NCBI RefSeq assembly: GCF_000150955.2
Contig: NC_011670.1
Coordinates: 943,359 to 1,007,358, forward strand
Direction of reading: 5' to 3'
Source of the DNA: Phaeodactylum tricornutum CCAP 1055/1
Taxonomy: Eukaryota; Bacillariophyta; Bacillariophyceae; Surirellales; Neidiaceae
Length of the DNA: 64,000 bases
Positions 1 through 64,000 of the stretch are shown piece by piece; position 1 is the stretch's first letter; each line of letters opens with the position of its first letter. Made by a program: the position numbers and the translations under genes. A model generated the notes under the pieces. It searched no databases, was not told the origin of the DNA, and worked only from the letters and a program-made list of their open reading frames with translations.

Positions 1-278
1 TCCGATTCTTGTAGAAGAATGGCAGATAGTAATGCGGAAGCATACCATGCTTGGGAACCAGTTGGACTCCAGGCGCCGTCAATCATGGGGAGGTCCGAGA
101 GGGGCAAGGTTACTATCATGCTTTCCCCATACGGTATATTATACAACATGGAGCGCGTTGTGGCATTAAAATAGTCAACACCTTCACCCGCAGGAAGGAT
201 CTGCGTATTCTTCAATCTTTCGTCCAATGCCAAAGTCCAGAAATCATCTTCTTTCGTCGGTAATAGCCGTTTGCTCAT
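1..278 (-). CDS. Methyltransferase-like protein, N-terminal part (cut by window edge)
   Basis: An open frame on the minus strand begins with ATG at 278 and runs off the left end with no stop, giving 92 residues. It starts MSKRLLPTKEDDFWTLALDE and, near the edge, contains WSPTGSQAWYASALLSAILL. A Gly-x-x-x-Trp block followed by an Ala/Leu-rich helix is what precedes the S-adenosylmethionine site in the lysine methyltransferase family Methyltransf_16 (METTL21/FAM86 type). That family assignment is an inference from one motif; the SAM-binding GxGxG loop would lie outside the window. The gene diverges from the sulfotransferase at 879, with 600 bp between the two starts. Confidence 0.6.
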   Translation of the reverse strand, partial: MSKRLLPTKEDDFWTLALDERLKNTQILPAGEGVDYFNATTRSMLYNIPYGESMIVTLPLSDLPMIDGAWSPTGSQAWYASALLSAILLQES

Positions 279-878
279 GGCGAATCCGGACTTCCGAGGC
301 CAAAGAGGTGTCGGTGTAGACGCAGCTTGGGAACCGATCGCTGCGCGAGAACGTACTGGAGTCAAGTGTACGGCGTGATCATCGCCTGACTACTACTTCA
401 TTCGGTTCATTCAGCCATAAAGGATGAGAGGGGCGGGTATGTGTAGGGTCGTATAATACTGCAAACACAAATACTTCCGTAAGGAGGCTGGGCCCTTCAC
501 AGTTACTGCAGCTACGTCGTTTCGTCCATCGCACAGCTCGTGACGGGAAGCAATCCGACCGGCGTGTATATTACTGTAACAGAGACAAACTACTTATTAA
601 GAAGACTCCGTTTCGATGTCTTGGCAAGCCGTTGGAACGGAAACTCATGCTACCAAGTCGATTGTTTTCCCGGCTGCGCGAAAAACAATGAGGTGAAATT
701 TACCTGCAACACTGGATTGAGGCTTTTATCCAAGCTGATAAACGGTGGACGTTTTAAGTGAACTATCAAAGGCTTAATGGACATTGGCTGGGAATAGAGC
801 GTACAAGCCAATGAATCAAAGACAGGACTTGCTGCGTCAATAGAATTTGGACTCGCTACTGACCGTTCTGAGGTTGTC
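279..878. other. Intergenic, divergent promoter region
   Basis: Six hundred bases between two divergent starts. The open frames here lack ATG starts and resemble nothing. A variant of the recurrent TTCACAGTCA motif (TTCACAGTTA) lies near 496. No RNA gene or repeat was recognised. Confidence 0.5.
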
Positions 879-1787
879 ATGTTGGGTATTCGTCGCCTGG
901 AGATAGCCGTCGTGGGCATCTTTTCGTTCTACATTGGTCTGACCATGTATTTCCACTCCCGCCTGTATCGACAAGCGAACCATTCGTCGCCTGGATTTTT
1001 TTTTGTACAACAGGCTTCTCCGCATAACAAGGGCCAGTTTAAAAAGGACAAACGACGGCAGCGACGGCGGAAGAAACGAAGTTGGGACCCTGGTCTGGAC
1101 GGGCTGGGCGGTCTGCCAGTGCCACTGAACATTAATCTTCCCATATTCTCCCCCAGTCTTCCAAAGAGCGGAACAACATCGCTGTGGCAGTATTTTAATT
1201 GCGGTGGCCACGCTTCGTCGCACCAGTGGGTTAAGTCGAATGAAACATACAGCATGCAGTCCGGACAATGCATTCGGCAGAATGTTTTAAAAGGTCGACC
1301 GCCTTTCGAGGGATGCGGTGGGTATGAGGTCTACACAGACACTGGCTACGCCAACTTTCTTCCCCCAAGTCCTGGCCAGCTCTTCACTCCTGTCTCCTGC
1401 TACTACCCGTCGGTGGATGCTTTGGAAGAGATATATCAGCACTATCCTAACTCAACCGTGGTTATGGTTGTGCGCGATACCAATAGTTGGTACAAAAGTA
1501 TGACGGAGTGGGGTGAGGGCTCACTGCTCAAGCGGTGGAAGTTGTGCAACGCAACAGGCTTTCCATCGATGAACGCCGAGCCCAAAGATTTCTTAAAATT
1601 TTACGAATGGCACACTGCGAACATTCGCCGATTCGCCAAGGCTCATCCAACTATGAAGTATGTAGAAGTCCGATTAGAGTCCAACGAGACGGGTGGTATT
1701 CTAGAGCGGGAGATTGGAATTCCACGAAAATGCTGGGCCAAGTGCACTCCAGCTTCTAAATTTTGTCAGCCTACCAAACAATCATAA
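879..1787 (+). CDS. Type II membrane sulfotransferase-like protein (tandem copy 1)
   Basis: A 302-residue intronless protein. Residues about 8-24 form one hydrophobic segment after a short basic start, typical of a Golgi type II signal anchor; a basic Lys/Arg-rich stem follows. The 5'-phosphosulfate-binding loop PKSGTTSLWQYF lies near residue 94, and VVMVVRDTNSWYKSM near 195 fits the 3'-phosphate-binding strand and helix of PAPS-dependent sulfotransferases. The expected role is transfer of sulfate from PAPS to a glycan or other substrate in the secretory pathway; the substrate cannot be read. Several Cys (FEGCGGYE, CWAKC, FCQP) are shared with the next gene and probably form lumenal disulfides. 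ATG at 879 is the first in frame. Confidence 0.8.
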   Translation: MLGIRRLEIAVVGIFSFYIGLTMYFHSRLYRQANHSSPGFFFVQQASPHNKGQFKKDKRRQRRRKKRSWDPGLDGLGGLPVPLNINLPIFSPSLPKSGTTSLWQYFNCGGHASSHQWVKSNETYSMQSGQCIRQNVLKGRPPFEGCGGYEVYTDTGYANFLPPSPGQLFTPVSCYYPSVDALEEIYQHYPNSTVVMVVRDTNSWYKSMTEWGEGSLLKRWKLCNATGFPSMNAEPKDFLKFYEWHTANIRRFAKAHPTMKYVEVRLESNETGGILEREIGIPRKCWAKCTPASKFCQPTKQS

Positions 1788-2262
1788 TAAGACGGAACAA
1801 ATGCCTGGGCATGCATCTTGCGTGCTCTTAAATTAAACCAGTGACGTAAAAATGGAAGACGAGTGTAAGTTCTATTTATCTCCAAAATCTAGCTACAACA
1901 ATTGATTGCTACCGTATTCTATTGCCTCTCTGTTATATTACTGTTAGTGATGTGAAATCAGACTGCTGGTTGTCCGAGTCTAGGGTTCTTACGGGATCTA
2001 AATATCTCTTAGTAAATTGTGTATGGTACGGACAATTGCGAGAGACACACACGGACAAGGACGCCTAAAATCAGGACACGGATCTGTCGTCTTCACAATT
2101 CTTAACAGTAAGACATGTCGATAACTGAACCAGACAACGGTCGGGTTCGGATGTGACCAAATGGCAACATGTTAAAATTCCCTTTACCGCCCTGATTCGA
2201 AGTCTTTACTTTTATGTTAGCACGCACTGTTCTTAGGATTTGCTACTTCCGATCTGACCGGG
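1788..2262. other. Intergenic spacer between tandem sulfotransferases
   Basis: 475 bp of AT-richer sequence with no convincing coding potential. It holds the 3' end of the first sulfotransferase gene and the promoter of the second. No repeat longer than a few bases was seen. Confidence 0.5.
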
Positions 2263-3461
2263 ATGTCGCTTTCACCGTTGCAATCCCCTGTCTCTGGTCC
2301 ACCTCAGCACCGCCGAGCGTCAGCCTGGCTACGTTCTGGAGCCCCTCTCACGATTGGGTTGCTACTGTACATTGTTGTGTTCCAATATTCTGTATATCGT
2401 GCCGATGTGAAACCAGTAGCATCGCTACGCGAGGATCGGCATTTTTTATATTTGCAAAACAATCTAAAATGCAAAAAGGCAAGCAAATTAAGCCGCCCAC
2501 TTTCAAAAGAAAATCCTGGTCTCGATTTTACCCGACAAGACAAGCTGTATTCTCATCTTAAAAACGATACAGTGGTTTTGCCCGTAACAACCTGGGAGCG
2601 TTTCAGCATTAGACCACTCAAGATACCATACCCAATATTTATGACAAGTTTGCCGAAAAGTGGCACCACAAGTCTGTGGCGATATTTTCGGTGCGGAGAA
2701 GTCAATGCGTCCCATCAATACGTGACTAAGCAAGGCGAAAGGAAAGCGACACTAGCGGGTGTGTGTATTCAAGACAATATTAAGCAAGACAAGCCTCCCT
2801 TTGAAGGATGTGGTGAATATGATTTGTTTTCTGATACGGGTGTAAGTGGCGCACTGTAATCGTGGTGCGATCGTTGCTTGTAGGTCTCTCACAGTCTTTC
2901 CACCCTCTAAACTAGTATCTTTTCTATGACCATGATGAAGGGGAACAGTGCTTCTTCCCTTCGGTTGATGCCTTGGATCGTGTCTACGCTCACTATCCGA
3001 ACGCAACCTTCATTAATGTTATTCGCGATACTGCGTCATGGTTTACATCGTTAAAGAACTTCGCGCAATCGTCTTTGTTTGTGAGGCTTCGACTTTGCAA
3101 TGGGACACATTTCCCTGACGGCCAGTCAAAGGTGCAGGATTGGTACAAGTTCTACAATTGGCACAATAAAATGGTACAGCAATTCGCTGTAGACCATCCG
3201 TCGCTCACATACATCGAAGTCGAACTAGAAAGCAACACAACTTCTAAGGTACTAGAAGACTCGACCGGCATCCCATCACAATGTTGGAAAAAATGTCGAC
3301 CAAACAAGATGCTGTGCGACGAAGAACTTGAGGCACGAGATCGCAAGACAGTTGAGGACTCAAGAAAGGGGGCAAAGCGCGAGGTGGTGAAAAAGCTGGA
3401 GATCAAAAAATCGCGTATCCTCAAGTCAGGAAAGTTAATCGAAATGACTACAAAGCATTGA
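2263..3461 (+). CDS. Type II membrane sulfotransferase-like protein (tandem copy 2)
   Basis: Two exons, 2263-2841 and 2916-3461, separated by a 74-nt phase-0 GTAAGT...AG intron; 374 residues. The join reads DTG|YLFYDHDEGEQCFFPSVD, collinear with the intronless neighbour at 879. A hydrophobic anchor lies near residues 27-43, the PAPS loop PKSGTTSLWRYF near 131, and FINVIRDTASWFTSL matches the 3'-phosphate site. Cys positions (FEGCGEYD, CWKKC) match copy 1, so the pair arose by tandem duplication followed by strong divergence and gain or loss of one intron. The Lys/Glu-rich C-terminal tail of about 50 residues is absent from copy 1. Likely a Golgi enzyme; acceptor unknown. Confidence 0.8.
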
Positions 3462-4791
3462 ACGCCCTTAAATGGGTTCGACAGTGCGCGGAATATCAGA
3501 ATTAGGCATCGCTTTGGTTGCGTTGTTCACCCTAAATTTTCTTTTACCGGCGGAGAGCTCTACAAAAGGACAGATGTGACGAGATGTGCTGACTCGCAAA
3601 TCGGCATGTACTTCCTGTAGTTAAGCACATGGGCAGTCAGCTTCAGTGTTGACAGAAATTTGAAAGCGAAGTCACGAGCATGGGGACAAATTCTAAGCAG
3701 TCCTCACAACGGACGATTGCTTGAGGAAAACGTTCTCGAGCCTATCATCCCATCTCGTCTCACTTGGTGGAAAGCAATTTTGCATTGTCTTAGGGTTGCA
3801 CAAACTACACAAAAAAACAACAGCGACGCGCTAATACAGTGCCCATTTTTAGGCCCCTATCTTCTACGAAAACAAAGATTTTAGGGTTCTGCTTTTATGT
3901 CGACAGCCTCCTCTTATTAGCTTTGATCGTGGGGCTTATCCGGTCTTCGTCTCGATATGAAGATGACCTTCAGAAATAAAGTATTCCTCCATTCTTATCA
4001 TAAAAATAGCCTCAATAATAATAAAGAGTATAAAACGATTGCCATATTAAAAAGTATGTACTTTTTTGGAGATAGATGAGGCTTGTATGAACATTTGTCT
4101 CCTTGAATCAGAAGTCGAGAAGTCAGAGACATATGCCGCGACAGATATGAGAGTCAATGACTATTTCTCTTAAAATGTCGATGTCCCATGAAATGAGTCG
4201 CCGTCTATTTTTATATTTTTTGGAAGACCAATTTGTGTGTATCTAAATTTCACGAGTACGCCAAGGAAGTCCACTCATACGATCATGTCGGGCAAATACA
4301 TCGATCAAGGTCGGACATGAACCAATCTCAGATGGCGTGTCTCACGTCTGCGCGCTCAACTTCCAGTTAGATACATAACATAAGTAACATGCTTTCGTTC
4401 GAATCGGTAGTTCTTAGACCTAACGACGCCCTTGAAATCACACCTATCGTTAACCAATAATGTGTGTGTGAATTCAAACGTGAAATGGACAGATTCGACG
4501 TTATTGCCTTGCCTTGCAGTTGGTATCGAAAGATTCCCGACGATCAACCGTCGGAATCCGATACCCCAAAGCTGATATCTGGCTGGCTGTCAGAAAGCGT
4601 AGGATTGCCGATCTCATCCGCACCGAAAAAGTGAAGTGCGCTCATAAAATACTTTCGGCGAAGAAAACAGAGATATTCCCAGCCGCAACAGGTAATTGTT
4701 AGTTGACAAAACTGACAGTGAGTGAATACTGACACCTGAACCTCACGAGAACAAAATTCTCTCCTCTGTGTTCAGCGTACCGATTGCGAAA
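3462..4791. other. Long intergenic region with one imperfect palindrome
   Basis: About 1.3 kb without a credible gene; the open frames here lack good starts and show no family features. At 4523-4562 an imperfect palindrome (arms TATCGAAAGATTCCCGACG and CGTCGGAATCCGATA) could form a hairpin. It lies about 230 bp upstream of the GMC oxidoreductase start and could be a binding site or an old repeat. A TGACAGTGAGTGA run lies near 4718. Confidence 0.4.
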
Positions 4792-6438
4792 ATGATATAT
4801 CGGTCAGCGCTCGTCGTCCTTTCCTTGATGTGGGCCGTTACAGCCAAAGACTACGACTTCATCGTTGTCGGAGCTGGAAGTGCGGGCAGCATCGTTTCTT
4901 CGGAGTTAGTGAAAAGTGGAGCTGACGTTCTTCTGATTGAAGCTGGCGGTGACAACACCGATCCAGCAATCGATAGCTTGCGCTCCTATTTCGACCTCGC
5001 CTTTGGTGCGCTATTCAATCCTTTCAGCGGCTTTAAATGGATTCAATGGGGATACTTTAGCACGGAGCAAACCTTAGCTGGCGCAGGAGCCGGTGCTACC
5101 CCTAAAACATTTGGAATCCCTCGAGGGCGTGTGCTGGGTGGGTCGCATTCAATCAACGCCTGCGCATACGTTCAAGCCAACGCTGACGATTTCAACAATA
5201 TCGCGGCCGAAGTGAATGATAACATGTGGCGATGGCGTCGCACTCAACGCCTTCGAAATAAGCTGGAACGGACCATTGGTATCACAAAACTAGGCAAAAC
5301 TCAGACTGGAGCACTGGACTTCATTGCCACGGCCCACGAAGTGCTCGGCTTCCCGTTCAACTCTAATCCAACTCAAGGGGATCAGTATGGAATCAGCCCG
5401 TCGTTCTGGACCGGACAAGAGTCCAGTGAAGGTGGAATTCGAACTACCGCATTCGACGCGTTCGTTCTCCCTGTTTTGAACAGCAGTAATCGAAAAGGTA
5501 CCATCGACGTTGTCACATTCCACCAAGTGCAGCATCTCATCTTTGATGAGAACGATTCGACCAAGGTCGTCGGAGTTAGCACAATGAATGTCCGCTCAAA
5601 TGTTGCAACGGAATTCCGTGCGTTGAAGGAAGTCATCCTGTCGAGTGGGACCTACAACACTCCACAGATCCTCATGCTCTCCGGTATTGGACCTCAAGCT
5701 CATCTCAATGACTTGGGTCTGGCTACAAAAATTGACCTTCCGGGTGTCGGCTCAAATCTTCGGGACCACTATTCAGTTGCAACATTTTGGGATTTAAAAA
5801 ATTTGCCAGAGGGAGCCCCGTTTCTATTCCAAAGTCCTTCTCTCAACATGTTTGGACCAGAACAGCAGGGTCAGCCCTCATTCCAATTCGAGCTGGCGGG
5901 AAACTTCGGTTCTGTCGTCCCCCTCCGCCAAGTCTCGACCGGTACGGTTCGTCTGCAATCTTCGGATCCTATGGCATCCCCGATCATTGATCCCAATGTA
6001 TTGAGTACTTCGAGTGATGTCGACAATATGGTCGACGGTCTCGAAAACTATTTGCTACCTTTCTTCCAAGGCCTCATTGACAAGAACTTGGTCACGACAA
6101 ATAGCCTCAGTCCCAGCGCCTCCGCTGAGGAAATACGTCAGTATGTGATCGAAAGGTTCGATACAAATCACCATCCCGTCGGAACTTGCAAGATAGGGTC
6201 GAGTTCAGATCCAATGGCAGTGGTGGATAGTAATTTTATCGTGCGTGGCACCGCCAACCTTCGCGTTATTGACGCTTCCATCTTTCCTGAAGTCCCGTCC
6301 GGGAACATCAACGGGCCGACCATGACTGCTGCTCTGTTGGGTGCTCGTAAGATTAAGCTGGCGCATCGCTCCTCAATGACGCTCGATGCTGATGACGAGG
6401 AAGAAGACGATGGCAATCATGTCCGTAAGAATGTTTAA
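4792..6438 (+). CDS. Secreted GMC-family oxidoreductase
   Basis: A 548-residue FAD-dependent glucose-methanol-choline oxidoreductase, the usual family length. ATG at 4792 gives a classic signal peptide (MIYRSALVVLSLMWAVTA) directly followed by the mature domain. The FAD dinucleotide-binding motif IVVGAGSAGS lies near residues 24-33, the GMC signature GRVLGGSHSINA near 112, and the second signature SSGTYNTPQILMLSGIGP near 283. The catalytic His is present in NHHPVGTCKIG, with a conserved Asn in GNINGPT. Expected to oxidise an alcohol or sugar in the endomembrane system, at the surface or outside the cell. An acidic tail (DADDEEEDD) ends the protein. It is not close to the second GMC gene of the window at 23777-25863, which has photodecarboxylase residues. 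Confidence 0.85.
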   Translation: MIYRSALVVLSLMWAVTAKDYDFIVVGAGSAGSIVSSELVKSGADVLLIEAGGDNTDPAIDSLRSYFDLAFGALFNPFSGFKWIQWGYFSTEQTLAGAGAGATPKTFGIPRGRVLGGSHSINACAYVQANADDFNNIAAEVNDNMWRWRRTQRLRNKLERTIGITKLGKTQTGALDFIATAHEVLGFPFNSNPTQGDQYGISPSFWTGQESSEGGIRTTAFDAFVLPVLNSSNRKGTIDVVTFHQVQHLIFDENDSTKVVGVSTMNVRSNVATEFRALKEVILSSGTYNTPQILMLSGIGPQAHLNDLGLATKIDLPGVGSNLRDHYSVATFWDLKNLPEGAPFLFQSPSLNMFGPEQQGQPSFQFELAGNFGSVVPLRQVSTGTVRLQSSDPMASPIIDPNVLSTSSDVDNMVDGLENYLLPFFQGLIDKNLVTTNSLSPSASAEEIRQYVIERFDTNHHPVGTCKIGSSSDPMAVVDSNFIVRGTANLRVIDASIFPEVPSGNINGPTMTAALLGARKIKLAHRSSMTLDADDEEEDDGNHVRKNV

Positions 6439-6972
6439 TGCCATAGCCTTATTTGTGATTATGGTTCGAACTGTACCTTCTATTTGGACAGAGAAAAATC
6501 GTTTCTTTTATTTTACACACCGTAGATTATGTACCCCTTGACTTGGACTATGGTACCACCGCCGAACACGGAGAACCTTTTGAATTCAGATTTTAAAGAG
6601 GTTCTGCTTCGCTACCAATTCGTTTCAAAAAAATCGATACGAAGAGCAATCTTTCGATGTCGTTCTGCGTCAGGCTTTGTCGTACGGTTAATGTTGGTTG
6701 AAAGGTCGTACTATTCACGTTTCGTCTGTAATCTTTTCAAAAAATATTCCAGAAGAGCGCGATCGAAACCTCCGTCGCCCTTTCATTTCCGAAAAAATGA
6801 AAAATCCCCACAGAATGGAGGGCTCCGAAAAGGCACGGCATCAAAAGCGCTGAATTCAGTTGCCTAGACCTTTGAAATTCCATAACTACATTGATTCGTG
6901 GGTGTTCGGAAACCATTTTTGGTAAGAGAAAGCATTCAGAGGCTACCGGACTGACGGCCTTGAATATCTCAG
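6439..6972. other. Intergenic region
   Basis: 534 bp carrying the 3' end of the GMC gene and the promoter of the ABC transporter. A frame open over 6529-6867 has no recognisable domain and an odd composition, so it is not called. No RNA or mobile element was seen. Confidence 0.45.
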
Positions 6973-9900
6973 ATGGATGCTATCGACAGGGACCATCTGA
7001 AATCTGTTAGTGCGTCTGTACGAGAAGAGTGTATCCGATGCGATGAGCAATGGCCCGAGGAAAGAAGCCGTCCGTGGATATACGCATTCTATGAGCGATG
7101 GACTTTTTCATACATGAATGCAATTCTTCGAAAGGGAAGTAAGCAGCAAGCGATCGACAACGGATCACACCTGACTCAAGACGACCTTTATCCCGTGCCG
7201 TCCTCGATGAAATCATCGTTTTTAGCCAAGAAATTTGAGTAAGTCAGACGAAATTTCTTTGTCTAACTCTTGCCTGAGACGTCGCAGCAATTCGCCGTTC
7301 TCATGTTGGTAGCTACTATCATTTCGGCAGGGATGTTTACAACAAAGATAGCGGAACGAGCAAAAAACGTTTTATGACAACGTTGTGGTATTTGGCAGCG
7401 CCGACCTTTATTCCGGCTGGCCTTTGTCAGCTAATTACAGTTGGGTGCCAAGTAGCGCTGCCACTGCTGGTTCGCGAATTGCTGCGGGTTCTAGAAAACA
7501 ACCCTTCCCAACGCGTTGTTTCCGAAGGTATGCCGTATGCAGTAGCAATATTTGTATTGCTTGTGATCAATGGATTTGGTAACCACAGGCATAGGCATTT
7601 GGTAAGTGGCATGTTTGTGGAATGAGGCATTCCTGGAAAATACGTGAGACAATCTCAAAAACTTTGTATTTGATCGCAAGGCGATGAAAAGTGGTGTTGT
7701 TATGCGGGCGGCGGTGATCAACGTTCTTTACGAGCACTCATTGAAATTGACACCCAGGGGACGAGCTGGGCTGACTTCAGGAGAAGTTACCAACCTGATA
7801 GCCGTCGATACACAAAAACTGTATGAAGTTGCTCAAGAAGGCCATTTGATTTGGGCTCTTCCTCTCTCGATTACGCTTGTAACCGTCTTCTTGATACTGA
7901 TTCTTGGTCCGATTACTCTGATCGGTATAGCGGTACTGATACTCTTCGTGCCATTAGTAGAAAGAGTGACGTCAAGAATGCTAAAGATACGACAACGAAG
8001 GGCAAAGATGACTGACCAGCGCGTTGAAATTGTTAGCACCATGCTTCAAGGGGTAAGTGCCTTGAGATTTTTGTGAGAGAAGTACCCATACATCATCCAA
8101 CACTTCATTATCCAGATTAAGGTCACGAAGCTGAGCAATCTAGAAGAAAGCTACGAAACAAGAGTAGCCGAAGCTCGTCAGCTCGAGCTTAATGAGCTTC
8201 GTAAAGAATTGGCTGTATGGGCACTGACTCTCGTTATCACGTAAGTTCTGATGGACGCTCGTGATTTCTCTTGAGTAAGATGCTGACATCTGTTTGTTTG
8301 GTGTCTATTTAGCGTATCCTCTCCAGTAGTAGCAAGTTCGGCGACATTTGCTGCGTACGTCTTGGTTGACGAGCGCAATGTTCTTACCGCGGCAGAAACT
8401 TTTTCCGTTTTGTTGCTGTTCGGCGCTCTCCGATTTCCAATAAACTATGCAGGCCGGCTTGCTGGAAGTAAGTAACGCCAAAAGATATTGATTTTGAGAG
8501 CATGACATAGCTTACAATTTCATTCATTCTCATGGCAGAGATGGTGCAGGCCCTATCCGCGATTACTCGCATTAACTCATTCTTTGAACGGGAAACGAGA
8601 GACGTCGACTTTTCTCTTGTGCCGTCAAATAACGTTGCTTTGTCTGAGTCATCGGACATACCCCTTATTCTTTCTAGAGCGGCATTTTTCTTGCAGCCCG
8701 CCGATGAATGTGTGCGTAACGGACAAGACAACGGAAAGAAGAACATACACAAGGGAAGCTTTGAGCTCAGCGCGGCGTCGTTCAAAGTCTCGACATTCGA
8801 TTTTACAATTCGGAAGGGCGAAGTCATTGCCATTTGTGGCCCTGTCGGTTCTGGGAAATCAACGCTTATTCATGGTATATTGGACGAAGTCCCGTCCATT
8901 GAAGGCACGGAAGTTTCCAGATATGGACGAACAGCCTTTGTTCCTCAAACACCGTTCATTTTAAACACAACTCTAAGAGAAAATATTCTGTTTGGGTTGC
9001 CTTTCGAAAGTTCCGTTTACGAGCGAGTTCTTGACGTATGCTGTTTGCGACAAGATATTCAACAGCTGGGAGAATCAAAGGATCATACCGAGATTGGGGA
9101 ACGTGGGGTGACTCTTTCAGGTGGACAAAAGCAAAGAGTTTCGCTAGCTCGTGCAGCTTACGCAAGGCCCGATTTAGTTCTTCTTGACGATCCGCTGTCA
9201 GCTCTGGATGCGGGAACTGCCAAACTTGTGTTCGAACGCCTAATCAAGTCGACTGGGTCTTACTTCTCGGATACTGCCGTTGTTCTTGTGACTCATGCCT
9301 CGCATTTTCTGAACCGAGTAGACAAGGCACTTATCATCGTTGGAGGCAAGAATGAGTTTTATGGGAGTTGGAATGATCTTGCTACCTACCATGCAAACGA
9401 CTTCGAAACAAATGTAGCCATTGATTTCTTGCGTACTTCCGTTCAAGAAGTTGCGAGTGAGAGCACCGATAGCGCGGACCAAAACAAGGATGAAAAACTC
9501 CTGTGTAAGCAAGTGGACGTGAAGGATACTTTGATGGCAGCAGAAGAGCGAGAACATGGTCTTTCCAGTCTTAGTGTTTGGCTCCTATGGTTCAAGCGCG
9601 CTGGAGGCTTTTATTTCATTTTCTTTCAAGTTCTTTTCATGGGTATCGATCGTTTTTCTTACGTTGCTACGGAATATTGGCTTGCAAGATGGACGCAATC
9701 TGCGGATAAGCCAATCAGCGTGTTTGGTGTATCCTTTCCATCCCAAGAAGAGGGTCGCACGGCTCAATTCGATTATCTCAAGGTCTACAGTAGTCTCGTA
9801 CTTGTATCAGTTTCAACTACGATTCTAAGGTATGCGTACTGATTTTTTACGTGCGATGCCTATTATGAATAATCTGCTCACAAAATGAATTCATGGTATG

Positions 9901-11779
9901 AACAGATCTGAATGGAGCGGTAAGCTTTTTGCTTTTGTGAGATCAAGCGAGTGGACTGTTGAAGTAATAGGCTGGATTGCTTTCTCAAACTATTCGATAT
10001 GTTCTTACCTCTACAGTTACCGGTGGAACTCGGGCTGCCAAACATGTATTCTCTTCCATGGTTTACAGCGTGCTACGGGCACCCATGTCGTATTTTGATA
10101 CCACTCCGATGGGGAGGATTCTGAACCGATTTACATACGACATGGATGTGGTAGACATTTTGCTGACCCAGTCCATGAGCATGTTCATGATATCATGTAG
10201 CTGGTATTTTGCTGGAGTTATTGTAATGTGCACAATTCTTCCTTGGATAGCGTTGGCAATCTTTCCCGTTACAGTGATTTATTGGGTGCTGATGCTGCAT
10301 TATCGAAAATCAGGATCAGATCTACAACGTTTGGATGCTGTGTCACGTTCTCCTATCCAAGCGATGATATCAGAAGGTAAAGAATGCTGTCACCTCATTT
10401 TCCTGTAGTATCCAGTTTAAACGACTGATCCGATTTTTGTCTTTCAGGGCTCGATGGATCGGCCAGCATTCGAGTATTCCAACAAGAATACAATTTTTTG
10501 AAACGATTTCGTGCATTGACCGATCTCAACAGCTCTGCCTTGCTCAATTTCGTCTCTGCTCAACGATGGCTGGGTGTGCGTATCGAGCTGCTGGGTTCTT
10601 TGGTAGTCCTTATATCTTCATCATTAGTTGTAACTTTGAACGATTCCCTGCGGTTGGATCCTGGAATTGGTGAGTGGAATTCTTTTTAGAAAGTATCATG
10701 CCATCAAATACTGAGTATACTCAACAGTAACTTTCAAAGTTGGATTACTCATTATCTGGTCGAGTAACTTCACGATAACCTTGGGGTTCCTGGTAGACAC
10801 ATTCGCGGAAACTGAAGCTGCTATTACGGCGATAGAAAGAGTTGATGCCATGGCTGAGCTCCCTCGCGAAAGATCGATGAAGACGGACCCAGAACACACT
10901 GTGCGCTCATCTTGGCCAGAGAAAGGTGCGATCGAATTTAAGAATGTTTGCTTGCGTTACCGGGCAGGGCTTCCTTTGGCGTTGGACGGGTTGTCTTTTC
11001 GAATTCCCCCAGGTCTGAGTTGTGGCGTTGTAGGACGCACTGGTGCTGGTAAGAGCTCAATCTCAGTCGCGCTTTTTCGACTCGTCGAAATAGAATTTGG
11101 TGAGATCCTTCTCGACGGTATAAATTTGGCTACTTTGGGATTATCTGATGTTCGGGGTCGGCCAAACGGGATGACCATCATTCCGCAGGATCTATTCTTG
11201 GCCGGTACAACTTTGAGGGAATGCTTGGACCCTTTTGGTGTACGAGAAGACGAGGACATCTTGCAAGCTCTCAAAGCAGTTCGTTTGGCAAAGTCGAACG
11301 ATTTGGTTTCAAAGCTAGAGACGGCAGTGCACGAAGGAGGCTTGAACTACAGTGTGGGAGAACGGCAACTCTTGAACCTAGCAAGGGCACTGTTGTCCAA
11401 GCCCATGGTGCTGATTTTAGACGAGGCTACAGGTAGTGAAAAGCAGACCATGTTGTCCTATCTATATCCATTTGTCGTATCTCACTGGACCCCGATCACT
11501 TTCCCTACAGCTAGCGTTGACGGGGAGACTGATGCCTTTATCCAGCGGATGTTGCGGACGAAGTTTACTGACACGACGCTAATCACGGTGGCGCACCGGT
11601 TAAATACTATCATGGACTACGACTTGGTTTTGGTCATGGACCAAGGCAAAGCTGTCGAGCTGGGAAGGCCTGCCGATTTGCTGGCTCGACAAGAGCATGG
11701 TGTGTTTGCCGATTTAGTCAACGCGACTGGTCCCGAAAGCTCGAAGGCACTCCGAGCAATGGCAGATGCATCACAATAG
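6973..11779 (+). CDS. ABCC (MRP-type) ABC transporter, 11 exons
   Basis: Exons by hand: 6973-7238, 7331-7601, 7681-8052, 8116-8240, 8313-8467, 8539-9829, 9906-9919, 10017-10376, 10448-10669, 10728-11432, 11511-11779; they sum to 1350 codons in one frame (1349 residues). The layout is TMD1-NBD1-TMD2-NBD2 without the extra N-terminal TMD0, as in short MRPs. NBD1 has Walker A GPVGSGKST (about residue 497), signature LSGGQKQRVSLARA and Walker B LVLLDDPLSALD. NBD2 has Walker A GRTGAGKSS (about 1129), a degenerate signature SVGERQLLNLARA usual for ABCC, Walker B MVLILDEATAS and H-loop AHRLNT. Expected to export organic anions or glutathione conjugates across vacuolar or plasma membrane. Exon 7 is a 14-nt microexon joining ILR to VTGG through SEWS; the last intron (11433-11510) is 78 nt, stop-free and in frame. 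Confidence 0.9.
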
Positions 11780-12049
11780 ACTTAGACTGCGATAAAGTGA
11801 GAATTCAAGCTGGTTTCGTTTTTGAACTTTGTGACATCCTGCGTCTTTAGCAACTGCAGCATGAAGCGATTGAATTTCTTGAAAATAACAGTACTTTGAC
11901 ATTCATTTTCGATTGACTAAAAGGCAAGAGAGAAGCGCGGCGCAAAGATTCAATTTACATAAGAGGAAATTCACTAATCCGGCTACGACGAGGCCGCAAA
12001 ATCACTAATCCCGCCAAAACTCGAATTGTAAGTTACATAGGTGGGGCAA

Positions 12050-12205
12050 GAGCGGTATCCTAAGTTTTGACTGTTCGGCGCGCCGTAGATCCAAGTTGGC
12101 ACGTATTTATAGGTCATGCACTTTATTTCAGTTTGATATTGTATCGAAATTGATTTTGCTAGATTAGTTACAGCTAGGCCTGCGATGGAAGTTGTTCTCC
12201 AAACG
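12050..12205 (+). repeat. Left arm of diverged inverted repeat
   Basis: This arm matches the reverse complement of 13594-13740. Two blocks are well conserved: CGCGCCGTAGATCCAAGTT (19 bases, identical) near 12078 and a 29-base block from 12177 that starts GGCCTGCGATGGAA and ends TTGTTCTCCAAACG, with one mismatch. The DNA between the blocks is only patchily alike and differs in length. The arms are about 1.4 kb apart and enclose the broken ABC-domain copy. Confidence 0.65.
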
Positions 12206-13080
12206 ATGCACGGAGTACAATGCGGAATCTTTGGTTGAGCAGGCTCAAAGGATGCTGTCCTGTTAGTTTATATCAATTTCAAAACAGTTCTTGCGTATGC
12301 AGCTCCAACTGCTCTGGCCTGCAGAAAAGGTACAACAAGAATGTACCCATCTGTTCACTACCCATAAGTCTCAGTAATTCAATACAACTGCAATGGTGTT
12401 GGGGTCCCATTGATGTGTGGTAGACGCGCATTTTGGTACCCTTGTCGGCACTCACGTCAATGCCTGTCAATACAGGTTTTTACAAAATTGAACTGATGAT
12501 TGTCTGTTACAGCCTACCAATTGGAACTTTACTTTCGGCAAAGAAATCGTCTCTTTATTGATGGACACAGAAACCATGGTTGAGAACAACGTCAGGAAAA
12601 CGATGACCTACAAAGTTTAGGAGGCTAAACTATATTATTAGATCTTCGTGGTGACAACAGGGACTGCGGGGCGGAGAGTAGCTGTGTGAAGAGAAGATGG
12701 CAAGACAGGCGATGTCGTATCTTAGTTGTCGTTTGCAGATGACGATGAGACTTCTGGTCGGACGCTGATGAGTCAGGAGTTGTATCAACACTCTTGGACC
12801 TGACTAAAATGGAAGAAAACTGGTCTTGCTAACCATTTGGCGATTCCAAGCTTGACTAACAGTAAAGCAAGCCTAAACAATGCAGGAATATGGTAATTGT
12901 AATTCCGTTAAATAAAATCTACTATAGTTATTTTAAGGCAATCACCTCTCACTTTATTGTATTGTCAGAGTGGTGGCACTCTCTCTAAATTCTGTACCAA
13001 ACATTTCCGACTCATTGTTAGCGAAATGGCAAACTTTTTTCCACCATAATCTAAAAAAGGTTCAGGGCAGCCGCAAATCC

Positions 13081-13300
13081 TGGCTTGAGGCTCGTGAACT
13101 GATCCAGGACAAAGCGACTACCATTTGTGGACGCGACTTCCGACGCCTTCATTTAAAGCATGCTTCGCGCTTGGCTTAGAAATACGTTGTTGGTGACAAT
13201 AGCTAACTGTCTGAACACCACTACTGATTTAAATGTCGTGATTGTAATGGATGACGATCACTGCGTCGAAACGGGCCACTTGCCAACACTTCAGTTGCTT
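13081..13300 (+). pseudogene. Broken copy of an ABC transporter NBD2 C-terminus
   Basis: Two overlapping frames show ABC remnants in the right order. The first reads IQDKATTICGRDFRRLHLKH, matching Walker B/D-loop DEATASVDGETDAFIQRML of the neighbouring ABCC gene. The second reads LLVTIANCLNTTTDLNVVIV then MDDDHCVETG, matching LITVAHRLNTIMDYDLVLVM DQGKAVELG. Passing from one to the other needs a frameshift, and the first frame ends in a stop at the junction. The catalytic H-loop His is Asn. No intron interrupts the D-loop, unlike the intact gene. It is too diverged to be a recent copy. Confidence 0.6.
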
Positions 13301-13593
13301 CCGCCTTTGTGTAGCGGATCGTTCACATCAGCCTTCCTTTCTTGCCTGGCTCCCTTGTGGCTGACTGCCTGAAGAGCATACGGTACCTGTTTGCAGTTTT
13401 CGATCTTGAAAGGATCAAGAAACTCCTACAAACACTACTTGTGCACTGACTGGAAGGAAACGTTTTGCAAGGCATAGGCATATCGGAGCGATATAGCACA
13501 TGCGCGTTGACAAACTGCAAAGTTCCACTCTCGAGCCACTTTCATAAAAAAAATCGATAGATCATTTCCCAGGATACCTCCTGCGGAAGAAGC

Positions 13594-13740
13594 CGTTTGG
13601 AGAACAAATTCCATCGCAGGCCTCAAACTGGTACCAATTCAGCGCAGAAATAACGAATATGACCTTTAAATCCGTTTAATAACTTGGATCTACGGCGCGT
13701 TGAAAAGTCAATACTTAGGAAACTACTCGCGCATTGAATT
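13594..13740 (-). repeat. Right arm of diverged inverted repeat
   Basis: Reverse-complement partner of 12050-12205. On the minus strand the arm continues into a frame (13626-13435) starting near LRPAMEFVLQTASSAGGILG. The left arm reads LRPAMEVVLQTMHGVQCGIF before breaking. The shared reading frame suggests the arms are two copies of an old coding segment rather than transposon ends; the family was not recognised. Confidence 0.55.
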
Positions 13741-14270
13741 GGACACACATACTGTTTCAGTTTGACCATCATGGTTTTGACAGGATAAATGATTTTTCAG
13801 CGTCGTCGTAGTAGTGAATTTCCTCTATTGGAATCGAGAATGTCAGTACACATATCGGAAAACACGTAGATTAATTAATAGATCGACAGTCATTTTACAT
13901 AGTTTTTGATTTGGCGATGAAATTGCTCACTGTCTCTTACCAAAAACGAAATTTGGAATTTTCTCGATATATTTACAATATGAGAGTTATGTCCACTGCG
14001 CTTTAATTAATAGTAAGAATATGATAAACAATCAAAAACACACAACGAAGTTGATTGAGGAGGGTCATTTTGAAATGACCACTACTAGGATGAGTCTCAC
14101 AGTCAGTTCGATTCAGCGTCTCACGCGCTTTACAAACCTTGATAGAGAGTAAGCTTGCTTTTCCGGAGAGACTCCTGACAATAAAGAAGCTCTCCATCCC
14201 GGGCTCGAACGTGCAGCACACTCGCGTCAAAATTGACGCTCAATTCTGGTTTTAGGGTAATCGATCCATT

Positions 14271-17200
14271 ATGAAGGAGTTTTGTTTGACCTGGGAAGAG
14301 TTTGAAGAACTTTTCGGCTTAGAGGAGGAAGAGTACAAGCAATTTGCTCCTAGCTGGCTTCAATATGTGCCCCCAACTCGTGTTGATCGGAGCATTGCCA
14401 CCATTTTGCAGGAATACAGGGATGCGAGAAACGCCGCGGATCGTCTTGAAAAGGCCCTTCGTACTGCTGGCGTTCCCATTCCTGAAGATATTCCCTACGA
14501 AGAAGCTAAACAGAAGATTTCCGAAATCACTTTGCTTTTGAACGCCAATGCGATGTCGGAACGTAATCACAGCGAACAAACGAAGCTGTCCCAAGAGCTT
14601 GAAAGGTACACGGTGTCGCTTATGGCGTCGGATGAGTACCAACGAGAGCTACAGAGGCAGGAGGAAGAATGGGAAGAATCTCAAAGTGTAGAAAATCAGA
14701 ATGCTCTGCGGCTGTTACGGCGACACATGCCGGTCAATATCCGATTCTTGTCTGAGGCCACGCTTCATGAAGGACATGGACTACCTAAAGCGCTTGCACG
14801 AAAGTTTAAGAGAACAGATATCCTTCAGTTGATCCGCATGGCTCCGGGTGAAATTGCACGCTTGCATCCCAGTACGTTGGACAACTTGAAAACATCAGGA
14901 TTGACACTAACGGAACGCAGGGCATTGCACGAGCATCTTAAGACATTGAGGCCAAAATGGGAGCGCCATAAAGATGCTGCATCCTCTCGTAAGCTTAGGT
15001 GGTACCAAATGCTGGAGAGAAAACTCAGGGAATCAATTGGGGCATGGGATCGACATGTGGATCTTTATGGTGGAACGGTATTGCTATCATCGTCCTCGCA
15101 CTTAAACGAACAGCACAAATGCAACATGTTGGGCAACCTATGCCCGTTCAAAGCCAATGCTGCTGTAGACTACAGTGGAGACTACGGCTTTCCAGTAGGA
15201 GACGAGTATGAGGCTGTTGACGTAACTGTGGCGACGCAGCTTCCTTCGATGCTTTTCAAACAAGCGACTGATTTCGCAAGACCTTCGTTTCTTTCCAGCA
15301 TTGTCAGTCGACCCACTTCAGAATCGTCAGCTCTGATAAAAAATGGGCTCCCTTCCATCTCACCCACCGATGGGTATAAAAGAGCCGCCGCTGCCGACAA
15401 GAATCTTTCCAGCATTGTCAGTCGACCCACTTCAGAATCGTCAGCTCTGATAAAAAATGGGCTCCCTTCCATCTCACCTACCGATGGGTATAAAAGAGCC
15501 GCCGCTGCCGACAAGATGGCTTCGCCATCAAATCAGAATTTTTTTGAGCAAAAGGATAATGTCCAAACTGTAAGAGCGGAGTCTATGCCACACTTTGCCA
15601 GTGGAGAAGCCCTTCAGAGAAATCTTAAGCAAAAATTGCATACTCAATCAAGGGGAGATTTGAGTACTGTCGGATCGGAATATTCGTCTCCAGTCATCAA
15701 GAAGAGACATGAATCAACATCCGATCTGGAAGGACCTGCGAGTACTCCGAAACAAACAGACGATGGTCGAGCTCGGACTTCTTTCATTTGTCTGCAAGAT
15801 TTCTATGCAGGAAAAGATATTCAGCTATTTGCAGCCGAAGAAACCTACAAGGAGGTGAATTTGGCGATAGATCGGATCGAGACACAGTTGGATATATGGA
15901 TCACGGCTTTCGTTGCTGGCGAGGAAATTGACGACGATGGCAAAGATGGACTTGTTATAGCGTTTGACTCTGGGTTGGCCCAACTGCACCCCATCATTGA
16001 AAAACTCGCCAAAGGTGTCAATTGTGTCACTCGAAGTGTAATCGAATGTGAAATTACGGAGGATTTCGTGGCAATGTTAAAGGTTTTCTTCAGCTTCATA
16101 ATGGGAAGAATGAAAGAGCTGCGTATTAAAAACAAACCTACAAGGATGAAGATTAGGGAATTGAATGAGTCGGTTTCTAGGATCCATGAACGAAATATGA
16201 AGAACTTGCGAAAGCTCGGAGTAAGAAAGCCACAAAGAGTTAGAGTTATACGTTCCATTTCACAGATTGCTCAAGAGAAAATGGGATTGAAGCGACAGCA
16301 GAAAATAAAGAAAAAGAGAAGGGAGGGCGGAACAGTGGACAGCCAACGATATGACATCGTTGACTGTGAGGGTATTTCAAAGACAATTGACGCTTCCAAC
16401 GCAATAAAGGATAGCGCCTTCCTGAATACGTCGGCTGCACCGGGTCGCAGTGACAACTTTTCAGAATTGGGTACAGTTGGAGAATCAATGGACTATAAAG
16501 TGGTCGAAGCACCCGTTTCAAAAAAGGTTACTGGCAGCCACATAAGTAAGCAGAGCAATGGCCTGCCCAGCGCCTTAAACACTTTTCGCAGTTCAGTCGT
16601 TCGCGCGGAGGACTTCCGAGACCGCGAAAACCTGAAATGGCAACTCGTTCGCCAGTCTGAGGAAGCCCTCCAAAGAAAACTGAAGCTTGAAAAGGCTATG
16701 AACAATGCCGGGATTACTGATCCTGATCAAACTATCCCATATGACGTCGCAGAAGCAAAAATAGTCGAAATTTCGAGGCATATGACCGAGCTTGGATGCT
16801 ACCACCCCGAACACTTCCAGCTCGAGCAAGAATTGGAGAAGTACTCAGCAGCACTCGCGTCGTCGGATGAATACAAGCATGCATTAGACAGGAAAGAAAT
16901 GGAATGGGAACAAAGCGTCGTAGAGCTGAACAGAGATGCACTCATTCGCATTCGCCGGCATATGGCCGTTAATGTTCGAAACATGTCTGAATCTGAACTT
17001 TGTACTTTGCCGACGCCGAGTGGGAAATTATTGCCCAAGTCTATTGCCAGAAAATTTAAGAGAACGAGTGTTTTGCAACTTCTACGGCTTGATCCGAGGG
17101 ACATCGAGAAGATGCACTTCGCAACTCTTGAAGCATTGAGCCTGTCTGGACTCACTATTACGGAGAGAAGAGCGCTTCACGAACACATTCGATCCATAGG

Positions 17201-17555
17201 TACCAAATGGGAAACAAAGCGTTCATTTAAGGCCACAGAACGAAAAGTTCTCTGGTACAATCAGATGAAATCCAAATTCAAGAATGAGCTGCAGATCTGG
17301 GAGAAGCATGTCGATAATCACGAGCCGTCCGGAAATCACGTATGTCTCTTCAGCGGAACGCAGTGTCCCGTCCAAACAGACGAGTCTTTTGACTATAGCC
17401 AAGACTACGGATTTTCTGAAGGCGACGACTATGAAAGGCTGGTTGTTACCAAAGAGGATGTCGAAAACCTTTCGGAAAAAGCTATAAAAGAGGCTCATAT
17501 GGCAGTACAACTGAGAAAACAATTTTGGACAGACGTTAGTTGTAAGCAAAACTAA
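14271..17555 (+). CDS. Unrecognised 1094-residue protein with a duplicated domain
   Basis: Intronless. Residues about 45-310 and about 780-1080 are two copies of one helical domain. Shared blocks are EKAL/EKAM near the start, SDEYQREL/SDEYKHAL, LLRRHMPVNIR/RIRRHMAVNVR, KALARKFKRT/KSIARKFKRT, SGLTLTERRALHEHL/SGLTITERRALHEHI and a tail with Cys, FDYSQDYGF-like acidic Tyr blocks and a DDYE motif. Between them lie a Ser-rich linker with a near-perfect 38-residue tandem repeat (15291-15515) and a helical segment of about 150 residues (near 505-655), then a basic KIKKKRREGG stretch that could be a nuclear signal. No known enzyme or binding motif was recognised. The gene converges on UTP12 with only 16 bp between the stops. 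Confidence 0.85.
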   Translation: MKEFCLTWEEFEELFGLEEEEYKQFAPSWLQYVPPTRVDRSIATILQEYRDARNAADRLEKALRTAGVPIPEDIPYEEAKQKISEITLLLNANAMSERNHSEQTKLSQELERYTVSLMASDEYQRELQRQEEEWEESQSVENQNALRLLRRHMPVNIRFLSEATLHEGHGLPKALARKFKRTDILQLIRMAPGEIARLHPSTLDNLKTSGLTLTERRALHEHLKTLRPKWERHKDAASSRKLRWYQMLERKLRESIGAWDRHVDLYGGTVLLSSSSHLNEQHKCNMLGNLCPFKANAAVDYSGDYGFPVGDEYEAVDVTVATQLPSMLFKQATDFARPSFLSSIVSRPTSESSALIKNGLPSISPTDGYKRAAAADKNLSSIVSRPTSESSALIKNGLPSISPTDGYKRAAAADKMASPSNQNFFEQKDNVQTVRAESMPHFASGEALQRNLKQKLHTQSRGDLSTVGSEYSSPVIKKRHESTSDLEGPASTPKQTDDGRARTSFICLQDFYAGKDIQLFAAEETYKEVNLAIDRIETQLDIWITAFVAGEEIDDDGKDGLVIAFDSGLAQLHPIIEKLAKGVNCVTRSVIECEITEDFVAMLKVFFSFIMGRMKELRIKNKPTRMKIRELNESVSRIHERNMKNLRKLGVRKPQRVRVIRSISQIAQEKMGLKRQQKIKKKRREGGTVDSQRYDIVDCEGISKTIDASNAIKDSAFLNTSAAPGRSDNFSELGTVGESMDYKVVEAPVSKKVTGSHISKQSNGLPSALNTFRSSVVRAEDFRDRENLKWQLVRQSEEALQRKLKLEKAMNNAGITDPDQTIPYDVAEAKIVEISRHMTELGCYHPEHFQLEQELEKYSAALASSDEYKHALDRKEMEWEQSVVELNRDALIRIRRHMAVNVRNMSESELCTLPTPSGKLLPKSIARKFKRTSVLQLLRLDPRDIEKMHFATLEALSLSGLTITERRALHEHIRSIGTKWETKRSFKATERKVLWYNQMKSKFKNELQIWEKHVDNHEPSGNHVCLFSGTQCPVQTDESFDYSQDYGFSEGDDYERLVVTKEDVENLSEKAIKEAHMAVQLRKQFWTDVSCKQN
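15291..15515 (+). repeat. 114-bp tandem duplication inside a coding region
   Basis: Units start at 15291 and 15405 (period 114 bp, 38 codons, frame kept). The shared 111 bases differ at one position, a synonymous CCC/CCT Pro codon. The encoded unit starts LSSIVSRPTSESSALIKNG and ends with KRAAAADK. Such low divergence implies a recent duplication or ongoing copy-number change. Confidence 0.9.
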
Positions 17556-17571
17556 AGAATGTCTATATCTT

Positions 17572-20500
17572 TCAATCCTTTCTCTTCCTTGACCGGCCTT
17601 TCAGTGCAGCGGCAACATCACTGCCAAGCCCAAGTCCTGCCCAAATATCTTCGGGGGATTGACTGTCGTCAGGTAAGAATGATTTCTTTCCATTGGATGA
17701 TACTCTGGCAATCATTCTCAAAGCAGCCAGATTATACCCAACCATATCCCGGGCTTCTGACAGTCGCAGACGAGTAAGACGTCGAACCTCGCAAATGGGC
17801 GTCGCAAGAGAGCGGCTTGCAAGGAGCTGATCAAGAGGGAAAACGTGAATGAGAGAGCAGTCAAACAATACGCCTGAAACGGAAATCACTTAAATGAACG
17901 AGCTCGGAAATTTGGATATAAAATGTGTCAACACAAGGTAGCCAGAGTAGCGTTTCTGGAATTCTGACAGGTAAAGCGTACAATTCTTTCTTCATTGCTC
18001 GCGTGAATATTGGCCCAGAGAGAGAAAATACGACTTACTTGGTTTTGATGGGTTTTGATAAGAAAGATGCCAACTCGAGAGCAAAGTTCAACTCCTTGGC
18101 CGTCTCGAAGCAAATTTGTCAAGTAGAAAAATAAGCGTTCAATGTGACTCAGAGACAATACAAGCAAACTCTGTTCGAGTTCAGAATTCTTAATCGACCG
18201 TAGTATCCATAGAACGTACTGCGCAGGTTCGAGCCCTAGAAGCATTGGATTGGGAGAACGTTTTCCCCAAGATTCTTGACCTTTTCTGAAGGATTCGAGT
18301 TCAGTGTCTGCCTGTTCTAACCCATCCATTATCCTATCACCTCCGGATACACTCATTATGCTTTGCTTAACAGCTGCCTCACTTTGCGGCTCATCATGCT
18401 GTCCTTCATCATCGTCGATATCACTCCTTCGATCGAGAATGCCAGCTGTACCTCCTTCGTCACGACTACTAACTTTCTCAAAAGCCGTCTCAAGCGCTCT
18501 TTCACGTTCTTCGTCCAAAAATACAATGTCGTTAGTACGCTCCCACACACGCACCTGGCGATCCATGGCTCCTGTCAACACAAAAGCCCCAGTTCTGCTC
18601 AACGCCAAACAGTTGACCTCGGCGCAATGTCCTTTCAAAACAAGAATCTGTTGGAACCGATCTCCGTCCCAATACCTGACAGTTCCATCTTTGCTCGTGC
18701 TAAAGAAGTTGTGAGTTCGGGTGACAAAGCGTACGTCGGTAATGGAGTCTTCGTGACCATGAAGCGTCCGATGGGTGTCCCCGAAGTCTAAGCCCCAAAG
18801 TTTGATGGTCTTGTCTGCACCCGAAGTTGCCAGAAGTATGTCATCATCGCTGGCATCGACAGCCAACGCAGGTAGCTTGTGACCGTATAAATTCAAGAAT
18901 AACTTGAGCGAATCGTCAAAAAAGACTTTGACGGTACAGTCTAGCGTCGACACAAACACCATGCGCTTTGAACGCTCTATCAAATTTGAGTATCTTACCG
19001 CGACAACATCATCTGTCATCTTGATGGTGCGACTGAGTACAATTATAGGAATGCCCCCTTCATCGTCGGCTGCACTCTCAATTTCCCAGAACTTTACAGT
19101 CTTATCTGCCGAGCCAGTAGCCAGCGCAATGGATGTATCCGAAGCGTTCGGCCGACGAATGTCAAGACTCCATATCGCACCATCGTGGGCGTTTTCTTCC
19201 GAATCAACCACATCGCCAGCAGAGATGTCAATAATGAGTAAGTGGCCTTCCCTCGTTCCGACGATAATATGCGTATTGCCAGGAAGAAACGCAGCACATA
19301 ACCCATAGCATGACAATTTTTTCCCTTTCCTCGACGACAAAATGGTCGGTGAAACAGATTGAATAACATTCCTTGAGGTCACATTCCAAATCTTTGCGAC
19401 ACTTTTCGAGATAGTGCAGACCAAGTTGTCATCGGAAGAAAGGACAACAGCACGAATTCCTGATGGATGACCGTGCATATCTAGCGTGGCAACTTTGCTG
19501 GAAAGTACTAAGCTTACATTTTCGCTGTCAAATATCATGAACAACGGATCAGGATGAGCATGCAAAGGATGCCTTCTTGCTATAAAAAAAACAAACTTAC
19601 CTCCCCTTTTTTCGTTCCAGCATATGCGTCTCAAGAGCGTTGCTCGACAACACACAAACTACACGGGCCAGTTCGCCTTTTTCTTTGTTGCGGAGAAATG
19701 CAAAACCTCGCACTTTCTGACTTGCATGCACTGTCGTAACATATTCAAATTCATCGGACGCCTTCATGAGTTCAGGGTCCATAATGCTGGACTCCAGCAA
19801 AGCACCGTCGCCTTGTTCGTCAGAAGAAGAGTTTGGATCGTCGAGGATGCCTCTTTTCTGTCCGCTCTTACTCGTTCCATCGTTAGTCTTTCTCTTTTCT
19901 TTTTCATGACGGCGTCGTAGACGGCGTTGGCGTTTCTTACTGCTGTCTTGTAGATTTCGAATGAGGTAAACATCAATATTTTTTGAGCTGCTGTGTAAAA
20001 CACCAACATATTTTCCTAATGGGTGAAAGTGGATACAGCAAATCCTCTCAGCAGAAGTCGAAACGTTTTGGGGCGGTACCAGAGCTCCCATAAATGAACA
20101 GACATCGTCGTGGTTCCCAGTCATTGCCAGCTTGCTTTCATCATGGGTCATACTGGCTGAATCACCAGTACCACGCCTCGGTGATTGGACTGACCAGACT
20201 CTGGCCTGACCATCGCTACCCCCAGTAATTAATCGCCATCTGAGAGGTTCGTCTGCCTCAAGGCTCAGCTGCATAAGAGCAGATCCCCATACTTCGCCTC
20301 GGTGGGTAGCTATCGTTTGCGTGCAACACTGTCCTTGCAAATCCCAAACCTTGACAAGTCCATCCAGGCTGGTAGTAATCAAGCCATCCAAGCCCACCAA
20401 GGACACAAAATCGAGGTCAGTTATCGCACCACGGTGTCCAATAAGTCGAAAAAGTCCAATCTCTGCAACGGTGTCCCACAACACGACCGATCCATCGCTG

Positions 20501-21021
20501 CCTCCTGACGCCAATCGACTCACGTTGCCTCTATCAAAGACAATCGACCTTACTGGTGATTGGCCATGCCCGTTCAGCACCAAGGGTTCTCTTTGAGCAA
20601 ACTCGTCGTCCGTATTATCTTGGAGTAGTGAATGGGCCATTCCGCGGGGCCTATCCCTTTCATCGTCATAGATATCAAAGATTCGTACAGCGCCGTCGAC
20701 CCACCCCGTGGCAATCTTGGAAGTGTGTGCCTCATCAGCAACAGCTGTCACATCCAAACACACCACTTCGTCACTGTTCAACGCTCTCCCAGTACCTAAT
20801 CCACCACTTAATTGTTCCCGATGCCCCACTTTCAAAACTGGCTGGCATGTTTTCAGATTGATGCCTACACAGTAACTTCCGGCAGTGGTCATCAACGGCG
20901 CGTTCCGAGCTGACCCCAGAAATGCAAGGATCGAATTGGACGGCGGGGCTTTCGACGAAGCCGCCGCCGTTACCAATCCAAAGCTGTCCGCGCACTCGTA
21001 ACGTAAATACGTATGTTCCAT
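17572..21021 (-). CDS. UTP12: U3 snoRNP WD40 protein UTP12/WDR3
   Basis: Exons on the minus strand: 21021-19601, 19524-18039, 17826-17572 (introns 76 and 212 nt); 1053 residues. The start MEHTYLRYECADSFGLV matches the N-terminus of the WDR3/Dip2 family, which carries two WD40 propellers and a C-terminal Utp12 domain. WD repeats are visible throughout (for example SGGSDGSVVLWDT, ATSGADKTIKLWG, VLTGAMDRQVRVWE). The C-terminus, ...KTHQNQ|LLASRSLATPICEV to GYNLAALRMI, matches the Utp12 domain. The protein belongs to the UTP-B module of the small-subunit processome and acts in 18S rRNA maturation in the nucleolus. It ends in a basic GRSRKRKD. Its start is 261 bp from the divergent ALG7 start. Confidence 0.9.
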
Positions 21022-21282
21022 TGGTTCGTTTACTCGAGCATTTCTTGTTTTTCGAAAGGATATTTCTTGAGCCAAGATGAAAAAAGTGAACAGAGAGTCG
21101 GAACCAAGGGTTCTTGGCTGCGAGACTCCTTGAATCCGGGTCCTCAGCTAGGAAAGCCTTACAGACGGGCTGGGCTCTTTCGAACAAAAGGAATACCAGA
21201 TCGACTCACAGTGGCTTGTTTTTTGGAATCGATATGCAGATAGAATACGTTATTGTAATGATCCGTTCAAAATAAATAAAAA
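21022..21282. promoter_or_regulatory. Bidirectional promoter region UTP12/ALG7
   Basis: A 261-bp gap separates the two divergent start codons, so both core promoters must lie here or overlap the 5' UTRs. No TATA box or clear operator-like element was recognised. Confidence 0.5.
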
Positions 21283-22754
21283 ATGACCATGGACTGGCTC
21301 TTGCAAGCCAACAGCCGTATTCTGGCACTTGTACCACTGATACCTGTCATTTTAATCTTGCTTACTCTACTCGATAATCCTTTGGTTATCATCCGACACT
21401 GGGTTCTGCAACGCGAATCGCAAAGCGAATTTTCGTTGTCGAGAACAACACAAGCAACACCTCCTGTCGGATCGCAGCTAGTGGCATACGTTTCGCTTGC
21501 TATAGTCGGTTATGTCTTTACAGATCGGCTTGTCCCCCACATAAAGAGCTACACGTTGCGAAAGGGAATCGCAGGGAAAGATTTGGGCAAACGAGGGACT
21601 TCAATTGCCGATAAAGATGTGTAAGTTGCAATTCTGTTGACTGTGAAAAACAAACTTCCAGGGAATAGGCGTTATCGAATCTTTTTCTTACGCTTTCCGT
21701 CCTGCAAAGACCCGAAGCCCTCGGTATCGTCGCAGGTGCCGTATTTCTCGTATGTTTAATATTTTGCTTGGTAGGGTATGCCGCTTGGCATCCCAGCAAG
21801 TTGTTGGATATGAACTCGGCATTGCTCTCGATATGTTTCATGCTATTTTTGGGCTTTACGGACGACGTGCTAGATTGGCCGTGGCGCTACAAGCTCTTTC
21901 TACCCAGCGTCGCTTCTCTTCCACTTTTATGTTGCTACAATGGAAGCACCTCGATTGTTGTTCCCATTCCTATGCGCTCTTGGCTTTGGCATGACAAATC
22001 TGCAACCTTATTGGGGCATGTATTGAGCCCTCTTATTGTCGTTGACGCCAACGCAGAAGGTTCACTGGTTGAGCTCGGCTTCCTGTATCTGTTGTATATG
22101 GGTTTGTTAGCAGTCTTTTGCACGAACGCCATCAACATTTACGCCGGTATCAACGGGTTGGAAGCGGGGCAATCGTATATAATTGGCTGTGCCGTGTTGG
22201 TCCACAACCTGCTCGAAATTCGATTCCACAACAATCTGGAAGAAAACCATTTGTTTTCCGTCATGGTCATGTTAAGTTTTGTCGGAGTCACATTGGGATT
22301 GCTCAAACACAATTGGTTTCCAGCATCCGTCTTTGTGGGCGACACCTTTTGTTATTTTGCCGGTATGACATTTGCTGTTGTAGGTATTCTGGGGCATTTC
22401 TCCAAGACTCTTTTGCTGTTTTTTATTCCACAAGTCATCAATTTTGTGTGGTCTGTTCCTCAATTGTTCAAATTTGTCCCGTGTCCCAGGCACCGACTGC
22501 CCGCCATCAACGCTGACACGGGTCTGATGGAGCCATCCACCTTTCCTTGCCAACCACACGAATATCGAATACTGAAACGTCATCCCAACGATACAACGGT
22601 GCCAAACATGACCGTCATTAACCTTTGCCTACAACTGGTGGGCCCCATGAGTGAGCGGTCGTTGTGTATTTTACTGCTCGCTCTACAAACTTTATCGTGT
22701 GGGCTCGGAATGCTCTGTCGGTACTACATTGCCAACTTCTTTTTCGACGATTGA
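21283..22754 (+). CDS. ALG7: UDP-GlcNAc:dolichol-phosphate GlcNAc-1-P transferase
   Basis: Two exons, 21283-21620 and 21710-22754 (89-nt intron); 460 residues. It is the polytopic ER enzyme (DPAGT1/ALG7) that starts N-glycan assembly by moving GlcNAc-1-phosphate to dolichyl phosphate. Family blocks seen include [11 protein letters not shown], the join [14 protein letters not shown], the metal-binding [33 protein letters not shown], and [19 protein letters not shown]. About ten hydrophobic segments are visible. Two ATGs lie close together (21283 and 21289); the first is used here. A TTGACTGTGA motif lies inside the intron at 21637. The gene is convergent with LAMTOR5. Confidence 0.93.
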
Positions 22755-22958
22755 ACGCAAGAAATAGTTGTAAATCAACATTGCATTGACGCAAAAGTCT
22801 TATTTTTATTTCTCTTCCCAAGAAGCCGCGGCAATCCTTTGTGGCGAACAGTACCGTCTTTGGGTTTACGTAGTAGTATTGGTAGGACTGGGCTATGGCA
22901 GAGATCGTTCCAGTATATTGAACAACAGCAGCGTGTGATTGCCACCTCAGGCAAAGAT

Positions 22959-23354
22959 TCAGGACGACGCTTCACTGTCCATACTTGTTGCTCCGTCTTT
23001 AACACATGCTTCCGCCTTTGGTACCCGAATCGCGACGGCATGTCCGTCGTATTCCTTTACCAAAATTGCCGAGCTCTCAGTTTCGATAGTTATCAACGGA
23101 GCCGCGTATATTGCACCATCCGAAGACGACTCTTTAGAATCTGGTTGTAACTGAGAAGCCAGTCTAACCAAGTTTGTATACGTTCCGGAGTCCTCGTTGC
23201 CCATATTCCCTCTCGTGGCGAGACACAGCCCCGCAGGATCGTTGCACAAAAGCCCCCCCACGTGAGCCCTGTCACCCGAGACCATTGAATGAATTAATGA
23301 TTCCGATTGGCTGCGTCCCGATTGCCTTCCGTTGCTTGCCGATGGAGCACTCAT
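22959..23354 (-). CDS. LAMTOR5: Ragulator subunit LAMTOR5 (HBXIP-like)
   Basis: A 131-residue protein starting MSAPSASNGRQSGRSQ. The core HVGGLLCNDPAGLCLATRGN, then TYTNLVRLASQL and AILVKEYDGHAVAIRV, matches the roadblock fold of HBXIP/LAMTOR5 (GVLCTDSQGLNLGCRG and QKHDGITVAVH in the animal protein). LAMTOR5 is part of the pentameric Ragulator that anchors Rag GTPases and TORC1 to lysosomal or vacuolar membranes. The diatom protein has an extra acidic insert and short tails at both ends. ATG at 23354 is the first in frame; a TGACTGTGAA motif lies 24 bp upstream (23378-23387). The assignment rests on motif matching in a short, divergent family. Confidence 0.75.
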   Translation of the reverse strand: MSAPSASNGRQSGRSQSESLIHSMVSGDRAHVGGLLCNDPAGLCLATRGNMGNEDSGTYTNLVRLASQLQPDSKESSSDGAIYAAPLITIETESSAILVKEYDGHAVAIRVPKAEACVKDGATSMDSEASS

Positions 23355-23776
23355 TTTGTGATCCAAGAAGAAAGGCTTCACAGTCAGCAAATTGATCGTG
23401 TCAATGGAAAGATGATTATTCACTCAGCCAGACAACGAAGTTTGCCTTCATCGACAATTACGCCATCGTCGTGCTTCATTGTCACAGTCAGTGAGAATAA
23501 CTACGATAAAGGAATTGTCGAATGTGACATCACTCTTTTCTAACTGTAAACATGTTTGACTGCTGTACGACATTTGGTTGTCTTGGTGATTTCTGTATAA
23601 TTTGGAATTCACCTAATTGTGATAAACTGCAAAAACATCATGTAAGCGGAAAATTTCACTACAATGGAATGCATTAATTGTAGTGCTGGCGTCATTTACT
23701 ATTCAGTGCTGTAGCGAGGAAGCTATACGTAGCGGTGCGGAACAAGAACACATGCTTTCCGATCAATGACACATGC
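23355..23776. other. Intergenic region with two GACTGTGA-type motifs
   Basis: 422 bp between the LAMTOR5 start and the photodecarboxylase stop. TTCACAGTCA at 23378 and GTCACAGTCA at 23481 are two copies of the recurrent window motif. Nothing else was recognised. Confidence 0.5.
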
Positions 23777-25863
23777 CTAGGCTGAGGCGGTCGTTGCAGC
23801 AGGATGTGTGCTCCCTTTTTCTCTGAAAATTTCAATGTTCAGCTGGGATACGGGTTGCCGAACAAAAACAGCGGCCCGATCCGCTATCATGACGGTCGGT
23901 GTTGCCGTTTGTCCTCCTGGAATGCAGGGGAAGACAGATGAATCCGCCACACGTACACCATTGACCCCAATTACACGTAGATCGGGCCCAACAACAGCCC
24001 CACGACCCGTTCCCATTTTGCATGTCCCCGTTAAAGCATTGGCGGTATGGAGCGAGTTACGAATGTATTCGTCAATCTCTTCATCCGTTTGCACATCTGG
24101 CCCTGGATACACCTCTTGACCAAGGTACTCGCCCCATTCCGGTCGGTTACCGAGCATACGTCCAAGCTTGATACCAGCACGTAGTGTGGCAAGATCATCC
24201 TGGTTAGAGAGGTATCCGCCATCAATCATAGGCTTTACGTGCGAGTTGGAAGAAGATAACCGGATCCTTCCCTTGCTTTTTGCTCGACATGCAACACTCT
24301 GGAACGAATAACCATCTTCAACTGTTTTCATCGTACGGAATTTGGTATACGTGGTCATTCCGTCGGGTCCAAGAGCGCGAGCTGCCAAGAATCTAATCTG
24401 CAAGTCCGGTTGTTCGAGTGAATCCGATGTCCGAACGAAAGCGCCATGATCGCATCCAGTGGAGGTCAAAAGACCACTTTTAAAAAATAGCCACTGGAAG
24501 ACTGGAATGGGGTTTGTCTTACCGAAGAGCCGCAATTTAGAAGTAACAGAAACTCCCTTTTGAGGGGTTTTAAAGGAAACGACAGCAGCTGGGTGATCCT
24601 GCAGGTTCTCACCAACTGCCGAGTTGTCGTGGACTACTGGAATGCCCAGCGACCGTAAGTGCTTGCCAGGTCCAATTCCGGAGCACATGAGAAGCTGAGG
24701 GGATGCAATTGCTCCACCTGTCACCAGCACTTCGCCACCCTCTTTCAAACAAGCTTGAAATGTCTAGAATACAATACCAAGTATAAGGACAGCGGCATCC
24801 AAAAGGATGAATGTAATCAAAGGTCGGAATCACGTACCGTACATGTGTCATCGCCCATCAAATCGTAGGTAATCCCTTTCGCTGTTTTTGTCTCATCAAA
24901 GTCGATCCTTCTCACCATAGTGCCAGTTCGAACTATGACATTTGAGCGCTTGGCCGCTTTACTTAGAAATGCTGTGGCTCCCGAACATCGTTCTCCGTTT
25001 ACTTCTGAAACCTGGAAGCGCCCAACGCCATCCTGCGGATGCGACCAGTTGTTGAAATCATCATTGGTTCCGAGGCCAGCTGCCTCCCCTACCTCCAGGA
25101 ATAACTTGCTCAATGGATTTTGGTATCGCACCTCATCCATGACCCACTCCCCATCCGCACCGTGGAACGTGGCATCCCGGCCCGTCTCATCCTTTTGTGA
25201 TTGCTTGAAGAAAGGAAGCACATCAGTAGCCGTCCACCCGGGAATGTTCCAGCTGTTGTAATCTTCCGCTGACCCACGGTGATGCAGACATACATTGGTG
25301 CACGAAGATCCGCCGAGAATCTTGTGCCATAGCGTGTTCGTCACATTGTGAGACAAATGGATGGCGCCGGATATAGCTAGTGCCTATACTGTGCTTACCT
25401 TGCCGCGTTGCAAAAACACATTCCGTCCGTTGCAACCCTTTTCACCGCCCGTTTCATGTTGCCAATCGTATTTACTGCGAAAGAGCCGTAAGACTCCAGC
25501 CGGAATCCTGATGAAAAGACTTTTGTAGTCCGAGCCGCCAGCCTCTAGTACGAGCACACGCTTGGACTCGTCCTGCGAAAGGCGTTCAGCCAAAACGCAC
25601 CCAGCCAACCCTCCCCCGCAGATAATGTAGTCGTACGGTTCCGCCACGACCTTCCTTTCGTCCTCTTCGAAGGTTATGAGAAGAAGGTAGGTGGTTTAGT
25701 GAATGTGAACGTTCTCAACAGAAGTTGTCTGGCCAAAGGATTATGGTTGATTACCTTGTGCGCGCGGTACGTTGCCAAGAGGTTTGGCTCCCGCCATCGT
25801 TGTAGCAGATGCGGACGAAACTGACAGGGTCCAAACCAGGAGGCTCCGCAGAGATTTCTTCAT
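23777..25863 (-). CDS. FAP: Probable fatty acid photodecarboxylase (GMC family)
   Basis: Exons: 25863-25755, 25664-25399, 25320-24838, 24763-23777 (introns 90, 78, 74 nt); 614 residues. After a signal-like leader (MKKSLRSLLVWTLSVSSASA) come the FAD motif YIICGGGLAGCVLAERLS and GGSSCTNVCLHHRG. The general GMC catalytic His of HPVGTCKMG is missing: the site reads HTANALTGTCKMG. Instead the residues diagnostic of Chlorella FAP are present: Cys in TSTGCD (here about 390; CvFAP C432), Arg in PDLQIRF (about 410; R451), and His/Asn in HTAN (about 525 and 528; H572/N575). The C-terminal half (GYLSNQDDLATLRAGIK, IPGGQTATP) also aligns with CvFAP from memory. FAP splits fatty acids to alkanes or alkenes plus CO2 in blue light. 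The leader lacks the Phe usual after the diatom plastid cleavage site, so targeting is unclear. Confidence 0.82.
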
Positions 25864-26413
25864 ATTGCCGACTGCGAACGACCTCTTTAATCGGCTGCTA
25901 CTCCAATATACAAATAATTCGGTAGGAACGAATCTGAGATTGATTAGTTCATCCGAAAGCTTCCCAGAGAAATCAAATCATGTAGTCAAGCATGAGCCTT
26001 CTGACTTGAAGCATCCGACAACAATTTCGTGATGGAAGATACGGACGTCAGACCGCTGTTGGACTTTATCCGAACCAATGGTGCATGAGTACAAACACCT
26101 GCTAATGCTTTCAAGCACGGATCCATCCAATTGCGGGCACGAGGCATCAGTCCTGGGTCGCGGCCAGTCGTGCGGTCTGACACGAAATTTGGAAGGATAG
26201 CTACATTTCTGGGACGCGAGCTAGCTTACGTTAAGAGTCTATTAAATGCAGGTAGTGCTCAACGGGCAACTAGCTCAAGGAGGCGCCACACGTAAAACCC
26301 TACGAGATCTGGAAACCAACTCTTGACACGTAAAATAAACTGATCGCTCTATTTCCCGGAGACGCCCCTTAACGCAAGAGTACTTTTCAAGTATGCACTA
26401 TATTTGTAGAGGA
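25864..26413. other. Intergenic region
   Basis: 550 bp between the photodecarboxylase start and the stop of the TPR gene. A 65-codon minus frame (25986-26183) shows no family features. No repeat or RNA gene was recognised. Confidence 0.45.
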
Positions 26414-27876
26414 TTATTGGACAGCCATCTGCTGTTTGGCTTGTGCAGCTTCCTGAGCAGCTTCTGCCTCGGCTTTTTGTTTTTCCTTTTGATTCTCCAG
26501 TTCGACATTAAGCTTCTTCTGCAATTCAAGGACCTCCCGCATTTGCTTCTTGCCATCATCGTCCTTACCTGCCTTTTTCAGTGCAAATGACCGAGCGCGC
26601 ATACCGACAATCATTATGCCCATACCATCGGCGTGGTTGCCCTCTTTCGTCTCCAGGTGTTCCTTACCAAGCTTTTCAGCAATATCGTACTGTTCGTTGG
26701 CCTTAGCGTAATTGCCCTGACGACTGAATGTATTCCCGATATTGACGAAAATTGAACTTCGTTCCCAATCTAGGCGTCCACAGCGAGGCTCGTTTTCCAG
26801 CATGGGGAGAACCTTTTCGTAACTTTCCCGGGCTTCGTCATTGCGATCCAAAGCCGCGAGAGCGTTACCGCGGTGAAGGTAGGCGGATCGCAAACAAAGC
26901 TGCGAAACACGGAGCGCCTGAAGCTTTAGAGTGGTGGGGTGCGAGAGACCAGGGTACGTAGCATTTTGTTCATACTTAGGATCCATTGTCGGGTTCTCGT
27001 TGGCCTAGCAAATGCAATTAAAGTCAGAGAAAGTTCAAATGCACCCGCCACCCGTTGACGACCCTGCGTTCTTACCTCGATCGCAATGTTATCCATATCA
27101 TAGAAACCATCGGACGCAATTTCAATAGCCTTATCGGCGCAACGAAGTGCCGCCTCGGCGTATTCCTTTCCATAGCAGCTAAGGTAACGCTTGCTGATCT
27201 CGGAGAGACTAAGACTGGCGCATGCAGGTTCCCGGAGAACTGTACTAAGCCGAAGGGCGAACTTGGCCGAGTTTAAACGTTCCAAGCGGCGTTTTTTGCT
27301 TGCTTCGTCGTCCGCATCAAAGACGGCTTCCGTATACACCTCCGACGGATTAGTATCATCCTCATCCTCATCTTCTTCCGAAAAAAGTAGCTTAGCGAGC
27401 TTGATCTTTTGGTCACGACGGGTCATCGATGCGTAATGCGCCGTTGTCACGCGGGGCAGCAAGTCAGACTTGAGAGCGGTAAAGTAAGCATTTTCACCGC
27501 GTTTGCGACGTAGGACACTGTCCTCTAGGTCAATAACTAACGTCAAGTCAGCCACACCTCCATCGTCGTATCCCTCACGATCCAGAGCTTTGTAGCCGCT
27601 ACCGGGGACCTTGGGCTCGTCCAACAACTTGGCAGAACCAAGCTACGAAACATCAAGAGGGAGAGAAACGGTTGAGGTGAAAATAGTTTCAGTCCGTACA
27701 CAGTATGCGTACTACGTGTCCTTCCTGAAGGGTGCGACACCGGCCCAGCAACCGCGGATCGACCGCCAACTTACTTCGTCGTGGACGGGAGCTGGTGGAG
27801 GAGGTAGATCCGCCTTGTCTAACTTGCGACTCTGGGCACGCTCCTTTCCTTTTCCAGTTTTCGCTTTCTTGCCCAT
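26414..27876 (-). CDS. TPR-repeat protein, unrecognised family
   Basis: Exons: 27876-27775, 27642-27076, 27004-26414 (introns 132 and 71 nt), all phase 0; 419 residues. The basic N-terminus [20 protein letters not shown] is followed by an acidic patch (EEDEDEDD) and then helices with tetratricopeptide spacing: [33 protein letters not shown] with [12 protein letters not shown], and [20 protein letters not shown] with [10 protein letters not shown]. The C-terminal 50 residues are a Gln/Ala/Glu-rich coiled coil. TPRs bind partner proteins; the partner is unknown. The basic start suggests nuclear or nucleolar location. The upstream region carries a cluster of TGACGT elements. Confidence 0.85.
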
Positions 27877-28469
27877 GCTTGTTTGCTTGGTTCAAAGTTG
27901 TGTTGTTCCACTAGCAACAGCTCTTTTCAAATGGAGGTTAGTGACGTGACGAGAAGCCATCCAAGTGTATAAGCGCGCAATCGTGACAAAGCAGTGTCGG
28001 CCTTTTTCAGGGTTGGCGCTGATTTTGCCAATTTCAGTTACGTCGTATACCCCGGAGACATCATCCTTCACAACCTCTCACTTTCGCTGTATCAACCAAC
28101 GGCTGCCGTTGTTCGTGATGTGTTTGTCGCATATGCGTGCCAGCCGCTCATTTTGTGACGTACTTGACGTCAGACGGTATCCACCAGAATCTCTGCTCCA
28201 CGTGTTGTAGTCATGCACGCTCGTTCTTGTCGTTGTCACAAAATCCTTACTTCGCGACTTGAAGTCAGAGCAAAGAACAGGAACTACAAACTACACTATT
28301 TGTAAGCGAATGGACAAATAGAGGACATACCATGACATAGAAAACTAATTGGCTAGCTACCAAGAGTAGACCATGCTAACACTTGCAGCATATCGTTAAC
28401 TGTAAACATTTCACATTCGCTTTTTGTTTAAAACGCTATGTTCATAATTTATATGTTGGCTTATGTTTG
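27877..28469. promoter_or_regulatory. Intergenic region with TGACGT (CRE-like) cluster
   Basis: 593 bp upstream of the TPR gene and downstream of the P450. TGACGT occurs at 27942-27947 (within TGACGTGACG), at 28156-28161, and as the palindrome TGACGTCA at 28165-28172. In P. tricornutum such elements mediate CO2/cAMP-responsive repression of carbonic anhydrase PtCA1 through bZIP factors. Whether they act here is inference. Confidence 0.5.
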
Positions 28470-30398
28470 TCAAATCTCTTGCACCGCACGATCGTGGAAC
28501 GACAGCGACACTCCACCTTGCGGAAGGACTGTAAAGCCGGCTTGCATCTCACGCCGGAGATTCGTTGGATCCTCGCCTCCTCCCTTTTCCTCAACACGCT
28601 CGTCTCGTATGCGGAATCGATGAATTATCCGCGAGAGCAAGACCCGCAAAATTATGTGCGCCAAAGGTTGTCCGACACAATTGCGCGGTCCCAACGCGAA
28701 CGGGAGGTAGGCACCGGGACACGAGACTCCCAAATCCCGTTGCGGATCGTCAGCAGATCGGAGCCACCGAGAAGGATCAAAATCGTCCGGGCGATTCCAA
28801 AATTTGGGATTTCGATGCAGGCTGTAGATCCAAATACAAGCGAGTGAACCGGCAGGTAGCGTGACGGAAACATCGCTCTCTCGAATGGGAACATCAAAGG
28901 GAAGACGCCGTACCACAAATGGTGCGACCGGATACAGCCTCATGGATTCTTTGATTACGGCATCCAAGTAAGGCATTTGAGAAGCCAGCTTTTTGGATAC
29001 AAATGGTCCGTCTTCGTCTTGAGGAAGGATGTTCAGAATCTCCTCGGCCAGTTTCTCTTGTGTCTCTGGGTATAGAGTCAGCATATGCAAAGTCCACGAC
29101 AAGGTTGCCGCACTCGTATCTTGCCCAGCGAACAAGAGTGTAATCGCTTCATCCACCAAGTTGTTGGACACCTGAGCGGGACTGGCATCGCGATACAAAC
29201 TCATCTCGCGTAAACTTGCCAAAGGTGAACCGGGCAAGGCCATTTGGCAGGCCTGCGTTGAAAAGGCCCGAATCGGCTCCATGGCGCGCTCTTCATCCCG
29301 GAAGAGAGACGAACAAACACGATAGCACCATCGCGGCAGTAGAAACCATATAGATCTCGATTGTGCCAATATTATCAGCCGAATTTGCGTGATTGACTGC
29401 AAGTAAGATTGGAACAAGCATTGCTGCTGTGCCGGTTTGTCGCCACCGTCACGATCTTCAAGCAGCCGCGGCGTTGTAGGTAGGGGCAAAGTAGACGCCG
29501 TGCTACTACTAGACACGCTCTCGGCGTCACGTTCCGCCACATCTGAGTGTTCGTGGTCTTCCCCCAATACCGTGTATTCCAAATCGACGTGCGTAATGTA
29601 GCGATATATCAAGCCCACCGTGGCCTTTTGTAAAACCGGAACCACATTTATTTCGTTCATCGGTGGCCGATTTCGTTGCGTCATATTGACTAAGTGCTTT
29701 ATCAGCTTGTTCGCGGCAATATTTGCTTCCCGTTCCACCTTGCGTTCGTAGTGTTCGATCCCACTCGAGCCATGATTCGGATTGCTACTGTTGCGTAACA
29801 GTGCGTGCGCTACCGCTGCGCGTTTCGCTTTCCAATCGAAGCCTTCGGCCGTAAAGACTCCTTCTCCGCAAAAGTTTTTGAAATGATTGTAGGCCGGAGA
29901 CTTTTGGGTACCACTATTTATGAATCGATTCTTATCGATAACAGAGGCTCGTCGTCCAGGTTGTGGCGTTGATTGATGTGTGGATGTGAGAATGGCGGTT
30001 GCGGGAACGGGATGGGCCACGTGGGTGACGGCCGTGGAAAGGCCGTATACCGTGCCGTACATGTCGAACGGACCTTGGAGTCGCTGCATGCGTGGTAAGA
30101 TGTTGGTGATGGTCTTGGCGGAAAGTTTGCGGGCCGTATCGGATTCGTTCGCCACCGCCAGGGTCGAAAATTTTGGTCGCCAGAAAACGGTCGGGATACC
30201 GCACCCTTCCAGTACCCTTCGCGTTGACCACCGTTTATACCAAAGGGCCAGTATTGCACACCCAATCGTGGAGAGTAGAATGGCACCGACTGTTGCGTAC
30301 GTAGAATGCGTACAGAAGACTCGATCCATGAAAGTGCCACAGAACATCACAGTTGCTCCCATCACATTTCGTGAGAGCTGGGCTTTGTAATCGTTCAT
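28470..30398 (-). CDS. Cytochrome P450 with extended N-terminus and insert
   Basis: An intronless 642-residue protein, longer than the usual 500. One hydrophobic anchor lies near residues 35-55 (ATVGAILLSTIGCAILALWY). The I-helix oxygen-activation motif is FAGQDTSAATLSWTL, the K-helix motif ESMRLYP with a downstream Arg, and the haem loop FALGPRNCVGQPLAH with its Cys near residue 574. An insert of about 45 residues around 280-325, rich in Ser, Thr, Asp and Pro, accounts for much of the extra length. The order and I-helix wording fit the CYP3/CYP4-like clans better than CYP97, but the family number cannot be set. Expected to be an ER monooxygenase; substrate unknown. Confidence 0.9.
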   Translation of the reverse strand: MNDYKAQLSRNVMGATVMFCGTFMDRVFCTHSTYATVGAILLSTIGCAILALWYKRWSTRRVLEGCGIPTVFWRPKFSTLAVANESDTARKLSAKTITNILPRMQRLQGPFDMYGTVYGLSTAVTHVAHPVPATAILTSTHQSTPQPGRRASVIDKNRFINSGTQKSPAYNHFKNFCGEGVFTAEGFDWKAKRAAVAHALLRNSSNPNHGSSGIEHYERKVEREANIAANKLIKHLVNMTQRNRPPMNEINVVPVLQKATVGLIYRYITHVDLEYTVLGEDHEHSDVAERDAESVSSSSTASTLPLPTTPRLLEDRDGGDKPAQQQCLFQSYLQSITQIRLIILAQSRSIWFLLPRWCYRVCSSLFRDEERAMEPIRAFSTQACQMALPGSPLASLREMSLYRDASPAQVSNNLVDEAITLLFAGQDTSAATLSWTLHMLTLYPETQEKLAEEILNILPQDEDGPFVSKKLASQMPYLDAVIKESMRLYPVAPFVVRRLPFDVPIRESDVSVTLPAGSLACIWIYSLHRNPKFWNRPDDFDPSRWLRSADDPQRDLGVSCPGAYLPFALGPRNCVGQPLAHIILRVLLSRIIHRFRIRDERVEEKGGGEDPTNLRREMQAGFTVLPQGGVSLSFHDRAVQEI

Positions 30399-31183
30399 GC
30401 TTGTTGCGCTCTCCTAGCGCCTTCCCAGAAAAGAGATGATTGACGCACGCAGGAAGAGGGAAAAAACAGAGATCTTTGATGTGTGCACATTCGTTTCTGG
30501 ACGAACCGATGACGCCCTACGGTTCGATGCCAAGCATCCCCCAACGACCGGTTTCTAGGTCGTCGCTGGTCTTTGACTCGAAAGGCAAAGTGTGCGAATA
30601 GATAGGTAGGCTGTTTGTATGATGATGGGTTTGACGTCGAACCCCGTCGGCAAAATCTCGGCCTGACGGCGGACGTCAGTAGGTGACATGAAAAAGAAAG
30701 GACAGACTGGTTTCTTAGAGCTCGCGTGGACCCAGTCATTCGTGCTCGGACAGAGCGAGTCTTCTCCTCTTGTCGGAAGATACGGTTGGTCTACACTTTA
30801 GTTCCCGCGCTGCCCATGATACGTTATTCAATTGCTATAAGCGAATGAGAATTACGGTACTCCTAATTAACACGAAGACAAACCAATAGATTCTAGTAAG
30901 AGCGGTACAGCAGATGTTCCTCCGATCTTTCTCCACGTCCAGCAGAAAAATGATTGGTAGGCAATATGGTATGCCCCAAAAGGATTCGTTTTTGGCGTTT
31001 TCGTCTTCCGCATAACCCTGGCGTTCGGTACGGACACGCCGTGTAACTTCCGGTCGCTGCCCGGCACAACCCACAACGGTATCCAACCACACTCTCACAT
31101 ATCTGCAGCCCAAGCACCCCTCACTCCCAACCGTTGCTCTTTGCATTAGCGCCGTTTTATTGCTATTGCTCGTGTCTACCAGC
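30399..31183. other. Divergent intergenic region (P450 / SLC37)
   Basis: 785 bp between two divergent start codons, so it carries both promoters. Open minus frames (30395-30739, 30835-31215) have mixed composition and no domains and are not called. A GGACGTCAG element lies near 30670. Confidence 0.45.
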
Positions 31184-32868
31184 ATGTCCGAAACCAAACC
31201 CCTCGTTCCTACCACGGACGATGCAGTCGACCATCTCCGTCGCTTGAAGGCTTACCAACCGTGAGTATCGGCATGTGCGATTCGCTGTACTCAAGATCTT
31301 TGAGGCGTGAGACCGTGGTCGAATCTTCGCCCAAGTTTCTGTCGTCCTGTGTTCCGTTTGGTGTTTGTCGCTCACACGTTCCCGATCATCCTCTTCCACA
31401 GATGGGCCTTTTTTATCACCTTTGGCGGCTACTTCATGTCGCATTTCTCCCGCAAGTGCTATTCCACGGTCAAACAGCAGTTGCAGACGCAGGCAGGCTA
31501 CTCGCCACTCGTCTTGTCCGAGATGGACACGATCTTTATGGCGACCTACGCCGCCGGAAACATTATCAACGGAAAGCTCGGTGATACCTTCAATCCGACT
31601 ACCATTCTGGCTATTGGCTTGCTCGGATCCGGAGCCTGCCTTTTCCTCATCAACGTTGCCATTTGGTTTGACTTTGAAGGCTTTTCACAGACCCTCGGTA
31701 ATTTCTTCATTCTCGCCGTATACTTCTTGTTCGGATTCTTCCAAGCAACGGGTGGTCCCGTAGGAACCGCCGTCATGGGTAACTGGTTCTGTGATACCGG
31801 GTCCGTCAAGAATCGTGGGACCATCTTCGGATTCTGGACCTGTCACCAGTATATGGGAGATATCACCGCTGCGCTCTGTACCGCATGGGTGCTCGGTATT
31901 GGTTTGCCCTACTGGTGGGCCTTACTCATACCCGCGATTGCAAACGTTGCGTGGGCGTTTTTGACGGCCCAGCTCGTGGCCGACCCCTACACTGTCGGTA
32001 TCATTACCCCCGAAGTCCGCATCCGCCAAGCCAAACACGAAGCCAAGCGCAAGGAAATGGCCGAACTGGGTGAGAGCGTGGCGGCGGATGAAGGTCCCCA
32101 GCCTATCACCTACTTGGCGGCCTTAAAAATCCCCATGGTTGCCCAATACGCCGTTGCCTTTGGATTTTTCAAACTCACCAACTATGTCCTATTCTTCTGG
32201 TTACCCTACTTTTTGGGCAAGGCGTTCGACCCCGTCACGGCCAACTTGATCGCGGCACTCTACTCGGTAGGAATGATGCCCGGTGGCATCATCGTCGGAT
32301 ACGTTTCGGATTTGTTTGGAGGACGTCGGGCTGTGGTTATTGGTGTCTTTATGTGCATGCTCATTGTCTTTTTGGGAGTGTTTGCTGTCTACTCTGAGGC
32401 AGGCCTGTCGCCTGGGGCCTTACTTGTCATGCTGGGATGCATGGGTATTCTTGTGGGAGGGTACGTGTTATTGTGTAGTGTTGCCGCATTGTCAGCCACG
32501 CTGCGCAAGCAGACTCATTTATGCCAGATACTTCACTCACGACACCTTTCCCTTTCTTCCACTTTCTTTTCCACTACAGACCAAACAATATTATCACTTC
32601 GGCCGTCGCTGCCGACTTGGCCTCTCATCCTTCGGTGCTCGGTAACAACAAGTCTCTCGGAACCGTCACGGGACTGATTAATGGATGTGGTTCCATTACT
32701 GCTTCGATCGGTCTCCTGGCGGTCGGTCCTTTACAAGAATCTTACGGTTGGGGCTCGGTGTGGCTCTACTTGATTTTTTGTACCGCCACGGGTACACTCT
32801 TGATGGCAACCAAGATCTATTCCGAATTGTTCCCTTCCGCTGCGAACGCTACAGCCGTGATTGTCTAA
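31184..32868 (+). CDS. SLC37/GlpT-type sugar-phosphate antiporter (MFS)
   Basis: Exons: 31184-31260, 31402-32460, 32580-32868 (introns 141 and 119 nt); 474 residues. ATG at 31184 (MSETKPLVPTTDD) leads across the first intron (KAYQP|WAFFITFGGY) into transmembrane helix 1. Family features include YFMSHFSRKCYSTVK, MDTIFMATYAAGNIINGKLG, GFFQATGGPVGTAVMGNWF, and RGTIFGFWTCHQYMGD, all typical of organophosphate:phosphate antiporters (GlpT/UhpT, SLC37A). A charged cytosolic loop (AKHEAKRKEMAELGE) separates the two six-helix halves. It probably exchanges glycerol-3-phosphate or hexose-phosphate for phosphate. No plastid leader is visible, so plasma, ER or inner plastid-complex membranes remain possible. 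Confidence 0.88.
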
Positions 32869-33001
32869 GCACAGTCGTAATCCGGAGGGCAGTTACCACG
32901 GAAGGGAAAAGCTCGCGATAAGACCTGTTCCGACACCTCTTCGTCCTTTTCCTTACTAATTAAAAATGTAATAAACAGATTTGCTCCTTTGAATTTAATC
33001 G

Positions 33002-34861
33002 TTAGATGTCAGCTTTGGCTTTCTTTCTCCGCGGCTTCGTCATCTTGGCGCTAGTGTCGGATTTTTGTTGCTTTTTGGGCTGTGCAGGTCTTGGCGGAAC
33101 GGACACCTGTACTCGCTTAGGCTTTTCCATATTCGCGTCCAGCTTACGTTTCTTTTCATGCTTTTTACCTCCTTTTTTGTGAAGGATCTTCCTGTCATCC
33201 TCCAAAACTTGCTTTCCCTCTTTTGTCGTGGTCTGTTCTTTCATGACGGCAATCTCATCCGCATCAAGAGTATCCTCAGGTCTGCTGTCGCTCAATTTTT
33301 GGATCTTGCAGACGAAAAAGCCGTCCATGTTGTGTACGTGCGGGTAGAATCGACGTGTCAAGGCCACGGACGAGTGAAATCGTTTCTGCATGTACCGGGT
33401 AAAGCCAGGTTTACCAAAATCAAGACCCGTGTCCACAATTTTGATGTCTCGCTTGGATAACGCATAATTCACCACTTCTTCATTCTCGGCTACTGCGACA
33501 CTGCAAGTGGAGTATACCATGAAGCCCCCGGACGTGCCTTTGCTCTTGAGTGCGTCAATTGCTGCCAAAAGCAATTCTTTCTGCAAATGCGCACACTGGT
33601 TGACATCCGCAATCGTGCGCTGGACCTTGACACTAGGATCGCGACTAATCACGCCCAGTCCAGAACATGGCGCATCCAACAATATCCGATCAAAGCGATT
33701 CTTAAACATTACGCCCATTTTACGACCATCATGGGCACATGCAATCACGTTCTTAACACCGAGACGATGCATGTTGGCAACTGTCGCTTTTTGACGTTCC
33801 GGTTTAAGGTCGTTGGCCACAATCGTGCCCGTATTGCGCATGAGCTGAGCGATGTATGATGTCTTGCCGCCGGGGGCTGCCGACATGTCTAGAACCCGCT
33901 CCTTGGGTTCCGGAGCTAACGCAAGCACTGGACACATGGATGCCGCACTTTGTAGCATGTACATCCCACTTAAGTATTCGGGTGTCGCGCCAATAGGGAC
34001 TGGACTTTCCATAATCTTTAGTCCAACCTTGGACCAATTTGCGAGAGGGTCCAATGTTACCCCGCGCTTCATCAAAGCCGCCGCAAGATCCTTTCTTCTC
34101 GTCTTGAGCGTATTGGCCCGGATAACCAGTGGTCTTGTTTTGTCCGATGCGTTGACAAACTCCACTGTTTCAGCAGGTCCAAACATGGTCAGGAAATATT
34201 CGATCAACTCAGGAAGATACCCCTGTATTTCAGCTAAAAATAAACCCAATTGATCGATGTATTCCTTACGGGCACGGCCAGGCTCCCGGCGGGTTTTGAA
34301 ATCAGCCAAGACTTCCAATATTGATTCAATGTGTGAGCGAATCTCAGATGGAGGGACCACTCGGTCTACATCTCGTTGTAGCTCCTCCGTCGTTGGCAAA
34401 TGGTACACTGACGTGTGGAGGCGAACTGTCCGACGCATTTCCTCGTCTGCCTCTAAACGCTCCGCCTCCATTTCTTCGTCTACAAGCTGAGCTTCCTTTT
34501 CAACTTCCAAAAGGTCATCGTCATCATCGCCTTCGTTCTCTGACTCTTCTTCGTCGGACGATAGCAACTTATTCTTTCCACCTTTTGGTTTGAGCCAATT
34601 GGCATTCTCATCGGTGAAAAACGGATTGGACGCCATTTCATCTTCCCCGACTAAGACGTTTTCTTCTTCATTTCTATCATCCCCGCTCACAGAATTACGA
34701 TCCGAATCGCTCCCTTTGCTGTCCTTGCGGTGCTCCATTTCATCTCCGAATGATTCCTCGTCGCTGCTACTTTCAGGCTTAGGAACAGGTGTCGGCTTCA
34801 CTTTCTTTTCTTTCTGCTTCTTCCCTCGACTTGGATTTCTGGATGAGTGTCTAGCTACCAT
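33002..34861 (-). CDS. NOP2: 25S/28S rRNA (cytosine-C5) methyltransferase NOP2
   Basis: An intronless 619-residue protein. The first 160 residues are basic then acidic low-complexity sequence of nucleolar type. The RsmB/NOP2/Sun core follows: RANTLKTRRKDL, the NOP2-type block MLQSAASMCPVLAL, SAM motif I LDMSAAPGGKTSYIAQL, motif IV DAPCSGLG and motif VI VYSTCS, the last two carrying the paired cysteines used by m5C-RNA enzymes. HNMDGFFVCKIQKL ends the core and a Lys-rich tail closes the protein. It methylates large-subunit rRNA and is needed for 60S assembly. The stop is 133 bp from the convergent SLC37 stop. Confidence 0.95.
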   Translation of the reverse strand: MVARHSSRNPSRGKKQKEKKVKPTPVPKPESSSDEESFGDEMEHRKDSKGSDSDRNSVSGDDRNEEENVLVGEDEMASNPFFTDENANWLKPKGGKNKLLSSDEEESENEGDDDDDLLEVEKEAQLVDEEMEAERLEADEEMRRTVRLHTSVYHLPTTEELQRDVDRVVPPSEIRSHIESILEVLADFKTRREPGRARKEYIDQLGLFLAEIQGYLPELIEYFLTMFGPAETVEFVNASDKTRPLVIRANTLKTRRKDLAAALMKRGVTLDPLANWSKVGLKIMESPVPIGATPEYLSGMYMLQSAASMCPVLALAPEPKERVLDMSAAPGGKTSYIAQLMRNTGTIVANDLKPERQKATVANMHRLGVKNVIACAHDGRKMGVMFKNRFDRILLDAPCSGLGVISRDPSVKVQRTIADVNQCAHLQKELLLAAIDALKSKGTSGGFMVYSTCSVAVAENEEVVNYALSKRDIKIVDTGLDFGKPGFTRYMQKRFHSSVALTRRFYPHVHNMDGFFVCKIQKLSDSRPEDTLDADEIAVMKEQTTTKEGKQVLEDDRKILHKKGGKKHEKKRKLDANMEKPKRVQVSVPPRPAQPKKQQKSDTSAKMTKPRRKKAKADI

Positions 34862-35409
34862 TGTGGTGGATCAAAGGGATATTCAAACTGATTAGATCAA
34901 TATTTACTCACATCCCAGTGGATTTGATTGTTTCACGAGATTTGAAGCGTCTAGAAAATTATCAGTATGTTTTTTCCAGGTTTTGTTCCGTCAAAAAGGA
35001 GGAATGGCGGTGGAGATTGACTGATAAAGCTCAGAACCTCTTTGGTGTCTCACAGCTAGCAAAAACGTCGTCGGGTCACTTCCTTCTGACAGTGAGAGCT
35101 GATTGCTATCCCGAAACCTACATTACAAAACCTAACAACATCCATCGTCTGATTGGCAATTGCATTCATGTCAATCAATGCAGAAGCTTGGAATTCACTG
35201 TCAGCTTCCTCTGTCCGCGGCACTATTCCTCGTTTTTCATTAGTAATGTATATGGCCAAGATTTTCTGTCTGTCACGGCGACCAAATTACGACATTGGGA
35301 TAGTTCTATGGAGATGATCTTCGAGTTTCTTGGATCGCAAATGAAAAAACAGGCCTCATTTTTTGCGAACATATTGCCAACATTCACCGCATCGTTGCAA
35401 ATATCCATC
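34862..35409. other. Divergent intergenic region (NOP2 / HdeD-like)
   Basis: 548 bp upstream of both genes. The plus frame used by the next gene stays open through this stretch back to 34861, but lacks domain features; in-frame ATGs occur at 35308 and 35410. It most likely carries 5' UTR and promoter. CTGACAGTGAGAG lies at 35088. Confidence 0.45.
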
Positions 35410-36084
35410 ATGACAACCGAAAGCACCCCTCTACATAGCAATGGCGAGAGTGAAGATGCCGCCTACTCGCTTCTCTATCTCGACACGATAGACGAGATTC
35501 AAGAAAATTGGAAATGGATTTTGACAGTCGGAATTCTCAACCTCTTCACTGGATTGGCTTGTCTGATCTGTCCTTGGCTGGCCACTCAAGTGTCTGAACT
35601 TATGCTTGTTGGTGTCATTTTTTTCAGTGGTGTTTTGAATGCGACAGCCGTCTGCTTTAGAAACAGTGAAAGCCTTTCAACTGTCTACCGAAATCACATC
35701 TTTTTGTTGGGGATCGGACAGATTGTACTGGCTGTTATCATGTTCAACCACCCAAACACTACGTTAACCATTCTCACTTTAATGGTGGCCATTATTTTCA
35801 TGGGTATCGGAAGCTTGCAAATGGCGGCGACACGTGAGCAACATAATCTAGCGGCTCGTGGACTTCTGTTTCTGTCGGGCGGCCTGACTATTCTATTGAG
35901 TGTTGGTATACTGATTTTCATGCCAATCTCTCGATGGATTACGATCGGCGTCTTGATTGGTACCAACTTGATCAACCTTGGTAGTACTCGAATTATTTTG
36001 GCATTCTATGGTCGCAGCTTATCCAAAGACGATCGTGCTACAAACGAACAATGGAGATACTACATGGAAGCAAACTTGTCGTAG
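35410..36084 (+). CDS. HdeD/DUF308-like six-helix membrane protein
   Basis: ATG at 35410 gives 224 residues; an alternative ATG at 35308 would add 34. A polar start of about 35 residues precedes six hydrophobic helices: WILTVGILNLFTGLACLI, LMLVGVIFFSGVLNATAV, IFLLGIGQIVLAVIMF, LTILTLMVAIIFMGIGSL, GLLFLSGGLTILLSVGILIF, and TIGVLIGTNLINLGSTRII. This alternating pattern of short helices with Gly and Asn fits the HdeD family (DUF308), known from bacterial acid resistance and widespread in algae without a defined role. It ends EQWRYYMEANLS. The family call is by pattern, not alignment. Confidence 0.72.
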   Translation: MTTESTPLHSNGESEDAAYSLLYLDTIDEIQENWKWILTVGILNLFTGLACLICPWLATQVSELMLVGVIFFSGVLNATAVCFRNSESLSTVYRNHIFLLGIGQIVLAVIMFNHPNTTLTILTLMVAIIFMGIGSLQMAATREQHNLAARGLLFLSGGLTILLSVGILIFMPISRWITIGVLIGTNLINLGSTRIILAFYGRSLSKDDRATNEQWRYYMEANLS

Positions 36085-36445
36085 AATCCATCAATTTCTG
36101 ATACTTGAGCAAACGCATCCCTGCAATTGTGGTTAAATAATTTGAAGTATGGTAGAAAGACCAGTTAACTGTATTTCTTTTTATTTGCATTGATGCATCT
36201 CTCGTTGTCTGCTCTGTCTAGCTAGAGGGCAGCGTAAGGCCCTTACAGTGAGCGTAAAAATATTCTTACGTGAAGGAAGAGTAGGATTAGAGTTTTCTAG
36301 ATTTTCTTTGTTGAAGATGCGAAAAAGTCATAGCATCGAACCTGCCCATATCTTTTCGGTCACTGGCAAACTCACCACACTGAAAGTGAATCCAAAACAT
36401 CTGCCGTCAAGACCATATACACTCCATTGTTTCTATTCGTGCACC
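36085..36445. other. Intergenic, copine A promoter
   Basis: 361 bp. The copine A frame is open upstream to about 36248 with another ATG at 36317, but that extension has no C2 homology, so it is treated as 5' UTR. Nothing else was recognised. Confidence 0.45.
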
Positions 36446-38441
36446 ATGAGATTGCACTTATCAATATGGGCTGAAGACCTCCCCGGCACTTCGATTGTCG
36501 GCACGCCTGATCCATTTGCCGTCGTGACAGTATTGAACGATGACCCCGGAAGGCGACCAACTTTGGTCGGAAAAACCGAAACAATCCAAAACACGTTTAG
36601 CCCGGATTGGACCAAGATTATGACTCTTGAAGACTTTGAATTAGGCGCATCCACAAAAATTGTAGTGTCGATATATGACGACAACAAACGAAACGATGTT
36701 CCGATGGGATCGACACTTTTTGACGTCGGCTCGGTCCTTGGAGCCAAGGGCAGCATCCTAGCAAAAGAAATCAAGGGCGGTGGAGTCGTCGCTGTTCATG
36801 TCGAGCCAGCAACGGAGTCCGCAATTCTGCACTTTCAACTGCAAGGGAAAGATTTAATCAACACAGAGTGTTTGGGCCTGATGCGTAAGTCGGATCCATT
36901 CTTCGAGTTGCAGCGGTTGCGGAAGTCGCTGCGGAGTGGAGGCAAAGTATGGGACACAGTTTTTCGATCACATCCGGTCGACAATGATCTGAATCCACTT
37001 TGGAATGAAAGCTACATTGACTTGCAAACACTGTGCAGCGAGAAACGGAAACAGAAGCTGCGCATTGCCGTGTACGACTTCGAAAAGAACGGAAAGCATG
37101 TCCCAATGGGTGAGGTGAAGGTTTCTGTTGAAGAGCTTGTTGCTGCAATCAGCAAGAACGCTCATGGATCAGCCGATACTGCACTAACGCTGAAAAAAGA
37201 AGGAAATACCACTGGGCAATTAGTGGTTCTTGCTGCAAATATCACAGAAGAGGAAGGTCGGTCATCCAAAGTTGTTGTCGAGGAGCTGGAGGAAGAAATC
37301 AATGCAGAGGCCACGGCTGAAATGGAAGAAGAGATCACGGTAGCTGCTGAAAATGAAGAAGTTGTGGCAGAGCCGGATGATTTAAACATGATATCTCCAA
37401 CGTTTGTGAATTACATTGCCGGAGGATGCAAGCTGCATGTAGTGACTGCAATTGATTGCACTGCAACCAACGGTGATCCAAGAGAACCGAACTCCCTTCA
37501 TTTCTTTAAGGACAAAGGCCAGAACGACTATGAAGATGCACTAAATGACATCTGCACAATTTTGTCGAAATATGACTCAGACCAGCAATACCCACTCCTT
37601 GGATTTGGGGCCAAGCGCAATAATGCGGTTAGCCATTGTTTCTTGTTTGGAAACGAAGCAAATGGTGTGGACGGGATCCTGAAAACATACAGAGATACGT
37701 TTCGAGCGGGAATTGTCATGAGCTCTCCCAGGAATTTCTCCGAGTTGATTCATGCAGCTAGAAAGGAAGCAAAAGCCCAATTGGTGCGTTCCTGAAGTTT
37801 TTTACAGCGCTTGGGAATTGCTTTACTCACCAACCGTCTGTTTGAAATACAAAATATAGGGAAAAGGACAGGCCTACTCAATTCTCCTCTTATTCACAAG
37901 TGGCTCACCCCAAGATATGGAAGAGACTATGTCAGCCCTGCATGATGCCAAAGATGATCCTTTATCTGTAGTCATTGTTGGTGTTGGTGGAGGCGACTTC
38001 ACAGAAATAGCCAATATCAAGACCAAAGGCAGGAAATTTGTTTGCTTTGTTGATTATGAGGCACTCAAGGGTAAGCAGACAAAGCTGACTGAAGCCGCAC
38101 TGGACCAAATACCTGCACAGCTTGAATCCTGTTTTTTAAGCAAACACATTTTTCCTAATCCTGAGCCTGAGCCTGAAGATATTGCTGTTCAACCGTACCA
38201 AGAAATTGATGATGTACATGTACCTATCAAAATAAACGAAATGGGGGACCCAACTGTGACAGGACCAGCCCAGCCATCACAGGTGCACGCCAGAGTTGAA
38301 CAGGCCATGAATCAGGCAACCAAAATAGGCAAAAAGATATTCAAGGGAGCACAACGCAGGCAGTTTGGTAGATTCAAGCGTAATATGCGGAACAGTGTAA
38401 ACAAAGTCTCACAGCAGACAATTGGAATGCGAATTCTGTAA
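36446..38441 (+). CDS. Copine-like protein A (C2-C2-vWA), damaged MIDAS
   Basis: Exons 36446-37783 and 37860-38441 (76-nt phase-0 intron); 639 residues. Two C2 domains (about 1-125 and 130-270; GTPDPFAVVTVL, SIYDDNKRNDVPMGS) are followed by a Glu-rich linker of about 50 residues not found in copine B, then the copine vWA domain from YIAGGCKLHVVTAIDCTATN. Copines bind membranes in response to calcium through C2 and recruit partners through vWA. The metal-site motif is DCTATN rather than DxTxSN, and the strand that normally ends in a conserved Asp-Gly reads LLLFTSGSPQD. The basic C-terminus (KIGKKIFKGAQRRQFGRFKR) is also unique to this copy. ATG 36446 was chosen because it aligns with the start of copine B. 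Confidence 0.85.
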
Positions 38442-39003
38442 AGGGTTTACATTTACATAAGAAAACTTGCATACTTTTTCAAAAATGTTTGCCAAGAAAA
38501 AAGTTTGGTATTAAGGAAAGTGCAACAATATTGGGCTAGAATTGCGCCTAAGGATTGGAAGGATCCCACATGCTTGTGTAGGTGATCAAAGGTGTAAAAC
38601 ATAGAATTATAGACTTGTCCGATAGACTTACATTAGGGATATGACCCCCCCCTTATTATTCGACGTAGAGAAACGGCAGCAAACAGTCTGGCCGATGTCA
38701 GATAACACCGAACAAAGAAGTTGGTTTGTGTTTTGTGGAACATGACCAAGACTGATCTATTTTGTTACATTCTTTAGCGTTTGGCTCCAATATCCTAATA
38801 GATCCATGCCAAAACACTTTATACACGGAGAGATGAAGGTGTGCACCATCTTCTAGTATCAGGATTGCTGTAAAGAATTCGCGAGGGTTTTTCAATCGCC
38901 AACACCACATTATGACTTGGATTACAACGGCATCTCGCATATTGTTAACAAGGCTGAACCAAGCCCCAAAAAGAGTTACGATATTGTCCCTGCCTATCTC
39001 ACC
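38442..39003. other. Intergenic spacer between copines
   Basis: 562 bp between the tandem copines. A run of nine C precedes CCTTATTATTCG near 38645. The copine B frame is open upstream of its ATG but without C2 homology. No RNA gene was recognised. Confidence 0.4.
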
Positions 39004-40713
39004 ATGAAAGTAGAATTATCCTTACGGGCTATGGCTCTGAAAAACGTGGCCGGTGCCTTGAAAGGGATGAGTGATCCGTTCGCTGTCTGCACGCACATTG
39101 CTACAACGAAAGGCACAGCGCCGGACGTGTTAGGAAAGACCGAAGTCGTCAAGAATACGCTCAATCCGCAATGGACCAAGGTTTTTGTTTTCGACTACGA
39201 ACTCGGTACACCCATGAAAGTCGCCGTTAGCATCTTTGACGAAGTCCGTAAGGGTGACAACAAGTCCATGGGAAGCGCGATGTTTGATATTGGTGAGCTT
39301 CTCGGAGCACGGGGTAACACAAAAGCCAAACGGCTCAAAGGCGGAGGGACTCTTTTTGCGCACTTGCGAAAAAGCGAAGGGTCAGGATTGCTACGACTCA
39401 AAATGAAAGGTATCAAGCTCAAGAACGTTGAAGGAATGTTTTCAAAGTCTGATCCTTTTTTCGAATTATCACGGTGTATCAACAGTGCTGGTGGCGACAC
39501 ATGGGACAATGTCTACCGCTCCCAGCCGATCAAAAACAACCTTTCCCCGGACTGGGAAGAATCGACTTTACCACTGAGCACTCTCTGCGGAGGAAACAAG
39601 GATCTCCCGATTCAAGTCTCTGTATATGATTTTGAGGGTAGCGGCAAACACACGATCATGGGAATTTTTGAAACGACTGTGAACGGCCTTGTGAATGCTT
39701 CGACAAACGGCGCAGAGGATGTGGGCAAAGCTTTCAATCTACAAAAGAAAGGAAAAGATTGCGGTAGTGTTGTTATTCTCAAAGCCGAGGTAGCAGGGGA
39801 AGAGGTAGCTGAAAGAATGGCGCAAGTTTCGGTGTCGGAAACGAAGCCGTCAGTTTTCGTACCAGGAACACCCTCGTTTGTGGATTACATCAGTGGAGGC
39901 TGCGAACTTAATGTTGTTGTCGCTATTGATTTCACAGGATCGAATGGCGACCCGCGTAAACCTGGTACCCTCCACTACCGTCATCCAGACGGTTCCCACA
40001 ACGATTACGAAAAGGCAATTGCTTCCATCGTCAATATTCTGGCAAAGTACGATTCCGACCAAAAGTTCCCTGTCGTCGGCTTTGGTGCCAAGTACAATGG
40101 TGTGGTACGTCATTGTTTCCAGTGTGGACCAAGCCCTGAGGTTCACGGGGTACAGGGAGTTTTGGATGCATATCATTCCGTTTTCCAATCAGGACTCATT
40201 ATGAGCAGCCCGACTACGTTTGTCGAAGCAATTGAGACAGCTGCCTCTCGGGCTAACGTCACTCAGGAAGCTGCGAAACGCGACGGAAAGCAGGCTTACA
40301 CAATTTTGCTCATCTTGTCCGATGGTGCTGTGACAGATGTCCCGTCGACGAAACAATGTTTGGAACGAGTCAGTGATTCTCCTTTGTCAGTTGTGATTGT
40401 TGGTGTCGGTAGCGCGGATTTTACGTCCATGGAGTTTTTGGATGATTCCTCAGGAAAGCGCGATATTGCGCAGTTTGTCCAGTATAACAAGCATTCCTCC
40501 AGTCCGGTGGACCTGACGTCCGTTACACTGAAAGAAATTCCCGACCAGGTGGTTGGGTATTTCCAAAGCAAGTGCGTTTCACCCCTACCACCTATAGTCA
40601 CCCAGGAGTCAGATGTGGTGGTGGAGGATGAGGAAGAAATCGATCTCTCGTTGGACTTTAACGAGGACGAGATTGTAGTCTCCGGTGGTGGAACGGATGT
40701 CTGGGAGGTTTAG
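39004..40713 (+). CDS. Copine-like protein B (C2-C2-vWA)
   Basis: An intronless 569-residue protein, collinear with copine A upstream. C2A begins MKVELSLRAMALKNVAG with GMSDPFAVCTH and SIFDEVRKGDNKSMG; C2B has FSKSDPFFELSRC and VSVYDFEGSGKHTIMG. The vWA domain from YISGGCELNVVVAIDFTGSN keeps the DxTxSN metal site (about residue 308), and ILLILSDGAVTD keeps the Asp-Gly strand end, so this copy looks functional. The copine hallmark blocks NGDPRKPGTLHY and DSDQKFPVVGFGAK are present. An acidic tail follows. It is expected to act as a calcium-dependent membrane adaptor in the cytosol. Copine A has one intron; copine B none. Confidence 0.92.
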   Translation: MKVELSLRAMALKNVAGALKGMSDPFAVCTHIATTKGTAPDVLGKTEVVKNTLNPQWTKVFVFDYELGTPMKVAVSIFDEVRKGDNKSMGSAMFDIGELLGARGNTKAKRLKGGGTLFAHLRKSEGSGLLRLKMKGIKLKNVEGMFSKSDPFFELSRCINSAGGDTWDNVYRSQPIKNNLSPDWEESTLPLSTLCGGNKDLPIQVSVYDFEGSGKHTIMGIFETTVNGLVNASTNGAEDVGKAFNLQKKGKDCGSVVILKAEVAGEEVAERMAQVSVSETKPSVFVPGTPSFVDYISGGCELNVVVAIDFTGSNGDPRKPGTLHYRHPDGSHNDYEKAIASIVNILAKYDSDQKFPVVGFGAKYNGVVRHCFQCGPSPEVHGVQGVLDAYHSVFQSGLIMSSPTTFVEAIETAASRANVTQEAAKRDGKQAYTILLILSDGAVTDVPSTKQCLERVSDSPLSVVIVGVGSADFTSMEFLDDSSGKRDIAQFVQYNKHSSSPVDLTSVTLKEIPDQVVGYFQSKCVSPLPPIVTQESDVVVEDEEEIDLSLDFNEDEIVVSGGGTDVWEV

Positions 40714-40960
40714 CTTTTGTCATGAGCGTGAAGTATCAACGCAATCATAAGTAGTTTTATGAAATAAAATTGAAATTATTTTTTTGTTCGCTCCCATACA
40801 CGCGCCTAGTAGAATGTCAGCTTGATGTCGTCCCGACAGTCAGAGACTCAATTCGCCTCACACCCATCATACTTTGTTCCACTACTGGCGAAATTGAACA
40901 TCGCATTGTTTGCAACAACGCAAGTACCCTGTGTCAAGAGTATTTTTCGCATATCCACAC

Positions 40961-42052
40961 ATGGACGTCGCGATCCCCTCGCACTCCGTACGTGCATTCT
41001 GTGCGTCGTTGGGCTGTCTCAGCCGAGTGGGGAAGGATGTATACATGGAATTTGATCCCCTCGACGGCCTTGCGTTACGCAGTTTGAACGACGCGAAGTC
41101 TGCTTACGCCTGCTTTCGTTTTGAGCCTTCCTTTTTCGAGCGCTGCACGTCGCCACCGAGCCAACCTCGAGCCAGTGGAAGGAATCGAAGAAGGTCGCAG
41201 CATTCACGGAAGAGATCCGTTAATCACGATAGCGATAGCGAGAGCGATGATGACAATGAATGGCGATTTTCATGCCGTGTGGCGCTCCGGGCACTGGCGG
41301 CAGTTGTTCGTCCACGGAAGCACGTTGCTAGCTTGGCGATCACCAGCCGTGTTACTCATTCGGCACTTTTTCTCCATTTTGAATTCAATATCCAGGCTCC
41401 ACCCAATACAACGTGGAGAGTAACGCATCGGGTTCCGGTTGCAGATGCGAACGGTGTCTCCGCTGTCTCATCCAAAGACGACGCTTCCGAACTCGTAGCT
41501 TCTCCACAAACCCTTTTGCGATTGTTGGATCCGTTGAAGAATACATTGGAGGCTGCTTTTCGGATCCGCAATCAAGAGCGACTCGTAGCTGCTACATCCT
41601 TTCATCCCACAGACTCCGCCAGCTCCAATGCTCCAAACAATGCGATTCTGCAGGCGGCGGCGTCGACTTTCTTGAAAACGGAAACAGGAATACGGGTCGA
41701 TGAACTCGACGAGTTTGAGTTTCGTGACGACCGAGCGATAGCAGACAATATGCCAGATTACGTCAACGACAAGGCTGTGCTGGTATTTCCCCTAAAAGAG
41801 ACCAGAGCCTTTCTATCGTATTTCAAAACCGCAACGGGCAGTAACTTTTCTGACGAGCCGCTTCACGTTTCAGTCTGGTTCCATTGGGGAGGAAAGCCAT
41901 TTACTATGGAGACAAAGACGACGTCTTTCTCTGCGCAACTAGTACTTGCTACTTTAGATTATTCCTTGTTGGGACCGTTGGAGGATAATTCTGCTTCTAT
42001 CGAAAACGACAATTCTAGTGGAAGGGCCACCAGTGTTGCAGATAAGGAATAA
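40961..42052 (+). CDS. RAD9: RAD9, 9-1-1 checkpoint clamp subunit
   Basis: An intronless 363-residue protein. The N-terminal PCNA-like repeat shows SLGCLSRVGKDVYMEFDPLD then LALRSLNDAKSAYACFRFEP and FFERC, as in RAD9 of animals and fungi ([24 protein letters not shown]). A Ser/Arg-rich insert (about residues 70-95) interrupts the first domain. The second half ends DEPLHVSVWFHWGGKPFTME, matching the FHWGG block near the end of the RAD9 clamp domain. RAD9 joins RAD1 and HUS1 in the ring loaded at damaged DNA to activate ATR signalling. The phosphorylated tail of animal RAD9 is reduced to about 30 Ser/Asp-rich residues. ATG 40961 is the first in frame. Confidence 0.85.
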   Translation: MDVAIPSHSVRAFCASLGCLSRVGKDVYMEFDPLDGLALRSLNDAKSAYACFRFEPSFFERCTSPPSQPRASGRNRRRSQHSRKRSVNHDSDSESDDDNEWRFSCRVALRALAAVVRPRKHVASLAITSRVTHSALFLHFEFNIQAPPNTTWRVTHRVPVADANGVSAVSSKDDASELVASPQTLLRLLDPLKNTLEAAFRIRNQERLVAATSFHPTDSASSNAPNNAILQAAASTFLKTETGIRVDELDEFEFRDDRAIADNMPDYVNDKAVLVFPLKETRAFLSYFKTATGSNFSDEPLHVSVWFHWGGKPFTMETKTTSFSAQLVLATLDYSLLGPLEDNSASIENDNSSGRATSVADKE

Positions 42053-42089
42053 TATTCTAGCCCATATTGCATGAGGTCGCACAGTCACT

Positions 42090-42882
42090 TTAAACTTTGT
42101 TACCCGCTTGTGATTGCTGCCGTTTCCGCCGCACGTCCCAATTGAAAATTCGGCTCATCGTGACTTCTGATGTTACAATTTGATCGCGGCAACATGCCAA
42201 ATCTTGTTCGGATTCTTTCAATTCACGGACTGCCGTATCATAATTGGCGGTCAAAAAATTCAAAGCTTCTTGGTAAGTATACTCCAGCATGACGTTTGCA
42301 CCCAACCACAGATTTACTGTCCCAACAGAAAAGTCCAGCTCCGCCGTAGCATATATATTGTCGGCCAAACTGTATCGCGCAGTCGCGTGTTGTTCGCCTT
42401 GCTCTTGTTTCTGCAGAAGAGTTTGTACCAGCGTCAAGGACTTTTCCAATTCGGGTACTTTGCTTTTTAAATGTTGTTCTATGTCGGTTTCGAGATGCGA
42501 TCAAAACCAACATCTAGCGTTGTGAGAATACATCGAGAGGCAGCATTGTTGTGAAGCGCATCGAAATTTCCTACACGTTCAACGCGTATATTGCCAAGAA
42601 ACGGCGCCACTTACGTTTGTTTGTCAACGACACTTCAAAGGACTTATACTTGGCGTGTAGTTCGGTGTACGCACCAATGAGGAGCTCCGCCGATGCTGGG
42701 ACGGGTGTAAATGAGCTGCAAAAGGCGCCAACATCGTCGATGAACTTGGCAATCGGAATCTTCCGTTCGTTTTCGCCTTCCGTGATGTCTAGGAGGCTCA
42801 TATCTGGAAAGCCATACTCGCTGGTATCTTGTTTGCTTTCTCCAAGCGTGGATACGAGAGGCCGGCTGCTGATTGCGCTCAT
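42090..42882 (-). CDS. PFD3: Prefoldin subunit 3 (VBP1-like)
   Basis: Exons 42882-42615 and 42478-42090 (136-nt intron); 218 residues. The join SLTNK|QQHLKSKVPELEKSL restores the family helix. Recognition is clear from ARYSLADNIYATAELDF, VNLWLGANVMLEYTYQEAL, and EVTMSRIFNWDVRRK, which match VBP1 (VCLWLGANVMLEYDIDEA; ARVYNWDVKRR). The alpha subunit contributes two coiled-coil helices to the prefoldin hexamer, which delivers actin and tubulin to the CCT chaperonin. The gene is convergent with RAD9 (37 bp between stops) and divergent from the GT14 gene. Confidence 0.93.
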
Positions 42883-43266
42883 GTTGAAACCACCTTCGCA
42901 GTCTGTTTCTTTGTTCAAAAGTTGAAAGGTTTCTGCGTAACTCTTAAGTATCTCGTAGGATGCTTTGCTACCAACGGCCGCTCAAAATGACAACAGCACG
43001 GACTGTGAAATATTAGTTTCAACAGAGCGCATGTGACTGCGAACAAAGATAAGTAGTTCCAACTCCTGATTCCCGTATTAATCGTTCCCGACCAAACGTG
43101 ACTGACGCCTGCTATCGGCCAAAACGCTGTTTTGTGACTGTGAGTTACATATCATTAATCAATGTTCGTAGCAGTACGTTCCTCGCTTTGCGAGTATTCT
43201 GTCCCTTCCATATTGTCATTGATCGCAGGCGTAAAATCTCTATAAAGGACACGGAGCGAAAACGAG
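42883..43266. promoter_or_regulatory. Divergent promoter region PFD3 / GT14
   Basis: 384 bp between two divergent starts. Two copies of the recurrent motif core occur: GACTGTGAAA at 43001 and TGACTGTGAG at 43135-43144. No TATA box was recognised. Confidence 0.5.
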
Positions 43267-45776
43267 ATGCAGCGAACAATAGCTTTTTGGGCCTTAATCG
43301 TTGTGCTCTTATTTATTTCTGTGCACGCCGAGCAAGTGCCGGTTGGACCACCTGAAGCGCTTTCATCCAAAACGGAGCATCAACATTTCCAAAGACTGCT
43401 TCAAAGTAGCTGGGATGAGATCGACTTTACAGATATCGATTCTCACAAGGCTGCCCGGAGTGGGTTAGATCAGCTCGTCAAAGATGGCAGTCATATGGAA
43501 TTGCGCTGGGCCAAAATGTTTGAAAAGGCCAAGACACCTGAATGTCGAGCAAAGATTGCAACCCATTTTGGGTATTTCTACAACGCAATTGCATCAGAAC
43601 AATCGATGCCATTTAGTACTGCGAAATTTGAAAACAAGTGCCCGGAACCGTTCTACGATTGGGAAAATTTACCACCCGATATGCACGTTGGGCATGTTCA
43701 GAACCGAACTTACCAGCCGCCCCGAGAAAACGCCACATACATTGACGATCCGAAAGATCTGCGTTTCTTGTACGCAATTTTGACTCACGGCGAGTGGCAT
43801 TCTACCATTCGACTTATTGAAACTCTCTACGAGGATGGACATGTTTTTGTTGTGCACGTAGACGGCAAGGAAAATTCTGATGAGACTTACAAAGCTCTGC
43901 AAAAGTACGCTGCCACAAGAGATCATGTCCACGTACTTGGATCATCCTTCCGTGTTCGCGTAAACTGGGGAGGCTTTTCAATGGTCAACGCGACGCTGCA
44001 AATCTTACAATATTCGTTCAACGTGAACGGGCACTGTTCACGACAACGAGACCCACTGGTATTCGACAAGGTTATCCACTTAGCTTCCTCCTCGTATCCC
44101 TTGGCGACACGATCTGAAATTCGTCAGCGTATAGCGTCATTTCCTTTGGATGCCAATTTCTTGCACGTAATTATGAAACCAACTCGCCCCAGCCCTGATG
44201 TTTGGCATTACTTTGTTGAATGTGACGACAGTTTACACCGTATTTACCGTCTCAACCCGTTGAACAACCACACGAACGGTATGGAGCTTTTCACTTCATC
44301 TCAATGGTTCATCATTTCTCGCGAATTTGCTGAATATTTAGCTCGTGCCGAAGCAGGAACCTTCGTACACCAGTATCTCGACTACATTGAGCATGTTGTA
44401 GTCGCCGACGAAACCTTCTTTGGTACCGTCCTTCGGCACACTCCTTTCTGTTTGAAGCATCATAATCGTAACTTTTTACACTTGCAGTTTGATCGGTGGG
44501 AGTCAGAGCTTCCGTCGAATGATCGCGATCCTCGGAAGTGCATGATGCTTGATCCCAATCATTGCGGGCGGTCACCTACCACGCTTACGGCCGACTATGC
44601 AGACATATTGGAGCTCAGCGACGATTTGTTTGCTCGAAAATTTGTGGAGCACATATCGGACTTCGAAGGCAAATCGGAAGAAGAGGTACCTGAGCATAAT
44701 GTCAAAGACATTGTTGATGATTGGCGAAAGCGTCGGGGCACCAGCAAGCAAGGAAGTAACTCTTCGACTACACTTTCGGGACAACCGCAAATGACCTTCG
44801 AAGGACACGGTGTTTTGCTGGTTGCTAGAGAGACGCTCGGGATTGACGGTGGCGATAGACAACCGGTTCCCTTGTGCTTGGGTTTGGGAGAAACTGGCAA
44901 CAACTTACATCTCGTGCCGTGTTTTCACGATTGGGTGATACCGACGCTGGCGCCCAACTGGGAATTCGGTGCCGTAATTGAAGCCGAAACAATACCTCAC
45001 AATCGCTGGGAGATGCAACCCTGTACATCGGATGGTCACCTAGAACGATTGTGAGTAACATTGCATAGTTGGCTTCCGTTTGTACGTTCGATCTTTCAAT
45101 TAACCCAAGATTTTTCTGCGACAGAGATTCCGGTGAAATTGAAGTGACACCCGGTAATTACTCAATTACGGGACCGCGATGCATGTTGAAAATGATGGAA
45201 GGTATACGTGCGGGGCGATGTTTTGACGGGGATTCTGGTAATTCGCAACCTGGAGGAGAAGTGCAAGTATTTCCATGTGTTCACCGCTGGGTACAGTTCC
45301 TGTCTGTTGGCGACGGGAGACTAGCACCCAAGGGAAGCCTATTCTTCACCATTCCGCTCCACATCGTTCGACAGATCCATAGGATGGGACATGAACAAAG
45401 TCCTCACATGTGCTTGGGGGTGTGGGGGCGTGGAAATAAAGACGAAGTGGATTGGAAAGACGAATCGCAAGCCTTTTCACAAGAAAGGAAAGAAAACCCA
45501 GTAGATGGGTGGAAGCCGTTGTCGGAGTGGGAAGGAGAAGAACTTTTCTCAACACAATGTAGCAATGTCGGGGCAGTCGTAGAATGGATTTTTGTGCCGT
45601 TCATAGTAGAAGATAATCTTTCCGCGGACGACGGTACCGACATCGACGCTACTACAGACGCAGACGAAGTTATGTTTGGACCTGCCACAACAACTGAAGA
45701 CACAATGAATACAGCCCACGAAACCGTGATTGACGATAATGGTGCAGCTCCAGAACGAATTGGCGATGAGCTATGA
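43267..45776 (+). CDS. GT14 (core-2/I-branching) glycosyltransferase with lectin-like tail
   Basis: Exons 43267-45050 and 45125-45776 (74-nt intron); 811 residues. The hydrophobic start MQRTIAFWALIVVLLFISVH is a signal peptide or anchor. The catalytic Branch domain spans about 165-440: FLYAILTHGEWHSTIRLIET, VFVVHVDGKEN, NWGGFSMVNATLQIL, VIHLASSSYPLATRSEI, SSQWFIISREFAEYLARAE, and VVVADETFFGTVLRHT with DETFF as the candidate catalytic acidic site. These match xylosyltransferase and core-2/I-branching GlcNAc transferases of GT14. The last 300 residues contain two Cys-paired segments (CLGLGETGNNLHLVPC; GRCFDGDSGNSQ with WVQFLSVGDGRLAP) that resemble ricin-type beta-trefoil lobes. Likely a Golgi enzyme on proteoglycan-like or wall glycans. 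Confidence 0.85.
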
Positions 45777-45883
45777 CATGTTTTCCTCTGTTGTTCATAC
45801 AGGCGTTTGGTAACCGTCTCATGTTTTAACTATTTCTTGTCCTAACGAAATCATTGTACAATAGCGCACAGCTAAAGTGCTGA

Positions 45884-46969
45884 TTAGCGTAGCTGTCCAC
45901 TATCCGCAATAATGACTGGAACGCGAGTTTTGCCTGATTCGTTTCCTACTTGCTCAATGGCGCTGACCACATCTTGTCCCGACACAACCTTGCCGAATCT
46001 ACGAAGACGCCATTGGTTAGTTGTGAGCCGAGAACCTAGTATATAAAACATGCAAGCCAAAACTGTCCTTTGTGAGACAGACTTACACAACATGTTTCCC
46101 GTCCAACCAAGGCGTCTCGGCCGTGCAAAGAAAAAACTGGGAACCGTTTGTGTTCGGTCCGGCTGTAGACATACACAAAATGAGGTCAGCGTGTTTGTTC
46201 ACGGAGGCCATGAATGTCCGTCACTGTTGATTGCCATACCATTTGCCATACTTAAAGTACCTGCCCCAGTGTGTTTAAGAGTAAAGTTCTCATCCGCAAA
46301 CTTGGAACCGTAAATCGACTCCCCGCCGGTGCCTAAAATTTAGAAAGACGAAGTCAGCGAGGCTAGTAGATAGACCTGTGGTCTACCTACTTCTATCAAA
46401 TAATTGACAGTCATCCTCCGAAGAAATTTTATTTACCATTTCCACGAGTGAAGTCACCGCTGCGAAGGATCAACGCATAGACGTGAGTGCTCGCAGTAAT
46501 TGATCCAAGGAATATTTCTATCTACCGAACGTACCCTTGGGCCATAAAGTTTGGTATCTTGTGAATAAGAACGAGACTGTAAGACTACGCCGTAATTCGT
46601 CCAAAAGGTAGGATTTCTTGTGAACACAGATTCCCGCATTAGCTCGTACGTACCACACGATGAAAAGCTGATCCCTTAAAATGCAGAGGCTTCCCCAATT
46701 TTCCGATACCCTTCTCGCCCGTACAGAGGCACCTAAAATTTTCAGCCGTCTTGGGGACAACATCTGCTCTGAGCTCCATTTCTATCCGACCCTGGTTGTT
46801 ATTTTTGTACACGGTCAGAGAAGAGACATCACATGGTGCCGACCGGCGAGCTGCCCTCCTCCATGGCTTTCGGCAGACATTACTACTATCCAAGGAAACG
46901 GCTCTGAAAACACACCTTTGCCGATCCGCCTATGGTAACATCAAAGAACACGACCGGATTCTGACTCAT
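45884..46969 (-). CDS. Cyclophilin-type peptidyl-prolyl isomerase, seven exons
   Basis: Exons: 46969-46916, 46791-46654, 46557-46535, 46459-46437, 46332-46240, 46162-46087, 45998-45884; total 174 codons, 173 residues, the length of cyclophilin A. The assembled chain runs [94 protein letters not shown], and [18 protein letters not shown]. Active-site residues (Arg in FHRV, Phe in PNFM, Gln of MAQGG, Trp of TPWLDGKH) are all present. It is a cytosolic or nuclear prolyl isomerase. Exons 3 and 4 are only 23 nt each, and six introns (75-124 nt) fill more than half the gene. ADSGQLR at the end replaces the usual DCGQL. Confidence 0.9.
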
Positions 46970-47429
46970 ACTTGGGGACACTTTGGCGTTAATAAGTTGC
47001 TGGTTAACGGAAATAGATCTTTGTTGACAGAGAATGAACACAGCGAAACTGAAAGTCTGTAAGAACTGAAACGTGGCCGAAGCATAATTACATACTCGAG
47101 TATCAGCATCTCCTCATCACCTTTCAGTTATTTCCTCTCATTTTAATTCATGTAGTTAATTGAAATATCTCAGAGACACGGATAGGACTTATCGACTGAA
47201 ACATTTTTTGCTATTCGACACATCTCGTAAATGAACTTGACACCCTCCCTACCTCTGTCTCTCATTGGAAAAACCTCTTGACTGTGACAGTGTGAATTCT
47301 TATCTTGGCCGTAATGGACTTTCACAGTCAGGCTCTTTTTTCACGCTATCGTAAACGCTTTCGCAACTACCCTTTACTTACGGCGACGGAAACAGTTGAT
47401 TAGCGCGACCAGCCCATTTGTTTCCAAAA
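46970..47429. other. Intergenic region with facing GACTGTGA motifs
   Basis: 460 bp upstream of the cyclophilin gene. TTGACTGTGA at 47278-47287 and its reverse TTCACAGTCA at 47321-47330 face each other over a 33-nt gap. No gene was recognised. Confidence 0.45.
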
Positions 47430-48060
47430 CGATGACTGTGCTTTCGTCGCCGCCGTTGCTTTATTCGTCGAAGAGCGCCAGCAACGAGAAGGCAGCCAAA
47501 ACCGAGAAATGTTATCTATAATAGGTACGAAATTTTCGATCTAGTGAGTAAGAATGATTCATCCGACGAGAGCACCGACATCGACATCGACATATCGCAA
47601 GAGATGGGAGGCAACGAGACCATTTCGAGCCGGCATTGGCCGAAGACGATGACGAAGAAGGGGTAGAACTTGGGAAGATGCGTGTCAAAAATATCAAGGC
47701 AAACTATACTTGCTCGAAATCTCGTAACATCACTGCTTTGATGAGGAGAGTTTGGTAGAGCGATTGGATGAAGCTCCGGCGACCGGAAAGGTACATCCCA
47801 GAATCCTGAAGCGATTCAATTTCGATTGAAGCCTGAACAACCCAAATAGCTGACCAGTAACCCCGAGGTCTTGGTAGTGTTGCAGAGCACGAAGATACAA
47901 GGAGGATAGAAAATTATGATGGCGGGGAGGTCAAGAAGAGTTGGAAAGCAAGTTCCGAGACGACGAGACGACCAGGAACTTAAAGAAACTGTAACAATAT
48001 GAACCAGGTCATGGGTTTTCTGTTAGGACGGACCACTTAGGGACTACGTGCAGTTCGTCA
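47430..48060 (+). pseudogene. Probable gene relic, family not recognised
   Basis: Successive short frames on the plus strand have coding-like composition but switch frame or stop. From left to right they read MTVLSSPPLLYSSKSASNEK, NDSSDESTDIDIDISQEM, ALAEDDDEEGVELGKMRVKN, LVERLDEAPATGKVHPRILK, and ENYDGGEVKKSWKASSETTR. At least three frame changes or stops separate them. The acidic Ser/Asp stretches resemble a nuclear protein. Introns could account for some breaks, but splice sites at the joins were not convincing. Confidence 0.35.
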
Positions 48061-48096
48061 AGAGAATACAGAATTTCAGCAATTTAACCTACAATT

Positions 48097-49932
48097 CTAG
48101 CGAAAAGCGCGGACCGAATTTTGTTTCATCCACGCACCGACAATGTGAAGACCAGGATCAGCAACGCGACGGTGGCCGTCCAGGAAACTATCGGAAATTT
48201 GCGCACACCCCCAGACCTCAATATTGCGTAGCTGTGAACCACACTTGTCCACTAAATAACCCAGGCCTTGGTCTGATAAAGCTGTGCAGAAGCTAACGTG
48301 CAAATACTGTAGGCTAGAATGACAGGAAGAAGCGAGTTTCTCCAGCGTCGAGTCCGTCAAGACGCTAGAGCCCTCAACATTTACTTGTACGAGGCCACCC
48401 ACTGTCGAATCCTTGTTAGACGTGGAAGCTTGGATCGCCAGTAGCATGAAATCGTCCGTCACGGCCTCATGGTCGAGACGGCCAAAGTCCAGGACGCGCA
48501 ATGAAGGTGGCGGAGCCATGCCGGGAACGTGAGTAAAAAGTGCTTCTAGGCCTTGGGGGGTTAAGTGTTTTAAACCGGATACATGTAGAGCCTGTAGTCC
48601 CACACACGAGCGCAAGGACGACAAAGTCGCGTCGGTTAGATCATGATTGTCACTTAGATCCAACCGTTCCAGTGTATTTGTGCACGATAAAAGAAGTTTG
48701 TGAACCATCGCATCAGTCAAATCTATGATTCGGCGCATGGAGAGACTTTTCAAGTGGCGAAATGCGGTTGTTTCGCCGGTCAAGGTCTCCAAACCTTCCG
48801 ATCCTATTGGAATATCTTCCAACGACAGTTCCAAGAGTTTTCCTGTCGTTGCAAACGTCTTGGTGAGACCTTTGCAGAACTGCACGCCTAACATAGGACA
48901 GGCTTTGTATTCAAGAGACGACAATGTCGGCGCCACCGCCTCAATCAATTTGACCGCGTCGACATCCTTGAGTAAGTATGCACCACCAATTGACAAGGCC
49001 TGCAAACTCCCAAGTTTACTTGACATGGCTTCAACAATGGCATCAGCAGCTGCGGGGCCAAAGCAGCGACCGGCCTGATCCAACATAATATATTGGAGGC
49101 CCGAAGGCATCATGCGTTGCAACGCTTTCGTGAGTTGTTCTTGTGTGATAGAGGACGCATCCGTCAACTCAAGCACGTCTGTTCCATTTTCGGCAATAGC
49201 GTCAAAAGCTGCTGGATCCAACTTGTGTCGAGCCACTAGCTCTTGTAGGAGCCTTGTACGAATCGAAGAGTCCACGTCGCCCAACGACTCCACGAACTCG
49301 ATGTGGTCGACCAAGAACTGCAAACACGTCTGAAACAAAGTGGGAATCCTGTGCTTTTGAGCAATCAAATTTGCACGTCTCTTACGTTTCGCGTAGAGGG
49401 AAGAGTTTCGAGCGCTTCCGGATTGTTCGTGCGCACCCGGCAAGGAACTCTTCCAGGAAATGGAGGGGTGCGCCTTTCGCTTCTTCTCCAGCTCGAGTTC
49501 TTCCATAACCTGGTCCAAGGGATGGTGATATTCCTGGTCTACACCATTCTCAGCTTCGGCTTCTTCTCGTCGTTTCGTTTCTTCCCGAGCCGCAATCATT
49601 TGTCGAGCTACACTGAAAGGACCACACCATTCCTGTGGTGGAGAGTCTTTCGTACTGTTGCTAGCTCTGGTCGTCAGCACACCAAACGGCGTGGAGGTGA
49701 CGGCGCTCTTTTGACGATCTGCGTGTCCTAGACTGACGATTGGCCGGACTTCGGGGCGGGCCAGACGAGACGCCTCGCGTTCGGCCACGGCACGTTGCCG
49801 TTCCCGGACACGTTCCGGTACCACCCGACGCCCAGTGCTGGTCCGACCCGTCGAATCCTCCGGGGCGGCCCCTACCCCGCTAGACTCTTCTTCCTCCTCC
49901 GCGCGACGCTGGGATCGACGAGAAGGTGCCAT
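48097..49932 (-). CDS. Leucine-rich repeat protein, RAD7/FBXL-like
   Basis: An intronless 611-residue protein; ATG at 49932 (MAPSRRSQRRAEEEEE). The first 180 residues are charged and low complexity. From about 190 (LFQTCLQFLVDHIEFVESLG) the arrangement resembles yeast Rad7, in which a helical block leads into cysteine-type LRRs. Repeats with the LxxLxLxxxxxLTDxxL spacing run to the end: LERLDLSDNHDLTDATLSSL, LQALHVSGLKHLTPQGLEAL, LQYLHVSFCTALSDQGLGYL, and LRNIEVWGCAQISDSFL. No F-box was recognised. Rad7 acts with Rad16 in global genome repair and in a ubiquitin ligase; this function is inferred only from layout. A TTGACTGTGA motif lies at 50029, about 100 bp upstream. Confidence 0.75.
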   Translation of the reverse strand: MAPSRRSQRRAEEEEESSGVGAAPEDSTGRTSTGRRVVPERVRERQRAVAEREASRLARPEVRPIVSLGHADRQKSAVTSTPFGVLTTRASNSTKDSPPQEWCGPFSVARQMIAAREETKRREEAEAENGVDQEYHHPLDQVMEELELEKKRKAHPSISWKSSLPGAHEQSGSARNSSLYAKRKRRANLIAQKHRIPTLFQTCLQFLVDHIEFVESLGDVDSSIRTRLLQELVARHKLDPAAFDAIAENGTDVLELTDASSITQEQLTKALQRMMPSGLQYIMLDQAGRCFGPAAADAIVEAMSSKLGSLQALSIGGAYLLKDVDAVKLIEAVAPTLSSLEYKACPMLGVQFCKGLTKTFATTGKLLELSLEDIPIGSEGLETLTGETTAFRHLKSLSMRRIIDLTDAMVHKLLLSCTNTLERLDLSDNHDLTDATLSSLRSCVGLQALHVSGLKHLTPQGLEALFTHVPGMAPPPSLRVLDFGRLDHEAVTDDFMLLAIQASTSNKDSTVGGLVQVNVEGSSVLTDSTLEKLASSCHSSLQYLHVSFCTALSDQGLGYLVDKCGSQLRNIEVWGCAQISDSFLDGHRRVADPGLHIVGAWMKQNSVRAFR

Positions 49933-50553
49933 TGTTTGCCACACAATTCTCTGTACTGGGTGTGTGGAAAAGTAGGAAAGGTACGAAGCGATGGCGACTG
50001 CGGATGGGCAGCAATTTTCCGAGCCGGATTGACTGTGATGCCAAACAGGTACTCCGAGATCGGTCCCAGGTTCATAGTTTTACTACCAAGCGTTTTGAAA
50101 CGTTATTTCCATGTCACATCCGAATGCCGATACAATTCGGAACTAGCAAAAGACTATATTTACACGCGGGAGAATAGGTGTTTGGCTTGTTGGTTTCCGC
50201 TTTGTTTCACAGTCAAGGAATTTGCTTTTGGTCTGTCCCGTGTCATGCTTCCCAGTCAGTATTATTTCGCTATGCACTTAAAAATACATTGTTGGCATGA
50301 CTTTGTATCTTTCCTCTCTAGTAGCACTACCTAGCTCCAGTAAAGGAACAAAATAGAATGTGGTATCAACATTAACTGTAGGTTGACTGTAACGGTGAAA
50401 TTTACCAATTGAATTAACTACTCTAGAAAGAGTTGATGCCACCCTCGCTATCGAATATCGTGTCGTGTTCAAGAAGTCATCAACATCGAACCACTCGTGG
50501 GACTCCATTAGGTGTGCAAAACCAACTCTTTCATCATCTTTTCCCCCCAAAAC
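49933..50553. other. Intergenic region
   Basis: 621 bp upstream of the LRR gene, with motif copies at 50029 (TTGACTGTGA) and 50206 (TTCACAGTCA). The open frames show no family features. A perfect inverted repeat ACATGTTC-TTTAT-GAACATGT begins at 50552, at the edge of the next possible gene. Confidence 0.4.
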
Positions 50554-50901
50554 ATGTTCTTTATGAACATGTCATGTAGACTAGAAAATCAGAGGCGGAC
50601 TCAACGACCTAGGATTGCGGAGGGCAAGCTCGTATTGACAGCCGGCTTGGATACCTATCCAGGAAACCGTAGGCTAGCCTCAGAGATTCGCGGCCCGTCC
50701 CCAGATATTGAATTGATAAACAGTAAGATCGGCGGCAACTCCCTCCAGGCCATTTATCGACACGACCTAGTAGTGGGAGATCTCTTAGTATTTTCAGTGC
50801 CGGAAAATGGCTCTCCTAGAGATGATATCCATGTAAGTACCTTCGATGGGTCAGATCGCATGATTACCGCACTCGTACCCGACACTACGTTTCCTGGGTA
50901 A
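50554..50901 (+). CDS. Possible small gene or gene fragment, unknown
   Basis: From ATG at 50554 a 115-codon frame has a protein-like sequence, including LVLTAGLDTYPGNRRLASEI, SPDIELINSKIGGNSLQAIY, and VGDLLVFSVPENGSP. It ends at a site that could be a donor (GG|GTAAAA at 50896). Splicing to an acceptor near 51016 (CACAG) would continue in phase as GGYANDADLRLQTTHVA before a stop. No family is recognised. It could be a short intron-containing gene or the remains of a longer one. Confidence 0.3.
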   Translation: MFFMNMSCRLENQRRTQRPRIAEGKLVLTAGLDTYPGNRRLASEIRGPSPDIELINSKIGGNSLQAIYRHDLVVGDLLVFSVPENGSPRDDIHVSTFDGSDRMITALVPDTTFPG

Positions 50902-51289
50902 AATTGTTAGTCTAAATGCCGCCTGAGGTGGACACAACCGCTGTCACTAGCATTCTAGCACCTTGTTCAGCATCTCCTTTGGGAATTTGATTGGGGTTGA
51001 CAAGCGTTATTCACAGTGGTTATGCCAATGATGCGGATCTCCGCCTTCAAACGACACATGTTGCTTCTTGTTGTATTTGACACCGGCACCAATGGGTTTT
51101 TTCTGGAGTTTGCAAGAATTAAGAGGTCAATTTTTCATGCATTGCATTTCAGACGCGGAATACGTGACAACCAGCCCATTTTTGTCGACAGTGGGGGCAC
51201 GCAATCCATTCGGAATACCGGCTATTCTATCGCAGTCAACACGTGATGATACAATAAATTGCTGTGGACGCGAAGCTATGAGTTATTCT
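50902..51289. other. Intergenic region or continuation of the possible gene
   Basis: 388 bp. Contains the coding-like continuation near 51017-51080 described for the preceding feature and otherwise only short frames. It lies downstream of the DPH5 stop. Confidence 0.35.
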
Positions 51290-52201
51290 TTACATTTTCA
51301 AATCTTTTTCGCGAGAGAGGGTACCACACTCATCGACCTCTTCTCGGGGTGTGTCCGTTTCGTGCAGTACAAGCTTGTACGATGAGCCTTCTACAAGATA
51401 TTCCTTCAAAACCTCCATTTCCAGGTCGTGCAAATCACCACATATAATAAGGGAATGCAAAGGCTCTCCCATGTTAGCATTTTTAAGTTCCTCCAATGTT
51501 CCCGCGCGAATACACTGGCTGTCTTGTCCCATACGAGCTAGCCCAATGCACAGTGTTTGGCTACCATCGTAAGCGTGTTCCTTGTGTGAATCTTCGGCTT
51601 CCAATAGTTGTTCTGACGCTGTGTTTACGCTCATGAAGCTCGGAGGTAAATACTTTGTCTTTCCTTTCATCATAGCCTGGAAATCCGGCTCTTTTACTTT
51701 GATGTCCAGCAGACAGAGAGTATGCATACCCCCCTGACGATTGATTTTTATTTTTGGGTAGAAAGACGTCGGCCTCCACTTTTCTTCGAAAAATGGGATG
51801 CTCACGGTATGCCCAAAGTTGTATAGTTGTAGCCCACATGCACCTGCCGCCCCCATGATCGAAGCGTTGTGAACAATTCGGACCTCTATATTCCGCTGTT
51901 TCGCTCGCAGCCATAGATCCGTGTGAGTTGTCGCACAGACCGGGTCGCCGACCACCAAGAACGCAACGTTCTTCTTGACAGAGGGTTCTAAAATTAGCTC
52001 CTCTGCTTGTGTTTCGACCATATTACGGTCTGCGACTGTGATAGATTTCCCGTAAAGCTCCTCTAAACGACTTTTGTCAACGCCAAGGATGCTGGTGTAT
52101 GCCTCGAGGAAAACGAAGTCTGCGCTCTTCACAATTTTGAGCCCTTTGACTGTGATGTCATCTTCGTCGCCAAGGCCCAAGCCAACCATGTAGAGGACCA
52201 T
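51290..52201 (-). CDS. DPH5: Diphthine methyl ester synthase DPH5
   Basis: An intronless 303-residue protein starting MVLYMVGLGLGDEDDITVKG, the near-invariant N-terminus of eukaryotic DPH5. Further blocks are FVFLEAYTSILGVDKSRLEE, VAFLVVGDPVCATTHTDL, IVHNASIMGAAGACGLQLYN, and FGHTVSIPFFEEKWRPTSFY, all typical of this SAM-dependent tetrapyrrole-methylase-fold enzyme. It adds methyl groups to the modified His of elongation factor 2 during diphthamide synthesis in the cytosol. The reading frame is open upstream of ATG 52201 but has no homology there. The C-terminal 20 residues are a non-conserved charged tail. Confidence 0.95.
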   Translation of the reverse strand: MVLYMVGLGLGDEDDITVKGLKIVKSADFVFLEAYTSILGVDKSRLEELYGKSITVADRNMVETQAEELILEPSVKKNVAFLVVGDPVCATTHTDLWLRAKQRNIEVRIVHNASIMGAAGACGLQLYNFGHTVSIPFFEEKWRPTSFYPKIKINRQGGMHTLCLLDIKVKEPDFQAMMKGKTKYLPPSFMSVNTASEQLLEAEDSHKEHAYDGSQTLCIGLARMGQDSQCIRAGTLEELKNANMGEPLHSLIICGDLHDLEMEVLKEYLVEGSSYKLVLHETDTPREEVDECGTLSREKDLKM

Positions 52202-52693
52202 TCTTTCGCGTGGCACAAGTATCGTACGTCGATTGAAAGAAAGTAAAACGCTCACTGAAAATCTTTGATACTTTGGAGAGTTGGTCCTCTTTTCATGGTT
52301 AGCCAAGTATAGATGAGGCCAGGTCTACTCGGCATATTCCCTTACATTATTCACTGTCGCACTATAAAAGTAAGCGGTGAATGGGGGGTGACTACAGACA
52401 GGCGGAACTTTGAAAATCTCTATTCAAAATGAAAACACTCAAATTTAAAAATAAATATGAACAAGTGCATGTGGAAGAAACGAACGGAGTGTAATACTAT
52501 TACGCTGGACCCGTGAGAGTAGGTCCCAGAGTCACAAAGCAAGGGACATTTGATCCATCCTTCTACTGATGCTGTTAGGCAGAATTTGCTCACACAATAA
52601 GGTTAGAAACAGCTTTAGTTCCGTGCTCGTGCCTTGGTGACCTGTTTCTTCAATCATGCATACATTTTGTGGGATCCAGGACCAGCGCTTAAG
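52202..52693. other. Divergent intergenic region (DPH5 / sulfotransferase-like)
   Basis: 492 bp between divergent starts; AT-rich near 52430-52460. No recognised element apart from TTCACTGTCGCA near 52348. Confidence 0.45.
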
Positions 52694-53911
52694 ATGACGA
52701 GAAATGAGACGTTGCTCAGGTTACAAAAGAACAGACATGTCATTGATGTACGGCCGCAATTGGTTCAAGTGATTGGGTCAATCTGTACAGTAGCGCTCTT
52801 TGTGGGCAATATTTGTATTTACATGCGAGTGCAAAATAACAACTCAACCACCATCGATCCCCGCAGTTATTTTAATCTTCATACGGATCAAGGCCCTCTC
52901 ACCCTGTCGCAGAAACTCATGGAAATCAAATTGGACTGCTCGGAAATCAAGTCCATCTACGATTTAGAAAAGTGCTATCCAAATAGGTTAGTCCGCGAAC
53001 TAGGTGATTCGTGCCTCTTGGTTGAAACATGGAACGATGTCCAGCGGTGTATGACTGGGCGTTTTACCAAGGAACCTTTGAAACATTATCAAATTCATAT
53101 ATTGGGGGAACGGAATAGCGGTACAAAATTTGTGATGCGTGAACTTCAACGTTGCTTTCCACGTTTTCAGTTTGGGGTAAAAGTACATCGTGACTTTGTG
53201 AGGGCGAAGCATTTTTTTCAACCAATTGTCGCTGGCGACTTCAAAACAAACATATTGATTGTAGTATTTCGAGATCCAGTTGAATGGGTGGCAGCCATGC
53301 GCGAGAAGCCGTATCATAGCCCCAATCATATCTTGAAATTTGAAAATCAATCCGGCGCTATAGTCCCGTTGCCTTGGAAAGAGTTTGTGACTCGAGCTTG
53401 GACGACTAAGCGGTCTGAGTTTGATAAAAAGTTGGTACTCGAAGATCGTGTGAAGGAAACTATGAGGGGAGATATTTGCAGGGAGCGTTTCGCTTTTCAC
53501 GAAGTTTTGCCTTGTCGGTACGACAACACTACATCGTCAATACCTGATAGTCGCATTCGCGGATTTGAACCCATTTATGAAATGCGTAGGGATGGTTCTG
53601 GCGAGCCCTTCGATAACATACTGGAAATGCGGTCCGACAAGATTGTTAACTTACTTCTGGAAATGTCAATGATGATGGATTTGGGAGGCTACATGGCTGT
53701 GAGGTACGAAGACCTCTTGCGCGAAGGAACTAAGTCCCTCCTTACACAAGTTGCTACTATGGTTGGTATGGATAACGTACCTGAGCATTGTAGCGCAAGT
53801 GGCCCTCAAGCCAATCGCATTGGTCGCAGGAAAATACCAATCGAGTTGCGTCAGTGGGTTCAAACTCATTCAGTCACTAAAACCGAAAGACTGCTGGGAT
53901 ACTTGGACTGA
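52694..53911 (+). CDS. Type II membrane sulfotransferase-like protein, distant
   Basis: An intronless 405-residue protein. One anchor helix lies near residues 23-45 (LVQVIGSICTVALFVGNICI). A lumenal domain follows, with a P-loop-like motif IHILGERNSGTKFVMRELQR near 137 and IVVFRDPVEWVAAMREKPY near 195, where Arg-Asp-Pro fits the PAPS 3'-phosphate site of sulfotransferases. The domain has YMAVRYEDLLREGTKSLLTQ near the end, the usual sulfotransferase late helix. It differs from the tandem pair at 879-3461: GERNSGTK replaces PKSGTTS. Acceptor unknown. ATG 52694 is the only in-frame ATG before the anchor. The gene converges on the next one (103 bp). Confidence 0.72.
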   Translation: MTRNETLLRLQKNRHVIDVRPQLVQVIGSICTVALFVGNICIYMRVQNNNSTTIDPRSYFNLHTDQGPLTLSQKLMEIKLDCSEIKSIYDLEKCYPNRLVRELGDSCLLVETWNDVQRCMTGRFTKEPLKHYQIHILGERNSGTKFVMRELQRCFPRFQFGVKVHRDFVRAKHFFQPIVAGDFKTNILIVVFRDPVEWVAAMREKPYHSPNHILKFENQSGAIVPLPWKEFVTRAWTTKRSEFDKKLVLEDRVKETMRGDICRERFAFHEVLPCRYDNTTSSIPDSRIRGFEPIYEMRRDGSGEPFDNILEMRSDKIVNLLLEMSMMMDLGGYMAVRYEDLLREGTKSLLTQVATMVGMDNVPEHCSASGPQANRIGRRKIPIELRQWVQTHSVTKTERLLGYLD

Positions 53912-54014
53912 TTGTGGTGGTGATTTCATTGTAAATTTCTTTGATTCTTTTTACGGATAGATCCTCATGGTTCGTATAAGTCGCATAACCCTTATTGTGT
54001 TATTTAAAACTACG

Positions 54015-54551
54015 CTACGATTGCTGTAACGGAGCTTCTCCATATACAAGACGACAGCAAACTGCGAAATTCAGGGCATCAGAGCATAGCTCAATATACT
54101 CTAAATTTTCTTGCCAAAATGAAGGGTAGTCAAAGTCCTTGCTTTTTACTAGACTGACTTTTCCAAGATCAATGTCGCAGTGTACAGGTTTCTTTACACG
54201 CACTTCGATAGCAGTATGAGTTGCTTTGTTCGTCTGAATCGAGGCAGGTTTTGCCAGAGACGCGATATATCGCAATTCGTCGAATCGCAATTTACTAAGG
54301 TCCCATGCCTTACTTTGCTCGGCTTTGGACGCATTTCCCATTTGCGCCATGGCATCGTTATATAGCATTCTCTTGACCGGGGGTCCATCGTCGGAATCTT
54401 GCGACCTTGGTCTTTTCTTAACCTCTGAAGCGGCACTGTTTGCCCCACTACTATTTGAGTCTGGCAGAACACTCGACGAGGTGCTTCCGCCATCGTCGCT
54501 TGTTGATTCTTCCGCGTCTTGAATTTGATTCTCCGTCAGGTGCGGTGCCAT
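54015..54551 (-). CDS. Small unknown protein with nuclear-type signal
   Basis: An intronless 178-residue protein from ATG 54551 (MAPHLTENQIQDAEESTSDD). A Ser/Asp-rich start is followed by KKRPRSQDSDDGPPVKR, a plausible bipartite nuclear signal, then a predicted helical C-terminus (VKSKDFDYPSFWQENLEYIE, LCSDALNFAVCCRLVYGE). No domain was recognised. The order (Ser-rich start, basic signal, then a KDF block and an acidic/Cys-rich helix) resembles the first half of the PAS protein at 55313, where SSKDFQPLSWAPP and LQMAQACKSCYNT occur. That likeness is weak and may be chance. Confidence 0.65.
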   Translation of the reverse strand: MAPHLTENQIQDAEESTSDDGGSTSSSVLPDSNSSGANSAASEVKKRPRSQDSDDGPPVKRMLYNDAMAQMGNASKAEQSKAWDLSKLRFDELRYIASLAKPASIQTNKATHTAIEVRVKKPVHCDIDLGKVSLVKSKDFDYPSFWQENLEYIELCSDALNFAVCCRLVYGEAPLQQS

Positions 54552-54729
54552 GCTCACGTAGTTGCTCGCTCTCAGACTTCAAGAAAATGCAATAAGAACT
54601 TAGTGGCTCTTTTTGAGTGAAAATGTGAATGTAATGGCGTTTTCAAAGGTAGGCTTTATTCAGTCCTTCGCGGAATCCATAGATATTGTAAACTCGTTTG
54701 GTTGGATGTTGTGATATCAACAAGTTGGG

Positions 54730-55134
54730 CTAGCTGGTGTCTTTTGTGAAGACGGTCTTAACATTTTCGATTTCGAATGTCTTACATTCCTTATTCGGTA
54801 TCATTATCCTGACTCTCGTAAGAGTGACATACGTCATCTGAATATCAAGAATTACAGTACCAGAAGAGGGGAAGTTTGCAGATGACTTCGGAGCGCAGTC
54901 AGGCGGCGATCGATGCGTCACTTTTCCATCGAGGGGACGAACATCGAGTTTTTTTGGCTTTCTTTCGAAAAATGTTAAATATATTATATGACGCACTACC
55001 GACCTGACAATTTTAGTGCCGCTTACATATAAAAAATCAAGTAGAGTTCCAAGTTGTACCCTCTCATTCAAAAATGACGGGGGTTCGTTTTTGTCTTCCG
55101 ATGGCCACGTTTTTATTTTGATATTGAATCCCAT
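54730..55134 (-). CDS. Small hypothetical protein
   Basis: A 134-codon frame from ATG 55134 (MGFNIKIKTWPSEDKNEPPS), ending ENVKTVFTKDTS. The centre (VRSVVRHIIYLTFFERKPKK) contains sequence that could be an unspliced intron, as GT-AG boundaries can be placed near 55003 and 54962, but no conserved family decides it. GTVILDIQMTYVTLTRVRIM looks like consecutive beta strands. The gene lies between the small unknown protein and the PAS gene and diverges from the latter with 178 bp between starts. Confidence 0.4.
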   Translation of the reverse strand: MGFNIKIKTWPSEDKNEPPSFLNERVQLGTLLDFLYVSGTKIVRSVVRHIIYLTFFERKPKKLDVRPLDGKVTHRSPPDCAPKSSANFPSSGTVILDIQMTYVTLTRVRIMIPNKECKTFEIENVKTVFTKDTS

Positions 55135-55312
55135 GACAATGCGAAGCGCTTCCAATTTCTGGGGCAAAGAGGCGACAAAAAAGAGACAGATGAGATTGAT
55201 TGGCGATTGTAACTTTTCTCATAATCCAATCTGAACCTACATTCGTCAAGAGTTAACCTCCAAACTAACGAACACAAACTACAGTACTAACAACAACAAA
55301 GTCTTCCATACC

Positions 55313-56393
55313 ATGGTATCACCTCTCAGCGCCAGATTGCTAGCTGGCTACTCCAGCAGTATCAGCAGCGACGGAATAAGTCGAACATCATCACATCGTA
55401 CAGGAAGCAACCAGCCTCCATCGTCGCTTCTGGGTGGTCGAAGCGGCTATTCTGCCGACAGCGACCGAATGTCCTCCAAGGGCCCACCGTGCACCATTGG
55501 CATGACGTCGAAACGAGTAAAGCGAGAACCCGATTCTCGAGACGCTTCACCAGGCAAAAGACGCAAGTTGGAAGAAATGAACTTCGATGCTGCATGCGCG
55601 AAGGACAATCTCGAACGCGCAGGAATCTCCTTGCCCAGTATTATGCCAAATGATTCGAAAATATTCCCTTTGTCGTCTAAAGTTGATATGAGTAAGGTTG
55701 AACACGTTTCTAGCAAGGACTTTCAACCCTTATCCTGGGCGCCTCCGGCTGGTGCGGTTGACTTATTTGCTTCCGTCCTGCAGATGGCCCAAGCCTGCAA
55801 ATCGTGCTATAACACAATTCCCGTAGTAGCGGGGTCAAAACAAGCGGTAACGGATCCAGATACGAGTACAAGCTCAGTTACCGACACAGATAGCGAAGAG
55901 GGAAATACGTCATCGGCTGATTCTCAAAGGGACAAGCCGGAACCTTCGCTTGTGGCTATGGGAGACGCGCTGTCGATTGATATGCAAGCTCTTGGTCTGA
56001 AAGGAGAGCGCACGGTGAATCGAGTTAGTGCTAGGTAAGAGATGTGCTGCCTTCGGAATCTCGCCAATCCTTACGACCCCCGTATTTCTGACACTTTTTT
56101 GCCGTTCTTGTCTTCTCAGAATGGTTGTTCTTGCCTTTGAACCTTTTACCGTCATTCACGTAAACCGAGCTTACACTAAAATGACGGGTGTTGCGCCGTC
56201 AGATATTTTAGGCAAGCCTTTTCGGCATGCCTTGGATAAAGGCGAACTTAGCGACCTACTGCTTTCCACTGGAGAATGCAAGTCTCTAATGGATATCAAT
56301 GGACGAGTGCTTAGAACGAAAGCCACCAAGCAGCTGCAGTGCCAGATGAATGTCTCGAAGCTGTCTACAGAATACTACTCGGTTGCTGGCTAG
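55313..56393 (+). CDS. PAS-domain protein with nuclear-type signal
   Basis: Exons 55313-56034 and 56120-56393 (85-nt intron); 331 residues. Residues 1-70 are Ser/Gly-rich. KRVKREPDSRDASPGKRRK near 65-83 is a strong bipartite nuclear signal. The second exon opens a PAS core: VVLAFEPFTVIHVNRAYTKM, then TGVAPSDILGKPF, the typical helix and turn after the first PAS strands. The core is short at its C-terminal end (about 90 residues, ending YSVAG), so it may be a partial PAS. PAS domains sense small ligands, light or redox state or mediate dimerisation; no output domain is visible. An acidic DTDSEEGNTSS segment precedes the intron. Confidence 0.75.
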
Positions 56394-56683
56394 AAAACGG
56401 ACCAGCTTTTGATAGTATGGCACGCAACCTGTAGAATAAAAGTGAGACGAAAATGTTGGAAAATATGTATATCTATATATGTTCAGTATGTACTTCAAAA
56501 TTATGGCAGCAGCTGATTCAACCACGAGGACATTTTTTCGGGGCAGGGGACCAATGAATAGAAGGGAAAGAGTTAAAAAAGGTCATATCATTGTACCGGC
56601 AACTAAAAAAGTATTTCTTGACATTAAAATATGCACGCAGATTATATAGAGGTTTTTTTGTTCTTTAGCGCGTTCCCCGCGCC

Positions 56684-57556
56684 TCAAGCATTGAGAAGAG
56701 CGGCCACTCCGGGGACCACGATTCGCGCAATGTCTTCCAAGCGGCACAAAGCTCGTCGACTGTCTTCGTCTCCTTCTATAGCGGCTTTAAAATACCAAAG
56801 GCAGGCTTCTTCGTCACTTTGTGGCACACCGCGAGCTTCTTCAAAAGCCTCCCCGACGGAGTATTTCGCCGTCAAGTGTCCCTTCTCCGCTGCCTTGATG
56901 TACCACTCCAAAGCTTCCTCGTCCGACTGTTCCACACCGCAACCCAGCTCGTAGCAGAGTCCAAGTTCCGCCATGGCCTCCATATGTCCAGTCAGTGCCG
57001 CCTTTCGAAACCAGGCTGCCGCTGCGACGACGTCGTGCTCAGCTCCGAAGGAGCCGTACTCGTAAATGACGGCAACTTGATGAGCAGCGTCCACATCTGC
57101 ACCTACATCGTGGGCAGCTTTCAACCAAGCCAGTCCTTTGTCGGCATCGGGTTTTTGGACGCCTACGCCTTCTAAATAGCAGGTAGCGATTTGTTTCATA
57201 GCTGGTGCAAAGCAAGGACCATTTGTGGCAGAAACGTCGGTCACGGGGATGTCGTTTTGGGTTTCAACTTGTGAGAGTGACAGTAGGAGTTCCATTGCCT
57301 TGGTTTCATTCACCTCTAAACCGCTAGTGCCTTCTAGCATGGCCTGCGCGAGATCCCATTTCGACTGCGTCGATCCATCCGCTGCGTCGTACATAATCTG
57401 CGACCATGACGTTTGGACTGACGCCAGTTTAGCCAAAACTCCCCACGTGCTGTAGTCCACAATGCAGTGTAGCACTTCTGGCGGAATTGCCACCGCTGCG
57501 GAGGTAGACGGCGATACCTTGTCGTTGAAGTAAAGAGGTGGCAAAGCAGGGCTCAT
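56684..57556 (-). CDS. F-box-like / Sel1-repeat protein
   Basis: An intronless 290-residue protein from ATG 57556 (MSPALPPLYFNDKV). Residues about 25-60 (IPPEVLHCIVDYSTWGVLAK, LASVQTSWSQIMYDA) resemble a divergent F-box. From about 125 there are Sel1 repeats with the AxxxLGxxYxxGxGVxxDxxxAxxWxxxAA pattern: YLEGVGVQKPDADKGLAWLK, VIYEYGSFGAEHD with AAAWFRKAA, LGLCYELGCGVEQSDEEALE, and VGEAFEEARGVPQSDEEACL. This is the common F-box plus Sel1 arrangement of protist adaptor proteins for SCF ubiquitin ligases. Partners unknown. Confidence 0.82.
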   Translation of the reverse strand: MSPALPPLYFNDKVSPSTSAAVAIPPEVLHCIVDYSTWGVLAKLASVQTSWSQIMYDAADGSTQSKWDLAQAMLEGTSGLEVNETKAMELLLSLSQVETQNDIPVTDVSATNGPCFAPAMKQIATCYLEGVGVQKPDADKGLAWLKAAHDVGADVDAAHQVAVIYEYGSFGAEHDVVAAAAWFRKAALTGHMEAMAELGLCYELGCGVEQSDEEALEWYIKAAEKGHLTAKYSVGEAFEEARGVPQSDEEACLWYFKAAIEGDEDSRRALCRLEDIARIVVPGVAALLNA

Positions 57557-58250
57557 GGTGCTTTGGCAGATATGTACGATACAGGATTTTAACGGGCTTG
57601 CGGAGAAAGGGCGTGTGGTCGCTGCGGCGCGAGACTCGTACCAGTTTTTGTTTTGTGGCAAACAGAAGAAAGAAACGTTGTGCTGTTAGCTTCCTTGAAC
57701 CAGTCAAACAAAGTGCAGAGAAATTGCTCCTTTGACAACGGCAATCCACGACACGCGAACTTTCGCTTGCGTAGTGCAGGACCGCGATGACTGGCAGAGG
57801 CAATCGACATGTCCATGAGCAATCCGGAGTCATGATTGGTTGGATTATTAGTCACGTGGCCTTTGCAAACGTAGTCACATCTGACAAAATATCTGTGCGA
57901 CAGTCTTGGACCAACAATATCTATGGATCAGGACTTGGATGGAGTGACAACTACCACGCATCTCGCGGCCGTATCGAGATGGTAAAAACGTCATTGCTAT
58001 TTGCTGAAGTGAGGAGAGGCCAACTCAAACACATTCACTGTCAATAGAGGAAGGGTATTTAGGTACCCGGACAGAGTCATTCCGATTACACTTGTGAAAC
58101 ACGATATCAGTTTATGCTGCAGTTAAAATGTACTCAGTCAGTGTCATAAAAAACCAACACGCGAAAAAAAGAAATCCGATTGATGTCTGCGCGCTTACTA
58201 CTAGAGACAACATTCCCTTAGAAAGTAAAAAACCAAGTCTACGTTTCCAT
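57557..58250. other. Divergent intergenic region
   Basis: 694 bp upstream of the Sel1 gene and of the SRPBCC gene. The SRPBCC frame extends upstream to ATG 58128, but the added 41 residues would bury the signal peptide. No RNA or repeat was recognised. Confidence 0.45.
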
Positions 58251-58976
58251 ATGACGACCGCGTTAATATCGTCGCATGTCCTGGTGCTGGTCACTATGTG
58301 GCTTATTGGCGTGCAATGTTTCCCTGTTCAAAGTTACTTGGTTTCCGCAGGGTCACATCATCGTCGAGTTCCAACCCCTCGGCCAACGCGAGGCGGAGTT
58401 AGCTTTTCTTCTCGACGCGCCAACACGTCGAACGACATCCGCAGCGAGGATACGCTTTCTAACAGTAAGAACCGAATTCCTGTATCTGCCGAAATTGAAA
58501 TCCCTCTGGCCGCCGAAATCGCGTTCGACGCCTTCGCCGATTTACCGAGACAAGCCACCTGGGCAGATTGGCTCAAGTCGGTCGAATATATTTCACCGGA
58601 TAATCCCGAGACGATGTGGAAAATGAGTTACTTGGGACTATCGTACTCGTGGAAAGCTATCAGTACGCGGCAGGAGCGTCCATTCGTTATCGAATGGGAG
58701 TCTACATCGGGATTGAAGAACTTTGGGAGGGTTGATTTTACAAAGCTGGACTCGGATCGCACGCACATGAAATTGACCTTGACATTTTTAGCTCCCCGAC
58801 TACTCGTCAAAATGCTGGGACAGCAAGGGGCGATCGCTCGGCTGGTGGAAAAGCGAATGCTCCAAACCATGCTGCACAACTTTCGGGACATAGTGGTTGT
58901 TGAAAGCACTAGCAATCAACAGCCGCAATTAAAACCGTTGAGCATCTTTCCAAAACAAAATGCGGAGTCAGATTAG
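58251..58976 (+). CDS. Plastid-type SRPBCC (polyketide cyclase/START-like) protein
   Basis: 241 residues from ATG 58251, intronless. The start MTTALISSHVLVLVTMWLIG is a signal peptide and the predicted cleavage site VQC|FPVQSYLV has Phe at +1, as in the diatom ASAFAP-type plastid leader; a Ser/Arg-rich transit-like stretch follows (RRVPTPRPTRGG). The mature domain begins PVSAEIEIPLAAEIAFDAFA, DLPRQATWADWLKSVEY, the opening of the cyclase/dehydrase SRPBCC fold, continues with WKAISTRQERPFVIEWESTS and ends in the long C-terminal helix LVEKRMLQTMLHNFRDIVVV. Members bind lipids or hydrophobic ligands. The nearest functional class cannot be set from sequence. ATG 58128 would add 41 residues in front. 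Confidence 0.72.
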   Translation: MTTALISSHVLVLVTMWLIGVQCFPVQSYLVSAGSHHRRVPTPRPTRGGVSFSSRRANTSNDIRSEDTLSNSKNRIPVSAEIEIPLAAEIAFDAFADLPRQATWADWLKSVEYISPDNPETMWKMSYLGLSYSWKAISTRQERPFVIEWESTSGLKNFGRVDFTKLDSDRTHMKLTLTFLAPRLLVKMLGQQGAIARLVEKRMLQTMLHNFRDIVVVESTSNQQPQLKPLSIFPKQNAESD

Positions 58977-59183
58977 CGCAGGTTTTGCTCATTTACTGCC
59001 ACATTTGATTTCGTTCGATATTTGTGTTCGCGCTCTAGTGATGGTTGAAAAACGGTATAATGTGAGGTTCCTTTGTTGTATCCTTCAATTTGACTGTGAG
59101 TGCATGTAATTTCGATGTGGCGGTGCAACGAGGATTTACAGTTAGCAATGCTGGTTAAAGGACATGATTATAATATCGCTGGG

Positions 59184-61373
59184 CTACTTCCAGTAGTGTG
59201 GTGCCAACTCTCTCAGCCAGCGAGCTTCAATGGCCGAAACTGCCTTCAGCTCAAGCCCTCCCCGCTGACCATCAATTGTCTCGCCAAAAATGATATACTC
59301 ACTGCTAGTCGGGGTATGGGATGAGTAAACACTAGCTGACGAAGGAGTTACGAGAATATGCTTGCGCAAGGTGTAGTAGCGGCCATCATTACAAAGCTTG
59401 GCCACATTGAAGAAAAATCCTGCTGTCACACATCTTCTTATGCTCTTACTTCGAGCACTGTCATCGCCAATTACGCTCAAAGCCGTAACTCGGCCAAATT
59501 GCTTCAGTATTCTGGATAGTTGATTCCGTACCTCCAGGGCACGCTTGACCGCGACGTAATTTATAAAACGTTCCCTACAGTCTTGCTCATCCCATTGTTT
59601 GTGCTCCAATTCAGAAAGTAAGTTAACAAAAGTGACGTGGTCTCCGCTGGAATCAGCGAGTTCCGCTATGGATGCGTTAAAGTCCAGCAGCTCTTGCTCG
59701 CGACGCCCCCGAGGACGTTGAAAGACTTCTCGAACTTGTAGCACACTCGCAACGCCTAAAACCTCCCACGAACACCCTTCAGCTAGAGATTCAAGCAACA
59801 TTCGGGAGACAAACACATCTGTGGGAAACATTGACATATCCATTCCTCTGGGCGTAAGATGGGTCCCTTCGTCTATAGCACCCAGTGCAAAAAGCGATTC
59901 TAGCCCATGAGAAAGAGCATCTACACTTGGAGCGTCCATAAGATCGAATGTCAAGACATTGTCGACGCCAAGTGCTTTAAGAGTCAAAATAAAGCTAGAC
60001 AAGTTGGTCCGCTGACTGTCTGGTGGGGTGTGAAGGAGCATTTTTTCGTGTAAATACTTTTCGGTATACAAACGATAGCATTTTCCACTTTGCAGGCGCC
60101 CAGCTCGACCTGCCCTCTGTCGTGCACTTGCTTGACTGGTGGGTCCTGTGATCAATCGTTCGAGCCCAGTCCTAGGATCAAAGTAAGGTAGCTTCACCAA
60201 TCCTGAATCAATAACATGCGATATGTTTGGAACGGTCACAGAAGTTTCGGCTACATTGGTCGCAAAAATAAGACGCCGGACTTGTTTCTCCTTTCTGTCC
60301 GATTGGCGTCTATTCTGAAAAACTTGCGCTTGCATGTGGTACGGAAGATTCCCATACAATGGTAGAAATTCAACAGCCCCAATATCTGCTTGGAAATGTT
60401 CTTCTGCAAGTCTGATAGCGTTGTCAATATCTGCGCCAGTTGGAAGAAAGCAAAGAATGTCTCCACTTTCGCCTGAACGATGAACCTTCCATGCGGTCTC
60501 AATTGTTGCAAGTATATAGTCTGGGGCTGGTCGTTCCAGGTAAAGAATATCAACAGAGTATTGCCTGCCGTCAACAGATATAATGGTACCGTTATCAAGA
60601 CCTTTGCCGCTTGGCGCCGAATTCAAAGCTTGTGCTGTTTCCAAGAGACGAGGCCCCCAACGTGCACGCTTTCTAATAGGCACATTAATAGCGGGGAGAT
60701 CTATGATTTGAACTCGATCGTTCGTTCCAACAAAGAAATCGAGGAAAGACTGTGCATCGATGGTGGCGCTACAGACAATAACTCGCAACTCCTTTCGCTT
60801 GCGACGGATTTTCTTTATCAGCCCAAGCAAAGCGTCACTGTTTAAGCTACGCTCGTGTGCTTCGTCTACCATAACAACGGAGTACTTTGATAGAAGGGGA
60901 TCATTAAGTGTAGCTTCTCGCAATAGGATACCGTCGGTAACATACTTGATACGCGTTTGGTGCGAAAGCCGCTCCTCGTAGCGAACACAATACCCCACTT
61001 GACTTCCAAGCGACGTTCCTAATTCTTCCGAGACACGTTTTGCAAGTGTCGTTGCGGCAATGCGCCGTGGCTGAGTGCAGACAATCTGGAAGTCATTGTC
61101 GGCCCATCCATTCTCAAGCAAATACTGCGGTATTTGAGTCGACTTTCCGGAACCAGTCACTCCCACTATGACGACCACGCCATTTTTTTCTATCGAATAA
61201 AGAAACTGGCGCCTATGTTTGTAGATTGGAAGTAGCATCCGTTGATGCACACAAGGAGCCGGGCTGTTGCTCAGAGGGGCCTGCACATTGTACTCTCCAT
61301 TCTCCCCACCCTCGTCCTTAAAGCCATGACTTCTTGGTATCGCCGTTGACGCCGGTTTCCAGAATCCTGACAT
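59184..61373 (-). CDS. DHX35: DEAH-box RNA helicase, DHX35-like
   Basis: An intronless 729-residue protein. The start MSGFWKPASTAIPRSH resembles DHX35 (FWRPGTEGP). Helicase motifs are GVTGSGKST (residues 71-79), QPRRIAATTLAKRV, YVTDGILLREA, DEAH in VVMVDEAHERSLNSDALLGL, SAT in VIVCSATIDAQSF, FATNVAETSVTVPNISHVID, and QRAGRAGR. The HA2 and OB-fold regions follow. DHX35 is found in catalytic spliceosomes; members remodel RNA-protein complexes using ATP. The motif I sequence GVTGSGKST replaces the usual GETGSGKST. The family call rests on order and N-terminus; DHX8/DHX15-type alternatives are less likely because of the short N-terminus. Confidence 0.87.
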   Translation of the reverse strand: MSGFWKPASTAIPRSHGFKDEGGENGEYNVQAPLSNSPAPCVHQRMLLPIYKHRRQFLYSIEKNGVVVIVGVTGSGKSTQIPQYLLENGWADNDFQIVCTQPRRIAATTLAKRVSEELGTSLGSQVGYCVRYEERLSHQTRIKYVTDGILLREATLNDPLLSKYSVVMVDEAHERSLNSDALLGLIKKIRRKRKELRVIVCSATIDAQSFLDFFVGTNDRVQIIDLPAINVPIRKRARWGPRLLETAQALNSAPSGKGLDNGTIISVDGRQYSVDILYLERPAPDYILATIETAWKVHRSGESGDILCFLPTGADIDNAIRLAEEHFQADIGAVEFLPLYGNLPYHMQAQVFQNRRQSDRKEKQVRRLIFATNVAETSVTVPNISHVIDSGLVKLPYFDPRTGLERLITGPTSQASARQRAGRAGRLQSGKCYRLYTEKYLHEKMLLHTPPDSQRTNLSSFILTLKALGVDNVLTFDLMDAPSVDALSHGLESLFALGAIDEGTHLTPRGMDMSMFPTDVFVSRMLLESLAEGCSWEVLGVASVLQVREVFQRPRGRREQELLDFNASIAELADSSGDHVTFVNLLSELEHKQWDEQDCRERFINYVAVKRALEVRNQLSRILKQFGRVTALSVIGDDSARSKSIRRCVTAGFFFNVAKLCNDGRYYTLRKHILVTPSSASVYSSHTPTSSEYIIFGETIDGQRGGLELKAVSAIEARWLRELAPHYWK

Positions 61374-61851
61374 ACCACGTCAATTGCGTAATTCGTCAAT
61401 TGTTTGACAAATGCCATTGGATCTCATCATCAATCTCATAAGACGGAGATGCTCTTCATATATCCCGCGTCATAGTCAGCCTACCCTCTATTTTTCTGCA
61501 CTGCGTGGTGTTTGTGCCGTTCCTTTTCTCAAACGGGACTACATGTCGCACGACTGGCTACTCCGACTGCGTCAACATTTCAATTATCGCTGAGTGTTGA
61601 CCAAGTGCCCTTGTGGGTCGTTCTCATGAAGTATTGGATATTCTCCTGTTGATTGACAAGCGTATCATGTACATGTCCTATACGGGGATGAAAACCTGCT
61701 CAGGCTGCTTACGTGTCCGTGATGTCGCCATCGGTAAATTCTCACTCACTTTCAACGCATCAATATAATTATTATCTGCACTTCTTTGTATATGAATCGC
61801 TCACAAAAAAAATTGAGCTTTCTCACACCTCGAAAACTTGATTTCCGCACC
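61374..61851. other. Divergent intergenic region (DHX35 / small mitochondrial protein)
   Basis: 478 bp upstream of two divergent genes. The frame 61411-61593 has no domain. An in-frame ATG at 61792 lies upstream of the chosen start of the next gene and would add 20 basic residues. Nothing else was recognised. Confidence 0.4.
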
Positions 61852-62299
61852 ATGTCTCTTCGCTTGGCAGTATCTCGCTCCCCCGTCAGTGTCGGAGCTA
61901 GAGCACTGTCTACGCAAACCACACAAGCTGTTTCCAAGCTTCGTAATGTTTTGGAAGAGTATCGTCAGGCGAAGTAAGTTGATGGCATTGACAGCAGAGT
62001 CTTTTGACATCCAAGTCAAGAGTTTTTTTAAGATGACTTGGTCGCGTCACCAACTCATTTCTCCTGTCCTTTCGCTCCCCAGCTATACCCAAGAGCTTCC
62101 CTCTCGTTTTAAGAAAGATATTGTCCGAGCGGCATCTCAAGATCGCGAAAGTATTATTGCCTTGCAGGACGTGCAGCGTGTTCTACAAAACATCGGGGCA
62201 GACAACCGCTTGACATCCGAAGAAATCCGCTCTATATTCCAAGAGATTGGAAACAAGTCGGGTGAAATGACTGTGCAGCACTTTATGCAAATTCTCTAA
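61852..62299 (+). CDS. Small mitochondrial-type protein with degenerate EF-hand pair
   Basis: Exons 61852-61973 and 62083-62299 (109-nt intron); 112 residues. The start MSLRLAVSRSPVSVGARALS has the basic amphipathic form of a mitochondrial presequence. The join EEYRQAN|YTQELPSRFKKDI is in phase. The C-terminal half (LQDVQRVLQNIGADNRLTSE, EIRSIFQEIGNKSGEMTVQH) has the helix-loop-helix spacing of an EF-hand pair, but the loops lack most calcium ligands. Function unknown; it may be a small subunit or regulator of a mitochondrial complex. That is inference from leader and size. Confidence 0.7.
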
Positions 62300-63261
62300 A
62301 TGTGGAACTTTCGACAGGAAGAGAAGCTTCCTACATTATTCTTCGTGAAGAACAAAAAAACGTGGTTATCAAGCCAAGATAGACTTCAAGCATAAATTAC
62401 AATAGAAAACTTATAGACCGTTCGCTTAGCTACAATGCTACATACTTCTTCCGACTGTAGCCTTTGTAACAATGAGCTCATCATGGCAAATTTAAGTTCT
62501 CATGTGTACCTGGCTCTCACTGTCAGAGTTATTCCAGTGAAGGCTGTCGACTGGAAGCAATTTTAGAGAAGTTTTCGCTGGAGACGAGATACCTAGTTCT
62601 CATTTTTTGAAGTGAACAGCAAAATTTGCTCCCTGTGACACAACTTTGAAGCAACAACGTTTGAACGAGATGGAAGACCAAGCATGAGCCTTTATTCACA
62701 GTCAACTCCCGGCCTTCAAAAGAAACAAGGTTTGAAGAAGTGTGTCGTGTTGACAGCCGGACGCAGGAAAGTTGCAACGCAGGTTGCAAACTCACTGTCT
62801 GGAAAAATTTAGAGTCTAAATCTTGTTTCGAATATTCAAGAAATACACTGTAGCCCTAATGATCTAATCTTAACTGAAGAAAGGGCGAGCGATGCAAAGC
62901 AAGCATCGGCAGTGAGCATCTCGTTGAGAATGACGGGAACCTTGAGGAATCTGGATTTGACAGTGAATGGCTTGCAGATCCATAGTCAGAACGCGAATGT
63001 TAGCTCCTTGCTGACAGTGAAAACCAACTCTATTGCTAGACTAAATGTGAGACGTTCAGAAATATCATATCATTTATTTACATAACGTCACATCGTCTTC
63101 AACAAAAACGTACTTAGCTGAACGACAAAATTCTAATATTTAAACGAAATATGTATCTCTAGCCAGGTTGCGTTCGGGATGCCGGTCCTTGGCAACCTTT
63201 TACATTACGATGAGGATGCAGCTTCAATCGTCTCACTTTCTATTGTACCCCACAAAACGCA
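62300..63261. other. Long intergenic region
   Basis: 962 bp without a recognised gene. Contains TTCACAGTCA at 62695 and several TGACAGTGA-like runs (62516, 62957, 63014). A minus frame at 62529-62795 has no family features. Confidence 0.4.
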
Positions 63262-64000
63262 ATGACAAGCGATTCATCGATTCAGCAAATTGTACAGTAT
63301 TCCCACCACCAGTTGCAAAAAGTGGTGGAGAGTACGTCGACAGGCAGGCCGCGACAAGGCTTGTTGGCAGGTTTTGAATACGCCGTCCACCATGACGGGA
63401 CGATTCTGGGAGAACGGCGTTGGCGTGAGCAGCGCCGACGACCAAACACTTGCTTCAAACGATATTTACCAGAACAATCAGCAGATGTCAATGCGCTGCA
63501 CCAGAATGAGCATCCGACGTTAGCCGTTTCCCTTCAACAAATCGAACAGCGACTCCAACATTCTTCTGACGAGCATAAGAGGGGTCAGCATCTACCAGCA
63601 GCTCCGCACCCAAAAATGGTGCAAAATCCTAACTCTTTCACAGATCCGCAGTCAACAACTCTTCGTGCAGCAATGGCAAAACAATTTGAAGGCTCATTCG
63701 CTTTGTCGTCTCCTAAGCGAATGCGGAATCGGCACAATGCTGTGTTTGGGGAGCACCTTCCTACCGTGACAAATTCGCCTGGTTGCGCTCAAAAGGTATT
63801 TGGAAAGCATGCCATGACGTGTGAAGAAAGGCTAGCTTGTGAAGCATTGTTGACTGGAGGTAAATTACGACGCGTAAAGCCCCTGCAAGGCTCATCGACG
63901 CCGGTTCGACGCGAATCATTGCCGTCGCCGGCAGCATTAAACAATTCATTGGCGTCGGATGACGATGACATCGACGCTCTGGTTGCTAGCTTGGATGTGG
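63262..64000 (+). CDS. Unknown protein, N-terminal part (cut by window edge)
   Basis: From ATG 63262 an open frame runs to the right end with no stop (246 codons). It begins MTSDSSIQQIVQYSHHQLQK and contains basic Arg-rich stretches (ERRWREQRRRP), a Gln/His-rich region, and ends in an acidic block, DDDDIDALVASLDV. Composition is that of a disordered nuclear N-terminus. A Ser/basic region followed by a DDDID motif is seen before the helicase core of several DNA repair helicases, but nothing here settles the family. Confidence 0.6.
   Translation, partial: MTSDSSIQQIVQYSHHQLQKVVESTSTGRPRQGLLAGFEYAVHHDGTILGERRWREQRRRPNTCFKRYLPEQSADVNALHQNEHPTLAVSLQQIEQRLQHSSDEHKRGQHLPAAPHPKMVQNPNSFTDPQSTTLRAAMAKQFEGSFALSSPKRMRNRHNAVFGEHLPTVTNSPGCAQKVFGKHAMTCEERLACEALLTGGKLRRVKPLQGSSTPVRRESLPSPAALNNSLASDDDDIDALVASLDV

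Follow-up and report, generated by a model that had tools for sequence, protein, structure and literature searches.

The question raised by this locus of the diatom Phaeodactylum tricornutum is whether a GMC-type gene on its minus strand codes for a fatty acid photodecarboxylase (FAP) or for another enzyme that only looks like one. We have analyzed a window of 64,000 nucleotides, the whole stretch C2:943359-1007358; the genome it belongs to comprises 88 contigs with 27,450,724 bases in total. All the coordinates below are positions in this window. The comparisons presented here make it very likely that the gene encodes the single FAP of this diatom, a GMC-family enzyme that uses FAD. Gene structure, family, the grouping with the FAP of Chlorella variabilis (CvFAP) and the residues separating CvFAP from other GMC enzymes are established directly from the data.

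Structure of the gene

Four exons on the minus strand join into a single open frame of 614 amino acids followed by a TAG. The start ATG at 25863 is the first Met past an upstream in-frame stop and the TAG ends at 23777, so that the limits given in a preliminary description of this DNA (23777..25863) were right. Exon 1 (25755..25863) contains the start codon and a hydrophobic leader, MKKSLRSLLVWTLSVSSASA/TTMAGAKPLGNVPRAQ. The FAD-binding GGGLAGC region is found in exon 2 (25399..25664), and exon 3 (24838..25320) carries the LGGSS motif and a further part of the GMC N-terminal domain. Exon 4 (23777..24763) codes for residues 287-614 and the stop, and has the FAP-diagnostic residues inside. The three introns, also on the minus strand, are of the GT-AG type: intron 1 (25665..25754, 90 nt, GTAATC...CGAAG), intron 2 (25321..25398, 78 nt, GTAAGC...CACAAG) and intron 3 (24764..24837, 74 nt, GTACGT...TTCTAG). 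Unspliced read-through of each of them runs into a stop, with frames ending at 25741, 25384 and 24817. Specifically for intron 1 we tried the six AG acceptors within 120 nt, and the frame continues only with the one ending at 25665; the other five were rejected, the frame closing early at 40-78 amino acids.

Similarity to photodecarboxylases and other GMC enzymes

The spliced protein matches both Pfam domains of the family above cut-off, PF00732 (GMC_oxred_N) with 123.6 bits and PF05199 (GMC_oxred_C) with 109.3 bits. When compared with solved structures (64 distinct sequences at E <= 1e-10), six CvFAP sequences rank at the top with 448-453 bits, and the best non-FAP structure is a choline dehydrogenase (PDB 9lq0) with 293 bits. 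CvFAP (PDB 5ncc, 6zh7, 6yru) is a GMC enzyme that shares 44% identity with the diatom protein in a pairwise alignment. The choline dehydrogenase belongs to the GMC family too, but it owns the HP catalytic His and is without the Cys, Arg, His and Asn of FAP.

There are data in this comparison that would fit an ordinary GMC dehydrogenase or oxidase with no more than a resemblance to FAP, akin to choline dehydrogenase or alcohol oxidase. NCBIfam returned choline dehydrogenase and MftG models only, each under its curated cut-off, and PRK02106 (choline dehydrogenase subfamily) scores 469.6 bits with the spliced protein. Bacterial homologs reach up to 40% identity (among the best 80 of 466 confirmed loci). 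Against this, the catalytic His kept in all 83 of the other GMC sequences compared is replaced by Ala, seven CvFAP-specific residues are present and the tree groups the protein with CvFAP (see the following sections), and we regard an ordinary GMC enzyme as a highly improbable identity. An ordinary choline dehydrogenase in particular was rejected on account of the replaced catalytic His together with the FAP-specific residues.

Homologs were also searched for in mobile elements. Exon 4 matched 1210 of 72,556 plasmid records, the best five listed having 39-40% identity, and the protein matched six of 50,697 phage records with 32.7-35.4% identity. In viral contigs there were 213 pattern matches and none was confirmed.

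Diagnostic residues

The preliminary description had pointed out the loss of the general GMC catalytic His (of HPVGT) and the presence of a Cys in TSTGCD, an Arg in DLQIRF and an HxxN in HTAN, in the order found in CvFAP and with the interval from Cys to Arg longer by one residue. All of this is borne out by the alignment with CvFAP, in which the residue numbering was anchored on C432 and the codons of the following residues were checked, all on the minus strand. Cys390 (24452..24454) is the counterpart of C432, Arg410 (24392..24394) of R451 and Tyr425 (24347..24349) of Y466, and the stretch His525-Thr-Ala-Asn528 (24038..24049) supplies the counterparts of H572 and N575. Ala529, aligned to A576, occupies the place of the catalytic His of other GMC enzymes, and further pairs are G421 with G462 and Q441 with Q486. 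The distance from Cys to Arg is 20 here versus 19 in CvFAP, which gives the extra residue. We take H572, N575, A576 and Q486 to be marks of FAP, in keeping with the alignment with CvFAP.

In order to see how specific these residues are, we counted them in 83 other GMC rows, 80 of them prokaryote loci (the best 80 of 466 confirmed) and three of the four remaining GMC genes in this genome (L001, on contig C16, was left out). Arg at R451, Gln at Q486, His at H572, Asn at N575 and Ala at A576 were each found in 0/83 rows. Cys at C432 appeared in one row, and so did Tyr at Y466 (1/83, with 3 gaps). The ordinary catalytic His was present at 576 in 83/83. Gly at 462 is uninformative, since 71 of the 83 rows have it. 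As to the four marks Cys, Arg, His and Asn, 82 of the 83 rows have none, and the remaining one (L028) has the Cys alone. On this count a chance likeness of the motifs was rejected; the rows had been gathered by likeness to this protein and to CvFAP, and represent near relatives and not a random draw. The motifs TSTGCD, DLQIRF and HTAN are all located within the uninterrupted exon 4 (24763-23777), and the diagnostic residues could therefore be removed only by loss of the whole exon.

The similarity to CvFAP is not complete. At 14 CvFAP site positions that we compared, nine residues are identical in the diatom protein (C432, R451, G462, Y466, F469, Q486, H572, N575 and A576) and five are changed. 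Four of these changes are A171V, T484S, S573T and S574A, and the fifth affects W479, which is a V in the multiple alignment or a gap in the pair alignment. Besides, four residues (GLKW) are missing from the diatom protein, which has the one more residue from Cys to Arg and another leader. The missing segment, the five altered positions out of 14 and the unusual leader would all be in line with a descendant of FAP whose main residues persist but whose activity in diatoms is gone or altered, such as by a move to another acid substrate or to flavin-dependent sensing. Nevertheless, the residues with the highest specificity for FAP (C, R, Y, Q, H, N and A) are kept, something unexpected in a relic, and we consider such a descendant unlikely.

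Diatoms have a red-derived plastid, and given this origin the Tyr of the diatom protein at the place of Y466 (24347-24349, minus strand), as in green algal FAPs, is odd. A passage of PMC11664916 gives this position as Tyr in green algal FAPs and Lys in red algal FAPs, and also describes R451 and C432 as conserved among known FAPs.

Phylogeny

Placement in a tree had been proposed in the preliminary description as a check of the FAP identity. In the first tree (34 rows, all kept columns) the diatom protein and CvFAP, the sole verified FAP in our trees, were grouped with support values of 100/99. A control tree built without CvFAP positions 425-490 and 568-580 (32 rows) gave the same group with 100/98, and a second control with exons 1-3 only (32 rows) with 99/94. 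For exons 1-3 the highest identity was to a bacterial homolog (L008, 44%) and CvFAP came only fourth in path distance, which makes the evidence from the N-terminal half taken by itself less strong. The trees retained 26 of the 80 prokaryote loci after thinning at 60% identity. One row of the residue count (L005) was in no tree, and two rows of the first tree (L002 and L003) were dropped from both controls as long branches.

The grouping with CvFAP, with and without the active-site columns, and the location of the diagnostic residues in one exon support the interpretation of the gene as a putative FAP. With a single verified FAP in the trees, a subclade of FAPs with a changed function would be indistinguishable from one that has kept it.

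Genomic context

With CvFAP as the query, the genome gave three matches along the gene described here, the best with 249 bits; at three further GMC genes the matches were weak and did not exceed 57 bits. PF00732 and PF05199 detect five GMC genes each in the 27.45 Mb. The number of FAP-like genes found was one, in a six-frame search in which the best candidates alone were scored.

A second GMC oxidoreductase is found in the window at 4726-6435 (plus strand), a 570-codon frame of ordinary type with a hydrophobic leader and the HHPVGTC motif kept. Its best solved match is an alcohol oxidase (165 bits), and it had a long branch and an unsure placement in the tree. Upstream of the FAP gene and on the same strand there is a cytochrome P450 (28476-30413, minus strand), with CYP4B1 (111 bits) and then CYP3A5 (106) as best solved matches, and a TPR-like frame (26417-27004) lies between the two. 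Directly downstream, at 22962-23423 (minus strand), we have found a homolog of the Ragulator subunit LAMTOR5 (68.6 bits). Further away, two adjacent frames with C2 and Copine domains (36194-40707, plus strand) are likely a tandem pair.

Chemistry and location

Counterparts of R451 and C432 are both present, which makes the chemistry of CvFAP the best reading for the diatom protein. The light reaction, substrate, product and compartment of the diatom enzyme are all predictions. By analogy with CvFAP, light would excite the FAD and the excited flavin would draw an electron from the bound fatty acid. CO2 would then be released, leaving an alkyl radical to be reduced and protonated with the aid of Arg410 (R451) and perhaps of Cys390 (C432), and the product would be an alkane or alkene with one carbon fewer than the acid. 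The order described for CvFAP in a passage of PMC13397541 is photoexcitation and electron transfer followed by a fast decarboxylation, after which the alkyl radical is the acceptor in a proton-coupled electron transfer. The same source presents radical termination as proceeding mainly via R451, C432 being a debated donor.

The leader (MKKSLRSLLVWTLSVSSASA/TTMAGAKP) has a positive start, a hydrophobic core with a mean hydropathy of up to 1.84 over nine residues, and small residues ahead of the likely cut. The likely cleavage, judged by eye, is SASA/TT, with Thr at +1 instead of Phe. The leader departs from the standard plastid type, and the absence of the usual plastid Phe announced in the preliminary description holds for the cut so placed. 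Moulin et al. 2021, as their title has it, reportedly place FAP in thylakoids, and because of this placement the non-standard leader counts against the FAP reading. Diatom proteins without that Phe may halt in the periplastidial compartment, and a leader of this type would allow a location outside the stroma. There, contact with C20-C22 polyunsaturated acids would be possible; in Phaeodactylum DHA is mostly found outside the plastid. It is conceivable, although we give it only a slim chance, that the diatom FAP has its site of action beyond the stroma, in the periplastidial compartment or on the ER side, and acts on C20-C22 polyunsaturated acids making C21:6 from DHA and not C15/C17 alkanes. 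As to the rule itself, a passage of PMC4329603 describes Phe at +1 as crucial for diatom plastid import (the ASAFAP rule), and adds that proteins above the ASAFind score cut-off may be without it.

Relation to earlier work

There is prior mention of a FAP homolog in this organism. A homolog of FAT (FA photolyase) in Phaeodactylum, Phatr3_J1341, was noted in 2018 and its role in this diatom was stated there as not known (passage in PMC6231261). We infer that Phatr3_J1341 is the present gene: organism and assigned function are the same, and one FAP-like gene was found in the genome. The J1341 strings in PMC5156380 and PMC8072121 turned out to be parts of longer gene numbers (J13418 and J13417). 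A passage of PMC10065435 cites nearly 200 putative FAPs from genomes or metagenomes of algae, along with the testing of another four FAPs in E. coli. In addition, a passage of the review PMC4483651 names the n-C21:6 alkene as the main hydrocarbon of photosynthetic diatoms, derived from DHA by decarboxylation. With these three records the novelty suggested in the preliminary description, which had considered alkane formation in diatoms poorly described, becomes weaker.

The consulted parts of PMC12391399, PMC6723882 and PMC5462543 yielded nothing on a Phaeodactylum FAP, and PMC10005330 contributed general background on hydrocarbons of algae. Among the matches listed from the open-licence literature we found no experimental test of the Phaeodactylum FAP, and the name of the species was absent from those listed for hydrocarbons. 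Neither did a search of the open-licence literature find heneicosahexaene and photodecarboxylase mentioned together.

Very probably, then, the gene is a member of the known FAP family, with a relative already mentioned in this same diatom. Its existence is little surprise, since putative FAPs have been reported from across the algae and a Phaeodactylum homolog was noted in 2018. The interest of the diatom FAP lies in its product and its place in the cell. With one complete FAP gene at hand in a diatom used as a model, the role of FAP in algae with red-derived complex plastids would become testable, and with the same gene the enzyme source of the C21:6 alkene could be put to the test.
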